Positions 1-64,000 of a stretch of 64,000 nt of DNA are shown here, piece after piece. Within the stretch, counting starts at the first letter, position 1. Every line of letters starts with the position of its first letter. Origin of the DNA: an uncultured Tenacibaculum sp. (lineage in GTDB: Bacteria > Bacteroidota > Bacteroidia > Flavobacteriales > Flavobacteriaceae). The notes under the pieces are model-generated. The model had not been told where the DNA came from. It did not search any database and worked only from the letters and a program-made list of their open reading frames with translations. Location: NCBI GenBank assembly GCA_947497895.1, contig CANMIL010000002.1:496001-560000 (forward strand). The letters are read 5' to 3'. The position numbers and the translations under genes are program-made.

Positions 1-1030
1 TCAGAAAGAATAAACTAGCAATAATTAACATGGGAACAATCCAGTTAAAAGGATAGGATATCATTTTTACGAAAGGAAAGTTTACAAATACTAAATCTTC
101 TTCACTATTTAAGTTGGTAATATCTGAGTTTGCAAAATGATTCAAAGAAGACATGATATAGTCGGCTTGATGAATAAGTGTATTTCTATCAAGTCGCTCA
201 TAAGAGTCTTGTTCTGTATGATAATCAAAATGGTCATCAATAAAAGCAAAATTGTAACCATTAATGTTTTTACCCTCTCTAAAAACCGTTAAGTCAGTAT
301 CGTTAGGTAGTATTTTGTATATACTATAGAATAAAGAGTTCGATACAGGGAAGTTAGGTTTCGATTTGATAAACTCTTCAAGAAGCCTTTTGTTACTACC
401 ATTCGTTTCCATTAGCATGAGACTAGGTCCTCCGCTACCTCGAGCTTCAAAATTTAAGATTAGTTTAATGTCTTCGGCCCATGGATGATGATCAACAAAA
501 GCTTGGGCGCCTAAAAGCCCAATTTCTTCTGCATCAGAAAAAACAATGATAATATCGTTAATAGGCTGTTCGTTTTTAGCCAAGAAGGCTCGAATGCCTT
601 CCAGAATTGAAACAACTCCTGAACCCGCGTCGCTGGCGCCGTTTGATGAGTGCGGATTTGAATCGTAATGAGTTAATAGCAATAGGGCATTATTTCCTGA
701 AGCGCCCTTAATACGGGCAACAATATTTTCTGCCGTAGTAGCGGCTCTCCATTTTTTATTAAAGGCAACTTGTCGCTGTATTTCTGGTTTTAAGCCTAGT
801 TTTTCCAGTGCCGAAACAATATGTTTTTGAACTTCCTTATGTTCGTTACTTCCTGTAAAATGAGGCTTTTGAGAAATTTTTTTAAGATGAAATAGCGCGT
901 TATCAATAGAGAAATTAGTCTCTTTTTTTAGTTTTTCTTCGTAAGCAATATCTGGTGAACTATTATTAAAACACAAAAAAATAGAAAGAATAATAATGAG
1001 GATGGAAGGGAGATTATTTGATTTTTTCAT
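1..1030 (-). CDS. M28-family metallopeptidase, membrane-anchored, 3' end outside window
   Basis: Reading from ATG at 1030 gives an N-terminal membrane segment followed by an M28 (aminopeptidase-like) domain and then a hydrophobic segment that runs off the window edge. The metal-site signatures are visible: LLTHYDSN (the first His/Asp ligand region), NGASDAGSGV (bridging Asp), then DAEEIGLLGA with the catalytic Glu pair. The family hydrolyses peptides with two zinc ions, and this subfamily is tethered to a multi-spanning membrane domain that begins at about residue 325. The C-terminus is missing only because the window starts here. Substrate unknown. It stands alone, divergent from the CBS gene. 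Confidence 0.9.
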   Translation of the reverse strand, partial: MKKSNNLPSILIIILSIFLCFNNSSPDIAYEEKLKKETNFSIDNALFHLKKISQKPHFTGSNEHKEVQKHIVSALEKLGLKPEIQRQVAFNKKWRAATTAENIVARIKGASGNNALLLLTHYDSNPHSSNGASDAGSGVVSILEGIRAFLAKNEQPINDIIIVFSDAEEIGLLGAQAFVDHHPWAEDIKLILNFEARGSGGPSLMLMETNGSNKRLLEEFIKSKPNFPVSNSLFYSIYKILPNDTDLTVFREGKNINGYNFAFIDDHFDYHTEQDSYERLDRNTLIHQADYIMSSLNHFANSDITNLNSEEDLVFVNFPFVKMISYPFNWIVPMLIIASLFFL

Positions 1031-1139
1031 TAAAGAGTTTTTGGCTACATAAATGTATCAAAATATAATGTAAAAACTAAATTATTTACAACTCGTTAAA
1101 AATCAGTATATTTAATAGCTTAATTAAAAACGATTTAAC

Positions 1140-1607
1140 ATGGGAATTATTAACTTTCAAGGGAAGAGAACGGCAGTTCAAAAGAATAATTCAGAACCAA
1201 TTTTGGTGTCTGATTATATGACGAAAAAGGTAGTAGCTTTTAAGGAAGAACAACCAATAGAAGAAGTTATAGAAACATTGATCAATAACAGGATTTCTGG
1301 AGGGCCAGTTGTTAATGAAAAGAATGAACTTATTGGAATTATCTCCGAAGGAGATTGTATGAAGCAGATATCAGAAAGTAGGTATTATAACTTACCAATT
1401 GATAACAATAATACTGTTGGAAAGGCAATGGTAAGAGAAGTTGAAACGATTGACGGTAATATGAATATTTTTGATGCTGCTAATAAATTTCTTGAGTCGA
1501 AACGTAGAAGATTTCCGATTGTAGAAAACGGAAAACTCGTTGGTCAGATAAGTCAAAAAGACGTATTAAAAGCGGCAATGAAACTTAAAGGAAATACTTG
1601 GAAATAG
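1140..1607 (+). CDS. CBS-domain protein
   Basis: 155 residues with a tandem CBS pair. The first CBS (about residues 24-80) starts with VSDYMTKKVVAF and ends GIISEGDCMK; the second (about 92-150) ends LVGQISQKDVLKA. CBS pairs bind adenosyl nucleotides and regulate partners. There is no attached enzymatic domain, so it is probably a stand-alone nucleotide sensor. The start is ATG at 1140 after an AT-rich promoter region. Partner unknown. Confidence 0.9.
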   Translation: MGIINFQGKRTAVQKNNSEPILVSDYMTKKVVAFKEEQPIEEVIETLINNRISGGPVVNEKNELIGIISEGDCMKQISESRYYNLPIDNNNTVGKAMVREVETIDGNMNIFDAANKFLESKRRRFPIVENGKLVGQISQKDVLKAAMKLKGNTWK

Positions 1608-1635
1608 AAATAATCCGTAATTCACTTAGAATGTA

Positions 1636-1986
1636 TTACTCTTGCTTAACCAATAAAAACCATTCGTTTTCTAATTCTAAATATCCTTGATCATACACAT
1701 AAAAATAGGTGTTACCTGTTTTTGTGGTGTATGTTGCTGTGATAAACTTAAAATCAAATCCCTTATCAAAAAGTTTCCTCCTAGTTACTTTCGTTTTACC
1801 TAAAGTATTTAATTCTGATAATATTCTGTAATTTTTTCGCAATCGATTATTAGTATTTCGAATTAAGTTTTTACTGTCTTTATCTACTTTATTATTATAA
1901 GAGTTTCGACAATAGTCAGAGCAAAATTTTTTGTCAATTCGTCCAACAACTTTTTCACCACACTCCAAACATTTCCTATCTTCCAT
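1636..1986 (-). CDS. Hypothetical protein with N-terminal zinc-ribbon-like cysteines
   Basis: 116 residues. The N-terminus has CLECGEK and, 12 residues later, FCSDYCRNSY, together a four-cysteine knuckle that could hold one zinc ion. The middle is basic (RNTNNRLRKNYR). The C-terminal half has alternating aromatic residues suggesting beta strands. It overlaps the upstream acetyltransferase gene by 11 bp, so the two are probably co-transcribed. I recognise no family beyond the zinc-knuckle pattern; a nucleic-acid-binding role is only a guess. Confidence 0.7.
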   Translation of the reverse strand: MEDRKCLECGEKVVGRIDKKFCSDYCRNSYNNKVDKDSKNLIRNTNNRLRKNYRILSELNTLGKTKVTRRKLFDKGFDFKFITATYTTKTGNTYFYVYDQGYLELENEWFLLVKQE

Positions 1987-2518
1987 AGTCCGATTTTCTT
2001 AACTCATACCATTTTGCTTGTTTCCCTCCAAAGGTGAAATCATTGACAAATTTTAAACCTATTTTTTGAAGTATTTTGTTTGAACCAATATTACCTGTTT
2101 CTGCGGCTCCATAAATAATATCATAATTCATATTTTGAAAGCCGAAATCGAGACATTTAATAGCGGATTCAGTGGCATACCCCTTTCCCCAGAATTTTGG
2201 GATTAAGCGGTATCCAATATCAATGAACTCGGTAAAACCATTTAATTTCTCTTTTTGACCAGAGTTTAGCTTCAAGCCCGACCAACCAATAAAATCACCA
2301 GACGATTTTTCGAATGCTGCAAACCGCCCAATTTTTCGTTGTTCATATTGTTCTAAGAAAAAATCAATAATATCTTCTGCTTGTTTATATGTTGAAATAG
2401 GTTTGTTGCCCAAATATTTATGAACTTCAGCATTTGAATCTAAGTCAAAAATGTGCTGAACATCGTTTTCTTCAAATTGTCTTAAGATAAGGTTTTCTGT
2501 TTCTAAGTAGTTTTTCAT
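1976..2518 (-). CDS. GNAT-family N-acetyltransferase (RimJ/RimL-like)
   Basis: 180 residues. The start LETENLILRQF is typical of the RimJ/RimL group of GNAT enzymes, and the acetyl-CoA-binding loop region is seen as LIPKFWGKGYATESAIKCLDFGF. These enzymes transfer acetyl from acetyl-CoA to an amino group, often on ribosomal proteins or small molecules. The substrate cannot be read from sequence. It is the first gene of a two-gene unit with the zinc-knuckle protein. Confidence 0.88.
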   Translation of the reverse strand: MKNYLETENLILRQFEENDVQHIFDLDSNAEVHKYLGNKPISTYKQAEDIIDFFLEQYEQRKIGRFAAFEKSSGDFIGWSGLKLNSGQKEKLNGFTEFIDIGYRLIPKFWGKGYATESAIKCLDFGFQNMNYDIIYGAAETGNIGSNKILQKIGLKFVNDFTFGGKQAKWYELRKSDYGR

Positions 2519-2689
2519 GATTAATTCTTTGAAAACAAATGTATTAAAATAAAATTAAACGATTACATTCAATTACAAACGAAAACAAACGTTTAACAAC
2601 CGTTTTTAATTTTAATTGAGCCACATCTTTGCCTCGTCATAAATATTTAAATGACAATATCTTAACTGTTTAACGAAAAAATAATAATT

Positions 2690-3025
2690 ATGAATGCACT
2701 TAAAAACAAAGTACAGTTGATTGGAAACTTAGGAACAACACCAGAAATTATTACCCTTGAGAGTGGTAAAAAATTAGCTAAATTCTCATTAGCAACAAAT
2801 GAAACTTATAAAAATTCATCAGGACAAAAGGTAACCGATACCCAATGGCACTATATTGTAGCTTGGAATAAAACAGCAGAAATCATAGAGCAGTTTTTAC
2901 AGAAAGGTAGTGAGGTGATGATTGAGGGAAAACTTACATCAAGATCATTTGAAGATAAAGAAGGTAATAAACGTTATGTTACAGAAGTTGTTTGTAATGA
3001 ATTATTAATGTTAGGAAACAAATAA
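2690..3025 (+). CDS. ssb: Single-stranded DNA-binding protein
   Basis: 111 residues, a single OB fold. Diagnostic segments are NKVQLIGNLGTTPE near the N-terminus, FSLATNE, DTQWHYIVAWNK, and a KGSEVMIEGKLTSRSFEDK hairpin. It binds ssDNA as an oligomer. It is shorter than the main replicative SSB and ends at the OB fold without the acidic DDxPF-type tail that recruits partners, so it may be an auxiliary SSB paralogue. A strong terminator follows. Confidence 0.92.
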   Translation: MNALKNKVQLIGNLGTTPEIITLESGKKLAKFSLATNETYKNSSGQKVTDTQWHYIVAWNKTAEIIEQFLQKGSEVMIEGKLTSRSFEDKEGNKRYVTEVVCNELLMLGNK

Positions 3026-3070
3026 GTGGGGAAATTGCTATAACCACATATTGAAATTGAAAAAGAAAGA

Positions 3071-3093
3071 AGTGCCTTAAGGGCACTTTTTTT
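3071..3093 (+). terminator. Rho-independent terminator after ssb
   Basis: AGTGCC / GGGCACT stem with a TTAA loop followed by a run of T, 45 bp after the ssb stop codon. Confidence 0.9.
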
Positions 3094-3167
3094 ATGTTAA
3101 TAAATTGTTCAGAAACTTTTAAGATACAAAGTGAAAAATATCAGAATAAATTAGATATTTAATATTT

Positions 3168-3180
3168 ATTTAGACTAAAT
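3168..3180. promoter_or_regulatory. Palindrome ATTTAGACTAAAT upstream of nrdB (candidate operator)
   Basis: A perfect 13-bp palindrome (ATTTAG-A-CTAAAT) ending 12 bp before the nrdB start. The same palindrome, read on the other strand, lies at 6671-6683, 20 bp upstream of the minus-strand gene on the far side of nrdBA. The TTTAG/CTAAA arms resemble half-sites of DtxR/MntR-type metalloregulators. That resemblance is an inference. Confidence 0.5.
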
Positions 3181-3192
3181 CTAATTTATTAA

Positions 3193-4467
3193 ATGGGGAT
3201 TACACATATTATTAAGAGAGACTTCAGTACCAAGGAATTCCATGAAAATAAAATAGCTATTGCTATTTTCAAAGCGATGAATGCCGTAGGAAACGGAACT
3301 AAGGGAAATGCCGAAGAAATTGCTTCAAGGGTTCATGAAGTTTTAAGAAGGAGGAAGAAACTGGATGTAGAATATACACCAACGATCGAAGAGGTTCAGG
3401 ATATTGTAGAGTTAAGTTTGATGGAAAGTAAATTCCCTCAAGTAGCAAAAGCATATATTTTATACAGGAATAGACGAACAAAAGAAAGAGAAACAGATGT
3501 TTTTGAGAAACGGATCAATTTAAAGCCTTACGAATATCCACATTTGTATGAATATGTTCCTGCAATTCGTCATTCGTATTGGATTCATACCGAATTTAAC
3601 TTTACTAGCGATATTCAGGATTTTAAATCGCGCTTATCAAGTGTTGAACGAAGTGTTATCAAAAATACGATGCTGGCTATTTCTCAAATAGAGGTCGCTG
3701 TAAAAACCTTTTGGGGTGATCTGTATCATCGTATGCCTAAGCCAGAAATAGGTTCTGTTGGAGCTACTTTCGCAGAAAGTGAAGTTAGACATCATGATGC
3801 CTATTCTCACCTACTGGAGATACTTGGGCTAAACGAGGAATTTAAAACCTTAAAAAAGAAGCCAGCTGTGATGAAAAGAGTTTATTATTTGGAAACAGCG
3901 TTGAAAAATGCTAAAAGCGAAAGCAATAAGGAATATGGCGAGTCCATTTTACTTTTTTCACTCTTTATTGAGCATGTGTCATTGTTCTCACAATTCTTAA
4001 TTATTATGGCTTTCAACAAGTACAAGAATATGTTGAAAGGAATTTCAAACGTCGTTGAAGCAACTTCGAAAGAGGAGCAAATACATGGTGATTTTGGAAT
4101 AGATTTAATTAAAATTCTTCAAAAAGAAAATCCCGATTGGTTTACACCAGAATATCATGTGACAATTCAAGAAATGTGTAAAAGTGCCTTTGAAGCAGAA
4201 CGCGGTATTGTTGATTGGATTTTTGAAAAAGGTGAAGTAGATTTTCTTCCTAAGGATATAATCAATGAATTTATCAAAAATCGTTTCAATAAATCACTAA
4301 ACAGTATTGGTATTAAAGAAGTATTTGATGTTGATAAAAACTTGCTTGCAGAAACCGAGTGGTTTGATGATGAAATTATTGGAACTAAACATGGAGATTT
4401 TTTTGTAAAACGATCTATTAACTATAGCAAAAGAACCCAAAGTATAACAAGTGACGACCTTTTTTAA
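3193..4467 (+). CDS. nrdB: Ribonucleotide reductase small subunit with N-terminal ATP-cone
   Basis: 424 residues. Residues about 4-98 form an ATP-cone (IIKRDFSTKEFHENKIAIAI and PTIEEVQDIVELSLMES), a domain normally found on the large subunit. The ferritin-like radical-generating domain follows. Metal ligands include the E-V-R-H motif in ESEVRHHDAYSHLL, with a Tyr four residues after the His, and later EEQIHGDFGIDL. NrdB proteins with this layout are known in Flavobacteriia, for example the allosterically regulated ATP-cone NrdB of Leeuwenhoekiella and dimanganese class Id enzymes. It sits 2 bp upstream of nrdA in one operon. A dimanganese site is inferred from relatedness only. Confidence 0.93.
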   Translation: MGITHIIKRDFSTKEFHENKIAIAIFKAMNAVGNGTKGNAEEIASRVHEVLRRRKKLDVEYTPTIEEVQDIVELSLMESKFPQVAKAYILYRNRRTKERETDVFEKRINLKPYEYPHLYEYVPAIRHSYWIHTEFNFTSDIQDFKSRLSSVERSVIKNTMLAISQIEVAVKTFWGDLYHRMPKPEIGSVGATFAESEVRHHDAYSHLLEILGLNEEFKTLKKKPAVMKRVYYLETALKNAKSESNKEYGESILLFSLFIEHVSLFSQFLIIMAFNKYKNMLKGISNVVEATSKEEQIHGDFGIDLIKILQKENPDWFTPEYHVTIQEMCKSAFEAERGIVDWIFEKGEVDFLPKDIINEFIKNRFNKSLNSIGIKEVFDVDKNLLAETEWFDDEIIGTKHGDFFVKRSINYSKRTQSITSDDLF

Positions 4468-4469
4468 TT

Positions 4470-6245
4470 ATGCAGAAAAAAACAAAAACAGAAGAGAAAA
4501 CAAATAGCTACGAAAAGTTGATAAAGACTCGAGAAAAGTCAAAAAACAAAATGAATCGAGTTTCGGAACAACCATTTCAATGGTTAAATGAAAATAGCAG
4601 GAAATTTTTAGAATTAGGCTATTTAAATAACGGAGAAACACCAGAAATACGTATTTCTGAAATTGCAGAGAGAGCAGAATCAATATTAGAAATGCCTGGA
4701 TTTGCCAGCAAATTCTACTATTATATGTCAGAGGGATTTTATTCATTAGCCTCTCCGGTTTGGTCAAATTTTGGAAAGGAGCGTGGTTTACCTATTAGTT
4801 GTTTTGGATCACATGTCGACGATGATATAGGAAACATTCTTTATACACAATCTGAAGTAGGAATGATGTCAAAACTGGGTGGAGGAACTTCAGGATATTT
4901 TGGGAAGCTTCGACATAGAGGAGCACCCATTAAAAATAATGGAGAAGCTTCTGGAGCCGTACACATTATGAGGCTTTTTGAATCTATGGTTGATGTTGTA
5001 AGTCAAGGATCCGTTAGGCGAGGACGTTTTTCTCCCTATCTTCCTATTGATCATCCAGATATCATGGAGTTTTTGGAAATAGGAACTGAAGGTAATCCGA
5101 TTCAAGAATTAACACATGGTGTTACTGTGACCAATGATTGGATGCAGTCAATGATAGATGGAGATGTTGAAAAAAGAACGATTTGGGCCAAGGTATTACA
5201 GAGTAGAGGAGAAATGGGATATCCATATGTTTTTTTTACTGACAATGCCAATAACAATGCAGCTGACGTCTATCAAGATAAAAGGTTACCTATTTATGCG
5301 AGTAATTTATGTACAGAGATAATGCTACCTTCCAATGATGAGTGGTCTTTCGTTTGTGTTTTATCAAGTATAAATCTTTTAAACTACGATAAATGGAAAG
5401 ATACAGACGCCGTTGAGACGTTGGTGTATTTTCTTGATGCCGTAATTAGCGAGTTTTTAGAAAAGTTGGAGAGTTATAGAGACTCTTTGAATAAGGATGA
5501 TCAACAGACATTTCTATTTATGGAGAGAGCTTATAACTTCGCAAAAGAGAACAGGGCATTAGGATTAGGAACCTTAGGTTGGCATTCTTTACTCCAGTCG
5601 AAAATGTTATCCTTTGAAAGTCAAGAAGCTTTCAATTTAAATAGTGAAATATTTAAATTTATAAAAGAACGTTCTTACAAAGCTTCTGAAAAATTGGCTG
5701 AAAAGTTTGGTGAACCTGAAGTATTGAAGGGATACAGAAGGAGAAATACAACGTTAAATGCGATAGCTCCAACAACTTCTTCAGCATTTATTCTTGGTCA
5801 AGTATCACAGGGAATTGAACCTATTTGGTCAAACATATATGTCAAAGATATTGCGAAAATAAAAACAACTATTAAAAACCCTTTTCTAGAGCAACTTCTT
5901 GAGGTTAAAGGGATGAATAATTCAGAAGTATGGAGAGACATTCGTGATAGGGATGGTTCCGTTCAACATTTGAATTTTTTAACAGAAGAAGAAAAAGATG
6001 TTTTCAAAACATATTCTGAGATCGATCAGATAAATATTATCTATCAAGCAGCAAATAGGCAGAATCATATTGATCAAGGGCAGTCGCTGAATATTATTGT
6101 GCATCCCGATATGCCAATAAAGGAAATAAATAATGTCCATATAACAGCATGGAAACTTGGCTTAAAATCACTCTACTACCAGCATAGTATGAATGCGGCG
6201 CAAAAGTTTAAGCAAAAGAAAGATTGTCAGAGTTGTGAAGGATAA
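4470..6245 (+). CDS. nrdA: Ribonucleotide reductase large (catalytic) subunit without ATP-cone
   Basis: 591 residues. The catalytic barrel shows PISCFGSHVDDD (first active-site Cys), KLGGGTSGYFGKLRHRGAPI, the NLCTEIMLPS segment (active-site Cys and Glu), TTLNAIAPTTSSAFILGQ, and a C-terminal CQSCEG tail carrying the redox Cys pair. It reduces ribonucleotides to deoxyribonucleotides with the radical supplied by NrdB. There is no ATP-cone at the N-terminus: the cone is on NrdB instead, so overall activity control probably works by NrdB oligomerisation. Confidence 0.95.
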   Translation: MQKKTKTEEKTNSYEKLIKTREKSKNKMNRVSEQPFQWLNENSRKFLELGYLNNGETPEIRISEIAERAESILEMPGFASKFYYYMSEGFYSLASPVWSNFGKERGLPISCFGSHVDDDIGNILYTQSEVGMMSKLGGGTSGYFGKLRHRGAPIKNNGEASGAVHIMRLFESMVDVVSQGSVRRGRFSPYLPIDHPDIMEFLEIGTEGNPIQELTHGVTVTNDWMQSMIDGDVEKRTIWAKVLQSRGEMGYPYVFFTDNANNNAADVYQDKRLPIYASNLCTEIMLPSNDEWSFVCVLSSINLLNYDKWKDTDAVETLVYFLDAVISEFLEKLESYRDSLNKDDQQTFLFMERAYNFAKENRALGLGTLGWHSLLQSKMLSFESQEAFNLNSEIFKFIKERSYKASEKLAEKFGEPEVLKGYRRRNTTLNAIAPTTSSAFILGQVSQGIEPIWSNIYVKDIAKIKTTIKNPFLEQLLEVKGMNNSEVWRDIRDRDGSVQHLNFLTEEEKDVFKTYSEIDQINIIYQAANRQNHIDQGQSLNIIVHPDMPIKEINNVHITAWKLGLKSLYYQHSMNAAQKFKQKKDCQSCEG

Positions 6246-6281
6246 TTAGGAATAAGGGTATTTGGATTTCTTAAATTGATT

Positions 6282-6650
6282 TTATTGTAAAATTTCTTTA
6301 AGAAATCCTGATAATTCTATTTGAAAAATGGTGCCTTTTATTAAATCTTCAATCAATAATAAGTCGTTGTAACTTACAACATATCTTAGTTGATAAATCG
6401 GGCTTTCCAAAATGATGGATTTATAGTACTGAGAGTATTTATTAATTCCAGGAGTATTATTTATAATTAAGTCTTCGACTTCATCAAGAAAAAGATTTAA
6501 TTCGAAATTATTAAAAATCAAAATGGTGTTATGAAATAAAAGATTTATTTTTTTTTCAACATAATCAATATCCTCTTCATCTTTATCTGTAAAAGTAACC
6601 CCCATTTTATTGGCGTGTAGTTTATTTACTTTATCTAAATTAATTTTCAT
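6282..6650 (-). CDS. Hypothetical protein, possibly co-regulated with nrdBA
   Basis: 122 residues, acidic and leucine/isoleucine-rich, predicted mostly helical (DEEDIDYVEKKINLLFH; FLDEVEDLIINNT). No known motif. It converges on nrdA and its start is 20 bp from the second copy of the ATTTAGACTAAAT palindrome, which links it to nrdBA by regulation rather than by operon. Function unknown. Confidence 0.65.
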   Translation of the reverse strand: MKINLDKVNKLHANKMGVTFTDKDEEDIDYVEKKINLLFHNTILIFNNFELNLFLDEVEDLIINNTPGINKYSQYYKSIILESPIYQLRYVVSYNDLLLIEDLIKGTIFQIELSGFLKEILQ

Positions 6651-6670
6651 AATGTAATAGTTAGATTGTG

Positions 6671-6683
6671 ATTTAGTCTAAAT
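6671..6683. promoter_or_regulatory. Second copy of the ATTTAG-N-CTAAAT palindrome
   Basis: ATTTAGTCTAAAT, the exact reverse complement of the nrdB-proximal copy at 3168-3180. It lies in the promoter region of the 122-residue minus-strand gene. Confidence 0.5.
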
Positions 6684-6897
6684 CGATTATAAATTTAATT
6701 ATTTATAATTGTTCTAAATAATTTATTTTAAAATTTAACTATCAAGATTTCAGTTACTGAGCCTAACTGACTAATCTTTATTGAAATTTTATCAAAATAA
6801 ATCTTAGCCCTAGAAGATATTAGAGCCTTAAAAGAGTACACTATATCTAGAAGCGCTTTCTTATTCTAAAAATAAACTAAGATCAAAAACTATTAAA

Positions 6898-8550
6898 CTA
6901 ATGATTTATAGTAGCAATACTATCTGCCATTATTAAGGCATTGTATGCATTTAATACTTTTCCAGATTTTGATAGCTGACTAAAAGGTACTTGCTGCTCA
7001 GGGTTTTCTCTTGTAGGAAGTTTCACCTTAAATTTATAACCAACTCCTGATTCAGTTAAAATTTGCTTTACTTCTTTTGAAGTTAAGTCAGGATAATGGG
7101 AATAAAGAATTCCCGCTACTTTAGATGTAATTGCAGCAGCTAATGAAGTCCCTGCGTCATATTTATATTCATTGTTAGGCACAGTCGTATAAATATCTTC
7201 AGCAGGAGCAAAAAGATCAACGTTTTGAGCTCCGTAGTTACTCATGCTATACATTAGTTCATTGTTAACATTGGCTGATGTTCCTCCAACTTTGATAAAA
7301 TTGGATACAAACTCTTTTCTATTAGAATCTCTATCGTCGGGATAGTTAAATTTAGTCTTACGGTCCATATCATGATTATCGTTTCCTGCTGAGGTTACAA
7401 TAAGTACATTATTTTTTTCAGCATACTTAATGGCTTCATCTACCATATTTTTATAAAGAGAGAAGCTCTTTCCAAAACTCATATTAATCACTTTAGCACC
7501 ATTGTCTACCGCATATCTTATGGCCAAGGCGATGTCCTTGTCATGAGTAGAACCATAACCTACAATAGGTAATGGCATAATTTTCAAATTATTTGTTTTT
7601 TTAGCAATAACTCCACTAACAATAGTCCCATGAGAGAAAAGGTTTAAATCTGAATTAACAATATTATTTCCATAACCTTTATTATTAATATCGCTAGGGT
7701 TATCATTGGTAACTTCTCGTTCGTTAAACTCTAAATTCAATTGTTTATTTAACGCATTATTTGACTCTAATTGAAGGTTTTGGATATATCTATCCGTATA
7801 TCCATTTATTACAAAGCCTGTAAAAATATTAATATTTTGTATTAACGTTGAATCGTTCGAATGTTTAAGTTTTAAACTGTCTAATTTCTTAAGGGTGACA
7901 TTATCATCTGATAGCTCGACCAAATATTTCGAAATCCCCTTTCTTGCTTGATTCTTCCATTTATATACGTTATTAGCGTATTCAATATCTTGAGGAACCG
8001 ATTTTAATTTTTTATCGAGTAAATTCTTTGCTCTTTGATAAGTTTGATATGCTATAGAATTATTCTTTGTTACCTCTGCTTCCTCAGGAAAAGTATTTTT
8101 ATAAGCTTTTACTGTCCTTGTATAATCATAATGAGAGTATTTTTTACTTATAATGGAATTATTTCCTGTATAATTCCATCCATTTATATCATCAATATAG
8201 CCATTCTTATCGTCATCAATATTGTTGTTGGGTATTTCATCGTCGTTTACCCATATTTGATTTTGTAAATCTTTATGATTGATATCAATAGATTGATCAA
8301 TGACGGCTATGATAATATCTTTGCCTTTTTCGTTTTTAAGAATTTCCCTCTCGGCTCTATCAAAACTTATCCCTGGTATGGAATCTTCTATGATATCTTT
8401 ATAGCTCCAATCTTTACGAGCATTTTCTGATAGTTTTTTCGAAGTAATAGGAGTAGTTTGATGTGATATGTAGTTTTTTTTGGGGGTGTTACATGATAGA
8501 AGTATCACAGAACAAAAAAAATATAGCGGTAAGATTATCTTAATAGTCAT
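6898..8550 (-). CDS. Lipoprotein subtilase (S8), likely RiPP leader protease
   Basis: 550 residues. The N-terminal hydrophobic segment ends in LLSC, a lipobox, so the mature protein is probably a lipoprotein. The triad is present: Asp in AVIDQSIDINHKD (family norm VLDSGVD, so the Gln-Ser here is divergent), His in SHGTIVSGVIA, Ser in GTSLAAAITSK (norm GTSMAAP). A long insert of about 150 residues lies between Asp and His. It is the last gene after the LanB genes and the precursor at 8663, so its likely job is leader removal after export. A close homologue with canonical motifs is encoded at 40099-41721. Confidence 0.85.
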   Translation of the reverse strand: MTIKIILPLYFFCSVILLSCNTPKKNYISHQTTPITSKKLSENARKDWSYKDIIEDSIPGISFDRAEREILKNEKGKDIIIAVIDQSIDINHKDLQNQIWVNDDEIPNNNIDDDKNGYIDDINGWNYTGNNSIISKKYSHYDYTRTVKAYKNTFPEEAEVTKNNSIAYQTYQRAKNLLDKKLKSVPQDIEYANNVYKWKNQARKGISKYLVELSDDNVTLKKLDSLKLKHSNDSTLIQNINIFTGFVINGYTDRYIQNLQLESNNALNKQLNLEFNEREVTNDNPSDINNKGYGNNIVNSDLNLFSHGTIVSGVIAKKTNNLKIMPLPIVGYGSTHDKDIALAIRYAVDNGAKVINMSFGKSFSLYKNMVDEAIKYAEKNNVLIVTSAGNDNHDMDRKTKFNYPDDRDSNRKEFVSNFIKVGGTSANVNNELMYSMSNYGAQNVDLFAPAEDIYTTVPNNEYKYDAGTSLAAAITSKVAGILYSHYPDLTSKEVKQILTESGVGYKFKVKLPTRENPEQQVPFSQLSKSGKVLNAYNALIMADSIATINH

Positions 8551-8662
8551 AAATGATTTAAATCTAAAAGGGAAAAATTAAACAAAAAATTGCAATATTA
8601 AATTCATATTGCAATTTTTCTTTTTTGTATTCTACAGAATCCTAGCTATGTAGTACTTTAAG

Positions 8663-8830
8663 TTATTGACTTATACTACTGACTCTTTCTCTAACGAATC
8701 TTTTCGAATCGTCTACACATTTAACTTTTATAGGGCCAGTTTCAATATCTCCTCCTCCAGTACCTCCTTTAACTGAGTGCATATTAGTTAATGTTACTAC
8801 TCTGAAATTGTCTAGTCTTAATTTTCTCAT
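8663..8830 (-). CDS. RiPP precursor peptide with double-glycine leader (LanB-associated)
   Basis: A 55-residue ORF starting MRKLRLDNFRVVTLTNMHSV and continuing K-G-G, then a 32-residue core with TGGGDIETGP, a single Cys (residue 38) and a Ser-rich end (RVSSISQ). The LTNMHSVKGG pattern matches leaders of Bacteroidota class I lanthipeptide-type precursors, with cleavage after GG. It lies between the AraC-type regulator and the subtilase, downstream of the split LanB. Only one Cys is present against six Ser/Thr in the core, so at most one thioether ring could form per peptide. Two candidate operators lie just upstream. Confidence 0.75.
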   Translation of the reverse strand: MRKLRLDNFRVVTLTNMHSVKGGTGGGDIETGPIKVKCVDDSKRFVRERVSSISQ

Positions 8831-8918
8831 AATTAATAGTTTTTTTATTAGTTAAAGTTTCTGATGTAAAACTACATACAGAAAATGAGATAGTTGTCCT
8901 AAAAGTAGCTGGGGAAGT

Positions 8919-8936
8919 CTTAATTCATGAATAAGG
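8919..8936. promoter_or_regulatory. Operator-like repeat 1 upstream of the LanB-linked precursor
   Basis: CTTAATTCATGAATAAGG, nearly identical to the perfect palindrome 32 bp away at 8951. It ends 89 bp before the precursor start. A related site sits 88 bp before the LanB start. It is a probable binding site for the AraC-type regulator encoded next to it. Confidence 0.6.
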
Positions 8937-8950
8937 TACTTGTTTTCGGT

Positions 8951-8968
8951 CTTAATTCATGAATTAAG
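8951..8968. promoter_or_regulatory. Operator-like palindrome 2 (CTTAATTCATGAATTAAG)
   Basis: A perfect 18-bp palindrome overlapping the stop codon of the AraC-type regulator gene, 32 bp (three helical turns) from repeat 1. The tandem arrangement fits AraC-family dimers. Confidence 0.6.
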
Positions 8969-10702
8969 GGTTTGTACTTCTTCATTTTCAGTCTTTTGCG
9001 TGTTTGTTTTTTCGAGATTGCTGATGAAGTAGGAAGGATAAATCCCTGTTCTTTTGTAAAAAGATTTTGAAAAAGACTCGGAAGATTTAAATCCTATTTC
9101 TCTTGCCAAAGCAGAAATTGTATAATTTCTTAAAGTTCTGTTTGTTTGTAGTTCTGAAATAATATAATCCGTTCTAAGAAAATTTATATAGGTCGCAAAA
9201 TTTTGCTTTTTATAATGATTAATAACCTTTGATAAGTAGTTGGTATTAGTTTTAAATTTTTTTGCCATTTCCTGAATATTCACCTGTGAATCTAGAAACT
9301 GGTTTTCTTCTTCGAAACTATTCAATGATTCTAAAATTCGATCGATAATATCCTGAGGAATATTTAATTCCTTTTTCTTAGTAACTTCTTCTTCAATATT
9401 AGACTTTGTTGGTGTTACTTCAGGTTTTTTAACATTGGGCTTTTGATCTTTAATAATAGCTTCGAATCGTTCTTTATACACTTTCTTTTTATAGGATTGT
9501 ATATATAGAAGGACAAGGGTTACTAAAAGAATAACTATTGTAGTTATGATTATTTTTTTGCTAAAAGTGTTATTGCTTTCGAGAGCTTCAATAACTGCTT
9601 CTTTTTCAGCAACAATATTTGGTATATCATATTTACGAACAAGATTTTTGCTAATGTATAATTCATTACTGGTTATAATACTGTCTAATTTAATAAGTCG
9701 ATTTAAATAATTTAGTTGTTGATTTAAATCTTTTGACTTTTTATAGTATTCTATAAGTAGCTCATAAGAATCTCTAATTCTTGGTAGTAAATCATTTGTT
9801 TTTTGAAAAATGGTATCAATTTTTTTAAAATTAAATACCGCCTTTTCTATTTCGTTGGTTTTAAGTTGACTTTTCCCAAGAAAATAAAGTCCTTCTGATA
9901 AATTCGGTCGATGATTGATTTTATTAAAATATTCGGTAGCTTTAGTTAGGCTTTTAATAGCGGAACCGTAATTATTAAGATAGTATTGAGTTGTTCCATC
10001 ATTTAAATAGAATAAATTTATATCATAAGGATTATCGGAATCCAGTGCCTGTTTAAGACCTAAGTTATTGTAATAATCAGCGGAGTCTAATTTTCTGACA
10101 TTATTATATGCATTGGCAAGAGCGTAAATGGATCCAGTATAATAATGTTTAGGAAATTTGTTGAGATTATTTTTTACCAAACTAAAGTTCTTTTTATGAA
10201 TTTGCAGAGCTTCAGCAAAATCATTAGTTCGGTCACGTAGCATTCCTATTGAAAAATTACTTTCATATAAAAAAAAGGGATTTTGAGTTTTTTCCGCCGA
10301 AGATCTGGCTTTTAAATAGAGGTCAAGTGCTTTTTTAAAGTCTCTTTTTTCATAAAAAAAATCTCCTTTATATATATAAATAGTAGTCGGATAAGTATCG
10401 TTTTGATAATATTCTGTAATGTTTAATATACTGTCAAAATATTGAAGACGTTTTTCATTTTTATACAATAATGCATTTAAATGAAAGCCTGTTAATATTT
10501 TTCCCGTATCAATATCTTTTCGAGCTTTTTTTAGATAAGCTTTAGCAAACAGTTTTGTTCTGTTTGAATCTTTCTTCTGATTGTACAAATCAAAAAGCTC
10601 ATCGTAAGATTTCGATACTAAACTATCTGTATCAGTTTGGGCAATACAGTAAAAGGATGTCATTGCGCAAAACAAAAAATAAATCCCTCTTTTTAAATCC
10701 AT
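8957..10702 (-). CDS. Membrane TPR sensor with cytoplasmic AraC-type HTH
   Basis: 581 residues: signal-anchor (about 1-21), periplasmic TPR-like helical repeats (about 30-370), a transmembrane helix (about 385-402, TTIVILLVTLVLLYIQSYKK), a charged linker, and a C-terminal AraC-family DNA-binding domain (about 470-565) with YLSKVINHYKKQNFATYIN and SALAREIGFKSSESFSKSFY. Such one-component sensors are common in Bacteroidota. It overlaps the LanB C-terminal gene by 10 bp and lies between dehydratase and precursor, so it most likely controls this RiPP locus through the CTTAATTCATGAATTAAG-type sites. Confidence 0.9.
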   Translation of the reverse strand: MDLKRGIYFLFCAMTSFYCIAQTDTDSLVSKSYDELFDLYNQKKDSNRTKLFAKAYLKKARKDIDTGKILTGFHLNALLYKNEKRLQYFDSILNITEYYQNDTYPTTIYIYKGDFFYEKRDFKKALDLYLKARSSAEKTQNPFFLYESNFSIGMLRDRTNDFAEALQIHKKNFSLVKNNLNKFPKHYYTGSIYALANAYNNVRKLDSADYYNNLGLKQALDSDNPYDINLFYLNDGTTQYYLNNYGSAIKSLTKATEYFNKINHRPNLSEGLYFLGKSQLKTNEIEKAVFNFKKIDTIFQKTNDLLPRIRDSYELLIEYYKKSKDLNQQLNYLNRLIKLDSIITSNELYISKNLVRKYDIPNIVAEKEAVIEALESNNTFSKKIIITTIVILLVTLVLLYIQSYKKKVYKERFEAIIKDQKPNVKKPEVTPTKSNIEEEVTKKKELNIPQDIIDRILESLNSFEEENQFLDSQVNIQEMAKKFKTNTNYLSKVINHYKKQNFATYINFLRTDYIISELQTNRTLRNYTISALAREIGFKSSESFSKSFYKRTGIYPSYFISNLEKTNTQKTENEEVQTLNS

Positions 10703-11562
10703 TTTAGTGCAATTTTAGTTTTATAAACTCGGTATAATATATCATATATGATTAACTCATACAACCTTTGTTTTGATTTAAAACTTCTATTAACGGTCAT
10801 ATGAATATAACTTGCTAGTAACTCATCGGAGTCAATTTGAAGATCTCTCTCTTTTTTATATGAAACCAATGTCGTTTTTATGTTTTTATAAATTAAATCG
10901 TCATTTCCTGTAATATAAGACAGGTCAGAACTGTTGAACCCTAAGACTTCATGAATTTTTTCTTTTAACAAGCGATATTTGGCATCTAAATTCTTTGTAG
11001 TTTCTTTTTTTGTATTGAACTCTTTTCGATACCCATTTCTCATCATAGTAATAAAATTCATTTTTTCTTCATCTCCATAATCAAATAGATCTAAGTGTTG
11101 GAAAACTAATTTTATAATAAACAGGAAGTAGTCAGTTTCATTTGGAATATTATTGATTCCATTCACTATAATTTCACTATCGTAAAAAAATAATGATTCG
11201 GAGATAGACATGGTATTTGTTCCATATCTCTCAAGCTCTCTTCGATAGGTATGCAATTGAATGTCCCATATTTCTTCACTATTTATATAAGGTGTTAAAT
11301 AGGCTTTTACTTTCTGAATAACAGAAGTCAGTTGATCTTGGTCACTCAATAAAAAACGAACTCTTAGATGATTTTCGGGGTCGTTGTATCTGATAAAAAA
11401 CCATTTTTCAATTACATTGTTATCAAGAAGTTCTTGAACTAAAGGCTTAATGGCCTTTATTAAAATATCATCTGCAGTATACGCTCCACAGTATATTTTA
11501 TAGTAGACCCATGAATCCCCAATCATGAAGTTTCTTTGTACATTTTCAATTGTCATCTCCAT
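10693..11562 (-). CDS. LanB C-terminal (glutamate-elimination) subunit
   Basis: 289 residues of the thiopeptide-type bacteriocin biosynthesis / Lant_dehydr_C family. Recognisable segments are SWVYYKIYCGAYTADDIL, KWFFIRYNDPENHLRVRF (typical of the elimination domain) and YRRELERYGTNTMSISES. In LanB enzymes this domain removes glutamate from glutamylated Ser/Thr to give dehydroamino acids. Here it is a separate polypeptide overlapping the N-terminal gene by 17 bp. Split dehydratases are known in Bacteroidota (pinensin type). Confidence 0.9.
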   Translation of the reverse strand: MEMTIENVQRNFMIGDSWVYYKIYCGAYTADDILIKAIKPLVQELLDNNVIEKWFFIRYNDPENHLRVRFLLSDQDQLTSVIQKVKAYLTPYINSEEIWDIQLHTYRRELERYGTNTMSISESLFFYDSEIIVNGINNIPNETDYFLFIIKLVFQHLDLFDYGDEEKMNFITMMRNGYRKEFNTKKETTKNLDAKYRLLKEKIHEVLGFNSSDLSYITGNDDLIYKNIKTTLVSYKKERDLQIDSDELLASYIHMTVNRSFKSKQRLYELIIYDILYRVYKTKIALKWI

Positions 11563-13777
11563 AGGTTCTTAATTTTTTATTATTGTAAAAACTGATAACA
11601 AATTCATTACAGAAAGATTTATTGTTTCGAGTGACTGTTTTATCTTCTGAAAACAAGAATTCTTCTAGTGTAAAAACGTCTTTGTTTTTAACTGTATGCA
11701 AAAACATGTTTATACAATCGTTGTTTTGAGTATTTAGTAAAAGTGTATTATCTCGCTCTACAACTTGAATATATTTTGGGATATTTTTTTCGTTGCACCA
11801 TTTGATAAAAACATTTTGTAACTCTTCATTCTTTAAATTATAGAAATCCTGGATTTCAGTGCGGTTAATTTTCCATTTAGCTTTAGAAATAATAATGTTT
11901 TTATGAATCACTCGAGGCAAGAAAGAAAAATTATCAAACAAGGTATGCCATGCAAAACCTATACCTTCTCTTTTTCCTTCGGTTTGAATATCACATAGAA
12001 ATCGATAAATCGGTAAAGACCTTTCATTTGGTGAATGAGCGTTGGTTAATCTTGGTAATACTTCTTGATTCAACCGCTTCGATCGAAGAATAACTTGACC
12101 ATTTTTAATAGATATCATGATATCTTTAATATCAATCTGTTGCTCTTTAGGCAATGAAGATTTTCCTAAATAAGGTATTTCAAAATTCCTTTTTACAGGA
12201 CGGTAGGTTATATTTCCAGCCTTTGATTGTGGAAGATGAACTATTTCGGCAATCAACTTGTTAGGATTCATTTTGTTCTCAGTATCGAAAATGTTTTCAA
12301 TGTAATTACTAACCTGAGAATCTAAATGCCCAAATCGTCCAATTAAATTCGCACCAGAAGCTCCCCCAATATTATCGAGGACTATTTTAGTTTCTCCCTT
12401 CACAGTTATTACTTCAATTATTGAAGACATTGTATCGGGGAGATCCGACCAATTTTCATCAAAGTCTTTAAAATCATCTAAAGTTAGTTCAATACTTTTT
12501 TTATTTGTTTCTATTGCTTTTAACGTTTTTTGCAAAAGAATAGCATCAACATCGGTCCAAACAAAATTTTGATATTTTTTCTTGGGATTCGTAAGAGGAA
12601 TGTCATCTACAATTCCACTAAAGTTGTTTTTTTTAGATCCATAACCTATGCCTAATTCAGAGTCTAGAACCAGGTAAAGAGGTACCTCACGATCTTCATA
12701 CCTCGCTTTAAATCTTTTCTTGAAAACAGCTAATCTTTCTGTTTCAAAAGGAAGACTCATTCTGTTTAATATAGACATTGCGCCTTTTACTTGTTTGCCA
12801 ATTTTAAAATTGAGTGTGTTTGAAGCGGTCAAGGAAAAACTATCAGTTTGAAGTAGGATTCCATCGTTGTTCGATGATTCAAACAAAACCTCTTCATTTT
12901 TTAAAAAATCATAAGCGTTGATACCATTGATAAATGATTTATCGAGCTTCAACAATCGCTCTTTGATACTCTTAATTTTAGAAAAAGATTCATTTTCAGT
13001 AGTTATACTATTATTCAATAAAGAAATGATCTGATCTAAACTCTCTTTGCCAGTTGTATTAATTGCCAAATCAGAAATTAAGAGTTGATTTTCAATTAAG
13101 GTATCTATATAGTTTACCGATTCTTCTTCGGAAAAACCATCGGAAGTCAATAACTCAACAAGTTCAATAATTGATTTTCCATCATTCGCAAAGTCAATGA
13201 TAGATGCTAAATAATCGGTTTTATAAGCCCCTTCAAGATGATAGGAACGTCTTCTGTTTTCAAGTGTATAGAAAATATAACGATACTTTTCATTAACAGC
13301 GTACAAACTGTTATTAGGGTAAAATTTTAATGATTGTTTAATATGATGATCAGAAAGTAACATTTCGCATATAGTATCAATATATGCTGCATCTAACTTT
13401 GTAGAGCGCTTAAATGTATGGTAATCTTTTAGTTCAATGTCTGTTTCGTAGGCAAATGTGCCCACACTACAGGAAGCAAAAAGACCAAAAGGAGTACACC
13501 TACTGCTGGATCTTCCTATGTATTTAAGAATTGTATGCTTGAGTTTTTCTTTTTTCTTAGGATCAGATATTATACCAGAAGTGTACTTTTTTATCAATTC
13601 TAATAAATTCGGAGAAGCAAAATAAATGGCTTCCAAGAATTCATCTTTAGAAATAAACGATTCTAATTCATCCTCTTTAATCTGTGACTTATCAATTAGG
13701 TTAACATAAGTTTCCAGAGGAAATAGAGGAGTCCGCAATATGTAATTATCAAATAGTTGATATCCATTTTTATTCAT
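11546..13777 (-). CDS. LanB N-terminal (tRNA-dependent glutamylation) subunit
   Basis: 743 residues of the Lant_dehydr_N family. The hallmark SSSRCTPFGLFASCSVG is present at about residue 91, with LGIGYG, SGANLIGRFGHL and ITYRPVKRNFEIPYLG further on. The domain glutamylates Ser/Thr of a precursor using glutamyl-tRNA(Glu). First gene of the minus-strand RiPP operon. I see no LanC cyclase in this window, so ring formation would be spontaneous, done by a remote LanC, or absent. The 88-bp spacing from start to the operator-like site matches that of the precursor gene. Confidence 0.9.
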   Translation of the reverse strand: MNKNGYQLFDNYILRTPLFPLETYVNLIDKSQIKEDELESFISKDEFLEAIYFASPNLLELIKKYTSGIISDPKKKEKLKHTILKYIGRSSSRCTPFGLFASCSVGTFAYETDIELKDYHTFKRSTKLDAAYIDTICEMLLSDHHIKQSLKFYPNNSLYAVNEKYRYIFYTLENRRRSYHLEGAYKTDYLASIIDFANDGKSIIELVELLTSDGFSEEESVNYIDTLIENQLLISDLAINTTGKESLDQIISLLNNSITTENESFSKIKSIKERLLKLDKSFINGINAYDFLKNEEVLFESSNNDGILLQTDSFSLTASNTLNFKIGKQVKGAMSILNRMSLPFETERLAVFKKRFKARYEDREVPLYLVLDSELGIGYGSKKNNFSGIVDDIPLTNPKKKYQNFVWTDVDAILLQKTLKAIETNKKSIELTLDDFKDFDENWSDLPDTMSSIIEVITVKGETKIVLDNIGGASGANLIGRFGHLDSQVSNYIENIFDTENKMNPNKLIAEIVHLPQSKAGNITYRPVKRNFEIPYLGKSSLPKEQQIDIKDIMISIKNGQVILRSKRLNQEVLPRLTNAHSPNERSLPIYRFLCDIQTEGKREGIGFAWHTLFDNFSFLPRVIHKNIIISKAKWKINRTEIQDFYNLKNEELQNVFIKWCNEKNIPKYIQVVERDNTLLLNTQNNDCINMFLHTVKNKDVFTLEEFLFSEDKTVTRNNKSFCNEFVISFYNNKKLRTYGDDN

Positions 13778-13864
13778 TCTTTACTCGAAATAGCTAAAGT
13801 TGTTCAATTAGTTTGTAAATCAGAATATCTGATTTTAGTGTCTGTGAGTCAGTTTTTTAGGTGT

Positions 13865-13882
13865 CTTGATTCATGTATTAAG
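13865..13882. promoter_or_regulatory. Operator-like repeat 3 upstream of LanB
   Basis: CTTGATTCATGTATTAAG, two changes from the perfect palindrome at 8951. It lies 88 bp upstream of the LanB start and 147 bp upstream of the divergent outer-membrane protein gene, so it could serve both directions. Confidence 0.55.
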
Positions 13883-14028
13883 GGTCGTTATTTCTGAATG
13901 CAGACTACATTACTTTGCGAGTTTCTGAATGATGCTTTTACTTTGTTGTAAACGAACTGGAAGATAAATGTTCAGTTTGGCTTAACAAAAACACAAAACA
14001 AAATAACATAATAAATAAACACTGAAAA

Positions 14029-16398
14029 ATGAAAAAATTGTTTTTCTATATCTGTATACTTATTACAACTTTTGCATATTCTCAAGTCACTTATGTAGGG
14101 GAGGTGGTTGACAATAAAAATCAACCTATTGAGTTCGCCGATATTATACTACAAAGAAACGGAAAAATTATTAAGGGTACGGTATCAAATGAAAAAGGAA
14201 AATATGAAATTGTCGCTGAAAAGGGTGTTTATTTATTTGTTGTTAGTTTTTTAGGTTATGAAAAATGGGAGAAAAAGATAGAGTTATCCGATAATATTAC
14301 TTTAGAAAAAGTAGTATTAAAAGAGAATAGTGAGAAGCTTAATGAAATTAATGTGGCTTCCAATACTAAAGTATTTAAGAGAGCAACCGATCGAGTAATT
14401 TTCGACGTAAAGAATAGTCTGATAGGGAAAGCGAATGGAAATGTAACAGAGTTGTTAAACTTCACACCTAGTGTTATTGCTCAGGATAATGGTATTCAAG
14501 TTTTTGGGAAGGAAGGAGTATTAGTGTTAATTAATGGGAGAGATTCAAAATTGCGAGGAGAAGCACTCATGAGTTTTCTTAGATCAATGAAATCGTCTGA
14601 CATTGATAGTATTGAAATAATTAATACTCCTCCAGCGAAATACGAGGCAAATGGGAATATTGCTTTGATTAACGTGATATTGAAAAAGAAAGACGTAGAG
14701 TTTTGGAATAGTAATATTTCTACTTCATACAGACAAGGATATCATGCGGTTTCAGCATATAGTGGGTCTTTTAACTACAATAAAAAGAAGTTGTTTTTAA
14801 CAGCAAACTTAACCAAGAGAAGTGGAGAAACTAGAGGAGAAGAAAGTAATGTCATTTATTATCCTGATAACCCATGGAACCAAGAAACGAACTATAAGTA
14901 CGAGACTGATCTTTGGACAGCAAACTTGTCATCAGAATACAGAGTAAATTCGAATTGGCTTTTCGGAGCGCAATATACAGGAAGTTTTAATACTCCAAAT
15001 TCATCAAACACAGGAAATATTTCAGTACAAGAATCAGGATTAAATAATGGAGTTCTTCAAATCGAAACGTCGGGTAGAGAGGAAGGAGATAAAGATTTTA
15101 ATAGTTTTAATTTTCATTCTGTTATTAATGTTACTCCTAAAAAAACGATCAATGTTGATTTTGATTATTTCGACTATGAATTAAGTCAGAATAGTAATGT
15201 TCTTTCTGTACCGAATCAAACAGGGGGAGATATACTTGACGAAGAAACGAGAATAGAAAATAAATCGAATCAAAACATTTCGAATTTCTCTTCAAAGGTG
15301 GATGTGGACTATGCGTTGAAAAAAGGAATGCTAAATTTTGGAGGGAAAGTAACATTCTCTAAAACGAATAACGACGTGTTGATAACAGGAATTGTTGATT
15401 TTGACCAAGAAACACAGTTCAGTTACAAGGAAGATATTCAGGCGTTATATGCATCGTTTAGTAATACGTTTGGACTTTCAGAGTGGAGTTTTCAATCAGG
15501 ATTAAGAATGGAGCGAACACAAACTTTAGCTCAAGAAAAAATTCTGAATAGTGAAGTGAGAAATGATTACGTGAATTTTTTTCCAACACTTTATATCAAT
15601 TATAAACCAAGTCAGCACCATAACTTTTCATTGGATTATTCTAAAAGAATTCACCGACCAGTATTTAATGCTTTGAACCCTTTCAGAATTTATACAAGTC
15701 CATTTTCTTATTCGGAAGGGAACCCAAACTTATTACCAGCCATATCTTCTCAAGTAATATTGAGCCATATATATAAAAGTGCATTAAGTACAGCAGTATA
15801 CTTTTCATATGTAGAGAATAATTCTGGTCAAGTGGCAGTATTGGACAATGATAATTTAACACAGTCAATTACAAGGTTGAATTATTTTGATAATTACGAT
15901 ATCGGGATATGGGCAAACTATTTATACAACAAGAAAAAGTGGTGGCAAAGTTCTAATACATTGCAATTATATTACAACGAGTCAACATCAAAAATACATC
16001 CAATCACCCCTAGATCAATCACTGGTATAGGAGCAGTCCTAAAAACGACTAATCATTTTATGTTAGGAAAGGAAAAGAAATGGGTGGTTGGATTTGATTT
16101 TACGTATCGATTCCCGAATACATCGAATGAACTCATTTACAACTTTGAACAATATTTTTTGAATGCTTTTGCTAAGTATAATATTACTGATAAGTTACAG
16201 GTGTCACTAGCTGCAAATAATATTTTTAGAGAGTACAATTTCAATAATTTAAGTACTAGAAATAATACTGATGCTATTTACAGAGGTTATTATGATACAC
16301 AGTATTTAAAGTTTTCACTTAACTACAATTTTGGGAGTAATAAGGTAAGAAGAACGAATAGAAATGTAGGGAACAAAGACGAAAAGAATAGAATATAA
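14029..16398 (+). CDS. Outer-membrane beta-barrel (TonB-receptor-like) protein of the RiPP locus
   Basis: 789 residues. Signal peptide (about 1-19, cleavage after FAYSQ), then a carboxypeptidase-regulatory-like domain (about 20-105), a plug-like region with ISDSIEIINTPPAKYEANGN-type sequence, and a long 'outer membrane beta-barrel family' domain to the aromatic C-terminus. This family frequently sits beside radical SAM/ABC RiPP clusters in Flavobacteria. It starts the plus-strand locus, so it may serve peptide release or uptake across the outer membrane. That role is inferred from position. Confidence 0.88.
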   Translation: MKKLFFYICILITTFAYSQVTYVGEVVDNKNQPIEFADIILQRNGKIIKGTVSNEKGKYEIVAEKGVYLFVVSFLGYEKWEKKIELSDNITLEKVVLKENSEKLNEINVASNTKVFKRATDRVIFDVKNSLIGKANGNVTELLNFTPSVIAQDNGIQVFGKEGVLVLINGRDSKLRGEALMSFLRSMKSSDIDSIEIINTPPAKYEANGNIALINVILKKKDVEFWNSNISTSYRQGYHAVSAYSGSFNYNKKKLFLTANLTKRSGETRGEESNVIYYPDNPWNQETNYKYETDLWTANLSSEYRVNSNWLFGAQYTGSFNTPNSSNTGNISVQESGLNNGVLQIETSGREEGDKDFNSFNFHSVINVTPKKTINVDFDYFDYELSQNSNVLSVPNQTGGDILDEETRIENKSNQNISNFSSKVDVDYALKKGMLNFGGKVTFSKTNNDVLITGIVDFDQETQFSYKEDIQALYASFSNTFGLSEWSFQSGLRMERTQTLAQEKILNSEVRNDYVNFFPTLYINYKPSQHHNFSLDYSKRIHRPVFNALNPFRIYTSPFSYSEGNPNLLPAISSQVILSHIYKSALSTAVYFSYVENNSGQVAVLDNDNLTQSITRLNYFDNYDIGIWANYLYNKKKWWQSSNTLQLYYNESTSKIHPITPRSITGIGAVLKTTNHFMLGKEKKWVVGFDFTYRFPNTSNELIYNFEQYFLNAFAKYNITDKLQVSLAANNIFREYNFNNLSTRNNTDAIYRGYYDTQYLKFSLNYNFGSNKVRRTNRNVGNKDEKNRI

Positions 16399-16524
16399 TA
16401 GCTATAAAAAAAATAGATTTCAGGGGTTTATAATGCGCATGTAAATTATCTGTGGTCTTAAAGTTGCAACAAAAGAAAAGAGGTATACTTCTTTAATTAT
16501 TAATTATTTTAAAAAATTTCAATC

Positions 16525-16734
16525 ATGAAAAAACAATTTGATTTAGCAAAATTTGAAACATTAGAAACTTCAAACGATACTTTAAAAGGGGGATTCTCTC
16601 CAGCACTTTCTTCTACTGGAGGAATTAGTAACATTGAGCTTGATATCAACTTAGCAAGAAATTGTGGTACTACGAACTCTGGATGTAACTTAGTTGCAGG
16701 ATGTGGAGGAACTAAAAAAGAGACTATCGCTTAA
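16525..16734 (+). CDS. RiPP precursor peptide 1
   Basis: 69 residues. Leader KKQFDLAKFETLETSNDTLKGG, then core FSPALSSTGG..., NCGTTNSGCNL, VAGCGG, three Cys in all. Two further copies follow with near-identical leaders and the same Cys spacing. The double glycine fits the C39 peptidase of the downstream exporter. The likely modifying enzyme is the radical SAM/SPASM protein encoded after the third copy; the LanB pair is an alternative. Chemistry cannot be told from sequence. Confidence 0.85.
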   Translation: MKKQFDLAKFETLETSNDTLKGGFSPALSSTGGISNIELDINLARNCGTTNSGCNLVAGCGGTKKETIA

Positions 16735-16749
16735 TAATAAGCTAAAAAC

Positions 16750-16782
16750 ATATGGAGATATGATAAAGGCGTATCTCCATAT
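16750..16782 (+). repeat. Conserved intergenic hairpin 1 between precursors
   Basis: ATATGGAGATA / TATCTCCATAT stem around the conserved loop TGATAAAGGCG. The same loop and a similar stem follow precursors 2 and 3. There is no T-run, so it is more likely an mRNA-stabilising or processing element than a full terminator. Confidence 0.7.
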
Positions 16783-16810
16783 TATTAAATAACCATTTAA
16801 AATTTTAATT

Positions 16811-17023
16811 ATGAATAATAAGCAATTTGATTTAGCAAAATTTGAAACATTAGAAACGTCAAACGACAAATTACAAGGAGGGTTTTCAACAGCACTTTCT
16901 TCTACTGGAGGAATGAACAACATTAGACTTGATCTTAACCTTGCGAAGAACTGTGGAACTACAAACACTGGATGTAACTTAGTTGCAGGATGTGGTGGTA
17001 GCAGCGATACTATTTCTGCCTAG
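16811..17023 (+). CDS. RiPP precursor peptide 2
   Basis: 70 residues; leader NNKQFDLAKFETLETSNDKLQGG, core FSTALSSTGGMNN..., NCGTTNTGCNLVAGCGG, tail SSDTISA. The Cys pattern is identical to copy 1, with changes concentrated outside the Cys-rich part. Same operon and same double-glycine leader. Confidence 0.85.
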   Translation: MNNKQFDLAKFETLETSNDKLQGGFSTALSSTGGMNNIRLDLNLAKNCGTTNTGCNLVAGCGGSSDTISA

Positions 17024-17047
17024 TTAAAGTTTCTGTGCAGTTTTATT

Positions 17048-17076
17048 ATGGAGGTATGATAAAGGCATATCTCCAT
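17048..17076 (+). repeat. Conserved intergenic hairpin 2
   Basis: ATGGAGGTAT / ATATCTCCAT with one G-U pair and the loop GATAAAGGC, matching hairpin 1 in position and loop. Confidence 0.65.
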
Positions 17077-17105
17077 ATGTTAAATAACTATTTAAAATTT
17101 TAACT

Positions 17106-17306
17106 ATGAAAAATAAGCAATTTGATTTGGCAAAATTTGAAATTTTAGAAATTTCAAATGATGAGTTACAAGGAGGGTTTTCAACGGTACTTTCTTCTAC
17201 TGGCGGAATGAATAACGTGGAACTTGACCATAATCGCACGGAGAAGTGTGGTTGTTTTACAAATGTTGGCTGCAACGCAGTCGCAGGATGTGGTCAAGAA
17301 TATTAA
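17106..17306 (+). CDS. RiPP precursor peptide 3 (divergent core)
   Basis: 66 residues; leader KNKQFDLAKFEILEISNDELQGG, core FSTVLSSTGGMNN..., EKCGCFTNVGCNAVAGCGQEY. It has four Cys rather than three (an extra CGC). The leader is conserved while the core has diverged most of the three, as expected for a precursor family making related products. Confidence 0.83.
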   Translation: MKNKQFDLAKFEILEISNDELQGGFSTVLSSTGGMNNVELDHNRTEKCGCFTNVGCNAVAGCGQEY

Positions 17307-17319
17307 TTATAAAATAAAC

Positions 17320-17348
17320 AAGGAGATATGATAAAGGCATACCTCCTT
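17320..17348 (+). repeat. Conserved intergenic hairpin 3
   Basis: AAGGAGATAT / ATACCTCCTT with one mismatch and the same GATAAAGGC loop region, after precursor 3. Confidence 0.6.
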
Positions 17349-17367
17349 AGAAATATCAAAATTTTAT

Positions 17368-17440
17368 CATCAAAAATAATTTGATTTTAAAATTTGAAAA
17401 GATTAGAAACTTTCAAAAGATGCTCTTGTAAGCAACTTGA
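17368..17440 (+). pseudogene. Decayed fourth precursor leader
   Basis: The stretch from ATCAAAAATAATTTGATTTT onward aligns by eye with the first 60 bp of precursor 3 (AAAATTTGA, TTAGAAA, TTTCAAA in the same order), but the start ATG is ATC and several indels break the frame. Between here and the radical SAM gene at 17703 I see nothing else except AT-rich leader sequence. Confidence 0.6.
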
Positions 17441-17702
17441 GAAATGAGGGGCAATATTAATCAATTTTGAACAAAATCGCTAGCAATTATAATTGTTCTT
17501 ATACCCTATTTCTGTTTATAGTGTTTCTATTATAAAAATCAAAAAGATCAATTTTTTCAATAATCATTTGTTTTAGATAGCCTTCAAGGTTTCTTTAACC
17601 AGGGGAAGTATGATCTTTATTTTCAACTATTATGATGGTTGTTTTTCATCAATACAGAAATGTTGTGTTGAAAAATAATATCACTTTATAAACTCGTAAA
17701 TT

Positions 17703-19016
17703 ATGAAATACAGTCAATTTAATTCTATAATCCCTTACAATAATCAGTTTGCATTGTACAATGCATTTGAAGACAAAGTTATTTTTTTAGAGAATGATCT
17801 CAAGGAGCTTCTTATTGCAGGAAAACACGAAGGTATCGATGAACTTGAAACAATTCATCCGTCATTTTATAAATATTTGAAAGAGAATAAGTTTTTAATT
17901 GAAAACGATATAAATGAGGTTGAAAAAGTAAGAGATGTTGCAACAAGGGTTGATGAACAAGAAGCAATGTTTCAGTTAACGATTAATCCGACAATGAATT
18001 GTAACTTCAAATGTTGGTATTGTTACGAAGATCATATCAAAGCCTCAAGGTTAAAAAGTACCATGGTAATAAAGGTAAATAAGTTTATTACCAAAAAACT
18101 TCAAGATGAAAGAATAAAGTATTTTCATGTTGGGTTTTTCGGAGGGGAACCATTGTTATACTTTAAAAGAAATGTAGTTCCAATTATTGATCACTTAGCT
18201 GAAGAGAGTCAGAAATTAGGAAAAGAATTTGGAATCAACTTTACCTCTAACGGTTATTTAGTAAACCAAGATTTTGTAGATTATTTCCATAGCAAGAACC
18301 TTTCATGTAATTTACAAATTACTTTAGATGGTTACAGAGAAGAACATGATAAAGTGCGTTTTGTTTCTAAATCAAAAGGTTCTTACTTCGAAATTGTGAA
18401 TAACATTAAGTTGCTTATTAGGAATGGCTTACATGTTAGGTTAAGAATTAATTATACAAGTAAAAACTTAAGAGATACTTTCAAAATTATTGATGATTTC
18501 TCAGATGTCGATTTAAAATATATTAAGGAAAACTTAATTGTTGATTACCATAGAGTTTGGCAAGATGATGCTGTAGATGATATTGATGTGATTTTAAATC
18601 GAAACATGGAAATCATAAAGAGTAAAGGGTTTAATGTTACAGGTACTTTTTCTGCAAATAATGTATTAAACTCTTGTTATGCTGATAAGAGAAACAGCGC
18701 TGTAATTAATTATAATGGAGATCTGTATAAATGTACAGCGAGAGATTTTAATAAGGATAATCGAAATGGATTTATTGATAGTGAAGGTGAATTAATTTGG
18801 GATGATGGTTATGTTGAAAAACGAATGACATCGAAGCTTCATAACAAGCCTTGTTTAAGCTGTAGAATTATGCCTTTATGTAATGGTGGGTGTAGTCAGC
18901 ATGCTATGGAGAACCTTGAGAATGAGGAAGGATATTGCGTGTATGCATTCGACGAAACCCAAAAAGATAAAGTTATTTATGCTAAAGTTACAGACATTCT
19001 TAAAGAAGCCGTATAG
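17703..19016 (+). CDS. Radical SAM/SPASM peptide maturase
   Basis: 437 residues. An N-terminal RiPP-recognition-like region (about 1-90) precedes the radical SAM core with the cluster motif CNFKCWYCYEDH (CxxxCxxC), FFGGEPLLY, and a C-terminal SPASM domain whose Cys are in CYADKRN, YKCTARDF, CLSCRIMPLCNGGC and GYCVYAF. SPASM proteins carry auxiliary iron-sulfur clusters and modify ribosomal peptides (thioether, C-C or other crosslinks). It follows three precursor genes and overlaps the exporter gene, so those peptides are its likely substrates. Confidence 0.92.
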   Translation: MKYSQFNSIIPYNNQFALYNAFEDKVIFLENDLKELLIAGKHEGIDELETIHPSFYKYLKENKFLIENDINEVEKVRDVATRVDEQEAMFQLTINPTMNCNFKCWYCYEDHIKASRLKSTMVIKVNKFITKKLQDERIKYFHVGFFGGEPLLYFKRNVVPIIDHLAEESQKLGKEFGINFTSNGYLVNQDFVDYFHSKNLSCNLQITLDGYREEHDKVRFVSKSKGSYFEIVNNIKLLIRNGLHVRLRINYTSKNLRDTFKIIDDFSDVDLKYIKENLIVDYHRVWQDDAVDDIDVILNRNMEIIKSKGFNVTGTFSANNVLNSCYADKRNSAVINYNGDLYKCTARDFNKDNRNGFIDSEGELIWDDGYVEKRMTSKLHNKPCLSCRIMPLCNGGCSQHAMENLENEEGYCVYAFDETQKDKVIYAKVTDILKEAV

Positions 19017-21228
19017 TAGGAATAAAACGCTTCCTTTTTTCTATCAGTTAACTAGTACTGATTGTGCCGCTGCGTGTATGTGTATGGTGGTAAATTACTA
19101 CGGAAAAAAAGCGAATTTAAATCATATTAAAGGGTATTTTGAATTTACAAGAAACGGTGTTTCCATTAACGATATAATTGATGCTTCAGAGAAAATGGGA
19201 TTGTCGGCCAGTGTTGTTAAGATTACTTCTGAAGAGTTAACTACAATACCGTTTCCTGTAATACTATATTGGAAACAGGACCACTTTTTAGTGTATGATA
19301 AAGCCAGTCAGAGCAATGGAGAAACTTCTTTTCATTTAGCGGATCCTGCTTATGGTAAAGTTAAAGTTGACCAAGAGTCTTTTGAAAACGAATGGAAGGG
19401 AGCAAATGATAAAGGGATAGCCATAATTTTACAACCAACCGAAAGCTTTGAGGAGGTCGTTATTGAAAATAAGGGAACCAAGGTATTGAAGCCATTGGAT
19501 AGTCCAATCATCAATTACGTAAAGTCATTTTTAGTAAAAAACAAGGTGAAATACGGATTGGCAATTGTCTTGTTAATTATAAGTCTTGTGGCTAACTGGT
19601 CTATTCCGTTTATTTTCCAAAAAATAATTGACGATGGAGTTATGTCGAAGGATATGAACATGGTTTATTTCTTTCTATTGTCACAGGTTGTTTTGTTTGT
19701 ATCTTATTTTATTTCGGATTTTTTTAGCAGGTTAATTTTAACAAAGTTCAACTTTTCTTTAAGTGTTAATTTAAAAGAAAACCTTTTATTTAAATTAATA
19801 ACATTACCTGTTAGTTATTTTGATACGCGACTCAATACAGAAACTTTACAACGAATTAACGATCAAAATAAAATACAAACATACATGACATGGAAAGGTC
19901 CTGAGTTAATTATCAGTACCTTAAATATAATCATATTCGGAAGCATACTACTGTATTACAATGGGGTAGTTTTTACAACCTATTTCTTTTTGAGTGTTGT
20001 GTCTTTTATTTGGGTATTCCTCTTTCTAAAAAAGAGAGCGATTTTGGAGTATGCAATGTTTCTGAAACAATCTGAAAATAGCAATCATATTTATGAATTT
20101 ATCATGAATATGCCTGAAATCAAGGTAAATAATGCTCAAAAAAATGTAGTTAATAAAATTACAGATATTCAGAAGAGATTAAATGATATTGAGTTACGTT
20201 CATTATACTTAAACACCTATCAATTAATAGGGGTTAATGTTTTAACCAAAATCAAAGAAATTGTTGCCATAGGTGTTTGTGCTTATTTTATTATTGAAAG
20301 TCAAATTACTTTAGGAGTTTTAATAAGTATCTCTTACGTAATAGGGCAGTTAACAGGTCCAATGAATAATATCATAAGTTTTGTAAAGGATACTCAAGAT
20401 GCGAAATTATCAAATGATCGTATAAATGATATCTACACTACAAAACAGGAAAATGAAGATAAAAAAATAGATCTTTCAACTGAAGAGATTTCTAGTATCC
20501 GTATTCAAGATTTATCGTTTAAATATCCTGGTAAGTTTAGTCCGACAATACTTAATGATATCAGCTTCGATATTAAAAAGAACACAGTAACAGCAATTGT
20601 TGGAGCAAGTGGAAGTGGAAAAACAACATTACTCAAGTTACTATTATCGTTTTATTCAGTGAAATCTGAAGCCATTTCTATGGACAATATTGATATGAAT
20701 GATATTATCCCGTCAACATGGAGAAAACAATGTGGAATTGTATTGCAGGATGGGAATATTTTCAGTGGATCAGTAGCCGAGAATATTACATTTTCTGAAG
20801 AAAATATAGACTATGATCGATTAGAGAAAGCGTGTGAAATTTCTTGCGCTTCAGAATTTATTGATCAATTACCTATGAGATATAACACCAAAATTGGTAA
20901 CTCCGGGTTGCAATTAAGTGGTGGACAAAAACAACGTATTCTCATAGCAAGAGCAGTTTATAAAAATCCAAGTTTTATCTTTTTAGATGAAGCGACAAGT
21001 GCTTTGGATGCTGAAAATGAGAAAAAAATATATAACAATCTAGAAGAATTTTTTAAGGGTAGAACAGTAGTGGTAATAGCTCACAGACTTTCTACTGTTA
21101 AAAACGCCGATAACATTTTGGTACTTAATAAGGGAGAAATTGTAGAACAAGGAAAACATGAAAAATTGGTTTCGAATAAGGGCTATTACTATAACCTTAT
21201 CAAGAATCAATTGGAACTAGGAGATTAA
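18979..21228 (+). CDS. C39-peptidase ABC exporter
   Basis: About 749 residues from ATG 18979, which I prefer to the longer reading because the peptidase domain starts 20 residues later; it overlaps the radical SAM gene by 38 bp. C39 peptidase: catalytic Cys in TSTDCAAACM, His in KQDHFLVYD, Asp in LADPAYG. Six transmembrane helices follow (about 190-470), then the nucleotide-binding domain with GASGSGKTT (Walker A), LSGGQKQRILIARA (signature) and FIFLDEATSALD (Walker B). It cuts leaders after double glycine and exports the core, matching the GG leaders of the three precursors. Confidence 0.95.
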   Translation: MLKLQTFLKKPYSRNKTLPFFYQLTSTDCAAACMCMVVNYYGKKANLNHIKGYFEFTRNGVSINDIIDASEKMGLSASVVKITSEELTTIPFPVILYWKQDHFLVYDKASQSNGETSFHLADPAYGKVKVDQESFENEWKGANDKGIAIILQPTESFEEVVIENKGTKVLKPLDSPIINYVKSFLVKNKVKYGLAIVLLIISLVANWSIPFIFQKIIDDGVMSKDMNMVYFFLLSQVVLFVSYFISDFFSRLILTKFNFSLSVNLKENLLFKLITLPVSYFDTRLNTETLQRINDQNKIQTYMTWKGPELIISTLNIIIFGSILLYYNGVVFTTYFFLSVVSFIWVFLFLKKRAILEYAMFLKQSENSNHIYEFIMNMPEIKVNNAQKNVVNKITDIQKRLNDIELRSLYLNTYQLIGVNVLTKIKEIVAIGVCAYFIIESQITLGVLISISYVIGQLTGPMNNIISFVKDTQDAKLSNDRINDIYTTKQENEDKKIDLSTEEISSIRIQDLSFKYPGKFSPTILNDISFDIKKNTVTAIVGASGSGKTTLLKLLLSFYSVKSEAISMDNIDMNDIIPSTWRKQCGIVLQDGNIFSGSVAENITFSEENIDYDRLEKACEISCASEFIDQLPMRYNTKIGNSGLQLSGGQKQRILIARAVYKNPSFIFLDEATSALDAENEKKIYNNLEEFFKGRTVVVIAHRLSTVKNADNILVLNKGEIVEQGKHEKLVSNKGYYYNLIKNQLELGD

Positions 21229-21262
21229 TTATAATCTCCCCGGACTTAGTATTATACTACAA

Positions 21263-21290
21263 ATAAAGCTGCAATTTTTTGCAGCTTTAT
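21263..21290 (+). terminator. Terminator after the exporter
   Basis: ATAAAGCTGCAA / TTGCAGCTTTAT, a 12-bp perfect stem with a short T-loop. It can work in either direction, closing the RiPP operon. Confidence 0.75.
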
Positions 21291-21444
21291 GTATTCTGTA
21301 GTGAATTTAACTATAATCAATTACTCTACGGGCAAGTCCACAAAGCATCTAAAAGAAATAAGATTAAAAATGTCAACAAGTGTCGGAGCATTTAAATCTC
21401 ACTTAGTGAGTAAATACTAAAAACCTAATAACACACAAATGGCT

Positions 21445-23028
21445 TTACTCAATTAAATCACCACATAATTTTATTTTTAATTTGGTTGCACCGGGTAAAT
21501 ATGCCAACGGTATGGATTCTTTGGTTATGATATGAATACTAGTATTAGAAGCTCCTTTATTGATGAGGTCTTTCTTACTTTCGGATAAAAGAATCTCTAA
21601 TTCCTCGTTTTCATTTTTTTGCATAGTGTTAATTACAATCTCTTTTTCACTGCTAATTTGAGAAATACAAGCTCCAAAGGCATTCGCTACTTCCATGTGT
21701 TCTGGGAATAAAACCTCTGATGCGCCCTTGATTCTATTAGGGAGCAAAAAAGCGCCACCACCACATGCAATTACAGGAATGTCCTTTGAATCTGTTTTTA
21801 ACTTATCTACAAGATTTTCTATTTGAATTTGAATTGCTTCGACAACCTTTTCAAGTAAAGTAGTATACGAGTTTTTCATCACCTCTTCTAGTGTATTCTT
21901 TAAATCACTAGGTTTTAGAGAGCCATCAATTGCTAATTTTTCTTCAGCTAAGAAAAAATCAGTTAACGTTGGCGTGTTTCCTCCAAAAGCAATCGCCTTT
22001 TCTTTTAATTGATATCCAACAGAATCTGGTCCTAAAATACATTGATCGTTAACCATTCTTACAATAGTTCCACCTCCAACACCAACAGCAACAACATCAG
22101 GCATTCTAAAGTTAGTTAAAACACCTCCAATTTGGGCGGCTTGAGTACTTTCTCTTGGGAAATAGTTGATGAGTACACCACCGTCAGAAGTAGTTCCTCC
22201 GACATCAATCACAATTCCATTTTCAACTTTCGACAAAGCCCCAGCTCCTCGAATACTATTGGTTGGCCCTGATGAAATAGTTAATACTGGGTAATCTTGT
22301 ACCTCGTCAAGAGACAATAATGTACCATCATTTTGTCCAATGAATAACTCGGCGTTTAAACCTAGTTTTTTTACTGTTTCTTTGAAAGCATTTACCATTT
22401 TTAAAGCAACACCCTGCAGGGAGGCATTTAAAATAGCTGCGTTTTCACGTTCTAATAATCCTAAACCTCCAATTTCGTGAGAGCAAGTTACCTTAATATG
22501 ATCTCCTAGAATTTCTTTTGACCATTGCGCGACTTGAAGTTCTTGATCTGGAATTGTTTTTGAGAATACACCAGTAATGGCAACAGATTCTACTTCGCCT
22601 TTCATTTTTTCAAGACAGGATTTTACTTCATTTTCAATTAAAGGACTTATTAATCGACCATCGAATTCATACCCTCCATGTACCATATAAACATGTTTAT
22701 CGAGTAATGATTTTAAATCCCTAGGAAAATCAGCCATAGTTGGTATGGCACCACTTGCAGGTAAAGCCAATCGGATAACACCAATTTTATTCAGTTCTTT
22801 TCTTTCTACTAAGGCATTTGTACAATGCGTTGTTCCAAGCATGATATATTTAATATCTTCTTTTAAAATAGTCGCTTGAGAAAGTACATTTTTAATTGCA
22901 TTTTCAATACCTGAACTGATATCTAATGAGGTTGTTTGTTTTGTTTTGGCAATAATTTCGTTTTCATGTGAAACTAAAACTGCATCTGTGTTTGTTCCAC
23001 CTACATCTACACCTATTTTGTAATACAT
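21445..23028 (-). CDS. Hydantoinase/oxoprolinase-family ATPase (HyuA-like, short form)
   Basis: 527 residues with the hydantoinase A N-terminal and core: GVDVGGTNTDAVLV at the N-terminus (ATP-binding), GTTHCTNALVERKEL, then VIDVGGTTSDGGVL. Members cleave 5-oxoproline, hydantoin or related five-membered rings with ATP. It is last in the operon, 1 bp after the DUF917 gene, the usual partner of this short type. A full-length HyuA homologue is encoded at the start of the same operon, so two ring-opening enzymes are present. Confidence 0.88.
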   Translation of the reverse strand: MYYKIGVDVGGTNTDAVLVSHENEIIAKTKQTTSLDISSGIENAIKNVLSQATILKEDIKYIMLGTTHCTNALVERKELNKIGVIRLALPASGAIPTMADFPRDLKSLLDKHVYMVHGGYEFDGRLISPLIENEVKSCLEKMKGEVESVAITGVFSKTIPDQELQVAQWSKEILGDHIKVTCSHEIGGLGLLERENAAILNASLQGVALKMVNAFKETVKKLGLNAELFIGQNDGTLLSLDEVQDYPVLTISSGPTNSIRGAGALSKVENGIVIDVGGTTSDGGVLINYFPRESTQAAQIGGVLTNFRMPDVVAVGVGGGTIVRMVNDQCILGPDSVGYQLKEKAIAFGGNTPTLTDFFLAEEKLAIDGSLKPSDLKNTLEEVMKNSYTTLLEKVVEAIQIQIENLVDKLKTDSKDIPVIACGGGAFLLPNRIKGASEVLFPEHMEVANAFGACISQISSEKEIVINTMQKNENEELEILLSESKKDLINKGASNTSIHIITKESIPLAYLPGATKLKIKLCGDLIE

Positions 23029-23029
23029 C

Positions 23030-24115
23030 TTAATCTATTTTATTTAAAATTTCAATAGGAATGAACTTTTCCTCATATCCAAATTTTTGAGGACCTCCAA
23101 GCACAATTCCTTCTGGAGTTCTCCATTGAGCATCTGCTTTCATTCCAATAACAACAACCCTTGTTCCATATTGAATGGTTTCAGCAGTGATGGGATGTGC
23201 GTTTTCAGCATCAATAAGTACGATTAAGTCAGGCGTTATAGCTGCAGGTTTACCATCTTTAGTAGCAATTAAAAACTCATTTTGAAATTCGAGAATCATT
23301 GTTGAGCCATGGTCATTTTCAATTCCTTTAATATCACAAACTCCTTTATTCCAACGTCCTTCTGTCTTGATAGAAATATTACTGATTTTTCCAGAAAAAA
23401 GTTGAATAGCGTCCGCTGCTTTTATCAAAGCGTCTAAAGGATTTAGTTTTTCATTCTTTGCGTTAATGATAGTATTACCAAGTTTTTGAGCATAAGAAAC
23501 AATACCATGAACAGATGCCTGCTTTACCTGTTTTCCTGTCATAGGATAACAACCAATAGCACAACTTCCTCCCATTTGAATGGTGGTTGCCCCAACTAGA
23601 GTTTCTCCCCAAGTATTGTTGATGGTATGGTATACGTTTTTGTTACCTTTTTCATCCGCTTGTGTAATTGGAGAAACAGGAATATTATGTAAGGTGAAGG
23701 TTGTCATTTCCAATCGGGGAAAAGCACGCCCCATTCCATCGGCATCTACTAATGGAATTTGATGTTCAGCGGCGATAGAGAAGGGGATAACCCCGTTTAA
23801 TCCTCCTGCTTCTGCAGGCATCACTGCATCAATTTTTTTGCCCAAATAACTTTCCATCATTTTAAATGCTTCTAAGAACTCTTTTCCAGAGAAGAGTTTT
23901 TCGACTAAAATCATAGGAGCACCAAAAGCGGCAATGGGAAGCACGAGAGCATCATCAGCCAATTCGTTTGGAGCAATAAGAGTAACATTTCCATTTTTCT
24001 TAATCGCCTCTTTTGCCAGTAATTTCCCTATGTAAGGATCGCCTCCGCCGCCAGTTCCTAGAACAGTAGACCCCAAAGCGATGGCATCAATATCATTTTC
24101 ATTTATGTGTCTCAT
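23030..24115 (-). CDS. DUF917 / S-methyl thiohydantoin desulfurase-like protein
   Basis: 361 residues from the ATG at 24115, which overlaps the permease stop as ATGA. An upstream in-frame start would lie deep inside the permease gene. The N-terminus ALGSTVLGTGGGGDPYIG and MPAEAGGLNGVIPF are typical of DUF917 proteins. These pair with HyuA-like proteins in hydantoin-type degradation. The biochemical role is poorly known, so treat the name as a family label. Confidence 0.85.
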   Translation of the reverse strand: MRHINENDIDAIALGSTVLGTGGGGDPYIGKLLAKEAIKKNGNVTLIAPNELADDALVLPIAAFGAPMILVEKLFSGKEFLEAFKMMESYLGKKIDAVMPAEAGGLNGVIPFSIAAEHQIPLVDADGMGRAFPRLEMTTFTLHNIPVSPITQADEKGNKNVYHTINNTWGETLVGATTIQMGGSCAIGCYPMTGKQVKQASVHGIVSYAQKLGNTIINAKNEKLNPLDALIKAADAIQLFSGKISNISIKTEGRWNKGVCDIKGIENDHGSTMILEFQNEFLIATKDGKPAAITPDLIVLIDAENAHPITAETIQYGTRVVVIGMKADAQWRTPEGIVLGGPQKFGYEEKFIPIEILNKID

Positions 24116-25314
24116 ATTTTTAAAAATTTTTGAAGTAAATAGTAAAAGGTCATTGAAGCCGCTATTCCCAAGATATTTTTTATTTGAGAATCCATTAAGA
24201 GCATAATTAGCACTCCAATTCCCCAAGAAATAATTCCTTTCCAGTTAATAGATTTGGTTTGATGAGCATACGACTTTGTAATATAATAGTCCGAAATAAC
24301 CACTCCAGCAATTGGAGTGATGGTGATGGTAAGTATGGAAATAAAGCTCATAAAATGAGATAAAACACCTAAACTTGCTAGCAAAACCCCCACAAAACCA
24401 ACAAATAATGTTGTTTTTGAACGTGATGTATTGGGTAGTTTTAATAAGTTGTTAAATGCTAAACCTGAAGAATAAACATTCATAACATTTGATGTCCATG
24501 TAGCCAAAATTAATATCGACATAGCAAAAAAAGGAAAGCCTAAAGAAGAGAAAATCTCAACAATATCATATGTTCCTTGAGTAATAGCCAATATTGCTCC
24601 AATAGCTAAAAGACACATTGCTGATGGTATAATTCCAACTATTGATCCTAAGACGGCATCTTTTTTAGAGGCTGCAAACCTATTGTAATCAGGAGAAATA
24701 ACTCCACCAACTGAAATAAATCCTATAGTAAAACCAATAGCTTGAAGTATTGACATGTTTTGTGTGGGCTTGAAAGCAATAAATTCATTCCAATCATGCT
24801 TTTGAAATGTAATTATCAATCCGTAAATGAGAAGAATGATAATTGCAGGTACTGCTATATAGTTCAACCATTTTAAGTATTTAAAACCGAAAACGGCCGT
24901 AATAACCATTATGATTCCCCAAAAGATTGAGGATAGCCATATAGGTAAATCTATATGATAAACTTCGAATAAAATCTTTGAAAATGATGCCCCAGCAATA
25001 TTACTTTGGATACCAAACCAACCGAGTGTTGACAAACCGATGACTAAACCAACAATAACTTTGGCTCCATTTTCACCAAAACTACTGGCAGCGAGTTTTA
25101 CGGTTGGTTTTCTCTGTAGAACAGCAGCAATACTGAGTAAGGACATAAAGAGTACAACTACACTAAAGCCAATAAGACCTGCCCATAGCGAATTGGCGAA
25201 AGAAAGAGAATTGATAAGGGTACTTCCTACTAATAATGCGGGAACACTTACAACACCCCCAAACCAAACACCTGCTAAGCTATACCATTTTGTTGTATAA
25301 TTCTGTTGCTTCAT
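24112..25314 (-). CDS. NCS1-type purine/cytosine/hydantoin permease
   Basis: 400 residues, about 12 hydrophobic segments. N-terminal WYSLAGVWFGGVVSVPALL and GFISVGGVISPDYNRFAAS are typical of the cytosine-permease group of NCS1 transporters, which import nucleobases, allantoin or hydantoins with Na+ or H+. Within this operon it is the likely inner-membrane importer of the ring substrate, working after the TonB receptor at 31313-33661. Confidence 0.9.
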   Translation of the reverse strand: MKQQNYTTKWYSLAGVWFGGVVSVPALLVGSTLINSLSFANSLWAGLIGFSVVVLFMSLLSIAAVLQRKPTVKLAASSFGENGAKVIVGLVIGLSTLGWFGIQSNIAGASFSKILFEVYHIDLPIWLSSIFWGIIMVITAVFGFKYLKWLNYIAVPAIIILLIYGLIITFQKHDWNEFIAFKPTQNMSILQAIGFTIGFISVGGVISPDYNRFAASKKDAVLGSIVGIIPSAMCLLAIGAILAITQGTYDIVEIFSSLGFPFFAMSILILATWTSNVMNVYSSGLAFNNLLKLPNTSRSKTTLFVGFVGVLLASLGVLSHFMSFISILTITITPIAGVVISDYYITKSYAHQTKSINWKGIISWGIGVLIMLLMDSQIKNILGIAASMTFYYLLQKFLKI

Positions 25315-25325
25315 AAACTCTTAGA

Positions 25326-26312
25326 TTAAATGGTTACTACTATTTTCCCTTTTTGCTTATTTGATAGCATATATTTATAAGCCCCAATCGTATCCTTAAA
25401 ATCAAATACTTTATCAATTCTAGGTTTGATTCCTTTTCTTTCAATTAAATTGAGAACATATTTTTTCCCTTCTTCTAATAATTCATTATTACAAACAAAA
25501 TTGAACATTGAATATGCATGTAAAGTGGTGTTCTTTCGGACTAAATCAAGAATTGGAAATTCTGGAAAAGTCCCTCCCAATAAACCATAGATTGCAGCAG
25601 ATCCTCCATAAGAAAGAGCATTCATATATTGTTGATTGAAAGATGTATTTCCAACAGGATCAAAAACAAATTTTATTCCCTTACTCCCTGAAATTTTGGC
25701 GAGTTGATCCAGAGTGTTTTCCTCATTGGTAACAATTACATAATCAGCTCCTAGTTCTTTTATGAATTCTTTTTTATCAGATGTTCTTGTAGATCCAATT
25801 ACAACAGCACCAATTTCTTTTGCCAATTTTAATGCTCCTTGACCTGCTGTCCCAGATGTGGCGGGAATAAATACATAATCTCCTTGTTTTACTTTTCCTA
25901 GATGAAACAGCGCGTAATAGGCGGTTAAATATTGCATCCAAAAGGAGGTGGCTTCTTCAAAGCTATATCCTTTAGGAACTTTGGTTACATATTGTTCTGG
26001 AACGGTGGCATATTCTCCTTGAACTCCATACTTGTTTGTAAAAAAAGGAATTGTAGTTATGATATCCCCTTTTTTAAATTTTGTAACATTCTCGCCAATA
26101 CTTACCACCTCGCCAGTTGCTTCAGAACCAATTCTTGAAGGAAACTTAGGTTGGGTATAATGCCTACCATTTATAAACAAGATATCCGCTTGATTTAAGG
26201 CGAATGCCTTTACTTTAAAAAATACTTCAGTATCCTTAGGCATAGTTCTGTCTACTCGATCAATCTGTAACACTTCCGGGCCTCCTATTTTATGAAATCG
26301 TATAATTTCCAT
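25326..26312 (-). CDS. Zinc-independent medium-chain dehydrogenase / quinone oxidoreductase
   Basis: 328 residues of the medium-chain reductase family, quinone-oxidoreductase branch: GGPEVLQIDRV at the N-terminus, GSEATGEVVSIG, and the nucleotide-binding segment IPATSGTAGQGALKLAKEIG. Structural zinc Cys are absent, as in NADPH:quinone reductases. It is embedded in the hydantoin operon; its exact substrate is unknown. Confidence 0.88.
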   Translation of the reverse strand: MEIIRFHKIGGPEVLQIDRVDRTMPKDTEVFFKVKAFALNQADILFINGRHYTQPKFPSRIGSEATGEVVSIGENVTKFKKGDIITTIPFFTNKYGVQGEYATVPEQYVTKVPKGYSFEEATSFWMQYLTAYYALFHLGKVKQGDYVFIPATSGTAGQGALKLAKEIGAVVIGSTRTSDKKEFIKELGADYVIVTNEENTLDQLAKISGSKGIKFVFDPVGNTSFNQQYMNALSYGGSAAIYGLLGGTFPEFPILDLVRKNTTLHAYSMFNFVCNNELLEEGKKYVLNLIERKGIKPRIDKVFDFKDTIGAYKYMLSNKQKGKIVVTI

Positions 26313-26315
26313 AAG

Positions 26316-26645
26316 CTAAATTGCTTTTTCATTTAATACATAAATTAAAGTGGTGTCTTCCAGTACATTCCCAGCTTGTGCTTCAAGTGCATTGATATAC
26401 ACAGCACTTCCCGTTCTCAAATAACCTTTTACACTTTCATTTTCATTTAGCATTTCAATACAACCTTTCGTAATAATTGAAATTTCATTGAAAGGGTGCT
26501 TTGAAAAACCTTCAGAAGGAATTCGTGTTCCTTTTCTTAGAAACACAGTCCCTAATGTTGTTTTTATACCTTCATTTACTTCGGACAGTAGTTCCTTACT
26601 ATAATGTTCTTTAGAGGTTGGGTATGTTATTTTTTTTATTTCCAT
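26316..26645 (-). CDS. Small cupin-like protein
   Basis: 109 residues, predicted single cupin barrel: GTRIPSEGFSKHPFNEISIITKG gives the H-x-FNE pattern of cupin motif 1, and GSAVYINALEAQAGN corresponds to motif 2. It starts 1 bp inside the stop of the racemase gene (shared base 26645), so the two are translationally coupled. Its role may be as a binding or isomerase accessory protein in the pathway. Confidence 0.75.
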   Translation of the reverse strand: MEIKKITYPTSKEHYSKELLSEVNEGIKTTLGTVFLRKGTRIPSEGFSKHPFNEISIITKGCIEMLNENESVKGYLRTGSAVYINALEAQAGNVLEDTTLIYVLNEKAI

Positions 26646-27445
26646 TAGTTGATTATAATTCTATTACCAAACTCATATTCATGATTAAACAAACCAAACT
26701 GAAGTATATCATCTTCTGGAGGAGCTTGAGAGCTCCACTTTCTTGACGGTTTCCATCGATAAGTATTTTTTAAATACGCCATTTGCTCAGCTTGTTTTAA
26801 AGCAGCAATGGATGGATCAATCACAGGAACATTTAGTTTTGATTGAATTTCTTTATAGAAACCAAACTCAAGTGTACATCCTAGAATTATAGATTCAGCA
26901 TAATCTTCATAAACTGCTTTTTTCGAAGCTTCCATTAATTTAGAAGCAGTAATGTTATGGTCTTGTTGAAACTCTCTAACATTCATATCAACATCTCTAA
27001 AAGAAGCTAATTGATGTTCATAACCATAAGATTTCACGGTATGATGCATTTCATGTTCCCATTTTTTTTGCCCAATAATCACAGAGAATTTGTTTGCAAG
27101 CTTTAACGCTATTTCAATAGAAGAATGACAAGGGCCAACAACGATCATGTCACCAGAAATTTCTCTAGCATCAAGTAGAAACGGATCATAAAAGCATCCG
27201 ATAATTAAAGCGTCAAACCCTTCTTGTGATGCTTTTTGTGTAGCTCTAATCACATCGGATGCTATAAGCGCATTATAAGTTCTGTATTCAAGATTATCCA
27301 TTTTTCCTACAGAAGAAGGTAAAGAGCAAATATGAACTTCAGTATTTTCATTTTTGTTTTCTTTTACCATGTTGGCGAAAAAAGAGTCATAGGCATCAAA
27401 TCCAATGGGATTTAAATACATGATTTTTTGAGTGATTTTGTTCAT
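26645..27445 (-). CDS. Aspartate/glutamate/hydantoin racemase family protein
   Basis: 266 residues with the two-Cys racemase layout: DALIIGCFYDPFLLDARE (first Cys) and ESIILGCTLEFGFYKEI (second Cys). Hydantoin racemases invert the C5 centre of 5-substituted hydantoins so both enantiomers can be hydrolysed. Its place between HyuB and the cupin fits that role. Confidence 0.87.
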   Translation of the reverse strand: MNKITQKIMYLNPIGFDAYDSFFANMVKENKNENTEVHICSLPSSVGKMDNLEYRTYNALIASDVIRATQKASQEGFDALIIGCFYDPFLLDAREISGDMIVVGPCHSSIEIALKLANKFSVIIGQKKWEHEMHHTVKSYGYEHQLASFRDVDMNVREFQQDHNITASKLMEASKKAVYEDYAESIILGCTLEFGFYKEIQSKLNVPVIDPSIAALKQAEQMAYLKNTYRWKPSRKWSSQAPPEDDILQFGLFNHEYEFGNRIIIN

Positions 27446-27469
27446 GGTTTTTCCAATTAGCGTTTCTAT

Positions 27470-29140
27470 TTAAATGATACCAATGTTGTAATGTTCATTA
27501 GCCTGTTCTTCTGTGATATACCCATTTTTAATATCTAGTAAAACTTGATCAACTGATCGCTTTTTGGGATCTCCATAGCCTCCACCAGTAGCAGTGGTAC
27601 ATCTTACGATATCTCCTTTTTCTAATTTGATGTTTGTACCAAGGCTATAGCGTTCTTGAGTACCATCTTTGCGTATAATCATAAAGTAATTGTAAGAACC
27701 GTCTTGACCAGAATTCATTCCCCATGTTTTGGTTTTTTCTCCATGGAATGCTCCAGTGACATGAGCTTCATCAGCGGTGATTTTATAATCTATATACTGA
27801 CCATTACCACCTTGAAATTCACCATAACCACCACCTTCATTATGGAAGGCATATTGTTCAACTTGAATTCCATAGCGCATTTCCCTGATTTCAATAGGAA
27901 TGTTGTACGATTCACCACTTCCACAAGACAATTGACCACGATTACCATCATGTGTAGCAGAGGCTCCCCATCCGCCAGCCAAAGGCTCGGCTTGAATAAA
28001 AAAGTCTTTGGTGTCTGGGTGAATTCCTGAAATGAATGTAGCGCATACTGATCGTAAATGACCCGCAGGAAGTTTATTAGGAATCAAAGGTGCTAGTATT
28101 TTCCAGACTAAATCTATGGCAGTAATTAAAACTTCATAGTATACCGAAACTGCGGAAGGGGCTTCGGCACTTACAATAGTACCAGGTTCGCAAAGAACTT
28201 TCATTGGACGAAAAGCACCACCATTCGCATCCATTCTTGGAGTGGTAATTGCTTTAAATAAACTTCTACATCCAGTGACTAAACCACTATAAGCTAAATT
28301 TGTTGCTCCTTTTACCTGAGGATGTGAACCATTAAAGTCTGCTATAAATTCAGTGTCGGTAACGGTAATTTTTGCTTTTATTGGAAATGGACCTTCACCA
28401 AAACCATTATCTTCAATATCAGCAGTCCCTTCATAAACTCCATTCGGAATTTCTTTCAAAGCTTCGATGCACATACGTTCCCCATAGTCTAAAAAGTCTT
28501 CTTTTGCTTTTAAGAAGGTTTCAAAACCATATTTTTCAATGATTGAAAGTACTCTTTTAGCTCCAACTTCTGCAGCTGCAATACCAGCAAACAAATCTCC
28601 TAAAGTACTGTCTGGAAGTCGAACATTGGCTTTGATTAAATCGATAATGGCTTCGTTAAGTATTCCTTTCGATTTTATTTTTATAAAAGGAAAATGTAAT
28701 CCTTCTTGATAAATTTCTGTAGCTACAGTTGATACAGAACCTGGAAAAGTCCCTCCAAGCTCCGTCCAGTGCGCTTTATTCACAGTGAAGGCCACGAGTT
28801 CGCCATTGTAAAAAACAGGAAACACTACTGATACATCAGATAAATGTGTACCTCCACCAGCATAAGGTGTGTTAGCAATAATGACATCTCCTTCCTCTAA
28901 ACTATTATCTCCTTTAAATTTTTCTAAAGTGGCCTTTACTACCGAATCAAGGGCGGCTAAAAAAGCGGTAACACCATTTCCTTGAGCTAGCAATTCGCCT
29001 TTGGCATCCGTAATTCCCACTGCATAATCTAAAGATTCGTAAATAATAGGGCTCATACTCGTTCGTTCTAATGTTTTAAACATTTCATCACCAGCAGCAA
29101 CGAGCGTATCTTGAATAATTTCTAAGGTAAATTTTTCCAT
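27470..29140 (-). CDS. Hydantoinase B / oxoprolinase subunit
   Basis: 556 residues of the HyuB family: SPIIYESLDYAVGITDAKGE, NTPYAGGGTHLSDVSVV, and a glycine-rich C-terminus (ATGGGYGDPKKR). HyuA and HyuB form the ATP-dependent hydantoinase or oxoprolinase complex. It overlaps HyuA by one base. Confidence 0.93.
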   Translation of the reverse strand: MEKFTLEIIQDTLVAAGDEMFKTLERTSMSPIIYESLDYAVGITDAKGELLAQGNGVTAFLAALDSVVKATLEKFKGDNSLEEGDVIIANTPYAGGGTHLSDVSVVFPVFYNGELVAFTVNKAHWTELGGTFPGSVSTVATEIYQEGLHFPFIKIKSKGILNEAIIDLIKANVRLPDSTLGDLFAGIAAAEVGAKRVLSIIEKYGFETFLKAKEDFLDYGERMCIEALKEIPNGVYEGTADIEDNGFGEGPFPIKAKITVTDTEFIADFNGSHPQVKGATNLAYSGLVTGCRSLFKAITTPRMDANGGAFRPMKVLCEPGTIVSAEAPSAVSVYYEVLITAIDLVWKILAPLIPNKLPAGHLRSVCATFISGIHPDTKDFFIQAEPLAGGWGASATHDGNRGQLSCGSGESYNIPIEIREMRYGIQVEQYAFHNEGGGYGEFQGGNGQYIDYKITADEAHVTGAFHGEKTKTWGMNSGQDGSYNYFMIIRKDGTQERYSLGTNIKLEKGDIVRCTTATGGGYGDPKKRSVDQVLLDIKNGYITEEQANEHYNIGII

Positions 29141-31206
29141 TAGGCTTTAGTTTTTAGCGTTAACATTAGGTTTCCATAAATGTCTATTGAAACATCATAT
29201 AAAGGTGACACTACTGTGGTAGTCGCTTTTTCAGCGATGATGGCAGGACCTATGATCGTCATTTCAGGTTCTAGTAAGTCTCTGTGATAAAAAGATGTTT
29301 GATGCTTACCCAGATCATCAAAATCTACCTCACGCGTATCGAACACGGCATTTTCAAGTTTTTTATTTGTAATCTGTTTCTTGGGAAAATCAGGTTTTTC
29401 AACTTCAACTTCAGCTACCAAATGAAAGTTTACCAATTCTACTGTTGTATCTAATTCAAACGAGTAATGTTTTTTATGTTCTTTGTGAAAGTTCTCTATA
29501 ATAACTTCTAAAGGAGTATTAGTATTGAAGTTGTTTAAGAGCACTTTTACATAGTGTTCCTGACCCGCATATCTTAAATCTACATAGTGCGTAAACTTTA
29601 CTTCCTCAGCTTTATAGTTGTCATTTTTAAAGTTTTCAATTGCTTCATTTTTCATTTCTGAAAACACATTCATAATAAGAGGTTTTTGCATTTCAGATAC
29701 GGTCAAAACATTCGTTCGGATATAATCTCTTCTGATATCAGACATAAGCATTCCGAAAGCTGAGAAAACTCCAGCATTATTTGGAACTATAACTTCTGAA
29801 ATTTGAAGTTCTCTTGCTAGATCAGCGCCATGCATAGCGCCACCACCACCGATAACCATTAAAGAAAAATCTCTTGGATCGTAACCTTTATTAACGGAAA
29901 TAAGCTTTAGTGCATTTACCATGTTTGCGTTTGCAACTCGAATAATTCCCTTGGCTATATCAGAAGCCGTTCCGTTCAATGATTCCGATAATTCGTTAGC
30001 AGCTTTTTCAATACTTTCGTAATCTGGTTTCATTTCTCCTCCTAGGAAATAGTTTGGATGAATTCTTCCTGTGATAATATTGGCATCCGTAGTTGTCAAT
30101 TGCGTTCCACCTCTTCCATAGGCAGCAGGTCCGGGCATTGCTCCGGCACTTTTTGGACCAACATGCATTTTACCTCCTTTATCAACCCAAGCAATACTTC
30201 CGCCTCCATTTCCAATTTCTACAATATCAATAACAGGAGTTTGAATAGGATATCCTGCTTCTGTGCGGGAATGTTCTATTTTATAATTGGTGGTTATTTT
30301 TACTTGTCCATTTTCTACCAAGGCACATTTGGCTGTTGTTCCACCGATATCTAAAACGATGAGGTCTTTTTTATTAATTACCTTCCCTAAGGCAATAGCA
30401 CCAAAAATTCCACTAGCAGGACCAGATTCTACCATGGTAATTGGATTTGATTTTACATCATTAATGGTGGTAATTCCTCCATTTGATTGCATGATGTATG
30501 GTGCCTCTTTTAAACCTTGAGTTTTGAGTTTGTCTTCAAGGTTATTTAAGTAGGTTTTTGCAATCGGTAATACGTATCCTGATAATACTGTAGAGCTCGT
30601 TCGTTCATATTCTCTCCATTCTCTGGTTACTTCATGAGAAGCGATAATTTCAATTGAAGAATCTAAGGCTTCAAGTTCTTTTAATAGCTGTATTTCATGC
30701 GCCGGATTTTTATAAGCATGAAGTAAGCATATTGCAATAGCTTCTACGTTTTCTTTCTGACAAAAGCGAACTATATCTTTAAGGTTTTGAGTGTTTAATT
30801 TCGTATCAACTTCTCCTTTATAGTTCATTCTTTCTTCGACTTCAAATCTCAAATATCTTGGAACGAAAGGAGGTTGTTTAACAAAGTTAAAATTGAATAA
30901 ATCTGGGCGATTACATCTTGCTATTTCCAATACATCTCTGAAACCTTTTGTTGTAATTAATGCAGTTTTTACGCCTTTTTTTTCGGTAAGAGCATTAATA
31001 ACTACGGTGGTTCCATGAGCAAAGAAATTCACTGCTGTTAAATCAATATTTCCTTTACGTATAGTATCGAGAATTCCTTGTTCAAAATTCGATGGAGTTG
31101 TATCCGATTTTGCAACTTTTACGCCCTTTGGCTTCCCTGTATTTTCGTCAAATTCAAGACATACAAGGTCTGTAAAAGTCCCTCCAATATCTGTTGCGAC
31201 TCTCAT
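29140..31206 (-). CDS. Hydantoinase A / oxoprolinase ATPase subunit
   Basis: 688 residues: N-terminal ATDIGGTFTDLVCLE, HGTTVVINALTEKKGVKTAL, VLDIGGTTAKCALV, VIGGGGAMHGADLARELQ. It provides ATP-driven ring opening with HyuB. It is the first gene of the catabolic unit, after a terminator that separates it from the TonB receptor. Confidence 0.94.
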   Translation of the reverse strand: MRVATDIGGTFTDLVCLEFDENTGKPKGVKVAKSDTTPSNFEQGILDTIRKGNIDLTAVNFFAHGTTVVINALTEKKGVKTALITTKGFRDVLEIARCNRPDLFNFNFVKQPPFVPRYLRFEVEERMNYKGEVDTKLNTQNLKDIVRFCQKENVEAIAICLLHAYKNPAHEIQLLKELEALDSSIEIIASHEVTREWREYERTSSTVLSGYVLPIAKTYLNNLEDKLKTQGLKEAPYIMQSNGGITTINDVKSNPITMVESGPASGIFGAIALGKVINKKDLIVLDIGGTTAKCALVENGQVKITTNYKIEHSRTEAGYPIQTPVIDIVEIGNGGGSIAWVDKGGKMHVGPKSAGAMPGPAAYGRGGTQLTTTDANIITGRIHPNYFLGGEMKPDYESIEKAANELSESLNGTASDIAKGIIRVANANMVNALKLISVNKGYDPRDFSLMVIGGGGAMHGADLARELQISEVIVPNNAGVFSAFGMLMSDIRRDYIRTNVLTVSEMQKPLIMNVFSEMKNEAIENFKNDNYKAEEVKFTHYVDLRYAGQEHYVKVLLNNFNTNTPLEVIIENFHKEHKKHYSFELDTTVELVNFHLVAEVEVEKPDFPKKQITNKKLENAVFDTREVDFDDLGKHQTSFYHRDLLEPEMTIIGPAIIAEKATTTVVSPLYDVSIDIYGNLMLTLKTKA

Positions 31207-31234
31207 GATGTTATATTTTATGTGGTTGATAAAA

Positions 31235-31261
31235 AAGCCACTAAAGAATGTTTAGTGGCTT
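31235..31261 (-). terminator. Terminator between TonB receptor and hyuA (minus strand)
   Basis: AAGCCACTAAA / TTTAGTGGCTT stem. On the minus strand it is followed by a T-run. It may attenuate or end the receptor transcript. Confidence 0.8.
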
Positions 31262-31312
31262 GGCCTTCTGACTAAACTTATGTTTAATTCAAATGATTAG
31301 AAATGAAAACGG

Positions 31313-33661
31313 TTAAAACTTATAAGACAACTCTACACCATAGGTTGCTGGATTACCCAACCATATTAGGTCTTGTCCAGGTCCTCCGATGGATTGGCTA
31401 GAGTAAAATTCTTGTGCATATTTTTCATCGAGGATATTAGCTCCCCATAGAGTAATATCTAAATTTTTATTGAAGCTAGCTCCAAATCTTAGGTCTAATA
31501 AATTGTAGCGAGGACTCTTTAAATCTGGTAATTCCTCGTGCCAAAGAATTTCTCCTGTTCCTTTTAAATTAAGAATACCTCTTAGGCTAACTGACTCTGA
31601 AACGGGTACATTTGATTGTAATGAAACATTAAAACTGTCTTGTGGTACAAATGGTGTTCTTACACCATTGAAAGGAGTTCTATCCGTATCGCCAGCACTT
31701 CCTGCCTCTTTAATACTAGCATCTACAGCTCCGTAGCTTGCAATAATATCTAAATATTTTGACGCTCTTAATTTCATATCTACTTCAAACCCTTTAATAC
31801 TACTACGATCGTAGTTATAATTCCCGAGTATAATGTTCGGTGGAGCTAACTGTAAACCGTATTGTTGTTGATTGTTCAAGCTAGTATAGAAAGCTGCTAT
31901 GTTTAAGATAAAACGATTGCTCCACCAGCTACTTTTAAAGCCAAGTTCATAGTTATCACTTGTTTCAGCTTGATATTCTCTATCGAAAATAGTTGTTTTT
32001 TGAGCATTGAATCCTCCAACACGATACCCTCGACCGTAATTGGCAAATAACAATACATCCTTATAAGGAGCGTATGAAATGGAAAATTTAGGTTGTATTT
32101 CACTATCGTTTTTCGAATCTTCTGAATTTAGTGCAGGATTCACCTGTTCTATTTGATCATTATCGTAACGAAGACCAAATGAAAGTGTTACTTTATCTGA
32201 AAGCTTGTAGTCTAAGAATCCGAATAAGGCAATTGTGTTATAGGTATTTGTAAAATCAGAAACACCTAAATCACTGAATGTTCCTGTTGGAGCAAATGGT
32301 GGAGCAAAGAACCCGAAATCTGCTTGAGCAAGAGTTCTTAAATAACGCTCATTTCTTTGATAGAAGGCTCCTAAGTCCCATGAAATTTTAGAACTGGTGT
32401 CTTTTGAACTTAATCTAAATTCTTGATTAAATACTTCTGAGTTACTGTCTTGATCTTGTAATAAGATTGGAGCGGCAGAATGATCTAAATCACCTGTTCC
32501 ATTTCTTTCTGCTTTATTGTATGAGGTTACAGATTGAAGTTTCATATTTTCAAAATCATATTCCAACTTGGCAAAGGCAAATAAATTCTTAAGGAAAGCC
32601 TTACCCAGAACATCAGATGTGGCTACTACATCGTCGATTTCGTTAGGGTCGACAGTTGATGCTCCATTTGCTGGAATATGATAGTATAATCCCCCTCCGT
32701 TTATATTGTTATATTGTCCACTTAGTGTAATTTTAAAATCGTCGGTTACATTAAAATACAGTTGTCCTCTGGCACTGTAATCATCAAAGTAATCAGGAGC
32801 CGTTTCGTTGGTAATGTTGTAGAAAAGTCCGTCAGATTTTCTGTAGCTTCCTGATACTCTATAGTACGCTTTATCTTTTACAATAGGACCAGAAAAAGCA
32901 CCCTGACCTTTAATGGTATTTCCTGAAGCATATCCAATATTCACTTTGTTTCTAAAAGAGTTTGTAGGCTTTTTTGTTACGATATTAATAGCTCCAGCGA
33001 TGGCATTTTTTCCGTACAAAGCTCCTTGAGGTCCTTTTACAACTTCTACCATGGCTAAGTCGAATAACTCTTGATTTAGTAGATTTGAATCGGGTACAGT
33101 TACTCCGTCAATCACAAATGAAATAGGAGCTTCTCCGTTTCTAATTTGTGGAATACCTCTTACGGTAACAAAGTTGACTCCTACATTTTGAGAAGTATTG
33201 AAATTGACGTTTGGAACCTGAGCTGAAAATGATTGTAGATTTGTAATACCCGCATTTTCAATTTCTGTAGCAGTCATGGTAACTACAGATTCAGGAATAC
33301 TTTGAATGGATTCAGCTCTACGTCGAGCTTGTCCAACAACGCCTGCAAAACCTTCAACGACTATTTCGTTTAAAAAGGAACTATCTTCTTTTAGTATGAC
33401 ATTAATTTTTTTCTTTCCTTGAACGGCAATTTCTTTCGTTTCATATCCTAAAAAGGAAAAAACCAAGGTAGCATTTTGTTTGACTGTAATGGTATAATTT
33501 CCATTAAAATCGGAAACAACTCCGTTGGTGGTTCCTTTCTCAATAATATTAACACTAGGTAAAGACTCAATATCTGAGCTTACATTTCCTGTAATGGTAA
33601 TGTTTTGAGAAACAATGGTTAAAGGAATGAAGAACGCTAATAGGATTAGGAATCTGTTCAT
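31313..33661 (-). CDS. TonB-dependent outer-membrane receptor
   Basis: 782 residues from the ATG at 33661, chosen because a signal peptide (NRFLILLAFFIPLTIVSQ) starts there; the longer reading begins in promoter sequence. Carboxypeptidase-regulatory-like domain (about 20-100), plug (GITNLQSFSAQVPNVNFNTS; ALYGKNAIAGAINIVTKKP), then a 22-strand-type barrel to YGVELSYKF. It is the likely outer-membrane uptake route for the substrate of the hydantoin operon. Confidence 0.92.
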   Translation of the reverse strand: MNRFLILLAFFIPLTIVSQNITITGNVSSDIESLPSVNIIEKGTTNGVVSDFNGNYTITVKQNATLVFSFLGYETKEIAVQGKKKINVILKEDSSFLNEIVVEGFAGVVGQARRRAESIQSIPESVVTMTATEIENAGITNLQSFSAQVPNVNFNTSQNVGVNFVTVRGIPQIRNGEAPISFVIDGVTVPDSNLLNQELFDLAMVEVVKGPQGALYGKNAIAGAINIVTKKPTNSFRNKVNIGYASGNTIKGQGAFSGPIVKDKAYYRVSGSYRKSDGLFYNITNETAPDYFDDYSARGQLYFNVTDDFKITLSGQYNNINGGGLYYHIPANGASTVDPNEIDDVVATSDVLGKAFLKNLFAFAKLEYDFENMKLQSVTSYNKAERNGTGDLDHSAAPILLQDQDSNSEVFNQEFRLSSKDTSSKISWDLGAFYQRNERYLRTLAQADFGFFAPPFAPTGTFSDLGVSDFTNTYNTIALFGFLDYKLSDKVTLSFGLRYDNDQIEQVNPALNSEDSKNDSEIQPKFSISYAPYKDVLLFANYGRGYRVGGFNAQKTTIFDREYQAETSDNYELGFKSSWWSNRFILNIAAFYTSLNNQQQYGLQLAPPNIILGNYNYDRSSIKGFEVDMKLRASKYLDIIASYGAVDASIKEAGSAGDTDRTPFNGVRTPFVPQDSFNVSLQSNVPVSESVSLRGILNLKGTGEILWHEELPDLKSPRYNLLDLRFGASFNKNLDITLWGANILDEKYAQEFYSSQSIGGPGQDLIWLGNPATYGVELSYKF

Positions 33662-33775
33662 CGTTATTTGTTTTAGTGATTTCGATTCTAAAAGTATACG
33701 ATTTCGTTTTCCTAATAATTTATTCCAAATATTTATTGTTATATTAGTAATTCCAGTTTTAAATCTTGGAAACAA

Positions 33776-35008
33776 ATGGAAAAATACTCAAATACTGATT
33801 CAAATGAAACGTTAGTACTAACAAAGTATGTATTTACTGAATTACTAAATCAGGTTATTGATAAGTTTAAAGAAGATCATAAGGTTCAGGAAACTTATAA
33901 AGATTCTCAGCTTTATGGATTTGGGAATTATAATTCGAATTTACCAAGTATTAAAAGTGAATTGGAACTGTTGTTGAAAGGTTATGTTAACGGTAAGTAC
34001 TTGTATAATAAATCTAGAGAGGTTTCTACAGGGAAGCCTGTAGTTAAAATAAGTCGGGAGTATAAATTTTTGTTTTTTAATTATTTAGACTGTAAAGATG
34101 TATTTGATTTTTTAGAAAAGCGAATTAAGTTACACGATGAAAGAGAAAAGCAATTGCAACTTTTACATAGTTCTGTTTCCAATGAAGACTACTATTATGT
34201 GTGCTATTATTATGGAGAAGATAAAAAAATGACCAAGGGTCAAATTATTATTTACAATAATTGGAAAACATTCGAACTCATTTTTGTGTATCAAAACAAA
34301 AAAGGTCTTCCTATTTATTATAATTTATTTGGAAATATAAAACAGGAAAGTAGCTTTACACATTTTGATGCCAAGTTTTTTACAAAGAGAGGAAAAATAG
34401 AAGGTGCCAATTTTATTTTTTATGTTGGAAAATCGAATGTAAATGAGCGACCTATTTTGATAGGAACCTATTCTTCATTTGATAAATATGATCATAGTGT
34501 GGCTGGTAATATGATTATGGTTCGAAAGGATAGTAGAGAGGCGATGGAAGAGGAGGCTAATTCATTTTATTTTGACCCAGTGTTTTCGCAGGAGTTGGTT
34601 AAGGAACGTTATGTGGCTTTGAGTCATGTTCCAAAACAACTTTCTCGATTGTCGTCAAAAAGCCCATATGCAAGCATATTCGGAAAGATTCCGAACAACT
34701 ATAAAGCAATATTCAGTATCGATAATGAAAATCATGAATTGAATTTCTTTGTTGAAGAGTTTCACTATAATATTCGAAGCCGAACAGAAAATGTGGTTGT
34801 AGAAAATGATCGTCTGTCATTGGAAAATAAAGGACAGATTTTAGAGTTGCATTTTTCCTTAGTGGGAATCTTTTTTATTCAAAAGGTATCTCTATACTTA
34901 AAAGTGTATAATTTATTTCAAACAGGAGAGGTTATTGGTCGATTTACAGGGGTAGATATTAATAACAATATTGTTTCAGGTGATGTTCAATTAAGTGTAT
35001 TGTCTTAA
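33776..35008 (+). CDS. Hypothetical protein, 410 residues
   Basis: No family recognised. A helical N-terminal region (ELLNQVIDKFKEDHKVQE) is followed by LYGFGNYNSNLPSIKSELEL, a central segment KPVVKISREYKFLFFNYLDC, and a C-terminal half of predicted beta strands (NWKTFELIFVYQNKKGLPIY; ILIGTYSSFDKY). No signal peptide or membrane helix, so cytoplasmic. It converges tail-to-tail on the WYL regulator with zero spacing and is divergent from the TonB receptor. Confidence 0.75.
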   Translation: MEKYSNTDSNETLVLTKYVFTELLNQVIDKFKEDHKVQETYKDSQLYGFGNYNSNLPSIKSELELLLKGYVNGKYLYNKSREVSTGKPVVKISREYKFLFFNYLDCKDVFDFLEKRIKLHDEREKQLQLLHSSVSNEDYYYVCYYYGEDKKMTKGQIIIYNNWKTFELIFVYQNKKGLPIYYNLFGNIKQESSFTHFDAKFFTKRGKIEGANFIFYVGKSNVNERPILIGTYSSFDKYDHSVAGNMIMVRKDSREAMEEEANSFYFDPVFSQELVKERYVALSHVPKQLSRLSSKSPYASIFGKIPNNYKAIFSIDNENHELNFFVEEFHYNIRSRTENVVVENDRLSLENKGQILELHFSLVGIFFIQKVSLYLKVYNLFQTGEVIGRFTGVDINNNIVSGDVQLSVLS

Positions 35009-36040
35009 TTATTCTGATGAATCATTCATTTCATCATTTTTCGTTTGATAACGTGTCATTGCATTTCTAAACTTATAATGAATTTGATTCCTTAATTTTT
35101 CGGGTTTTAAAATTTCAATAGAGTCGGCATAACCTAAAAGTAATCGTTCTAATTCAAAGTTGATTTTCACAAAAATGTTGAAAATGGCACCATCATCGGT
35201 TTGTTTTATTAGTCTTTGAGACCTATGAAAAGGTTTCGTTATTATGTATGGAGTCATCTTTTTATCAGCCCAGAACTGTATGCGTTGAGGTCGTGAGTTC
35301 GGGACAGTTGCACCAACAACGTCCTTATAGTAATTATCTCCATCAATATTTAGATCCTTGAACACAGTATTTTCTTCGTCTACAATTTTAGCTATTCTAT
35401 CTAGAGCTAATGTGATATGACTTCTTTTATGCAAACCCAATACAAACCATCTATTATTGTATTCCTTTAAAAGCTGAGGGTGAATTACCTTATCATTAGG
35501 TTCTTTAGCTTTAAAAGATTGGTAAGTGATTCGGATAGCCATTTTATTTTTTATTGCCTCATAAATAGGATCGATAAACTCTAAACCTTTTAAATTTTCA
35601 TTTTTATCTAAATGAATAATAGCTCGTTTTGTATCCTGAGACGCGTATACTGAATCTTCCAAACGTTGTAAAACACCGTCCATTTCCTTGAATAGAGAAA
35701 AATCTTTGAACTGCCTTAAAACAGCAATAGCTTCGTTCATTACTTTTACATCAGTTTCGGTAACAGGAATGTTTTTGATACTATAGTTCTCCTCAGAATA
35801 GCGATAAAATTTACGTTCATAAACTTCAATAGGAGCATTGTAGCCTAATTTATCACTTCGCATGTGTTGAATGTCAAGTTGTACCGTACGTTTACTAACA
35901 TATACATCTTTTCCTTCATATTCGTACAAAGCATCAGAACAAGCATCAATTAAATCATCTAAAGTCCATCGACGCATGGTATTTCGTAAACATTGATCAA
36001 TGGTTTTATAACGAATAAGAGCGTTTTTATTTGAGGCCAT
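35009..36040 (-). CDS. WYL-domain transcriptional regulator
   Basis: 343 residues: N-terminal winged-helix region (RRWTLDDLIDACSDALYEYEGKDVYVSKRTVQLDIQ), then a WYL domain (about 130-250: IRITYQSFKA, VIHPQLLKEYNNRWFVLGLHK) and a WCX-type C-terminus. WYL proteins sense ligands, often nucleic acids or nucleotides, and regulate stress or defence genes. Two bases separate it from the CAP-domain gene upstream, so they are probably co-transcribed. Target unknown. Confidence 0.9.
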   Translation of the reverse strand: MASNKNALIRYKTIDQCLRNTMRRWTLDDLIDACSDALYEYEGKDVYVSKRTVQLDIQHMRSDKLGYNAPIEVYERKFYRYSEENYSIKNIPVTETDVKVMNEAIAVLRQFKDFSLFKEMDGVLQRLEDSVYASQDTKRAIIHLDKNENLKGLEFIDPIYEAIKNKMAIRITYQSFKAKEPNDKVIHPQLLKEYNNRWFVLGLHKRSHITLALDRIAKIVDEENTVFKDLNIDGDNYYKDVVGATVPNSRPQRIQFWADKKMTPYIITKPFHRSQRLIKQTDDGAIFNIFVKINFELERLLLGYADSIEILKPEKLRNQIHYKFRNAMTRYQTKNDEMNDSSE

Positions 36041-36042
36041 AG

Positions 36043-38349
36043 TTAGTTTCTATTACATTTTGAGCAATATAACTCTTTTATATAATTTTCTCTTAAGTTC
36101 TGAAAGTCATGGGATATCCATGTGCACCATCTTTTTTTATTAAAGCGTAAAGCATCCTTTTGAATCATTTTTAAGACCTGATCGTTGTAATTTTGAGGAT
36201 ATGCCAAAACAGTTTGTGCCAATATAAACATAGCTTTTTCATTAATCGATTCTTCGGTATAGCTATTAACTAATAAATCAATTGTTAAATCGTATCTACT
36301 CCAGTTATTAAAAAATAATGCAAGATTTACTTTATCATTTATAGAGACGGATTTCTCTTTAAAATACGAAGTAACAAAATTGAAAGATTCCTCTATTCTA
36401 GAAAAATTATTGGTTTGTCCAAAGTATTCTATGGCCGCCATATGATAATTTAATAATAAAGGATCTGATTGTTTTTCTGATATGTGTTCTTCTAGCATTG
36501 GAAATACTTTATTTGGATGAAGAACTTGTGCCAAATTTTTTCTGTCAACATCCCAAAACATAAGAAGATTTTTAGTGGTAATTGCATATAGATTCAATAA
36601 GTTTTTTTTAGCCTCTTTTGATAATTTATCATGTTTTTCCAACCAATAATTAATATAAAAAATAACTGAATTTAGAGGGTAATATTGGATGTTTTTAATA
36701 ATTAGGGCAGACGTGTTTTGGACTAAATCTTTCTCGATAAGTATTCTTTCAAACAAAAAATCATGCTCAAGAATATAGTTTTCATCTTTGATTAAATAGA
36801 GTTTCGCGAGCGCTTTGTTTGCAAGTTCAATGTCACCTTTAAGAAGTGCGTCAATAAGATTATAATAGTAATGATTCTTATCTTCTTTTGACCATTGAAA
36901 GTTTTCAAAAATTGTAGCTTTTGATTTTCTCTGTAGTGCAAATTCTTCTTTCCATAAATCTTTAAGAAACGTATTTGCAAATGCTCGTTTTTCCTTTTTT
37001 GATTCCTTCAAAAGGTGTTTATATTCCGAAATTTCTAAGAGGAAATCATGTAACTCCCAATTTTCCTTCATTGTCGTATTTATTGGAATACCAGTAATTT
37101 TTAATTTATTTTTTAAATATCGATTAATAAATTCCGCTCTTTTCCTATATAAAAACTGATTGTGTTTTAAACTCCCATTTATAGAAGTATAACTACGTAC
37201 GTCAACAGAAGCAATATCTTTAATGTTTATGGTGTCTTTCGTGATGTGAAAAGGAGTTGTTTTTGAATTTTCAAAATCAAAATAGATTTCTCTAATCTTA
37301 CCAATACCTTCTGTATTTAAATGGATAGGAGGATCGATGATCTCAGGTGCTATGGGAATTAAGGAATAAGAAGCGCTGGGAATGGATACTGGAACTTTAT
37401 AAGCACACTTTGTTTTATTTTTTATGATTAGTAAATTAGTGCTTAACTCTTTGTTTTGAAGATGAACTGGGATTTTTCCTAACGATACAATAATTCTATA
37501 ATCGCTTTTAGCTCGGTTCGCCTTTAGAATTTCATCTCGATACACTGGTTTTAAAAGAACACCATCATGAATAGTAGAGGAATGCAATGTGTTCGGAAAC
37601 CCACATTTCATTTGTTTTTTTGTCACTAAATCCACTGCTAAACCATCATTTTCTTCTGTGAAAATTTTATTGAAGTATTCAATATCATGATAGCTAAATA
37701 TGACTTCATTGTTTTCAATTTTTAGTCTATTTCCCATAGAAGCAATGATGTTTGAATATTCGAATGAAAGTTCGCAACTTATATTACTGTCTGCAATACC
37801 AAAAGTATTTTGAGATAATTGATTCTTAACCTTATATTTTTTAGTAGCAAAAACGTTAACAGTGTAAATACGATTGGTTTCTTTATGATAAGAAAAACCA
37901 AAGCCCATATGGGTAAATTTATTCGATAAAATGTTCCTTTTACTGGTATATGATTTTAGCCAAGATTTGATAACTAAATTAGATAGAAGGGTAAGTTTTT
38001 TCTTTGTAAAGGCGGGCTTTATACTTCTCGATTTTGATACGTTCTCTTCAATATTAATAAAATTGTTAGTATAATTATTTACCCTCTTTTGAGGTGTCCC
38101 ATGTTCTGAGTTCATTTGGAAACTCGAAAGTAATTGGTGTGTTGTTAAATACTTCGATTGGAGTTCTCCTGCTTGAGATAAGGTATCATTTATGATTAAT
38201 TTATGGAGACCTTGTTTTTGCCTTAAAAAGTTAATTTTCTTTTGAAGTGCTTTAGCAAAAATGTTCTTTTGCTCAAGTGTAAGTTGTCCAAAACAATGGC
38301 AAATATTCGCCATGAATAAAATAGCAATTAGGGTATGTAATCTTTTCAT
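36043..38349 (-). CDS. Secreted CAP-domain protein with long C-terminal extension
   Basis: 768 residues from the ATG at 38349, chosen because a signal peptide ending CHCFGQ follows. Residues about 20-170 are CAP/SCP-like: FAKALQKKINFLRQKQGLHKL, HQLLSSFQMNSEHGTPQKRV, FTHMGFGFSYHKETNRIYTV. The rest has no recognised domain; the last 300 residues look helical (TPR-like). Function unknown, probably envelope-associated. Confidence 0.8.
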   Translation of the reverse strand: MKRLHTLIAILFMANICHCFGQLTLEQKNIFAKALQKKINFLRQKQGLHKLIINDTLSQAGELQSKYLTTHQLLSSFQMNSEHGTPQKRVNNYTNNFINIEENVSKSRSIKPAFTKKKLTLLSNLVIKSWLKSYTSKRNILSNKFTHMGFGFSYHKETNRIYTVNVFATKKYKVKNQLSQNTFGIADSNISCELSFEYSNIIASMGNRLKIENNEVIFSYHDIEYFNKIFTEENDGLAVDLVTKKQMKCGFPNTLHSSTIHDGVLLKPVYRDEILKANRAKSDYRIIVSLGKIPVHLQNKELSTNLLIIKNKTKCAYKVPVSIPSASYSLIPIAPEIIDPPIHLNTEGIGKIREIYFDFENSKTTPFHITKDTINIKDIASVDVRSYTSINGSLKHNQFLYRKRAEFINRYLKNKLKITGIPINTTMKENWELHDFLLEISEYKHLLKESKKEKRAFANTFLKDLWKEEFALQRKSKATIFENFQWSKEDKNHYYYNLIDALLKGDIELANKALAKLYLIKDENYILEHDFLFERILIEKDLVQNTSALIIKNIQYYPLNSVIFYINYWLEKHDKLSKEAKKNLLNLYAITTKNLLMFWDVDRKNLAQVLHPNKVFPMLEEHISEKQSDPLLLNYHMAAIEYFGQTNNFSRIEESFNFVTSYFKEKSVSINDKVNLALFFNNWSRYDLTIDLLVNSYTEESINEKAMFILAQTVLAYPQNYNDQVLKMIQKDALRFNKKRWCTWISHDFQNLRENYIKELYCSKCNRN

Positions 38350-38376
38350 AGTTTTTAGGCGGATCAATTACTGTGC

Positions 38377-39000
38377 CTAAATAGTTTTTAATTCATTGGC
38401 AAGATTTTCTTTAGCCTGTTTTTCATAGAGATTTTTAAAAGGAACAGTGCTGTATATGTTTTCTTTAGCTAAGAAATGCTTCAAAACTTTTTTTCTTCCT
38501 TTTTTATAAAGTATAGAAGGGATAAGTCGATATTCCTTTCTGATTTTTTTGGTGTAATCAATATAAATTTCGTTTGATTGACCCAATATAGAAAGATCAA
38601 AGTCAATCATAAATTTACTATCTAAAGATTCCGCTTGATGTGTTTTTGTTGCTAAAATTTGATTTTCAATTTCCTTGTAAAAGGGGGCTGGTAAATCAAT
38701 TTTTTGTAATTCTCTTAAAGCAAATTCAGCACTCTTTTCTTCGTTATCTTTTTTCCAAATATCATAGATAATATCATGATAAAATATAGAAAAGGAAACT
38801 ATGTCAGGTGAACTTAGTTGTGTCTTGTACAAATCATGATATTTAAACAACTCCTGAAGATGATTTAAATTATGATATGCTCTCTCTTTTTTCCTGTAAA
38901 ATTCGTGTATTGGGCTCCATAGATCTTCAATAATATCTTCTGAGGACTCATAGCTTGCCATTAATGATTTAAAGCGTTCCTGTAGGTTCAAACTAAACAA
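38377..39000 (-). CDS. HD-superfamily metal-dependent phosphohydrolase
   Basis: 207 residues. YHNLNHLQELF and SFSIFYHDIIYD hold the HD-type metal ligands of the small 'predicted HD superfamily hydrolase' family, and KTHQAESLDSKFMIDFDLSILG carries the later His/Asp. Substrate unknown; nucleotides are common for the fold. Confidence 0.85.
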   Translation of the reverse strand: MFSLNLQERFKSLMASYESSEDIIEDLWSPIHEFYRKKERAYHNLNHLQELFKYHDLYKTQLSSPDIVSFSIFYHDIIYDIWKKDNEEKSAEFALRELQKIDLPAPFYKEIENQILATKTHQAESLDSKFMIDFDLSILGQSNEIYIDYTKKIRKEYRLIPSILYKKGRKKVLKHFLAKENIYSTVPFKNLYEKQAKENLANELKTI

Positions 39001-39081
39001 ATTTTAACATCGAAAATAATAAAATTGTAAATAAAATTGAAATAATAAGGCTAGATTTGTTTTTAACTAATCTAAATAAAA

Positions 39082-40002
39082 ATGAATAAGCTACTACTTA
39101 AAGTATACCAAGATCTGGAGGGATCTTTGGGGATACTGTTAATAATCATGGTTATTATTGAATGGATTGCCTTGATTATAATCCAAAAACTTGAAAGTAA
39201 TAAAGAAGGTTTTGTAAATCTCCTTTCCTTTATTATTGACTCCATTCCATATTTCTTTTTAGGAAGAATTTTCATTTTCGGAACCATGGTGTGGTGTTAT
39301 GAATATAAACTATTTACTGTGGGGTATGAATGGTATATATGGATAGCATGTTTCTTATTGTATGATTTAATGTTTTATGTATTTCATTACCTCGGACATC
39401 GAGTACGGCTATTTTGGTGTATTCATGGCGTACATCATACAGCTAAAGAAATGAAACTAACCGTTGCCGTAAGAGGGTCTTTTTTAGGTATTCTTTGGAC
39501 TCCACTTAATTTTATATGGCTGCCACTACTGGGATTTGATCCGTTCATGGTGTTTATTATACATACCTTTGGGAGGTTTTATGGAGTATATGAGCACGTC
39601 AATGAAAACTTTGTAGGAAAACAGCGTTGGCTTGAATGGCTTTTAATAACTCCTTCGGTGCATAGAGCTCATCATTCGAGTAATCATGAATATCTCGATA
39701 GAAACTATGGAGAAACATTTTCTATTTGGGATCATCTTTTTGGAACGTTCCAATCTGAATTTACAGACAAGAAAATGGAGTATGGTATTATGGATGATAC
39801 TATCGATGGAGAAAATTTCTGGCAGGTACAAACAATTTTATGGAAGCAACTATGGGAAGATGTTGTTAACGCGCCAACTTTTATGGATAAATTGAAATAT
39901 ATTTTTAAACCTCCAGGTTGGAATCATATTGATGGAGGAAAGTTAGCCGAATCTTACCGAGAGGAAGCTTTAAAAGAAAGGAAATTACGACTGAGTGAAT
40001 AA
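39082..40002 (+). CDS. Sterol desaturase / fatty acid hydroxylase family protein
   Basis: 306 residues with four or so membrane segments and the di-iron His clusters of the family: HYLGHR, HGVHHTAKE, and HRAHHSSNHEYLDRNYG. Such enzymes hydroxylate or desaturate lipids (sterols, carotenoids, fatty acids) at the inner membrane. Stand-alone gene; substrate not predictable. Confidence 0.9.
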   Translation: MNKLLLKVYQDLEGSLGILLIIMVIIEWIALIIIQKLESNKEGFVNLLSFIIDSIPYFFLGRIFIFGTMVWCYEYKLFTVGYEWYIWIACFLLYDLMFYVFHYLGHRVRLFWCIHGVHHTAKEMKLTVAVRGSFLGILWTPLNFIWLPLLGFDPFMVFIIHTFGRFYGVYEHVNENFVGKQRWLEWLLITPSVHRAHHSSNHEYLDRNYGETFSIWDHLFGTFQSEFTDKKMEYGIMDDTIDGENFWQVQTILWKQLWEDVVNAPTFMDKLKYIFKPPGWNHIDGGKLAESYREEALKERKLRLSE

Positions 40003-40027
40003 GGTCCTTAAAAAACATGTAAATAAT

Positions 40028-40064
40028 AAAGGGTATTCATTAAATATTTAACGAATACCCTTTT
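40028..40064. terminator. Bidirectional terminator between convergent genes
   Basis: AAAGGGTATTC / GAATACCCTTT stem with an AT-rich palindromic loop and T-runs on both strands. It serves the hydroxylase gene and the converging subtilase gene. Confidence 0.85.
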
Positions 40065-40098
40065 CATAAGTAAAAGATGCTGTAATAAGTTTTATGAT

Positions 40099-41721
40099 CT
40101 ACTTATCATATTTCTCTAAAGCCAGTTTAATAGCTTCATAGGCGTTTACAATTTTACCTGTTTTAGAAAGTGATGAAAACGATACTTTATCATCAGTACC
40201 AGGTTTTAATACATCAAGTTCATACTTTATCCCAGACTCTTTAATTATAGAACAAACTTGCTCTGGTGTTAAGCGTGGAAAGTAAGATAAAAGCAATGCA
40301 GCAACTCCGGATACTACAGGTGCAGCCATACTTGTTCCACTTCTTGTTCCGTATTTATTGTCTGGTAAAGTAGCGTAAATATCTACTCCAGGAGCGAAAA
40401 TGTCTATAGCTTCATTTCCATAGTTGGAAAATTTAGCTGGTAATTTTTCGTCCATATTCATTGAGCTCGCTCCAACTTCAATCCAATTACTAGCGATATT
40501 TCCATCATTAAATAAAGCAGTCGGATAGTTATAAAAATAGTCAGTGTTTTTGCTATCGTTTCCTGCAGCATGTACTAATAGGACACCATTTTTTTGGGCG
40601 TACTTTATAGCTTCATCCACGATTCCTTTCTGCGGTGAAAAATCTTTACCAAAACTCATATTGATTATTTTGGCTCCGTTATCCACGGCATATCTTATTC
40701 CATTTGCTACATCTTTATCGGCTTCATCTCCCATAGGAGTATTTCTAATCGGCATGATCAATACATTATCAGCAATACCATTCATTCCGATACTATTATT
40801 TCTAGCAGCGGCAATTATTCCTGAAACATGTGTGCCATGTTCTGATCTCTTTGTAACATCATTGTTTCCGTAATCTTTCTCTCTTAAATTTGTTGGATCG
40901 TCTCCGATAATCTTTCTTCCGTCAAATTCTAAACTATAATTAAATTGTAATCTAGTTTTTAGGGTTTCCATTCGTGAAGAGAGCTCGGTATAGTGTTCAA
41001 TCAATTTTTCAGATGTAAGTTCTCTTTTTTTATTCCTATCTAAAATTCTAAAGAAATTAGATCTTAAATTATCAACTTCTCTATCTTTTATTCTTGTTTT
41101 TTGAAGTTCTCTTTCCGTAAATAATTCTTTACCTACTACTTTTTGCAATGGAGGAATTAATTTATGGAAAAAGTCATACTCTTCTTGATTATTCTTAATA
41201 GCGGATTCAAGTTTTCTCTTTCCTTCATTGAACCTTTTCATACTTGCTAGGTACGTTTCGTATTCATTCTGTTCTTTAGGAGTAATAGTGAACTTTGTTT
41301 TTCCTTGGAAAACCTCTTTTAGCTTTCGATAAACTCGAGTATTTTCTAATGTTTCGGCTTCAACGCTTTCTCCATTCTTACCTCCAATAAAATTCCATCC
41401 ATGGACATCATCTGCATACCCATTGGCATCGTCGTCAATTTGATTACCAGGAATGTCATCGTTTTTCCATAACACAGATATTATATCTTCATGGTTAACA
41501 TCTAATCCTGAGTCGAGGACAGCAACAATCACTTGTGAGGATGTTTTACCATGTTTTTTTAATAAGTCATATGCCTTTTTTAAGCTAATACCTGGAATAT
41601 TATCTGTTTGTTTATCAAGTAAATGCCAGTTTTCAGGTGTTTCTTGAGCATAAGTAATAGTACTAAAACCTATTATTCCTAAAACACTTAGTTTTTTAAT
41701 GAAGCTTGAATATACTTTCAT
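40099..41721 (-). CDS. Secreted subtilase (S8 family)
   Basis: 540 residues. Signal peptide (about 1-25, ending TYAQ). Catalytic Asp in AVLDSGLDVNHED, His in EHGTHVSGIIAA, Asn in HAAGNDSKNTDYF, Ser in GTSMAAPVVSGVA, all canonical. Its overall layout, including the insert between Asp and His, mirrors the RiPP-linked protease at 6898-8550, so the two are paralogues. No RiPP genes adjoin this one, so it may act as a general secreted protease or leader peptidase in trans. Confidence 0.93.
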   Translation of the reverse strand: MKVYSSFIKKLSVLGIIGFSTITYAQETPENWHLLDKQTDNIPGISLKKAYDLLKKHGKTSSQVIVAVLDSGLDVNHEDIISVLWKNDDIPGNQIDDDANGYADDVHGWNFIGGKNGESVEAETLENTRVYRKLKEVFQGKTKFTITPKEQNEYETYLASMKRFNEGKRKLESAIKNNQEEYDFFHKLIPPLQKVVGKELFTERELQKTRIKDREVDNLRSNFFRILDRNKKRELTSEKLIEHYTELSSRMETLKTRLQFNYSLEFDGRKIIGDDPTNLREKDYGNNDVTKRSEHGTHVSGIIAAARNNSIGMNGIADNVLIMPIRNTPMGDEADKDVANGIRYAVDNGAKIINMSFGKDFSPQKGIVDEAIKYAQKNGVLLVHAAGNDSKNTDYFYNYPTALFNDGNIASNWIEVGASSMNMDEKLPAKFSNYGNEAIDIFAPGVDIYATLPDNKYGTRSGTSMAAPVVSGVAALLLSYFPRLTPEQVCSIIKESGIKYELDVLKPGTDDKVSFSSLSKTGKIVNAYEAIKLALEKYDK

Positions 41722-41969
41722 AAGCGAAATTTTAATTGATACAATTTTTGATGAGATGCAAAGATAGAGATAACCTGTTAAATATTTTATAGGAGCATTG
41801 GTTGCATTAGATGATTGATTGAATTTGATTTATTTTTCCATTCTGTTTTAATATTACTAAGTGATTTAATGAAAATTAGTTATTATTTCGAGAATTTAAT
41901 TTTTAAAAGATATATTTGCCTCATTAATAAGGTCTTTTACTCAATACATATTGAATAGTCTTTGAATTT

Positions 41970-42290
41970 ATGTTTAATTTAAATACTATGATTATGAATT
42001 GGAAAATTCAAAAGCTATTAAATGGAGAGACTATTATCTCTAAAGAACCAGGTAATTCAATGTTACCTATATTAAAATCCAAACAACCTGTAAAGTTGAA
42101 ACCAGTAACATGGCAAGATTGTGAAACAGGTGATATTGTTTTTTGTAAGGTTAGAGGAAATTGTTTTACTCATTTAGTAAAAGGCAAAAATGAAAAACGG
42201 GGATTGCTCATAGGCAATAATCGTGGACATCTAAACGGATGGACGAAGAATGTATATGGTAAAGTAATTGAAATTTTACCTTGTAAGTAG
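41970..42290 (+). CDS. S24/S26-like small protein
   Basis: 106 residues; a later ATG at 41988 would give 100. SKEPGNSMLPILKSKQPVKL matches the Ser-containing box of S24/S26 proteins (signal peptidase / LexA fold, G-N-S-M), and DCETGDIVFCKVRGN the following strand. The Lys of the dyad could be in HLVKGKNEKRG. No membrane segment, so probably a soluble S24-like protein of unknown role, just upstream of the RNA-repair island. Confidence 0.75.
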   Translation: MFNLNTMIMNWKIQKLLNGETIISKEPGNSMLPILKSKQPVKLKPVTWQDCETGDIVFCKVRGNCFTHLVKGKNEKRGLLIGNNRGHLNGWTKNVYGKVIEILPCK

Positions 42291-42310
42291 TGCTGTCAAG
42301 CACTTTTTTT
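42289..42310 (+). terminator. Terminator before the RNA-repair island
   Basis: AGTGCT-GTCA-AGCACT followed by a T-run, overlapping the stop codon of the S24/S26-like gene. Confidence 0.88.
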
Positions 42311-42360
42311 ATGCAATAAACTTTCCTGGAAAAATAAAATTAACTAAAAAAAACATTTAA

Positions 42361-42410
42361 TACGCAAAATCATTGCGTAATTACATCTAACATTTGCAAT
42401 GTGATTGTTA
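42361..42410 (+). promoter_or_regulatory. Promoter of the rtcB1 operon with palindromic operator (copy 1)
   Basis: TACGCA-AAATCAT-TGCGTA (42361-42379) is a perfect palindrome with a 7-bp spacer. Its right arm contains the TTG that would act as -33 element, and CATTTGCAATGTGATTG about 15 bp further resembles a Bacteroidota -7 region and start. Near-identical promoter segments recur at 54089 and 59661. Confidence 0.7.
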
Positions 42411-42416
42411 AAAATC

Positions 42417-44336
<1,920 letters not shown>

Positions 44337-44406
44337 TGTTTTTTTGGGGTATAAGCTATGAGTTAAAACAAGTTCATAATCAATAAAACGATATACAAAT
44401 TGAAAA

Positions 44407-44865
44407 ATGACAAATAAGTTAAAAAATACAATAAGGTTGCAAGATGAAACACTACCAAGAGCGATTATTTGTGATTTGGATGGAACACTTTCATTGATCA
44501 ACGATAGAAGCCCTTTTGATGGTAGTAAATGTGGGCAAGATTTACCCAATGTACCCGTAGTTAACTTGGTTAAGAATTACAAAGAGCTTGGATATAAGGT
44601 TTTACTATTATCAGGAAGAGATGGAAAGTATCAGTCAGAAACAGAACTATGGTTGGATGCACATAATATTCATTATGATAAACTATGGATGCGTAAACTT
44701 AAGGATAATAGAAAAGATGCTATCATAAAGGAAGAAATCTTTAGAAGGGAAATTGAAGAGAAGTATTTTATAGAATTTGTGTTGGATGATAGAAATCAGG
44801 TGGTGGACCTATGGAGGTTAAAATTAAAACTACCTTGTTTTCAAGTTTTTTATGGAGATTTTTAA
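44407..44865 (+). CDS. HAD phosphatase resembling polynucleotide kinase 3'-phosphatase domain
   Basis: 152 residues. AIICDLDGTLSLIN is the HAD DxDGT motif, LLLSGRDGKYQSETELWLD motif II, and FVLDDRNQVVDLWR motif IV with the paired acidic residues. The LWMRKLKDNRKDAIIKEEIF segment is typical of the phosphatase domain of T4-type Pnkp, which removes 2',3'-cyclic or 3'-phosphates. No kinase domain is attached. In this operon it would tailor RNA ends before or against RtcB ligation. Confidence 0.85.
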   Translation: MTNKLKNTIRLQDETLPRAIICDLDGTLSLINDRSPFDGSKCGQDLPNVPVVNLVKNYKELGYKVLLLSGRDGKYQSETELWLDAHNIHYDKLWMRKLKDNRKDAIIKEEIFRREIEEKYFIEFVLDDRNQVVDLWRLKLKLPCFQVFYGDF

Positions 44866-44962
44866 ATTGAGTTAAAAGCAAGTTATATATTAATAGAAAG
44901 TGAAATTATGCAAATAAAAAAGGGAGCGATGTATTGAGTTTATAATTAAAAACTTAATACAA

Positions 44963-45184
44963 ATGAAGAAGTTTAAACGATTTAAAGATGCTTTTGGTTT
45001 AAACGAGTTTGGTTTGATAGATTTTCCAGTGAAAATATCAGGAATAAAAATTTCCAGAATAAAGTTAGGTGAAGAGTCTGGCTGTAGTAGGTGTTTTCCA
45101 CATGGGTTTGAAACTATCAACTGTACTAAACCTCAGAGAAATTGGAAAACTCAAAGGAAATTAAAATGGAAGGAAAAATATTAG
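44963..45184 (+). CDS. Small conserved-looking protein of RNA-repair operons
   Basis: 73 residues: FKDAFGLNEFGLIDFPVKIS, SGCSRCFPHGFET, and a basic aromatic tail (RNWKTQRKLKWKEKY). The CSRCFPHG motif could bind metal. Its end overlaps the next gene by 43 bp, which supports real co-translation. Function unknown; I infer a link with RNA end processing only from its position. Confidence 0.65.
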   Translation: MKKFKRFKDAFGLNEFGLIDFPVKISGIKISRIKLGEESGCSRCFPHGFETINCTKPQRNWKTQRKLKWKEKY

Positions 45185-45930
45185 AAAAATTAAGGCAAAT
45201 AGAAAAAGAAAAAAATATTGAAATACTGTTTGCAGTAGAATCAGGGAGCAGGGCTTGGGGCTTTGCTTCTCCTGATTCCGATTATGACATACGTTTTGTT
45301 TACAAGCATAAAAAAGATTGGTATCTCAACCTGTGGGAACAAAAAAATACAATTGAATTTATGACAGAAGATGATTTAGATGGCTCTGGTTGGGATGTAA
45401 AAAAAGCATTACAATTATTAGCTAAATCCAACGCTTCTTTTTTAGGATGGTTGTTTTCTCCAATGGTCTATTATGCAAATGACAAGCTTTTAAAGGAAAT
45501 TCAAACACTTGCTCATACTAGTTTTAATCCAGTCTCTGGATTTTATCATTATCATAGTATGAATAAGGGCTTTGAAGAAAAGCTTGGAACAAATGAAATG
45601 ACCATCAAGAGTTATTTCTATGCGATTCGTACTGCGCTGTGCGCAAACTGGATTGCTAAAAAAAGAACAATTCCTCCAGTTGAATTCAAGAAGCTTTATC
45701 CACTAATTGAAGTCGAATATCAGGAAAAACTAGATGAATTGATTTTACTTAAGAGTTCCAGCGAGGAGAAGAGTAATGTGAAAGTGGATATGCATTTATT
45801 GGAATTGGTAAAGGATATTGCAATAGAAAACAATTCGTTAAAAGAGAGTTTAGAAAATATCAAGCCTAATAAAGAGTTGTTTAATCAATTATTTTTAAAA
45901 ATTGTAAATGATGACAATAAAGGAGCTTAA
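45142..45930 (+). CDS. RlaP-type nucleotidyltransferase 1
   Basis: 262 residues of the predicted nucleotidyltransferase family found with RNA ligases (RlaP, PF10127-like): VESGSRAWGFASPDSDYDIRFV carries the G-S and D-x-D metal motif of the polymerase-beta fold. This group is proposed to repair RNA termini by adding nucleotides. Middle copy of three nucleotidyltransferases in the island by similarity; it overlaps the next gene by 23 bp. Confidence 0.88.
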   Translation: MENSKEIKMEGKILEKLRQIEKEKNIEILFAVESGSRAWGFASPDSDYDIRFVYKHKKDWYLNLWEQKNTIEFMTEDDLDGSGWDVKKALQLLAKSNASFLGWLFSPMVYYANDKLLKEIQTLAHTSFNPVSGFYHYHSMNKGFEEKLGTNEMTIKSYFYAIRTALCANWIAKKRTIPPVEFKKLYPLIEVEYQEKLDELILLKSSSEEKSNVKVDMHLLELVKDIAIENNSLKESLENIKPNKELFNQLFLKIVNDDNKGA

Positions 45931-46975
45931 AGAATCGGGGAGTATAATTTTCGAATGTATTAGCGGGAGTAGGGCGTATGGATTGCAAACACCTACTTCC
46001 GATACTGATATAAAAGGAGTCTTTATTTTACCTAAAGATCAATTTTATTCTTTAGAATATGTTGGTCAGGTAAATAATGAAACGAACGATATTGTTTACT
46101 ATGAACTCAGAAAGTTTATCGAATTGTGTGCGAAAAATAATCCAAACATATTAGAGATGTTAAATACTCCTGAGGATTGTATTTTGTATAAGCATCCTTT
46201 GTATGATGAAATAAAACAAAGGTATTTTTTATCTAAACTCTGTAGGAATACATTTGCGAATTATGCTTTTACGCAAATAAAAAAGGCAAGAGGATTGAAT
46301 AAAAAGATTGTGAATCCAATGGAAAAGGAAAGAAAAACAGTGTTGGATTTTTGTGTAGTTCGAGATGAAAAAGAGTCTGTTCAATTAAAAGATTTCCTCC
46401 AAAATCATGATTTAAGGAGTGGGTATTGTGGTTTGGCAAAGATTCCAAATATGAAAAATTGTTACAATCTATTTTATAATGAAAGTCTTGACTATAGAGG
46501 AATTGCAAGAGAACAAGCAAATGAGGTTTCTGTAAGCAATATTCCTAAAGAAGAACAACCGATTGGACTTTTATATTTTAATTTGGAAGGATATTCTTCC
46601 TACTGTAAAAAGTATAAAGAATATTGGCAATGGGTTAAAAATAGAAATGAAGATCGTTATCAGAATAACATATCGCATGCAAAAAATTATGATTCGAAAA
46701 ATATGATGCATACAATGAGGTTATTACACATGGCAGAAGAAATAGGCCGAGATGGTGAAATAAAGGTTCGAAGAAGCGATCGAGATTATTTGTTGTCGAT
46801 AAAACAAGGGAAATTTGATTACGACTTTTTAGTTGACAAAGCTGAAAATATCAAAAATAAACTTGAAGTTTTATACCAGGATTCGGAACTTCAAGAAAAA
46901 CCAAATTTAGGTGTAGTAAATAAGTTATTAGTATCAATTAGAACTGAGTTCTATCAAGATTATGCCAAAAAATAG
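45908..46975 (+). CDS. RlaP-type nucleotidyltransferase 2
   Basis: 355 residues, paralogous to its neighbour: ISGSRAYGLQTPTSDTDIKGVF (G-S ... D-x-D), then AKNNPNILEMLNTPEDCILY. It is longer, with a C-terminal helical extension containing HTMRLLHMAEEIGRDGEIKV. Same predicted role, RNA 3'-end synthesis or repair, with a different target likely. Confidence 0.88.
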   Translation: MMTIKELKESGSIIFECISGSRAYGLQTPTSDTDIKGVFILPKDQFYSLEYVGQVNNETNDIVYYELRKFIELCAKNNPNILEMLNTPEDCILYKHPLYDEIKQRYFLSKLCRNTFANYAFTQIKKARGLNKKIVNPMEKERKTVLDFCVVRDEKESVQLKDFLQNHDLRSGYCGLAKIPNMKNCYNLFYNESLDYRGIAREQANEVSVSNIPKEEQPIGLLYFNLEGYSSYCKKYKEYWQWVKNRNEDRYQNNISHAKNYDSKNMMHTMRLLHMAEEIGRDGEIKVRRSDRDYLLSIKQGKFDYDFLVDKAENIKNKLEVLYQDSELQEKPNLGVVNKLLVSIRTEFYQDYAKK

Positions 46976-47663
46976 AGGAAAAGAAGGTCGGGACGATTAC
47001 TTGTTTGGAGAGTCGTTTATGAAGCGAAAAATTAAAGAAGCTGTTTATGATATGTCTTTCTTGCTAGAAAGAGGTTATGGAGAGGCTTCATCTTGTGAAT
47101 TGGTCGGGAATCGTTACAAATTAAACAAACGTCAACAACAGGCAATCAAAGGAATGTCGGCTGGTGAATCTGCCGTTCAAAATAGAAAATCTAGGCAAAG
47201 ATCAACACAGGAAATAAAGAATCAAGCACTTATTATTGACGGTTTTAATCAATTGATTTTATTGGAAAGCATGTTGTCTGAAGCGTATTTATTTCAAGGA
47301 AAGGACGGAGCGTATAGAGATTTATCTACGTTACATGGTACTTATAAAAAAGTGAATCAAACGTTAGAAGCAATTGACTTAGTGAAAGACTTTTGCTCTG
47401 AAAATAGTATTAATAAAGTAGTATGGGTTTTTGATAAGCCTGTTTCGAATAGTGGTCGAATGAAAACCTTATTAAATACCTATGCTGAAGAAAACGGTTT
47501 GAATTGGGAGATACTACTTGAAAACAATCCAGACAAAGTTATTGCCGAGAGTAAGGATATAGCGCTAACCAGTGATGCATGGATATTGGATAGAGTAGAT
47601 TCATGGTATAATTTAATAGACGTTTTAGTACCTGAGAACTATCCATCTTTAGCTACTTGCTAA
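46962..47663 (+). CDS. DUF434-domain protein
   Basis: 233 residues: GRDDYLFGESFMKRKIKEAV, YDMSFLLERGYGEASSCELV, QQQAIKGMSAGESAVQNRK (DUF434 region), and a second half (about 95-230) with IIDGFNQLILLESMLSEAYL and VVWVFDKPVSNSGRMKTLL. That second half has the look of a PIN/NYN-like nuclease fold: the acidic residues D-G-F-N, D in WVFDKP and D in TSDAWILDRVD are spaced for a metal site. I infer an RNase role. It overlaps the previous gene by 14 bp. Confidence 0.8.
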   Translation: MPKNRGKEGRDDYLFGESFMKRKIKEAVYDMSFLLERGYGEASSCELVGNRYKLNKRQQQAIKGMSAGESAVQNRKSRQRSTQEIKNQALIIDGFNQLILLESMLSEAYLFQGKDGAYRDLSTLHGTYKKVNQTLEAIDLVKDFCSENSINKVVWVFDKPVSNSGRMKTLLNTYAEENGLNWEILLENNPDKVIAESKDIALTSDAWILDRVDSWYNLIDVLVPENYPSLATC

Positions 47664-47676
47664 TAAAAACACACCA

Positions 47677-48354
47677 ATGGAGAAGAATAGGGTTTTTAAT
47701 AAACTTATTGAAGTTCAAAAACGATTTTTGGCGTTGGAAATGAATCATTATTTTATTCAATTGAAAGAAGAACACTTAACAATTTTAGCGCAAAATGTTA
47801 CGTCATATCAACAAGGCCATTTATCAATTGAGAAATTTAAAGAGCCGAGATTTTCTGAAGAAGTAAAAGTTAATCGTAATGAGATTTTTGAGAAGCTTAA
47901 TTTTTTCAATGAAGAAAAGGATATCGATTTAATCCTTGAGAAACTAAAACTTATTCCAATTAATGAAGTTCTTGTAGTTCTTGGACAGCGAATTACACCA
48001 GCTTCTATTAAGAATGAACAAGGAATTCCTCCAATTGATAACGAAGTTTTTAAAGAAACGTTTAAGCCTTATAATAAACATCTATCAAAAGGATTGAGAG
48101 CATTTGAGAAACATTCAGAAAGGACAGAGAATTCTTTCTGGGGAAGAATCGAAGGAAATCCGAATCAAAAAGAGAAAAGAGTAAGAGAAGTAGTAAAGAA
48201 TTTACTTTTAAATAAAACTTGGTGGAACGTCTATTATCATTATAAACATGAATTGGTTTATGAGGTTCGTATTTCTAGTGGACATGGAGCTCGTTGGAAA
48301 CTTTCCAATCTTGAATTTATTGGTTTCGTTGAACCTTTTGAAATCAACGAATAG
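47677..48354 (+). CDS. Hypothetical protein, last gene of the rtcB1 operon
   Basis: 225 residues, no recognised family. Helical N-terminal half (IEVQKRFLALEMNHYFIQLK), basic central part (EKRVREVVKNLLLNKTWWNV), and a C-terminal beta segment with EVRISSGHGARWKLSNLEFIG. The SSGHGARW motif is striking and may mark an active or RNA-binding site. It follows the DUF434 gene by 13 bp. Confidence 0.7.
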   Translation: MEKNRVFNKLIEVQKRFLALEMNHYFIQLKEEHLTILAQNVTSYQQGHLSIEKFKEPRFSEEVKVNRNEIFEKLNFFNEEKDIDLILEKLKLIPINEVLVVLGQRITPASIKNEQGIPPIDNEVFKETFKPYNKHLSKGLRAFEKHSERTENSFWGRIEGNPNQKEKRVREVVKNLLLNKTWWNVYYHYKHELVYEVRISSGHGARWKLSNLEFIGFVEPFEINE

Positions 48355-48510
48355 TTTTTTGAGTATTTATTGAAAAATTATGATTTTTATAAGAAGTTGA
48401 TAAAAAAACAACAATAATTCAGTTGTTTTTTGCCATATATTTGTTGAACCCAAATAAAACACGGCTACTACACAGTTTAGTTATTAAATACTCTAAACAT
48501 AAATAGATAT

Positions 48511-49038
48511 ATGATTAGAAAATTCCTCCTGTGTTTTCTCCTTTGTTACGCATCATTAAGTACAGCGCAAATCGATGCAAATTCCATAATGGCCATCCCT
48601 GTTCTAAGTAATACAGAAATGAACAGTGTAGTAAGTCCAAATCAAGGAAGTCTTATTTACAATTCTACAGACAATAAACTTTATAAATATACTGGAAATG
48701 AATGGCTTCCTATTGGTTTAGGAAGTTTTATCAGTGAAGACCTGAAATTAATAAGAGGTAATGTAAATGCGAACGGTACAATTGCTCAAGGAACAGGTTT
48801 TACCGTAACGAAATTAACGAGTTCGAGATATCAAATTGACTTTACGGATTCTTTTACAGGAGTACCATCAATAACATTCACACCTGGTGATCTTAATGCT
48901 CTTAATAATTATGAAGATAATGTTGTAAACATCATATTCCTTTCTAATTCTAGAGTAGTTGTAGTAACACATGATAACGAAGGTGAGAATGTTAGAGAGG
49001 ACTCTTGGTTCTCGTTTATAGCTGTTGGACCAAGGTAG
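48511..49038 (+). CDS. Secreted surface protein
   Basis: 175 residues. Signal peptide (LLCFLLCYASLSTAQ), then VSPNQGSLIYNSTDNKLYKY, a repeat-type motif common at the head of Flavobacterial surface or fibre-like proteins, and a beta-rich C-terminal domain. No enzymatic motif. It looks unrelated to the RNA-repair genes around it and has its own promoter (a CCATATATTTGTTG region at about 48432). Confidence 0.75.
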   Translation: MIRKFLLCFLLCYASLSTAQIDANSIMAIPVLSNTEMNSVVSPNQGSLIYNSTDNKLYKYTGNEWLPIGLGSFISEDLKLIRGNVNANGTIAQGTGFTVTKLTSSRYQIDFTDSFTGVPSITFTPGDLNALNNYEDNVVNIIFLSNSRVVVVTHDNEGENVREDSWFSFIAVGPR

Positions 49039-49120
49039 AAATCTCTTAAAATTTTGAATTTTTAAGAAAATTACCCATATTTGCCACTTATTAGAATTAA
49101 AAAAACTAAAAATTATACCT

Positions 49121-49186
49121 ATGACAATGCTAAAACACACATATCAGGACGCTCAATTGCGACTTTGTGGAGTATGTTTTAGGTAG
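49121..49186 (+). CDS. Putative 21-residue mini-ORF before a terminator (CGxC motif)
   Basis: Encodes MTMLKHTYQDAQLRLCGVCF-R. A TTTG-type promoter element (CCCATATTTGCC) lies about 50 bp upstream and a strong terminator 21 bp downstream, so it is an independent short transcript or a leader. A similar CGxC motif occurs in the mini-ORF at 57468. Confidence 0.45.
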   Translation: MTMLKHTYQDAQLRLCGVCFR

Positions 49187-49206
49187 TAATTCACGATATA
49201 AAAAGT

Positions 49207-49243
49207 AAAAAAGCGTCCAAATTTAAATTTGGACGCTTTTTTT
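49207..49243 (+). terminator. Terminator after the 21-residue mini-ORF
   Basis: AAAGCGTCC / GGACGCTTT stem enclosing the palindrome AAATTTAAATTT, T-run on the plus strand. The region 49244-49481 carries only a promoter-like CATATTTGCATCG (about 49434). Confidence 0.9.
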
Positions 49244-49481
49244 ATGAAAAAAAATTAAAACCTGAAACCCACATTGACAAGTGTAATTGAAAAGTATACA
49301 TATCAAAAAATCAGGATGTTAATAAATCTGCACAAAGCGGAGTGGAAGTCTATTACCTTTATTTAGATGTAAATGTCTGATTGTCAATTAAATAATTTTA
49401 ATTTTTATTTGTGGGTTAAGAAAAAAGTGTACATATTTGCATCGCAATAACGCAACAAAATAATTTAAAAACGAAGTAACA

Positions 49482-49571
49482 ATGTTTGTATTTAACATAA
49501 AAGAACAGAGCTGTTATACCGATCTAGGATCAATAGAACAGACGCTTCGTGATTACTTTTCTTATAAATAA
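49482..49571 (+). CDS. Putative 29-residue leader ORF before the rtcB2 unit
   Basis: Encodes MFVFNIKEQSCYTDLGSIEQ followed by TLRDYFSYK. A promoter-like element lies about 40 bp upstream, and a weak hairpin with eight T follows 26 bp downstream, before the next operon. The order promoter, short ORF, terminator, operon is that of a transcription attenuator. Confidence 0.45.
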   Translation: MFVFNIKEQSCYTDLGSIEQTLRDYFSYK

Positions 49572-49596
49572 CTATATAGTATATATGCAAAGTAAT

Positions 49597-49626
49597 CCGA
49601 AGCCCTAAAAGTTTCGGGTTTTTTTT
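49597..49626 (+). terminator. Attenuator-like terminator upstream of the rtcB2 operon
   Basis: CCGAA / TTCGG five-bp stem followed by eight T. An alternative CCC / GGG pairing exists in the same stretch (GCCC ... CGGG), so two exclusive folds are possible. Confidence 0.5.
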
Positions 49627-49693
49627 GCTGTAACTCCACCAAGTTATCGATTAAAATTCCGAAACAGGAATAAATCGTAAAAGCAAGTATTTT

Positions 49694-50380
49694 TTGAAAC
49701 CACAAAACTTAAAGTCTGAAAGACTTAAAGAAGTACGTCGTATTCTAAAAAGACAACGTGAGATTTACAAAGAGTTAAGAAATCTTGGATATCGAAAACT
49801 AGAAAAGCCTATTCGTCATGGATGGTTTAAAGAAATTGTAATTACCCAAAATGTAGAACGCTACAAAAATCGCGTAGCTATTGAAGAGCTTTTTAATAAA
49901 GTAGAAAGAGCTTATTGGGGAAGAACAAAAGAATTAGCCGAAAGAAAATGGGTTAACAGAGTATCAAAGCATTTGATACATAAAGATTTTCCAACACTAA
50001 GTAAAAAACAGTTTAATAAACTAAGTGAGCCAGCGAAGGCTATGTGTACTTCATTCTATTATCGAAATGAAGCTAAAAAACTAAAGCTAAGATTTTATAT
50101 AAGAATTCCGAAAGGTGCTTATAGAATCAAGTTTACAAGAGCTTATGTTACGCATTCAAAAAGAATTGACCCGAATTTATTAAGTGAGGACAGCTTTTTA
50201 GAGAGTAAACTTTTAAGAAGTGGATATTATGAAATTATTCGGAAAATCTACAATTGGAAGTATTACGATGAAACTGAAGTTAAGAGAAAACGAAGAAAAG
50301 TAAAATCTCTATTGAAAGCTTTAAAACAGCATTCGATAGAGAAACTGATAAAAGAAGAAATATCATGGGAAAGAAGTTAA
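49694..50380 (+). CDS. Highly basic hypothetical protein paired with RtcB2
   Basis: 228 residues beginning at TTG (49694). No ATG is available before a stop at 49652, and the next Met is far inside. It is dominated by Lys/Arg (LKEVRRILKRQREIYKELRN; KRKRRKVKSLLKALKQHS), which suggests RNA or ribosome binding. Its last 16 bases overlap the RtcB2 gene. I do not recognise a family. The position next to RtcB and release factor H suggests a ribosome-damage partner. Confidence 0.7.
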   Translation: MKPQNLKSERLKEVRRILKRQREIYKELRNLGYRKLEKPIRHGWFKEIVITQNVERYKNRVAIEELFNKVERAYWGRTKELAERKWVNRVSKHLIHKDFPTLSKKQFNKLSEPAKAMCTSFYYRNEAKKLKLRFYIRIPKGAYRIKFTRAYVTHSKRIDPNLLSEDSFLESKLLRSGYYEIIRKIYNWKYYDETEVKRKRRKVKSLLKALKQHSIEKLIKEEISWERS

Positions 50381-51756
50381 AAGGAAAAGACCTAATCAAA
50401 TTAGGATTTCCACAGAACAATAGTATAAATATTGCTTTAGGGCAAATACATAGATATAGAAAAAAAGAAAAGAAAGATCGCATTTTAGAAGAAGCAAAGG
50501 AGGTATTGTTGAATCCTGAAAAGTTTCAAGGAAATGCTATTTGGGGAAAAGTTGTTGAAGGATTGGTGAAACCTGTTGAGGTCCAAATGCACAAATTAAG
50601 AAATACACGTGCTCCATTCAGTATTTACGGAGAAAATGAAATTGATGAACAGGCGAAGTATCAACTGTATGATGCGTTAAAATTACCAATAGCAAAAGCA
50701 GGAGCATTAATGCCAGATGCGCACTCTGGATATGGATTACCTATTGGAGGTGTTTTAGCTACTGAAAATGCAGTGATTCCTTACGGAGTTGGATTGGATA
50801 TTGGATGTCGAATGAGTTTGAGTATTTATCCGATGAAGGCAAGTTATTTACAAGGAAAACAGCATCAACTGGAAAACATCTTGAAGGAACATACCAAATT
50901 TGGAATGTATGAAACCCATCGTCAAAAGCATGATCATGAGATTTTCGAAAGGGAGGAATTTAACGAAATCCCTTTGTTGAAAAAGTTAAAAATGAAGGCC
51001 TATAGTCAATTGGGAACATCGGGAAGTGGTAATCACTTTGTAGAGTTTGGAGTTGTTGATATAACAGATGTAAATAATGAATTTAATGTACCAGTCGGAC
51101 GGTACGTCGGATTATTAACCCACAGTGGAAGTAGAGCCTTAGGAGCTAACATAGCAAAGCATTACAGTTATTTGGCTAGTAAGCAATGTCCACTTCCAAA
51201 GAATGTACAGCACTTGGCTTGGTTGGATTTAAATACGCATGATGGGCAAGAATATTGGCTAGCCATGAATTTGGCTGGAGATTATGCAAAGGCATGTCAT
51301 GATAATATTCATAAAAGAATAGGCAAACTATTAGGAAGTAAATCAATTGCGACCATTGAAAATCATCACAATTTCGCTTGGAAAGAAACCATTAATGGCG
51401 AAGAGCAGATTGTGCATCGCAAGGGAGCAACTCCAGCAGGAAAAGGAGTCTTAGGAATTATTCCAGGATCTATGGTAGCACCGGGTTTTATTGTTAGAGG
51501 ACTGGGAAATGAAGATAGTTTGTTTTCGGCATCGCATGGAGCAGGAAGAAAGCATTCTCGAAGAAAGTGTAAAGAGAAGTTTACAAAAAGTGATATCAAG
51601 CATCAGTTGCAAATGAACGGAGTAACACTTATTGGTGGAGGAGTAGATGAAGCACCAATGGCTTATAAAAACATTAAAAAAGTAATGGCCAACCAACAAG
51701 AGTTAGTAGAAGTATTAGGAACCTTTACTCCGAAAATTGTCCGAATGGATCGTTAG
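50365..51756 (+). CDS. rtcB: RNA ligase RtcB, second copy (RtcB2-type, PrfH-linked)
   Basis: 463 residues. Canonical motifs: GVGLDIGCRMSLS (Cys/Asp metal ligands), LGTSGSGNHFVEFG, LLTHSGSRALGANI, and SASHGAGRKHSRR (guanylylated His). Only distantly similar to the copy at 42487. It is followed by a nucleotidyltransferase and prfH, the arrangement known for RtcB2-PrfH modules that release stalled ribosomes and re-ligate 16S rRNA cut in the decoding centre. Function here inferred from that context. Confidence 0.95.
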   Translation: MGKKLKGKDLIKLGFPQNNSINIALGQIHRYRKKEKKDRILEEAKEVLLNPEKFQGNAIWGKVVEGLVKPVEVQMHKLRNTRAPFSIYGENEIDEQAKYQLYDALKLPIAKAGALMPDAHSGYGLPIGGVLATENAVIPYGVGLDIGCRMSLSIYPMKASYLQGKQHQLENILKEHTKFGMYETHRQKHDHEIFEREEFNEIPLLKKLKMKAYSQLGTSGSGNHFVEFGVVDITDVNNEFNVPVGRYVGLLTHSGSRALGANIAKHYSYLASKQCPLPKNVQHLAWLDLNTHDGQEYWLAMNLAGDYAKACHDNIHKRIGKLLGSKSIATIENHHNFAWKETINGEEQIVHRKGATPAGKGVLGIIPGSMVAPGFIVRGLGNEDSLFSASHGAGRKHSRRKCKEKFTKSDIKHQLQMNGVTLIGGGVDEAPMAYKNIKKVMANQQELVEVLGTFTPKIVRMDR

Positions 51757-51803
51757 TTAAAGTGTTTAAATCCTTGGATATCTCCTCTGCCATAAAACAG
51801 ATA

Positions 51804-51925
51804 GTCATTTCGAGCGATAGCGAGAAATCCTTTAACACTAAGTGATTTTAAACCTATAACGGATGAAAAGAAATACACTTTGAATAAGATAGATTTCTCA
51901 GTTGCTGAGGCTTCTTCGAAATGAC
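51804..51925. repeat. Palindromic intergenic repeat, family A
   Basis: GTCATTTCGAGCGATAGCGA at the left end and its complement-like TTCTTCGAAATGAC at the right end, with GAAATCC/GATTTCT inside, forming one long hairpin. A second copy is at 53415. This class of intergenic repeat is widespread in Flavobacteria. The stretch 51757-52151 holds only such repeats. Confidence 0.75.
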
Positions 51926-51951
51926 TGGATAAAAAGGATTGCTAAGTTGTA

Positions 51952-52001
51952 AGTTCGATTGGTTTTTCGCAGAGAAACGTAGAAAAATTGTATCGAGAAC
52001 T
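51952..52001. repeat. Intergenic repeat, family B
   Basis: AGTTCGATTGGTTTTTCGC ... TTGTATCGAGAACT, inverted ends AGTTCGAT / ATCGAGAACT. A related copy with a different centre is at 59508, and a lone left end at 52069-52093. Confidence 0.65.
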
Positions 52002-52151
52002 GTTTGGAAATAAAATAGGAACGATTGATTTCATTACTGGCGATCAAGTATTGTAGAAAACAGATATCCAGTTCGAGTGATAGCGAGAAATCCTTTAAAA
52101 AGTCTATCTCGACAAAGAATAATAAAAAAGAAATATCAAAAACATAAAAAA

Positions 52152-52694
52152 ATGAAAAGAGAACACAATACAAAAAGATACGGAGAAATATGGCCACAAT
52201 ACAAAATAGACAAAGGCCTAGAAATATTAAAAATATTACAACAATGGATTATTGTCTCAGGAGGTTGGGCATGGCATTTTATGTCGGAAGAAAACCACAT
52301 AGAATACAAACATGCTCATGACCACAAAGACATTGATATTTTCGTTCATCCTGAAAATGTAGCTCAAGTAATGCTATTATTACAAGAAAATGATTTTGAG
52401 AAAGTATGGACAAGATACGATCATATACCAAGTAATGAGAATTTCAGACGTTATGAAAAAATAGATTGGTTACCCAAAGGCAAACAATATAGAGTGACCA
52501 TAGATTTTTTTGAAGCGAAAAACATAGAAACTATTAAGGTTAATAATTGGACTTTGGTAGCTCCGAAAACACTCTTAGGTTTTTACAGTAATATTCACGC
52601 AAGTGGTAATTGCTGGGCAGTAAAAAAAGCGTTTGAGTTACTAGTAAATGGTAAGAATTTAATCGGAAATCCATTGTTGTCTAAAATCCCATAA
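52152..52694 (+). CDS. Nucleotidyltransferase-fold protein between RtcB2 and PrfH
   Basis: 180 residues from the ATG at 52152; the longer reading would start inside an intergenic repeat. IIVSGGWAWHFM and HDHKDIDIFVHPEN give the G-G ... D-x-D pattern of the polymerase-beta nucleotidyltransferase fold, and TIDFFEAK a third acidic position. It probably adds nucleotides to RNA ends, or modifies a base or sugar, in the RtcB2-PrfH pathway. Confidence 0.78.
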   Translation: MKREHNTKRYGEIWPQYKIDKGLEILKILQQWIIVSGGWAWHFMSEENHIEYKHAHDHKDIDIFVHPENVAQVMLLLQENDFEKVWTRYDHIPSNENFRRYEKIDWLPKGKQYRVTIDFFEAKNIETIKVNNWTLVAPKTLLGFYSNIHASGNCWAVKKAFELLVNGKNLIGNPLLSKIP

Positions 52695-52714
52695 GGATAT
52701 TCCTTATAGACAAC

Positions 52715-53407
52715 ATGCAAACAAAAATTATACAAATCACAGCAGCGAAAGGTCCTGCCGAATGCGCTTGGGTAGTCGCGAAAGTGTTAAAGATATTTTT
52801 AAAAGAAATACAAAGTAAAAACATAACATATGAAATCATTCAAAAAGAGAATGGTGTCGAAAATGGAACCGTGCAATCGGTTGTTATACAGTTAAAAGGC
52901 AAAGATTTTAATCAATATGTAAAAAGCTGGTTAGGCACCATCCAATGGATAGGGGTTTCTCAATTCCGAAAACATCATAAGCGAAAGAATTGGTTTATTG
53001 GTTGTTTTGAATTATCTGGAATACAAAGTGAATCCTTTGCTTATACAGATATTGAATTTCAAGCGATTCGAAGTTCTGGACCTGGAGGACAACATGTAAA
53101 TAAAGTAAGCTCTGCAATACGAGCAAAGCATAAACCTACAGGAGTTCAGGTACTAGTTTCGGATAGTCGTTCGCAACATCAAAACAAAAAAATAGCTGTT
53201 GAGCGATTAAAAGCCAAAGTGAATGAATGTTATTCTGAAAAACTAAAAGAAAGTGATAAACAGCAATGGGGAAATCATTTGACTTTGGAAAGAGGAAACC
53301 CCGTAAAGGTTTTTATTGGAACAGATTTTAAAAAACAAAAAGAATCAAAAAAGTATAGTTCGAAACGAAATCAATTAAAGAATGATTTACGAAGAGAACT
53401 ACAGTAA
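52715..53407 (+). CDS. prfH: Peptide chain release factor H
   Basis: 230 residues, the small release-factor homologue. The catalytic loop is in SSGPGGQHVNKVSSAIRAKH (GGQ), with GVQVLVSDSRSQHQNKKIA after it. It lacks the codon-recognition domain of RF1/RF2. PrfH with RtcB2 recognises ribosomes cut in the decoding region of 16S rRNA and frees the peptide so the ligase can repair. It is the third gene of the rtcB2 unit, 20 bp after the nucleotidyltransferase. Confidence 0.93.
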   Translation: MQTKIIQITAAKGPAECAWVVAKVLKIFLKEIQSKNITYEIIQKENGVENGTVQSVVIQLKGKDFNQYVKSWLGTIQWIGVSQFRKHHKRKNWFIGCFELSGIQSESFAYTDIEFQAIRSSGPGGQHVNKVSSAIRAKHKPTGVQVLVSDSRSQHQNKKIAVERLKAKVNECYSEKLKESDKQQWGNHLTLERGNPVKVFIGTDFKKQKESKKYSSKRNQLKNDLRRELQ

Positions 53408-53414
53408 TCGGAAA

Positions 53415-53501
53415 GTCATTTCGATTGAAAAGAGAAATCTAAGAAGAATTTATAATTCTAAATGAAAAAGGTTTCTGTTAGTTAAGTTTCGTTGAAATGA
53501 C
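53415..53501. repeat. Palindromic intergenic repeat, family A (second copy)
   Basis: GTCATTTCGATTGAAAAGAG at the left, GTTTCGTTGAAATGAC at the right; ends match the repeat at 51804. Confidence 0.7.
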
Positions 53502-53550
53502 TTTTAAATATCTCGATAAAAAGAGTTTAAACGTATAAAAGAAAAGAACA

Positions 53551-54078
53551 ATGGCAACATTAGTAAACAATTATATTTTCAAGGCATTGGATGCATATCC
53601 ATATGATTTAGAAGAAACAGTGGAAGCATTAAACTATGCATTGTCTTATGACGATAAGAATAGCACGGCTTTATTACTTTCAGGACGAATTCAGGCAGAA
53701 ATACTTAAAGACTATGAAAAAGCGAAAAGTATTTATCAAGAGGCATTGGCAGAAAATGTGAATGCAATTGAAATTTATCCACATTACATACATACGTTAT
53801 TGTGTAATGAAGATTTGGAAGAAGCCAAACGTTTAATTGATTTTGCATTAACAGTAAAAGGATCTGATAAGGCTGTTTTATATGTAGCCAAAGCAAATCT
53901 ATTTGAGCAAAAGAAAAATTACAAGAAAGCTCTGGTAATCTTGAAAAAGGCCAGAATACATACCTATAATAATGATTATTTGTATTGTATTGAAAGAGAG
54001 GAAGAACGTATTAAGGGGAAGATTCCGAAAAAGAAAAAAGAAAAGTCAAAAAAGTGTAAAAAGAAAAAAAAGAAGTAA
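53551..54078 (+). CDS. TPR protein with lysine-rich tail
   Basis: 175 residues. Three or so TPR units (EETVEALNYALSYDDKNSTA; ILKDYEKAKSIYQEALAENV; NLFEQKKNYKKALVILKKAR) and a tail of almost pure Lys (about 158-175). The tail suggests RNA or ribosome contact; TPRs suggest a scaffold for repair proteins. Last gene of the rtcB2 unit. Confidence 0.82.
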   Translation: MATLVNNYIFKALDAYPYDLEETVEALNYALSYDDKNSTALLLSGRIQAEILKDYEKAKSIYQEALAENVNAIEIYPHYIHTLLCNEDLEEAKRLIDFALTVKGSDKAVLYVAKANLFEQKKNYKKALVILKKARIHTYNNDYLYCIEREEERIKGKIPKKKKEKSKKCKKKKKK

Positions 54079-54088
54079 ATATTTTAAG

Positions 54089-54140
54089 TTGCGCAAAAAC
54101 ATTGCGTAATAGTATAAAATATTTGCATTGTAATTGAAAA
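54089..54140 (+). promoter_or_regulatory. Promoter of the module-RNA operon with operator (copy 2)
   Basis: TTGCGCA-AAAACAT-TGCGTAA (54089-54109), then AAAATATTTGCATTGTAATTG. The operator, -7 region and start region match the promoter at 59661 almost base for base and the rtcB1 promoter closely. The transcript would begin near 54135. An early hairpin (GCCTCA 54146-54151 with TGAGGC 54180-54185) lies before the first tRNA. Confidence 0.7.
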
Positions 54141-54203
54141 AGAAGGCCTCATCATAACAAAGATTGTGGTGAGGCACTTAAAAAAGTTCATTGAAATTAT
54201 AAA

Positions 54204-54318
54204 AGTTCGGTAGCTCAGTGGGTAGAGCAACAGACAACACTATTGGCTATGAAAAAGCAGCAATAGTTCCTATGAAAATTAAAACTGTGTGTCGCAGGTT
54301 CGATTCCTGCCCGAACTT
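54204..54318 (+). tRNA. tRNA-like RNA T1 with a permuted module in the anticodon arm
   Basis: Acceptor AGTTCGG / CCGAACT (7 bp), D stem GCTC/GAGC, T arm GCAGG-TTCGATT-CCTGC. The anticodon arm starts ACAG ... CTGT but encloses about 50 nt instead of 9, including the module ACTATT-G-GCT-ATGAAAA-AGC-AGC-AATAGT-TCCTAT (54239-54273). No anticodon can be assigned without knowing the excision sites. Either the insert is removed and the ends are joined, or the RNA is a permanent tRNA mimic. Confidence 0.8.
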
Positions 54319-54320
54319 CT

Positions 54321-54381
54321 AAACCAATAAAGAAAGTTCCTATAACCATTAGCTTTTAACTAAAATACTTTCCATTGGTTT
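54321..54381 (+). ncRNA. Module RNA Y1 (hairpin displaying a Lys-type anticodon arm)
   Basis: Outer stem AAACCAAT / ATTGGTTT, internal loop AAA / C, inner stem GAAAGT / ACTTTC, then TCCTATAA. Inside lies TTAG-CTTTTAA-CTAA, whose 7-nt loop is identical to the anticodon loop of both tRNA-Lys(UUU) genes in the array. First of four free module hairpins. Confidence 0.75.
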
Positions 54382-54386
54382 AACCA

Positions 54387-54506
54387 GACTCAGTAGCTCA
54401 AATGGATAGAGCGCCGTTATCTACTATTCGCTATGAAAAGGCAACAATAGTTCCTAGAAACAGATTTCCAATCCGGAGGTTACAGGTTCAAGTCCTGTCT
54501 GAGTCG
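54387..54506 (+). tRNA. tRNA-like RNA T2 with a permuted module in the anticodon arm
   Basis: Acceptor GACTCAG / CTGAGTC, D stem GCTC/GAGC, T arm ACAGG-TTCAAGT-CCTGT. Anticodon arm CCG ... CGG, interrupted by module ACTATT-C-GCT-ATGAAAA-GGC-AAC-AATAGT-TCCTA (54423-54456), with an extra ATCT/AGAT pairing outside it. If the insert left between CCG and GATTTCCAATCCGG, the loop TTTCCAA with anticodon UCC would result. This is inference. Confidence 0.8.
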
Positions 54507-54517
54507 CAAAAAAAATA

Positions 54518-54570
54518 CTGACAAAGAAAGTTCCTATAATTCACCATTCACAGAAATTACTTTCCGTCAG
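54518..54570 (+). ncRNA. Module RNA Y2
   Basis: Outer stem CTGAC / GTCAG, internal loop AAA / C, inner stem GAAAGT / ACTTTC, then TCCTATAA and a small AATTC / GAAATT hairpin. The inner part is identical to Y1 while the outer stem differs on both strands, i.e. covariation. Confidence 0.75.
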
Positions 54571-54571
54571 G

Positions 54572-54638
54572 AAAAGACAAAAAGAGTTCCTATAATGGTT
54601 CGATTCCATCACAATTGGTTTATTACTCTTCGTCTTTT
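54572..54638 (+). ncRNA. Module RNA Y3 (hairpin displaying a T-arm mimic)
   Basis: Outer stem AAAAGAC / GTCTTTT, internal loop AAA / C, inner stem AAGAGT / ACTCTT, then TCCTATAA. Inside is ATGG-TTCGATT-CCAT, a T-arm with the universal TTCGATT loop but no tRNA body around it. Followed by a poly-A stretch. Confidence 0.75.
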
Positions 54639-54648
54639 AAAAAAAAAA

Positions 54649-54698
54649 AATAGGTAAAAGGTGTTCCTATATAATTAAAAAAATACGCCTCACTTATT
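54649..54698 (+). ncRNA. Module RNA Y4 in the leader of the 598-residue protein gene
   Basis: Outer stem AATAGGT / ACTTATT, internal loop AAA / C, inner stem AGGTGT / ACGCCT, then TCCTATATAAT and a plain A-rich loop. It ends 14 bp before the start codon at 54713, so a protein that binds the module could control its own translation. Confidence 0.7.
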
Positions 54699-54712
54699 AA
54701 AAAATATGAAAA

Positions 54713-56509
54713 ATGAGAACATTAAAATTGTTTAACGCGGTAATAGCAAAAGAAACAGTGTCAAATGAAAATCCTTATGTGTCAACAGATGGATTTATTA
54801 TCGAAAAGAATGCTCTATGGGCTAAAGATAATATTACAGCATACTACGAAAAAGAACGATTAACTGGAAACGACTTAAACAAAACCTTCCATAAATCATG
54901 GAATAAAATTAAGTCTAGTTCTAGAGTTGAATTGTATGTTGATCAAATTCAACATTATATATCAACTTACGGAAGCAATTTTACAAGCGAAATTTACATT
55001 CCTTCAGAAGTTGTTGATATTCCAGAAGTAAAGTTAGTATACAAAGTTATTAAAGCATATACCAAAGAAGAAATGACTCAAAAATGTATGTCATTACTTC
55101 AATCAGGAATTGCTTTAAAAGAAGAAACAATAAATGATTTATTATCAATACTAGTAGATGAATTGGAATATGAGTTCACAGGTAAAGAAAACATCAGAAA
55201 TAAAGAAGCTGTTGTTAAAATAGCGGACTTATATCATGTATATCCAGAAAATGTTGTGGAGTTTTTCCGGTACATTATCTATAGAACAACCGATTCAACG
55301 TTGCTTATTAAAAATGAAGAGTTAATTGACGCGATAAAAAATAGCTCGTATAATCCTTCAATGGCATTCAATAAATATGGATTAGAAAAGCTAGCTGAAA
55401 TTTTCAATCGATTTAAGCCTTTGTTTTTAGCTTATAAAAATAGAGCACCAAAAACAGTTAATAAAATTAGTAAGCTGTCGAAAAAGTTTCATAAGCCAAT
55501 GGTTTCAAATCCATTAAATGAAGTAACTTTTTCTTTATTAACTGAAAATGATGTTCATTGGTTAGATAACGCAACCCCTTTTGCTTTATTCAAAGCGTTG
55601 AGCGCTTGCTATATTAGAAAGAATGGACAAGATACCTTTTTGTATAGAGTAAGAAACGGAAAATCGTGGGTTAAGCCAGGTGTTAATTCGTATGCAAGTG
55701 AGATGAATTACGATTTTATCTTGAGCTATATGAAAACAAGATTCAATTTGGAGGATACTAAGATATACATACCAGCGGATGTTGAGTACGCGTTACCTAC
55801 TTCTGAGAAAATGTATGTTGGAAACATTCCAACGGGAACAAAGTTTTTCGGAGAGAAATTAGCCGTAGGTATTTATTGGAAAAACGAATGGGGAGCGAGC
55901 GACTTGGATTTATCTGGTTTAAACATTGGAGGAAAAGTTGGTTGGAATGCAAGTTACAAGCAAAATAATGGAAGTCTATTATATTCTGGTGATATCACAT
56001 CTGCACCAAAAGGAGCAGTGGAATATTTATATGCAGCCAATGGTTTAAATGCTCCGACACTTGTGAATAACAATGTATATTCAGGAAAGGTAGATTGTGA
56101 ATATAAAATTGTAATTGGTAAAGGAAGTAAGATCAATAAAAATTACATGATGGATCCTAATGAGTTATTTGCTGAAATAAAATGTAGTTCTGTACAGCAT
56201 CAAACTATTTTGGGAATGCTATTACCAGAAAGCAAACGACAAAAGGTTTTTGGTATTTCAATGAAAGGAGAAGAAAAACAATCGTTTGTATTGTTGAATT
56301 TTGGAGCTGGACATACACGAGTTTCAGGAAATTCAGAGGTGTCAAATTTAGCTACTAAAGCATTATACCAACAATGGAAAAATCCATTATCATTTAAAAT
56401 GATTGTTGAAATGCTTGGAGCAGAAATAGTAACAAATAAAGAAGAAGCTACTCATGATTTTTCTTTAGATGTACTTGAAAAAGATAGTTTTATTAAACTT
56501 TTTGAATAG
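54713..56509 (+). CDS. 598-residue protein of unknown family, candidate module-RNA binder
   Basis: N-terminal about 380 residues are alpha-helical (QKCMSLLQSGIALKEETIND; GLEKLAEIFNRFKPLFLAYK; TPFALFKALSACYIRKNG). The C-terminal about 200 residues are beta-rich (GIYWKNEWGASDLDLSGL; LLYSGDITSAPKGAVEYLY), with an acidic DLDLS stretch faintly like TerD domains. I do not recognise a family. The helical N-terminus plus separate C-terminal domain recalls the build of Ro/TROVE proteins, but the vWA metal motif of those is absent. Its position directly after six module-RNA copies, one in its leader, makes it the prime candidate partner. Confidence 0.7.
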   Translation: MRTLKLFNAVIAKETVSNENPYVSTDGFIIEKNALWAKDNITAYYEKERLTGNDLNKTFHKSWNKIKSSSRVELYVDQIQHYISTYGSNFTSEIYIPSEVVDIPEVKLVYKVIKAYTKEEMTQKCMSLLQSGIALKEETINDLLSILVDELEYEFTGKENIRNKEAVVKIADLYHVYPENVVEFFRYIIYRTTDSTLLIKNEELIDAIKNSSYNPSMAFNKYGLEKLAEIFNRFKPLFLAYKNRAPKTVNKISKLSKKFHKPMVSNPLNEVTFSLLTENDVHWLDNATPFALFKALSACYIRKNGQDTFLYRVRNGKSWVKPGVNSYASEMNYDFILSYMKTRFNLEDTKIYIPADVEYALPTSEKMYVGNIPTGTKFFGEKLAVGIYWKNEWGASDLDLSGLNIGGKVGWNASYKQNNGSLLYSGDITSAPKGAVEYLYAANGLNAPTLVNNNVYSGKVDCEYKIVIGKGSKINKNYMMDPNELFAEIKCSSVQHQTILGMLLPESKRQKVFGISMKGEEKQSFVLLNFGAGHTRVSGNSEVSNLATKALYQQWKNPLSFKMIVEMLGAEIVTNKEEATHDFSLDVLEKDSFIKLFE

Positions 56510-57071
56510 AAAAAAATTGAATAAGAATAAAATAATAATTATAGACTTAGAAGCTACTTGTTGGGATGGAAAAATTCCATCCGGACAGGTAAATGAAATC
56601 ATAGAAATTGGTATTTGTGTGTTAAATACGGAATCTGGTGAAATATCTAAAAATAAAGGAATATTAATCAAACCAGAACGATCTGAAGTAAGTCCATTTT
56701 GTACAGAACTTACTACAATAACACCCGAGCTTTTAGATAAAGAAGGGGTTTCTTTTTTAGAAGCATGTAATCAATTGAGAAATGAATACAATCCAAAGGA
56801 ATATGTATGGGCTAGTTATGGGTATTATGACTTGAATATGCTAAAGAAGCAATGTAAAATCAGGAATGTTGAGTATCCCATGTCTCAAGAACATATCAAT
56901 GTTAAAGTACTCTTTTCCGAAGTAAAAGGACTTTCTAGAAAAGTAGGAATGAATGGAGCATTACATATTCTAAATTTTGAATTAGAAGGAACTCACCATC
57001 GTGGGATAGATGATGTAAGGAATATTGCGAAAATTTTAGATTGGAGCCTCAAAAATAAAAAGGAAGCCTAA
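56469..57071 (+). CDS. DEDDh 3'-5' exonuclease
   Basis: 200 residues if started at ATG 56469 (41-bp overlap with the previous gene); TTG at 56517 is a shorter alternative. Motifs: IIDLEATCWD (first D-E), YDLNMLKK region (second Asp), HHRGIDDVRNIAKIL (H and final Asp). The layout and the NEIIEIGICVLN strand resemble the ERI-1/KapD subgroup, which trims RNA 3' ends such as histone mRNA or rRNA. In this operon it may trim tRNA-like or module RNAs. Confidence 0.85.
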   Translation: MYLKKIVLLNFLNRKKLNKNKIIIIDLEATCWDGKIPSGQVNEIIEIGICVLNTESGEISKNKGILIKPERSEVSPFCTELTTITPELLDKEGVSFLEACNQLRNEYNPKEYVWASYGYYDLNMLKKQCKIRNVEYPMSQEHINVKVLFSEVKGLSRKVGMNGALHILNFELEGTHHRGIDDVRNIAKILDWSLKNKKEA

Positions 57072-57107
57072 CGTATGTAAATAATCAAATGAATGATAGT
57101 AATACGA

Positions 57108-57138
57108 GCGTCCTAATTGTTTAGGACGCTTTTTTTAT
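57108..57138 (+). terminator. Terminator of the module-RNA / exonuclease operon
   Basis: AGCGTCCTAA / TTAGGACGCT and a T-run. The following 57139-57467 has no gene; it holds only AT-rich sequence and a promoter-like CATATTTGCATCG at about 57421. Confidence 0.92.
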
Positions 57139-57467
57139 AGCAAAATGATGGCCATATAATGAATCTCGGCGATTGTTCAAAAGATATAACTCGTTGGTAT
57201 ACGTACATCGAGATAGTTAAATAAAATAGAAAAATGTTAGTATAGGTTAATTAGAAATAAAACAATAAAAACTGAAAGCAATTGAGAGACAGACTTTTGT
57301 AAATAGGAACTAAATCCGTGAGATATCGGACAGGGGGGGTATTGCCTAATATTCAAGCTAATTAACTGATAATCAATAAAATAAATTAAAGTTTTTCTTG
57401 TGTAATTAAAAAATACGTTTCATATTTGCATCGTCAAAAAGAAACAAAGAATTATTAAAATAGTAAA

Positions 57468-57602
57468 ATGATGAAATCGTATAAACAACATAGTATAGCA
57501 TATCATTTAGAATTTCGTTCGCCGAAAGAGGAGCTACTTTTCTGTGGAGATTGTACGCAATTCATTAATAAAAAGGAGATAGATAATGAGAATATAAGTT
57601 AA
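57468..57602 (+). CDS. Putative 44-residue leader ORF before the tRNA array (CGxC motif)
   Basis: Encodes MMKSYKQHSIAYHLEFRSPK, then EELLFCGDCTQ and a charged tail. Promoter-like CATATTTGCATCG lies about 45 bp upstream and a strong terminator 24 bp downstream, before the tRNA array. The LxxCGxC motif echoes the mini-ORF at 49121. It may be a leader peptide of an attenuator or an independent small protein. Confidence 0.5.
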   Translation: MMKSYKQHSIAYHLEFRSPKEELLFCGDCTQFINKKEIDNENIS

Positions 57603-57625
57603 TATATATTCTTATGAAAGATACA

Positions 57626-57655
57626 AAGCATCTCCTTACAAGAGATGCTTTTTTT
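57626..57655 (+). terminator. Terminator between the 44-residue ORF and the tRNA array
   Basis: AAGCATCTC / GAGATGCTT with loop CTTACAA and a T-run, 90 bp before tRNA-Cys. Confidence 0.92.
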
Positions 57656-57745
57656 ATGCTATGAGTTAAGAGCATTTTAGGAAGATTGCTAACTCACTTG
57701 ATTTAAATTGTAATTGTAAGAGATGATTCTTTTACGAACAAAAAG

Positions 57746-57818
57746 GACAAGGTGGCTGAATGGTTAAGGCAGCGGACTGCAACTCCGTTTTTTATGAGTT
57801 CGATCCTCATCCTTGTCT
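57746..57818 (+). tRNA. tRNA-Cys (GCA)
   Basis: Acceptor GACAAGG / CCTTGTC with discriminator T, anticodon arm CGGA-CTGCAAC-TCCG (GCA), T arm ATGAG-TTCGATC-CTCAT. The U73 discriminator fits cysteine. Confidence 0.88.
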
Positions 57819-57869
57819 CAATAATCATTATTCAATTATCAATGAACATTGATAACTGATAATTGAAAT

Positions 57870-57941
57870 GCTCCGTTGGTCAAATGGCTAAGACGTCACA
57901 CTTTCTATGTGAAATTAAGAGTTCGATTCTCTTACGGAGTA
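57870..57941 (+). tRNA. tRNA-Glu (UUC)
   Basis: Acceptor GCTCCGT / ACGGAGT (first pair G-U), anticodon arm TCACA-CTTTCTA-TGTGA (TTC), T arm AAGAG-TTCGATT-CTCTT. Folds normally. Confidence 0.85.
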
Positions 57942-57946
57942 CAAAC

Positions 57947-58019
57947 TGATTCGTAGCTCAATTGGTAGAGCAAGGCGCTTTTAACGTCGAGGTTGTGGGT
58001 TCAAGTCCCATCGGGTCAA
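57947..58019 (+). tRNA. tRNA-Lys (UUU), copy 1
   Basis: Acceptor TGATTCG / CGGGTCA (two G-U), D stem GCTC/GAGC, anticodon arm GGCG-CTTTTAA-CGTC (TTT), T arm GTGGG-TTCAAGT-CCCAT. Confidence 0.85.
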
Positions 58020-58026
58020 CAAGCAA

Positions 58027-58163
58027 GGAAGTGTTGAGCAAATGGTTGGCTCGCCAGACTGAAATGAATTTATGAATTCAACGAAACCTATTTGTAAAAG
58101 CGATTTTATTGAGTTAAAATCTGGTCTTTTCGAAGCATGTAGGTTGGAGTTCTACCACTTCCA
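58027..58163 (+). tRNA. Type II tRNA with a 54-nt insert in the anticodon loop
   Basis: Acceptor GGAAGTG / CACTTCC, D stem GAGC/GCTC, anticodon stem CCAGA (58054-58058) / TCTGG (58120-58124), variable arm with CTT...AAG, T stem GTAGG / TCTAC. The anticodon loop is 61 nt (58059-58119) rather than 7. Removing 54 nt gives CTGAAAA (GAA) or CTTAAAA (UAA), depending on the cut. The insert can form AATTCAA / TTGAGTT. A long variable arm fits Leu, Ser or Tyr. Confidence 0.8.
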
Positions 58164-58169
58164 CAATAT

Positions 58170-58293
58170 ACATCTATGGTGTAACGGATAGCACAAGAGA
58201 TTTAGCTCACGTATTTATTCATTATACTGTTAGGGGTTCGTGAATGCATGCATTTCGACCCTCTAGGTCTAAGTTCGATTCTTAGTAGGTGTA
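58170..58293 (+). tRNA. tRNA-like gene with a long insert in the anticodon arm
   Basis: Acceptor ACATCTA / TAGGTGT, D stem GTG/CAC, T arm CTAAG-TTCGATT-CTTAG, anticodon stem AGAG / CTCT enclosing about 62 nt (58200-58260) in place of a 7-9 nt loop. The insert contains TCACG (58207) / CGTGA (58239). The amino-acid identity cannot be assigned. Confidence 0.75.
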
Positions 58294-58366
58294 CAAGATC
58301 AATGATCAGTGAACAATGGTCAATAAACAACGAGTACTGATAATTGATCATTGTAAAATTGAAAAA

Positions 58367-58438
58367 GGTTCATTGGGGTAATGGTTATCCTTCCCGACTG
58401 TCTCTCGGGAGATACGAGTTCGATTCTCGTATGAACCG
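58367..58438 (+). tRNA. tRNA-Asp (GUC)
   Basis: Acceptor GGTTCAT / ATGAACC with discriminator G, anticodon arm CCCGA-CTGTCTC-TCGGG (GTC), T arm ACGAG-TTCGATT-CTCGT. Folds normally. Confidence 0.9.
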
Positions 58439-58500
58439 CTAATATATAATCAATAAATAATTATTAACGACAACTGATAATTGCAAAGTTGATTATAAAA

Positions 58501-58626
58501 CTGGGAATATAACGATTGGTTGTTTACCTGCTTTGGATGCAGGAGGTTGTAGGTTCGAAATACGAAGTATTCATGAACACCGAAAAGGAAATAAAAAAGA
58601 ACAGTGAACTAATCCTGCTTCCCAGA
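58501..58626 (+). tRNA. tRNA-Pro (UGG) with a 53-nt insert in the T loop
   Basis: Acceptor CTGGGAA / TTCCCAG, anticodon arm CCTGC-TTTGGAT-GCAGG (TGG, intact), T stem GTAGG (58549-58553) / CCTGC (58614-58618). The T loop is 60 nt (58554-58613) instead of 7: it begins TTCGA and ends AT, so loss of 53 nt restores TTCGAAT exactly. The insert starts with a perfect AATAC-GAA-GTATT hairpin. Confidence 0.85.
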
Positions 58627-58716
58627 CTAAAACTAGAAAGGAGTGTGTTTAAAAGACTTGGGATAATATAAATCGCATGGTTGTAAAAAGAATTGTACTG
58701 TTCTGAGTCTTTAAAT

Positions 58717-58789
58717 TGAGGTATAACTCAGCTGGTAGAGTACCGTGCTTTTAACACGGGAGTCTTGGGTTCGAATCCCAATGCCTCAA
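58717..58789 (+). tRNA. tRNA-Lys (UUU), copy 2
   Basis: Acceptor TGAGGTA / TGCCTCA, anticodon arm CCGTG-CTTTTAA-CACGG (TTT), T arm TTGGG-TTCGAAT-CCCAA. Folds normally. The second Lys(UUU) gene in one array. Confidence 0.9.
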
Positions 58790-58794
58790 CAATT

Positions 58795-58868
58795 GCAGGA
58801 ATGGCGGAAATGGTATACGCGTCTGATTTAGAATCAGAATCTTGAGAGTTCGAGTCTCTCTTCCTGTA
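58795..58868 (+). tRNA. tRNA-Leu-like (UAG) with a short variable loop
   Basis: Acceptor GCAGGAA / TTCCTGT, anticodon arm TCTGA-TTTAGAA-TCAGA (TAG), variable loop of only 5 nt (ATCTT), T arm GAGAG-TTCGAGT-CTCTC. Bacterial tRNA-Leu normally has a long variable arm, so identity elements are atypical. Confidence 0.8.
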
Positions 58869-58926
58869 CAATATCAATAAATAATTATCAGTGATCACTG
58901 AACAATGATCATTGAACAATTGAAAT

Positions 58927-58999
58927 GGTGGCTTTAGTTTATTTGGTAAAACGTCTCGTTGTGGTTGAGAAGAACAGGGTTCGAATCCCGAAGTCACCC
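58927..58999 (+). tRNA. tRNA-His (GUG)
   Basis: Acceptor GGTGGCT / AGTCACC with discriminator C, anticodon arm TCTCG-TTGTGGT-TGAGA (GTG), T loop TTCGAAT. The outer part of the T stem has two mismatches, so it may be degenerate. It ends 10 bp before the next start codon. Confidence 0.78.
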
Positions 59000-59009
59000 A
59001 AAAAAGTAA

Positions 59010-59504
59010 ATGAAAAAAGTAGAAATTGTGGAACAAAAATGGAGAAATTTTAGTGGAAAAGTATTCGAAGGTTCTATTGTTGAGGTGTTAGAAAAAGCCA
59101 TCTCTAAAGAACAAAAGGAAGGATATCGTTTAAAAGTTTGTGTAGGTTCTGATTCTCAGGCTTACAAATCGTATGTAGAGTATGCAACAGCAATTGTTGT
59201 TTTAAGAGAGGGAAAAGGAGGTTTTATGTTTATCAGAAATGATAAAGGACCAAAAAAGGTATCTCTTAAAGAACGTATGCTAAAAGAAGTAACGATGTCT
59301 GTGGAAGTAGCGTATGCAATATGTGATTTACTTGATGGCTATAATGTAGGATTGGAAGTACATGCGGATATTAACACAGATCCTAAGTTTCAATCGAATG
59401 TGGCTTTAAAAGATGCTATGGGATACATTCTAGGAATGGGATTTGAATTTAAAGCAAAGCCACATGCATTCGCAAGTTCTTCTTGTGCCGATAAGGTTGT
59501 TTAA
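59010..59504 (+). CDS. YkuK-family RNase H-fold protein
   Basis: 164 residues: VCVGSDSQAYKSYVEYAT (G-S-D-S-Q), EVHADINTDPKFQSNVALKD (His/Asp cluster), HAFASSSCADKVV at the C-terminus, all typical of YkuK/DUF458 proteins, a predicted ribonuclease H-like family. The gene starts 10 bp after tRNA-His, so it is probably co-transcribed with the array and may act on those RNAs. Activity not shown for the family as far as I know. Confidence 0.85.
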   Translation: MKKVEIVEQKWRNFSGKVFEGSIVEVLEKAISKEQKEGYRLKVCVGSDSQAYKSYVEYATAIVVLREGKGGFMFIRNDKGPKKVSLKERMLKEVTMSVEVAYAICDLLDGYNVGLEVHADINTDPKFQSNVALKDAMGYILGMGFEFKAKPHAFASSSCADKVV

Positions 59505-59507
59505 TGT

Positions 59508-59560
59508 CAGTTCGAGTGATTTTTATGAAGTGGAACGGATTAAAAATTGTATCGAGAACT
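59508..59560. repeat. Intergenic repeat, family B (second copy)
   Basis: CAGTTCGAGTGATTTTTATG ... TTGTATCGAGAACT with inverted ends, matching the repeat at 51952. Confidence 0.65.
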
Positions 59561-59660
59561 AGTTAATAATTCGAAGTTTAAAATCTTCTTGATACAAAAT
59601 TATATTGTTTTATAACGCATAATTACACTTGAACTGATATAAAAAATAAAGAATTTATAG

Positions 59661-59712
59661 TTGCGCAAAATGACTGCGTAATAGTATGAGATATTTGCAA
59701 TGTAATTGAAAA
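59661..59712 (+). promoter_or_regulatory. Promoter of the permuted-tRNA unit with operator (copy 3)
   Basis: TTGCGCA-AAATGAC-TGCGTAA (59661-59681), then GAGATATTTGCAATGTAATTG. Same operator, spacing and start region as at 54089, and a closely similar one at 42361. The transcript would begin near 59708. Confidence 0.7.
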
Positions 59713-59924
59713 AGAACGCCGTTAAAAGTGGGAGAATTGCAAAGGAAAAACAATTTAAAAGTAAAAGAAAAAGTCATCATTCATAATGATGTTAAAATAT
59801 CAAGCGAGTCTTGTTGCGTGTTTCTGTATAGCACCATTGTATAAAACCTTGCAGTAATGTATTAGTGTTTTATGTGCAACTTGACTTGAAGGTTTTGATT
59901 GTTAGCCAAAAAACAGTCACAAGT
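59708..59924 (+). ncRNA. Structured leader of the permuted-tRNA transcript
   Basis: No ORF. Inverted repeats by eye: CATCATT / AATGATG (59775-59791), GTTGC (59813) / GCAAC (59876-59880) flanked by further GTC/GAC pairs, and ATAAAAC (59841) / GTTTTAT (59867-59873) nested within. It is joined directly to the 3' half of the first permuted tRNA. Confidence 0.5.
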
Positions 59925-60013
59925 TCTATGTGTCGTGGGTTCGAATCCCATCTTCCCCGCAAAAGTAAATAAGAAAAAAGGGGAAGTAGCTCAGTTGGTT
60001 AGAGCAATAGATT
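59925..60013 (+). tRNA. Permuted tRNA P1 (3' half before 5' half)
   Basis: 3' half: TCTAT (59925), variable GTGTC, T arm GTGGG-TTCGAAT-CCCAT, acceptor strand CTTCCCC (59952-59958). A 21-nt linker follows. 5' half: acceptor strand GGGGAAG (59980-59986), D arm GCTC/GAGC, anticodon strand ATAGA (60007-60011). CTTCCCC pairs fully with GGGGAAG and ATAGA with TCTAT, so a complete cloverleaf forms only in permuted order, with the open ends in the anticodon loop. Anticodon unknown until the join is known. Confidence 0.78.
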
Positions 60014-60018
60014 AGAGT

Positions 60019-60090
60019 TCGTGGGTTCGAATCCCACTCCTGAGAAATCAGGATGGCAGAGTGGTCGAATGCGAAGGACTGAAAATCCTT
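60019..60090 (+). tRNA. Permuted tRNA P2 (acceptor closed by GAAA)
   Basis: 3' half: T arm GTGGG-TTCGAAT-CCCAC then TCCTGA. 5' half: TCAGGA, D arm GCA...TGC of tRNA-Ser type, anticodon arm AAGGA-CTGAAAA-TCCTT (GAA). TCCTGA and TCAGGA pair through the four-base linker GAAA (60044-60047). The open ends fall in the variable region. With so short a linker the acceptor end may stay closed, making a non-chargeable mimic. Confidence 0.7.
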
Positions 60091-60096
60091 TAACTC

Positions 60097-60122
60097 ACAG
60101 ACCTTTCACGTCTGTATTTTTT
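60097..60122 (+). terminator. Terminator-like hairpin between P2 and P3
   Basis: ACAGAC-CTTTCAC-GTCTGT followed by ATTTTTT. It could end part of the transcripts, or define the 3' end of P2. Confidence 0.55.
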
Positions 60123-60206
60123 GCACAGGTTCGAATCCTGTCACAGCCACCAAAACTAGGCTGTGTAGCTCAGTTAGGTAGAGCACTACGCTCATAACGT
60201 AGGTTT
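60123..60206 (+). tRNA. Permuted tRNA P3, Met-type (CAU), with encoded CCA
   Basis: 3' half: T arm ACAGG-TTCGAAT-CCTGT, acceptor strand CACAGCC, discriminator A and encoded CCA (60142-60152). Linker AAACTA. 5' half: GGCTGTG (60159-60165), D arm GCTC/GAGC, anticodon arm CTACG-CTCATAA-CGTAG (CAT). CACAGCC and GGCTGTG pair over all 7 bp. No T arm or matching acceptor strand is seen downstream. Open ends in the variable loop. Confidence 0.82.
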
Positions 60207-60668
60207 ATTTTTGAAAAGCGCATCATCTTTTAAAACTGATGGTAAAAGTAATGGGTGTTACATGAGTTTTTTAATCACAAGATGATACCAAGAGTTTACT
60301 CTTTGTTTTCGTTAGAATGATTAAAAAACACTTGTCAGAATACCTTGAAATAGTAAACTGTTTGAATGAAATACGTTTGATGTTTGTAAATCAATTATTG
60401 TTCAGGAAGGAACGATGATCCATTTGATAAACAATTTCGATATTACTTCAAATACTTAGTATTTCCGTATGCTGGTAAGCATGGACACTCAATGCTTTTA
60501 TAATAAAAGAGATTAAAAAATTCAATTTAAAATTGATAAAGGAGAAGTATAACTAAAATTAAAACAAATGAAACCGACATGTTTAAAATAATTATTAAGC
60601 ACATAGAGGAATGATTATTTTAAATATCAAAGGTTACATCTGACTAATAAAACAATAAATATAAACAG
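60207..60668 (+). ncRNA. Gene-free, inverted-repeat-rich stretch before the slipin gene
   Basis: No convincing ORF. Inverted repeats: ATCATCTT (60222) / AAGATGAT (60279), TTTTTTAATCA (60267) / TGATTAAAAAA (60318), AGTTTACT (60293) / AGTAAACT (60352). They interleave, so alternative folds or a pseudoknot are possible. It is a probable continuation of the permuted-tRNA transcript and leader of the slipin gene. Confidence 0.4.
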
Positions 60669-61763
60669 ATGAAAAGAGTAAGAATTAACCAAGGATATGT
60701 TGGATTGGTGTTCAAAAATGGTGATTATCTTAAGGTAATTACACAAGGTGCGTATTGGTTAGGGTTTAATCATGAAGTAAAAGTGTATGATTTAACTAGA
60801 GATTTTTACACTCCAATAGCTTTAGAGATTTTACTAGAAGATGAATACTTGGCAACACTGATAGAAGTGGTTGAGGTAAAAGATGGCCAATTGGCTTTTG
60901 TTTATGAAAACAATAACTTTAAAAGAGTTTTGTACTCAGGTAGGTATGTTTTCTGGAAAGGTTTAGTGAACAGGAAGATTGAGTTATTTGATACTTCAGA
61001 AATTGAAATGCCAAAGAACATGGACAAGACTTTGTTTAACAATTTTGAGGTAAATAAAAATATTAGAGTTTTTGAAGTAGCAGCTTATGAGAAAGCTGTA
61101 TTGCTTATCAATGATGTTTATGAGAAAACTTTAACGGGTGGTGTTTACAGATACTGGAGAAATGACACCACTATTAAGTTAACAAAAATTGATATGCGTC
61201 AGTTACAATTGGAGATTTCAGGTCAGGAATTGTTAACAAAAGACAAAGCAAACATTAGAATTAACTTCTATACTCAATATAAGGTTGTTGATGTTGAAAA
61301 AGCGTTATTAGCGAATAAAGATTATGAAAAGCAGTTATATATTGCTATGCAATTAATTTTAAGAGCTTATGTTGGAGGATTCACTTTAGATGAGCTTTTA
61401 GAGAAGAAAGAAGATATTGTGACCTCAGTATTTAATGAAGTTCAAGAGAAGGCAACTGCTTTAGGTGTTAAAGTATTAAACTGTGGAATTAGAGATGTTA
61501 TTTTAACTGGTGAAATGAAAGAGATTATGAATCAAGTTTTAGTAGCTCAGAAAAAAGCTCAGGCTAATATTATTACCCGAAGAGAAGAAACAGCTTCAAC
61601 AAGAAGCTTATTAAATACTGCCAAATTAATGGAAAACAACGAAATGTTGTTCAAATTAAAGGAGATGGAATATGTGGAGAAAATTGCTGATAAAATTGGT
61701 GAAATTACGGTATCAGGAAATGGAAACGTAATCAAACAATTAAAGGAGATTTTTACGCATTAA
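60669..61763 (+). CDS. Slipin / SPFH (band 7) protein
   Basis: 364 residues. INQGYVGLVFKNGDYLKVIT near the start, an SPFH domain in the second half (DMRQLQLEISGQELLTKDKA, NIRINFYTQYKVVDVEKALL, QLILRAYVGGFTLDELLEKK) and a coiled-coil tail (AQKKAQANIITRREETASTR). No clear N-terminal membrane helix. Slipins are recurrent neighbours of rtcB and RNA-repair genes in bacteria, which fits here. The molecular role in repair is unknown. Confidence 0.9.
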   Translation: MKRVRINQGYVGLVFKNGDYLKVITQGAYWLGFNHEVKVYDLTRDFYTPIALEILLEDEYLATLIEVVEVKDGQLAFVYENNNFKRVLYSGRYVFWKGLVNRKIELFDTSEIEMPKNMDKTLFNNFEVNKNIRVFEVAAYEKAVLLINDVYEKTLTGGVYRYWRNDTTIKLTKIDMRQLQLEISGQELLTKDKANIRINFYTQYKVVDVEKALLANKDYEKQLYIAMQLILRAYVGGFTLDELLEKKEDIVTSVFNEVQEKATALGVKVLNCGIRDVILTGEMKEIMNQVLVAQKKAQANIITRREETASTRSLLNTAKLMENNEMLFKLKEMEYVEKIADKIGEITVSGNGNVIKQLKEIFTH

Positions 61764-61867
61764 ACGTTAATAGTTTTAGCGAACGAGTCAGTTATAATTT
61801 GTGCTTAAAGTTGTGTTATATTTAAGTATGAAGCCGAGACTGGCTTTTTCTTTCTTTTATCTATTAC

Positions 61868-62374
61868 TTAAACATATCCTAATTTTCGTTCCGTTTTTTC
61901 TCCAATAAACAACTGTAAGCTATTGTTGTAAGAAGAGATGATTTCACTGAATAGGAAGTCAAAAAAAGCAATAAAAGATGCTGGATTATTCTTTTTAAGT
62001 TCGAACTTTTCAGGATTATTAGCGTACTGAACATAGAACTTATTTTGACTATTTTTTTTGAATTTCAAATGAATCATAATAACTTCAATCGGTAATGTTT
62101 CGGGGGTTTTGCAAACGGTTAAACCAATTCCAAAATGCCAATATCTATCGGGCATAAGTGAAATAGCATGAACTAGTTCAGGCTGCACTAAATCAAATTG
62201 GCCATTATGATCTATTTTGAATAATGAAAACTGACTTTCTGGAATTTGATAATATTCTTTTAGCCGTTTTACTAACTCAATAGCAAGCATATGGCTTTCT
62301 TTACGATAGTTGTCAAAACTGTCCTGTGCATGTCCAAAAGCACTACATAATTGATGAAATTTTGATGTATTCAT
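61868..62374 (-). CDS. Hypothetical protein, 168 residues
   Basis: No family recognised. Soluble, mixed alpha/beta, with MPDRYWHFGIGLTVCKTPET and MIHLKFKKNSQNKFYVQYAN. Convergent to the slipin gene and outside the RNA island by orientation. Confidence 0.65.
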   Translation of the reverse strand: MNTSKFHQLCSAFGHAQDSFDNYRKESHMLAIELVKRLKEYYQIPESQFSLFKIDHNGQFDLVQPELVHAISLMPDRYWHFGIGLTVCKTPETLPIEVIMIHLKFKKNSQNKFYVQYANNPEKFELKKNNPASFIAFFDFLFSEIISSYNNSLQLFIGEKTERKLGYV

Positions 62375-62545
62375 AAATTCAGGTATAATTTTATCTCAAA
62401 TAATGTAAATCATAAAAGATACTGATTTTACATTCCATTTTTATTCGTTTTATAATAGACGAAGTTCGTTGGTTAAACTTCCCTTAACCAATTAAACAGA
62501 TGCAAAAAAATATTTTATAAGTTACAACACATGGTATTGCTCCTT

Positions 62546-63010
62546 CTATTTCATTAAATAGAAAGACCTGCTTTGAGGTGTATAGGCAATACTGAATCTG
62601 TTTTTTGCGATATTATCAATTTGTTTTTTAAATGATGAAATTAATATCTCTTGATCTTTTTTGTTACTCGATCGTACGAGTGTTTTATTTTTATCATGAG
62701 TGTAAACTACTTCATATTTGTTATTTAATATTCTGTTTTTAATATCAGTGGGATTACCTAAAAGAAAAAAGTCTGGTTCTTTTTCTTCTAAGTCTAGAAA
62801 TATTACTTTTTTGTTTAGAAAATCATATTGGTAGTTTACATAGATGATATTATCATCAGAGTTATGAAAACTCATAGATGAAACCTTTTTGAAAAGGTCA
62901 TTAAATGACATTGATTGGTTTTGAAGAGCGTTGAATTCTTCGTCTGAAATACAGGCTAGAAAAAGTAGTAAAGTAAGCGCTAGTTTTAAAAATTTGGGGA
63001 ACATTTTCAT
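62546..63010 (-). CDS. Small lipoprotein of unknown function
   Basis: 154 residues. LALTLLLFLACISDEEFNAL is a lipoprotein signal with the lipobox Cys at about residue 19. The mature part is beta-rich (IIYVNYQYDFLNKKVIFLDL). No known domain. Confidence 0.7.
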   Translation of the reverse strand: MKMFPKFLKLALTLLLFLACISDEEFNALQNQSMSFNDLFKKVSSMSFHNSDDNIIYVNYQYDFLNKKVIFLDLEEKEPDFFLLGNPTDIKNRILNNKYEVVYTHDKNKTLVRSSNKKDQEILISSFKKQIDNIAKNRFSIAYTPQSRSFYLMK

Positions 63011-63123
63011 GGTTAAAGACTAGTTCTGGTTACTCAAATATAAAGAGATAAAATGCTTAAGTAAATCCCTAGTTTTCCTAGATTTTCACTAAGTGTTTTT
63101 ACTAAACTTTATAATCAATTAAA

Positions 63124-64000
63124 CTATTTTGGTAAGGTGAAATAGATGGTAGTCCCCTCATTTTCTTTTGAACGAACCCAAATTTCACCAGCATGCAGAT
63201 CAATAATTTTTTTCACGATAGATAAACCTACTCCAGTTGATGAGTTTTCGTCACCTAAAGTTTGAAAAATTTTAAAAATCTTATCGTGATATTTTTCAGG
63301 TATTCCTGGGCCATTGTCGGAGATACTAAACTCCCAACAAGTTTTTCGTTCTACAGCATCTATCACCACAATACCTCGTTCATTATTGCTATACTTAATC
63401 GCATTATCAATTAAGTTTTGAAAAAGTTGATGTAATCTGAATTTATCAATTTTAATAAACGGTAATCGTTCAGGCAGTTTAATTGTTACATGTTCAGGAA
63501 CGTAAATAGTATCAATGAGCTCAGGCATTAAAACCTTTAAGCTGGTTTTTCTTTTTGCTGATTTTACTTGATCGATTTTGGCATATTTTAGAATTCCATT
63601 GATCAAGTGGTCCATTTTATCAACTTGCTTAAAAAGTAAGCTAATATATTCCTCTATAACGGCATTTGGATTAGATTCGTTTTCATCTTTAATCCAATTG
63701 ATAAGAGCATTCATACTTCTTAATGGAGATTTCAAATCGTGCGATACAACTTGCGCAAAATCATTAAGTTCTTTATTACTTATCTTTAAGTTTCTAACAA
63801 GAGCTTTATTCGTTTTATTCGTTTCTAATAGTAAGCTCAAATTCATGGCGCTTTTTAATTGAGTAGCAGCTAAATTGGCTATAGTTTCCAACGTTTTTAG
63901 CTGTTTCTTTGTGAAAAAACCTTTGTACGTGTTCTTTGAGTTGATTAACCCTATTGTAATGCCTTCATCAATAATTGGGATAAAGATTTCAGATGCATGT
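63124..64000 (-). CDS. GAF-sensor histidine kinase, 5' end outside window
   Basis: The reading frame continues to the window edge, so the gene is truncated here; the TTG at 63891 is not a real start. Visible from the edge: end of a GAF domain (IPIIDEGITIGLINSKNTYK ... LKTLETIANLAATQL), then HisKA with the phospho-acceptor His in FAQVVSHDLKSPLRSM, and HATPase_c with NLIDNAIKYS (N box), ISDNGPGIPEKY (G1) and STGVGLSIVKKII (G2). No receiver domain at the C-terminus. Confidence 0.92.
   Translation of the reverse strand, partial: HASEIFIPIIDEGITIGLINSKNTYKGFFTKKQLKTLETIANLAATQLKSAMNLSLLLETNKTNKALVRNLKISNKELNDFAQVVSHDLKSPLRSMNALINWIKDENESNPNAVIEEYISLLFKQVDKMDHLINGILKYAKIDQVKSAKRKTSLKVLMPELIDTIYVPEHVTIKLPERLPFIKIDKFRLHQLFQNLIDNAIKYSNNERGIVVIDAVERKTCWEFSISDNGPGIPEKYHDKIFKIFQTLGDENSSTGVGLSIVKKIIDLHAGEIWVRSKENEGTTIYFTLPK

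Follow-up and report, generated by a model that had tools for sequence, protein, structure and literature searches.

Circularly permuted tRNA-like modules in a predicted noncoding RNA upstream of a slipin gene in Tenacibaculum

In an uncultured Tenacibaculum sp., three tRNA-like modules (P1, P2 and P3) follow one another upstream of a slipin gene, and in each of them the T arm and the 3' acceptor strand precede the 5' acceptor strand and the D arm. They lie in a window of 64,000 nucleotides, by which the whole stretch of DNA analysed is meant, and their permuted order is kept in related loci of many genera. From the sequence, P1-P3 are predicted to be modules of one structured noncoding RNA, which is regarded here, with moderate confidence, as a non-chargeable tRNA mimic that would serve the neighbouring slipin/RtcB RNA-repair system. 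The feature exceeds the segment initially annotated (59925..60206), a conserved 5' domain, conserved downstream elements and a promoter having been added to it.

Permuted modules and their conservation

The acceptor strands pair in permuted order at 7/7 positions in P1, 6/6 in P2 and 7/7 in P3, each lying where the initial annotation had placed it, and in normal order, for which no acceptor pairing had been claimed, the two possible acceptors pair at 2/7 and 2/7 only. Taking into account that random 7-mers of 59700-60300 pair at 7/7 with a frequency of 0.0019 and at 6/7 with a frequency of 0.018, the circular permutation of the halves is real and beyond chance.

Two types of module can be distinguished. 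In open modules, those of the P1 type (29 aligned, alignment A2), the flanks form the anticodon stem and the ends exit at the position of the anticodon loop. Closed modules, those of the P2 and P3 type (37 aligned, alignment A3), have a complete anticodon arm, and their ends lie in the variable region. Thus, P1 (59922..60014, + strand) consists of an anticodon-stem strand (59925-59929), the T arm (59935-59951), the 3' acceptor CTTCCCC (59952-59958), a loop, the 5' acceptor GGGGAAG (59980-59986), the D arm (59989-60005) and a second anticodon-stem strand (60007-60011); the two anticodon strands, TCTAT and ATAGA, do pair, as first described. It scores 92.4 bits with model R1, of which this locus is a member, and its minimum-energy fold is exactly the permuted cloverleaf (z -3.0).

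The same holds for the fold of P3 (60119..60206, +; z -2.8), which scores 83.2 bits with model R2, the locus being again a member. It comprises the T arm (60125-60141), the 3' acceptor CACAGCC (60142-60148), the 5' acceptor GGCTGTG (60159-60165), the D arm (60168-60184) and the anticodon arm (60186-60202); both the encoded ACCA after the acceptor (60149-60152) and the intact CAU arm (CTACG-CTCATAA-CGTAG) reported for it are present. P2 (60015..60094, +) contains the T arm (60021-60037), the acceptor strands TCCTGA (60038-60043) and TCAGGA (60048-60053) around a GAAA loop, the D arm (60056-60072) and also a whole anticodon arm (AAGGA-CTGAAAA-TCCTT, 60074-60090). Its minimum-energy fold differs from the cloverleaf (z -2.0), so the case for P2 rests on comparison with relatives (L140 and L141); it scores 56.3 bits with R2, a model in whose membership this locus is not included. 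The sequences intervening between the acceptor strands measure 21 nt in P1, 4 nt in P2 and 10 nt in P3.

ARAGORN, run on the window, finds seven ordinary tRNAs upstream (57746-58999) and lists none of P1, P2 and P3. The Rfam tRNA model (cut-off 29) accepts two normal-order hybrids, 59980-60042 (30.8 bits) and 60051-60149 (38.3 bits), which pass because the model tolerates unpaired acceptors. Such RNAs can therefore be missed by a tRNA gene finder.

A scanner that looks for a T arm with a 3' acceptor, followed by a 5' acceptor with a D arm, was run on genomes of the same family and found the same layout in others of them, between the tRNA array and the slipin gene. With an alignment of ten slipin sequences (A1), the best 80 of 535 matching stretches encoding a relative were then taken as loci, mostly from Flavobacteriaceae (Tenacibaculum, Winogradskyella, Aquimarina, Maribacter, Zobellia, Kordia and others), with Cytophagales, Chitinophaga and Bacteroidales also included. 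Conservation in relatives had been put forward earlier as a test of the permuted pairing, and the pairing was indeed kept in 64/80 of these slipin loci (at least one pairing at 5/7 or better). T-to-D neighbours of any kind occur within 1 kb upstream of slipin in 70/80 loci; pairing at 5/7 was absent from 16/80, and L089 and L101 have less than 500 nt of upstream sequence.

When the D arm was picked by its own stem, regardless of the acceptor, 106 of the 128 T-to-D neighbours lying up to 1000 nt upstream of slipin paired in permuted order at 5/7 or better (57 at 7/7, 33 at 6/7 and 16 at 5/7), and 22 paired at 4/7 or less, compared with 19/168 at 5/7 or better among controls more than 1400 nt upstream, in a region of ordinary tandem tRNAs. 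Since the members of A2 and A3 had been pre-selected for at least six acceptor pairs and the anticodon stem, it is this comparison that constitutes the unbiased test. Within those alignments, 98.0% of the cells are paired in the open modules and 97.2% in the closed ones, and 17/21 and 18/21 pairs, respectively, have changed on both sides. Cells changed on both sides number 138 (open) and 206 (closed) versus 37.5 and 52.9 in shuffles, none of 500 shuffles of either alignment reached the observed covariation score, and paired cells drop to 33-51% in slid-alignment controls. All seven acceptor pairs have changed on both sides in some sequence.

All three modules are also present in the same-genus loci L140 and L141. 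The P1 acceptor is CATAAAC/GTTTATG in both, and that of P2 shows a compensatory change within the genus, TATTTCC/GGGAATA in L140 versus TACTTCC/GGAGGTA in L141. The anticodon of P3 is CAU in the window versus GUU in both relatives. An extra permuted closed module, outside the main RNA, is observed about 1.2 kb upstream of slipin in L050 (780-864) and L051 (4787-4871).

The larger predicted RNA and its operator

The 5' domain (59786..59940, +) is composed of a long-range stem, a hairpin GTGTTTC..GTATAGCAC and a further hairpin, and scores 158.8 bits with its own model, R3, of which the locus is a member; a possible GGTT/AGCC pseudoknot was seen by eye in the further hairpin. Of the 37 pairs predicted in an alignment of 37 loci (A6), 20 have changed in a compensatory way in one sequence or more. 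R3 matches 13 of 395 Bacteroidota genomes at E 1e-4, the slipin profile matching 20/395 at E 1e-30, and all 13 matches lie 427-729 nt upstream of the slipin of that genome, on the same strand. R3 was not found in 7/20 slipin genomes, which belong to other families of the class. A single match above noise is present in the genome under study.

Downstream of P3, two conserved elements, AATACCTTGAAATAG (60339-60353) and TATTTCCGTATGCTGG (60460-60475), were recognised by eye in a 14-locus alignment, and their span (60339..60475, +) is possibly the 3' part of the predicted RNA. Judging by score and position among the best 150 matches of each search, at least 76/80 loci have an R1 match in the 1.2 kb upstream of slipin, and R1 followed by R2 occurs upstream of slipin in at least 62/80. 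The score alone is no proof, given that R1 and R2 also recognise ordinary tandem tRNAs, those of this same genome scoring up to 69.2 bits (R1) and 57.6 bits (R2). The upstream sequence of L089 and L101 is too short for a call with either model. At the slipin loci L110 and L116 no module was found at all, so slipin can occur without the permuted RNA.

In Rfam searches, the RNA gives nothing but tRNA, YrlA and weak fragments below the cut-off (tmRNA, 16.2 and 11.2 bits; beta_tmRNA, 17.9; plastid UTR, 23.1), and no GOLLD or ROOL match, these being large Rfam RNAs, was obtained in 53380-60700 at E up to 5. At the gathering threshold, six relatives yield tRNA and one tRNA-Sec only.

A predicted promoter/operator precedes the RNA (59661..59708, +); in it, a TATTTG box comes after the palindrome TGCGCA-N7-TGCGTA (59662-59680). 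The window consensus, TRCGCA-N7-TGCGTA and then a TTTG box, stands ahead of three units: the second RtcB operon (42361; copy at 42360-42407), a unit of tRNA-like genes, a 598-aa protein and an exonuclease (54090), and the permuted RNA (59662). When these three copies were themselves combined into a pattern, a search with it at up to three mismatches found only them in the 5.01-Mb genome, and its reversed control finds 0. The palindrome, with at most one mismatch, lies within 1.7 kb upstream of slipin in 50/77 loci versus 1.6 expected from shuffles, the three of the 80 loci with less than 1 kb upstream having been left out. In L110 and L116, which have no RNA module, the operator lies about 170 nt from slipin. 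A WYL-domain regulator encoded about 6 kb before the cluster (35009-36040, minus strand) is a candidate for the shared operator.

Gene neighbourhood and possible functions

The slipin (SPFH/Band_7) gene (60669..61763, +) lies downstream of P1-P3, and in the model of its product a stomatin-like SPFH domain is accompanied at the N-terminus by three beta repeats (2-46, 65-112 and 132-179) that have in common a pattern around G.Y.FW. Upstream of the RNA, ARAGORN places the array of seven tRNA genes (Cys, Glu, Lys, Asp, Lys, Leu, His; 57746..58999, +). The two RtcB genes that had been linked to the modules were both recovered by Pfam (PF01139): an RtcB RNA ligase (50365..51756, +; E 5.4e-80) and a second RtcB (42487..43869, +; E 1.8e-37). 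A release factor (52715..53407, +; PF00472, E 3.5e-24) is presumably PrfH-like, as its RtcB neighbour suggests. Further Pfam calls nearby are two RlaP nucleotidyltransferases, a PNKP-type phosphatase, an exonuclease and an RNase H-like protein. Among the 80 slipin loci, whose length ranges from 3 to 13 kb, relatives were found for RtcB (45), PrfH (15) and a TPR protein (39).

A comparable grouping has been described in Anabaena, where TrcR keeps a 26-tRNA operon, rtcB and a slipin gene repressed until translation stress relieves the repression, and where loss of the repressor raises rtcB 77-fold and the slipin gene 42-fold (PMC10272220). In both cases a tRNA array, rtcB and a slipin gene come together, there under one regulator activated by translation stress; unlike the present locus, that regulon is cyanobacterial and depends on a ribbon-helix-helix repressor, and the part of the account drawn on here does not mention a permuted RNA (PMC10272220).

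Other tRNA-like genes occur in the region. Two of them, in normal order (54204-54318 and 54387-54506), carry in place of the anticodon loop a hairpin insert, with GCTATGAAAA..GC..AATAGTTCCTA common to both. Further elements follow the two genes, and GTTCCTA appears six times in 54266-54663; L140 and L141 keep this layout, each having six copies of GTTCCTA in the corresponding stretch. They directly precede the gene of the 598-aa protein (54713-56509), which has 2219 relatives, many in Chryseobacterium, and for which no Pfam, NCBIfam or confident fold match was obtained; the tRNA-like genes may be its Y-RNA-like partners. Two more in normal order, 58024-58165 (seen by eye) and 58170-58293 (found also by the scanner), have long anticodon-loop inserts, and elements of L038 (8963-9087) and L042 (199-327 and 402-517) resemble them. 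Upstream of the permuted RNA in L031, L037, L038, L041 and L141 there is a conserved tRNA-like element that starts with GCCTCTTTAGC, or one base off, and ends near AAGAGGT, a long conserved insert replacing its anticodon arm; this start sequence is absent from the window.

The reading favoured here, that of a non-chargeable tRNA mimic, would work as follows. From the promoter type common to the second RtcB operon and the tRNA-like unit, the RNA would be turned on under RNA or translation damage. Its predicted fold combines the conserved 5' domain with a single open module (P1) and with closed modules, of which there are one or two (P2, P3). The capped acceptor stems would display an L-shaped tRNA body without a free 3' end, which would keep it from being charged and from taking part in translation. 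Proteins that recognise tRNA would bind to the exposed elbow and anticodon arms; the most likely of them is the slipin assembly, acting as a scaffold, whose clients could be anticodon nucleases or enzymes that repair damaged tRNA. With the permuted RNA, the function of noncoding RNAs in bacterial RNA-repair systems becomes testable.

The constant position of the RNA also fits a cis-acting leader of slipin, in which the modules would sense damaged tRNA, anticodon nuclease activity or the capacity for tRNA processing and adjust slipin expression, a rather unlikely reading. In 13/13 cases the 5' domain shares its strand with slipin and directly precedes it, and in Citrobacter and E. coli the slipin gene has a leader of about 300 nt after a GG-N10-GC site, as in sigma-54 promoters. 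Moreover, a terminator-like hairpin with a T run separates P2 from P3 (60097..60122, stem 60097-60115, +). However, several hundred nucleotides with two or three modules are large for a leader, and terminator-like sites were scanned in the window alone (2 found against 0.4 expected, the second being the P3 anticodon arm), those of the relatives having been judged by eye; the hairpin may be a variable arm instead of a terminator.

A distinctly unlikely, more ambitious proposal is that of a bacterial vault-like particle, in which slipin would form a ring or cage around the permuted RNA as tRNA mimic and capture anticodon nucleases or broken tRNAs for delivery to RtcB. The three N-terminal repeats of slipin, set ahead of the SPFH shoulder, would in this case correspond to the repeats of the Major Vault Protein, which they resemble. 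If true, a bacterial counterpart of the eukaryotic vault-RNA partnership would have been built on scrambled tRNAs.

The initial annotation stated that no such array was known in bacteria, yet the permuted tRNA topology had already been described, since bacterial Y RNA has a tRNA-like domain that can be superposed on tRNA in circularly permuted form (PMC11472068). Moreover, YrlA is encoded with RtcB in rsr-yrlBA-rtcBA operons (PMC7790460), so the YrlA of Salmonella and other bacteria resembles the permuted RNA in both its permuted tRNA-like domain and its RtcB linkage (PMC11472068, PMC7790460). Even so, it seems improbable that the permuted RNA belongs to the YrlA family of Y RNAs and has a Ro60 protein as its partner. 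P1 does have the topology of YrlA, as a permuted module opening at the anticodon stem, and the Rfam YrlA model (RF02553) gives 37.5 bits at P1 and 36.8 at P3. These scores are, however, below the cut-off of 69, and only the tRNA-like part is aligned (model positions 23-88 and 30-81 of 114), the Ro60-binding stem being left unmatched. YrlA matches at E 0.01 occur in 92/149 genomes of the same family and also in 9/14 control genomes, and several of the matching loci are ordinary tandem tRNA genes; as these reach similar scores, the YrlA score was not used as evidence. The Ro60 protein itself (TROVE, PF05731) was not found in this genome at E 0.1, in a search whose positive control matched in Deinobacterium, although a diverged partner may be present. 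The acceptor-like stem of YrlA is closed by a loop. Unlike YrlA, which opens at the anticodon stem, P2 and P3 have their opening in the variable region, and the permuted RNA further differs in its succession of modules, of which two possess the entire anticodon arm, and in its link to slipin.

Burroughs and Aravind are reported to have described in 2016 a 'novel tRNA-like molecule' linked to SPFH/Band-7 genes in RNA-repair systems. This corresponds to what is found at this locus, a tRNA-like noncoding RNA beside the Band-7 gene of an RNA-repair system, and the two RNAs are probably of the same family. The novelty of the permuted RNA is thus limited by YrlA and by this molecule. A tRNA mimicry by permutation known from Y RNA recurs here in tandem and without a detectable Ro60, in modules that include complete anticodon arms; it extends across Bacteroidota and has a promoter type in common with RtcB and the tRNA-like unit.

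It was also suggested initially that P1-P3 could be circularly permuted genes maturing into tRNAs through an endonuclease and a ligase, a proposal that was not supported and that is considered very unlikely. Permuted tRNA genes have been reported in red and green algae and in one archaeon, where splicing at BHB motifs gives circular intermediates and RNase P and tRNase Z are proposed to cut within the intervening sequence (PMC3978253). As in those genes, a 3' half, an intervening sequence and a 5' half follow one another and the acceptors pair across the interval, but the loops of the present modules are mostly of 3-6 nt and P1 alone would yield no anticodon loop. The exact permuted order, the linked RtcB genes and P3, with its ACCA and intact CAU arm, speak for such genes, and an ACCA is found in four modules overall (P3 and a single module in each of L063, L037 and L044, the last two outside the 29 and 37 aligned). 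Against them, the acceptor loop has 3-6 nt in 14/29 open and 27/37 closed modules (41/66), a CCA follows the acceptor in 0/29 open and 2/37 closed ones (P3 and L063), open modules of the P1 type lack their own anticodon loop, and the P3 anticodon differs within the genus, GUU in L140 and L141 in place of the CAU of the window. Short loops, rare CCA and a P1 without anticodon thus indicate that P1-P3 are probably not tRNA genes. The anticodons of the 37 closed modules are scattered (UUU 14, CAU 5, UAG 5, UCG 4 and eight other kinds), while U33 is kept in 35/37 and a purine at 37 in 37/37, which would suit a tRNA-like shape and not decoding.

Finally, tandem tRNA duplicates do put a 3' half before the matching 5' half, as is probably the case for the scanner matches in L022, L027 and L030, and an ordinary tRNA array adjoins, but that P1-P3 are debris of such duplicates with their outer halves lost is refuted by the covariation, with compensatory changes accompanying a permuted pairing kept across genera; the conserved 5' domain and promoter also speak against it.

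Related loci beyond the Bacteroidota

Relatives of the slipin are also found on plasmid records of Citrobacter, E. coli, Subdoligranulum, Photobacterium and Burkholderia, and that of the Citrobacter plasmid adjoins rtcR and a nucleotidyltransferase. Upstream of the slipin gene, Subdoligranulum has a T arm together with a capped acceptor of 7 bp and a D-like stem, and E. coli and Citrobacter have a T arm and a capped hairpin of 7 or 6 bp; in the T stem of one E. coli allele, a U-A pair has changed to C-G. The best model scores are weak (22.0 bits in E. coli and 31.7 bits in Subdoligranulum), and the E. coli and Citrobacter leaders fold no better than shuffles (z -0.6 and 0.1); for these reasons the forms outside Bacteroidota are considered tentative, including the reduced one, made of a T arm and a capped acceptor hairpin, tentatively assigned to E. 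coli and Citrobacter. At least 80% of the E. coli leader-slipin stretch is present in 1623 of 5426 complete E. coli genomes. In E. coli TUM12355 (NZ_CP134376.1, 4371242-4371456), the match covers the initial 215 nt of the leader query, and the slipin gene is missing under it.

The slipin leader of Photobacterium (L163, 7629-7770) contains a tRNA-like module in normal order, with the acceptor TTTTAAG/CTTAAAA paired at 7/7 and scores of 40.0 bits (R1) and 41.5 bits (R2). Permutation is therefore not universal, and the site can hold a module in either order. In Burkholderia, a tRNA match lies upstream of slipin.
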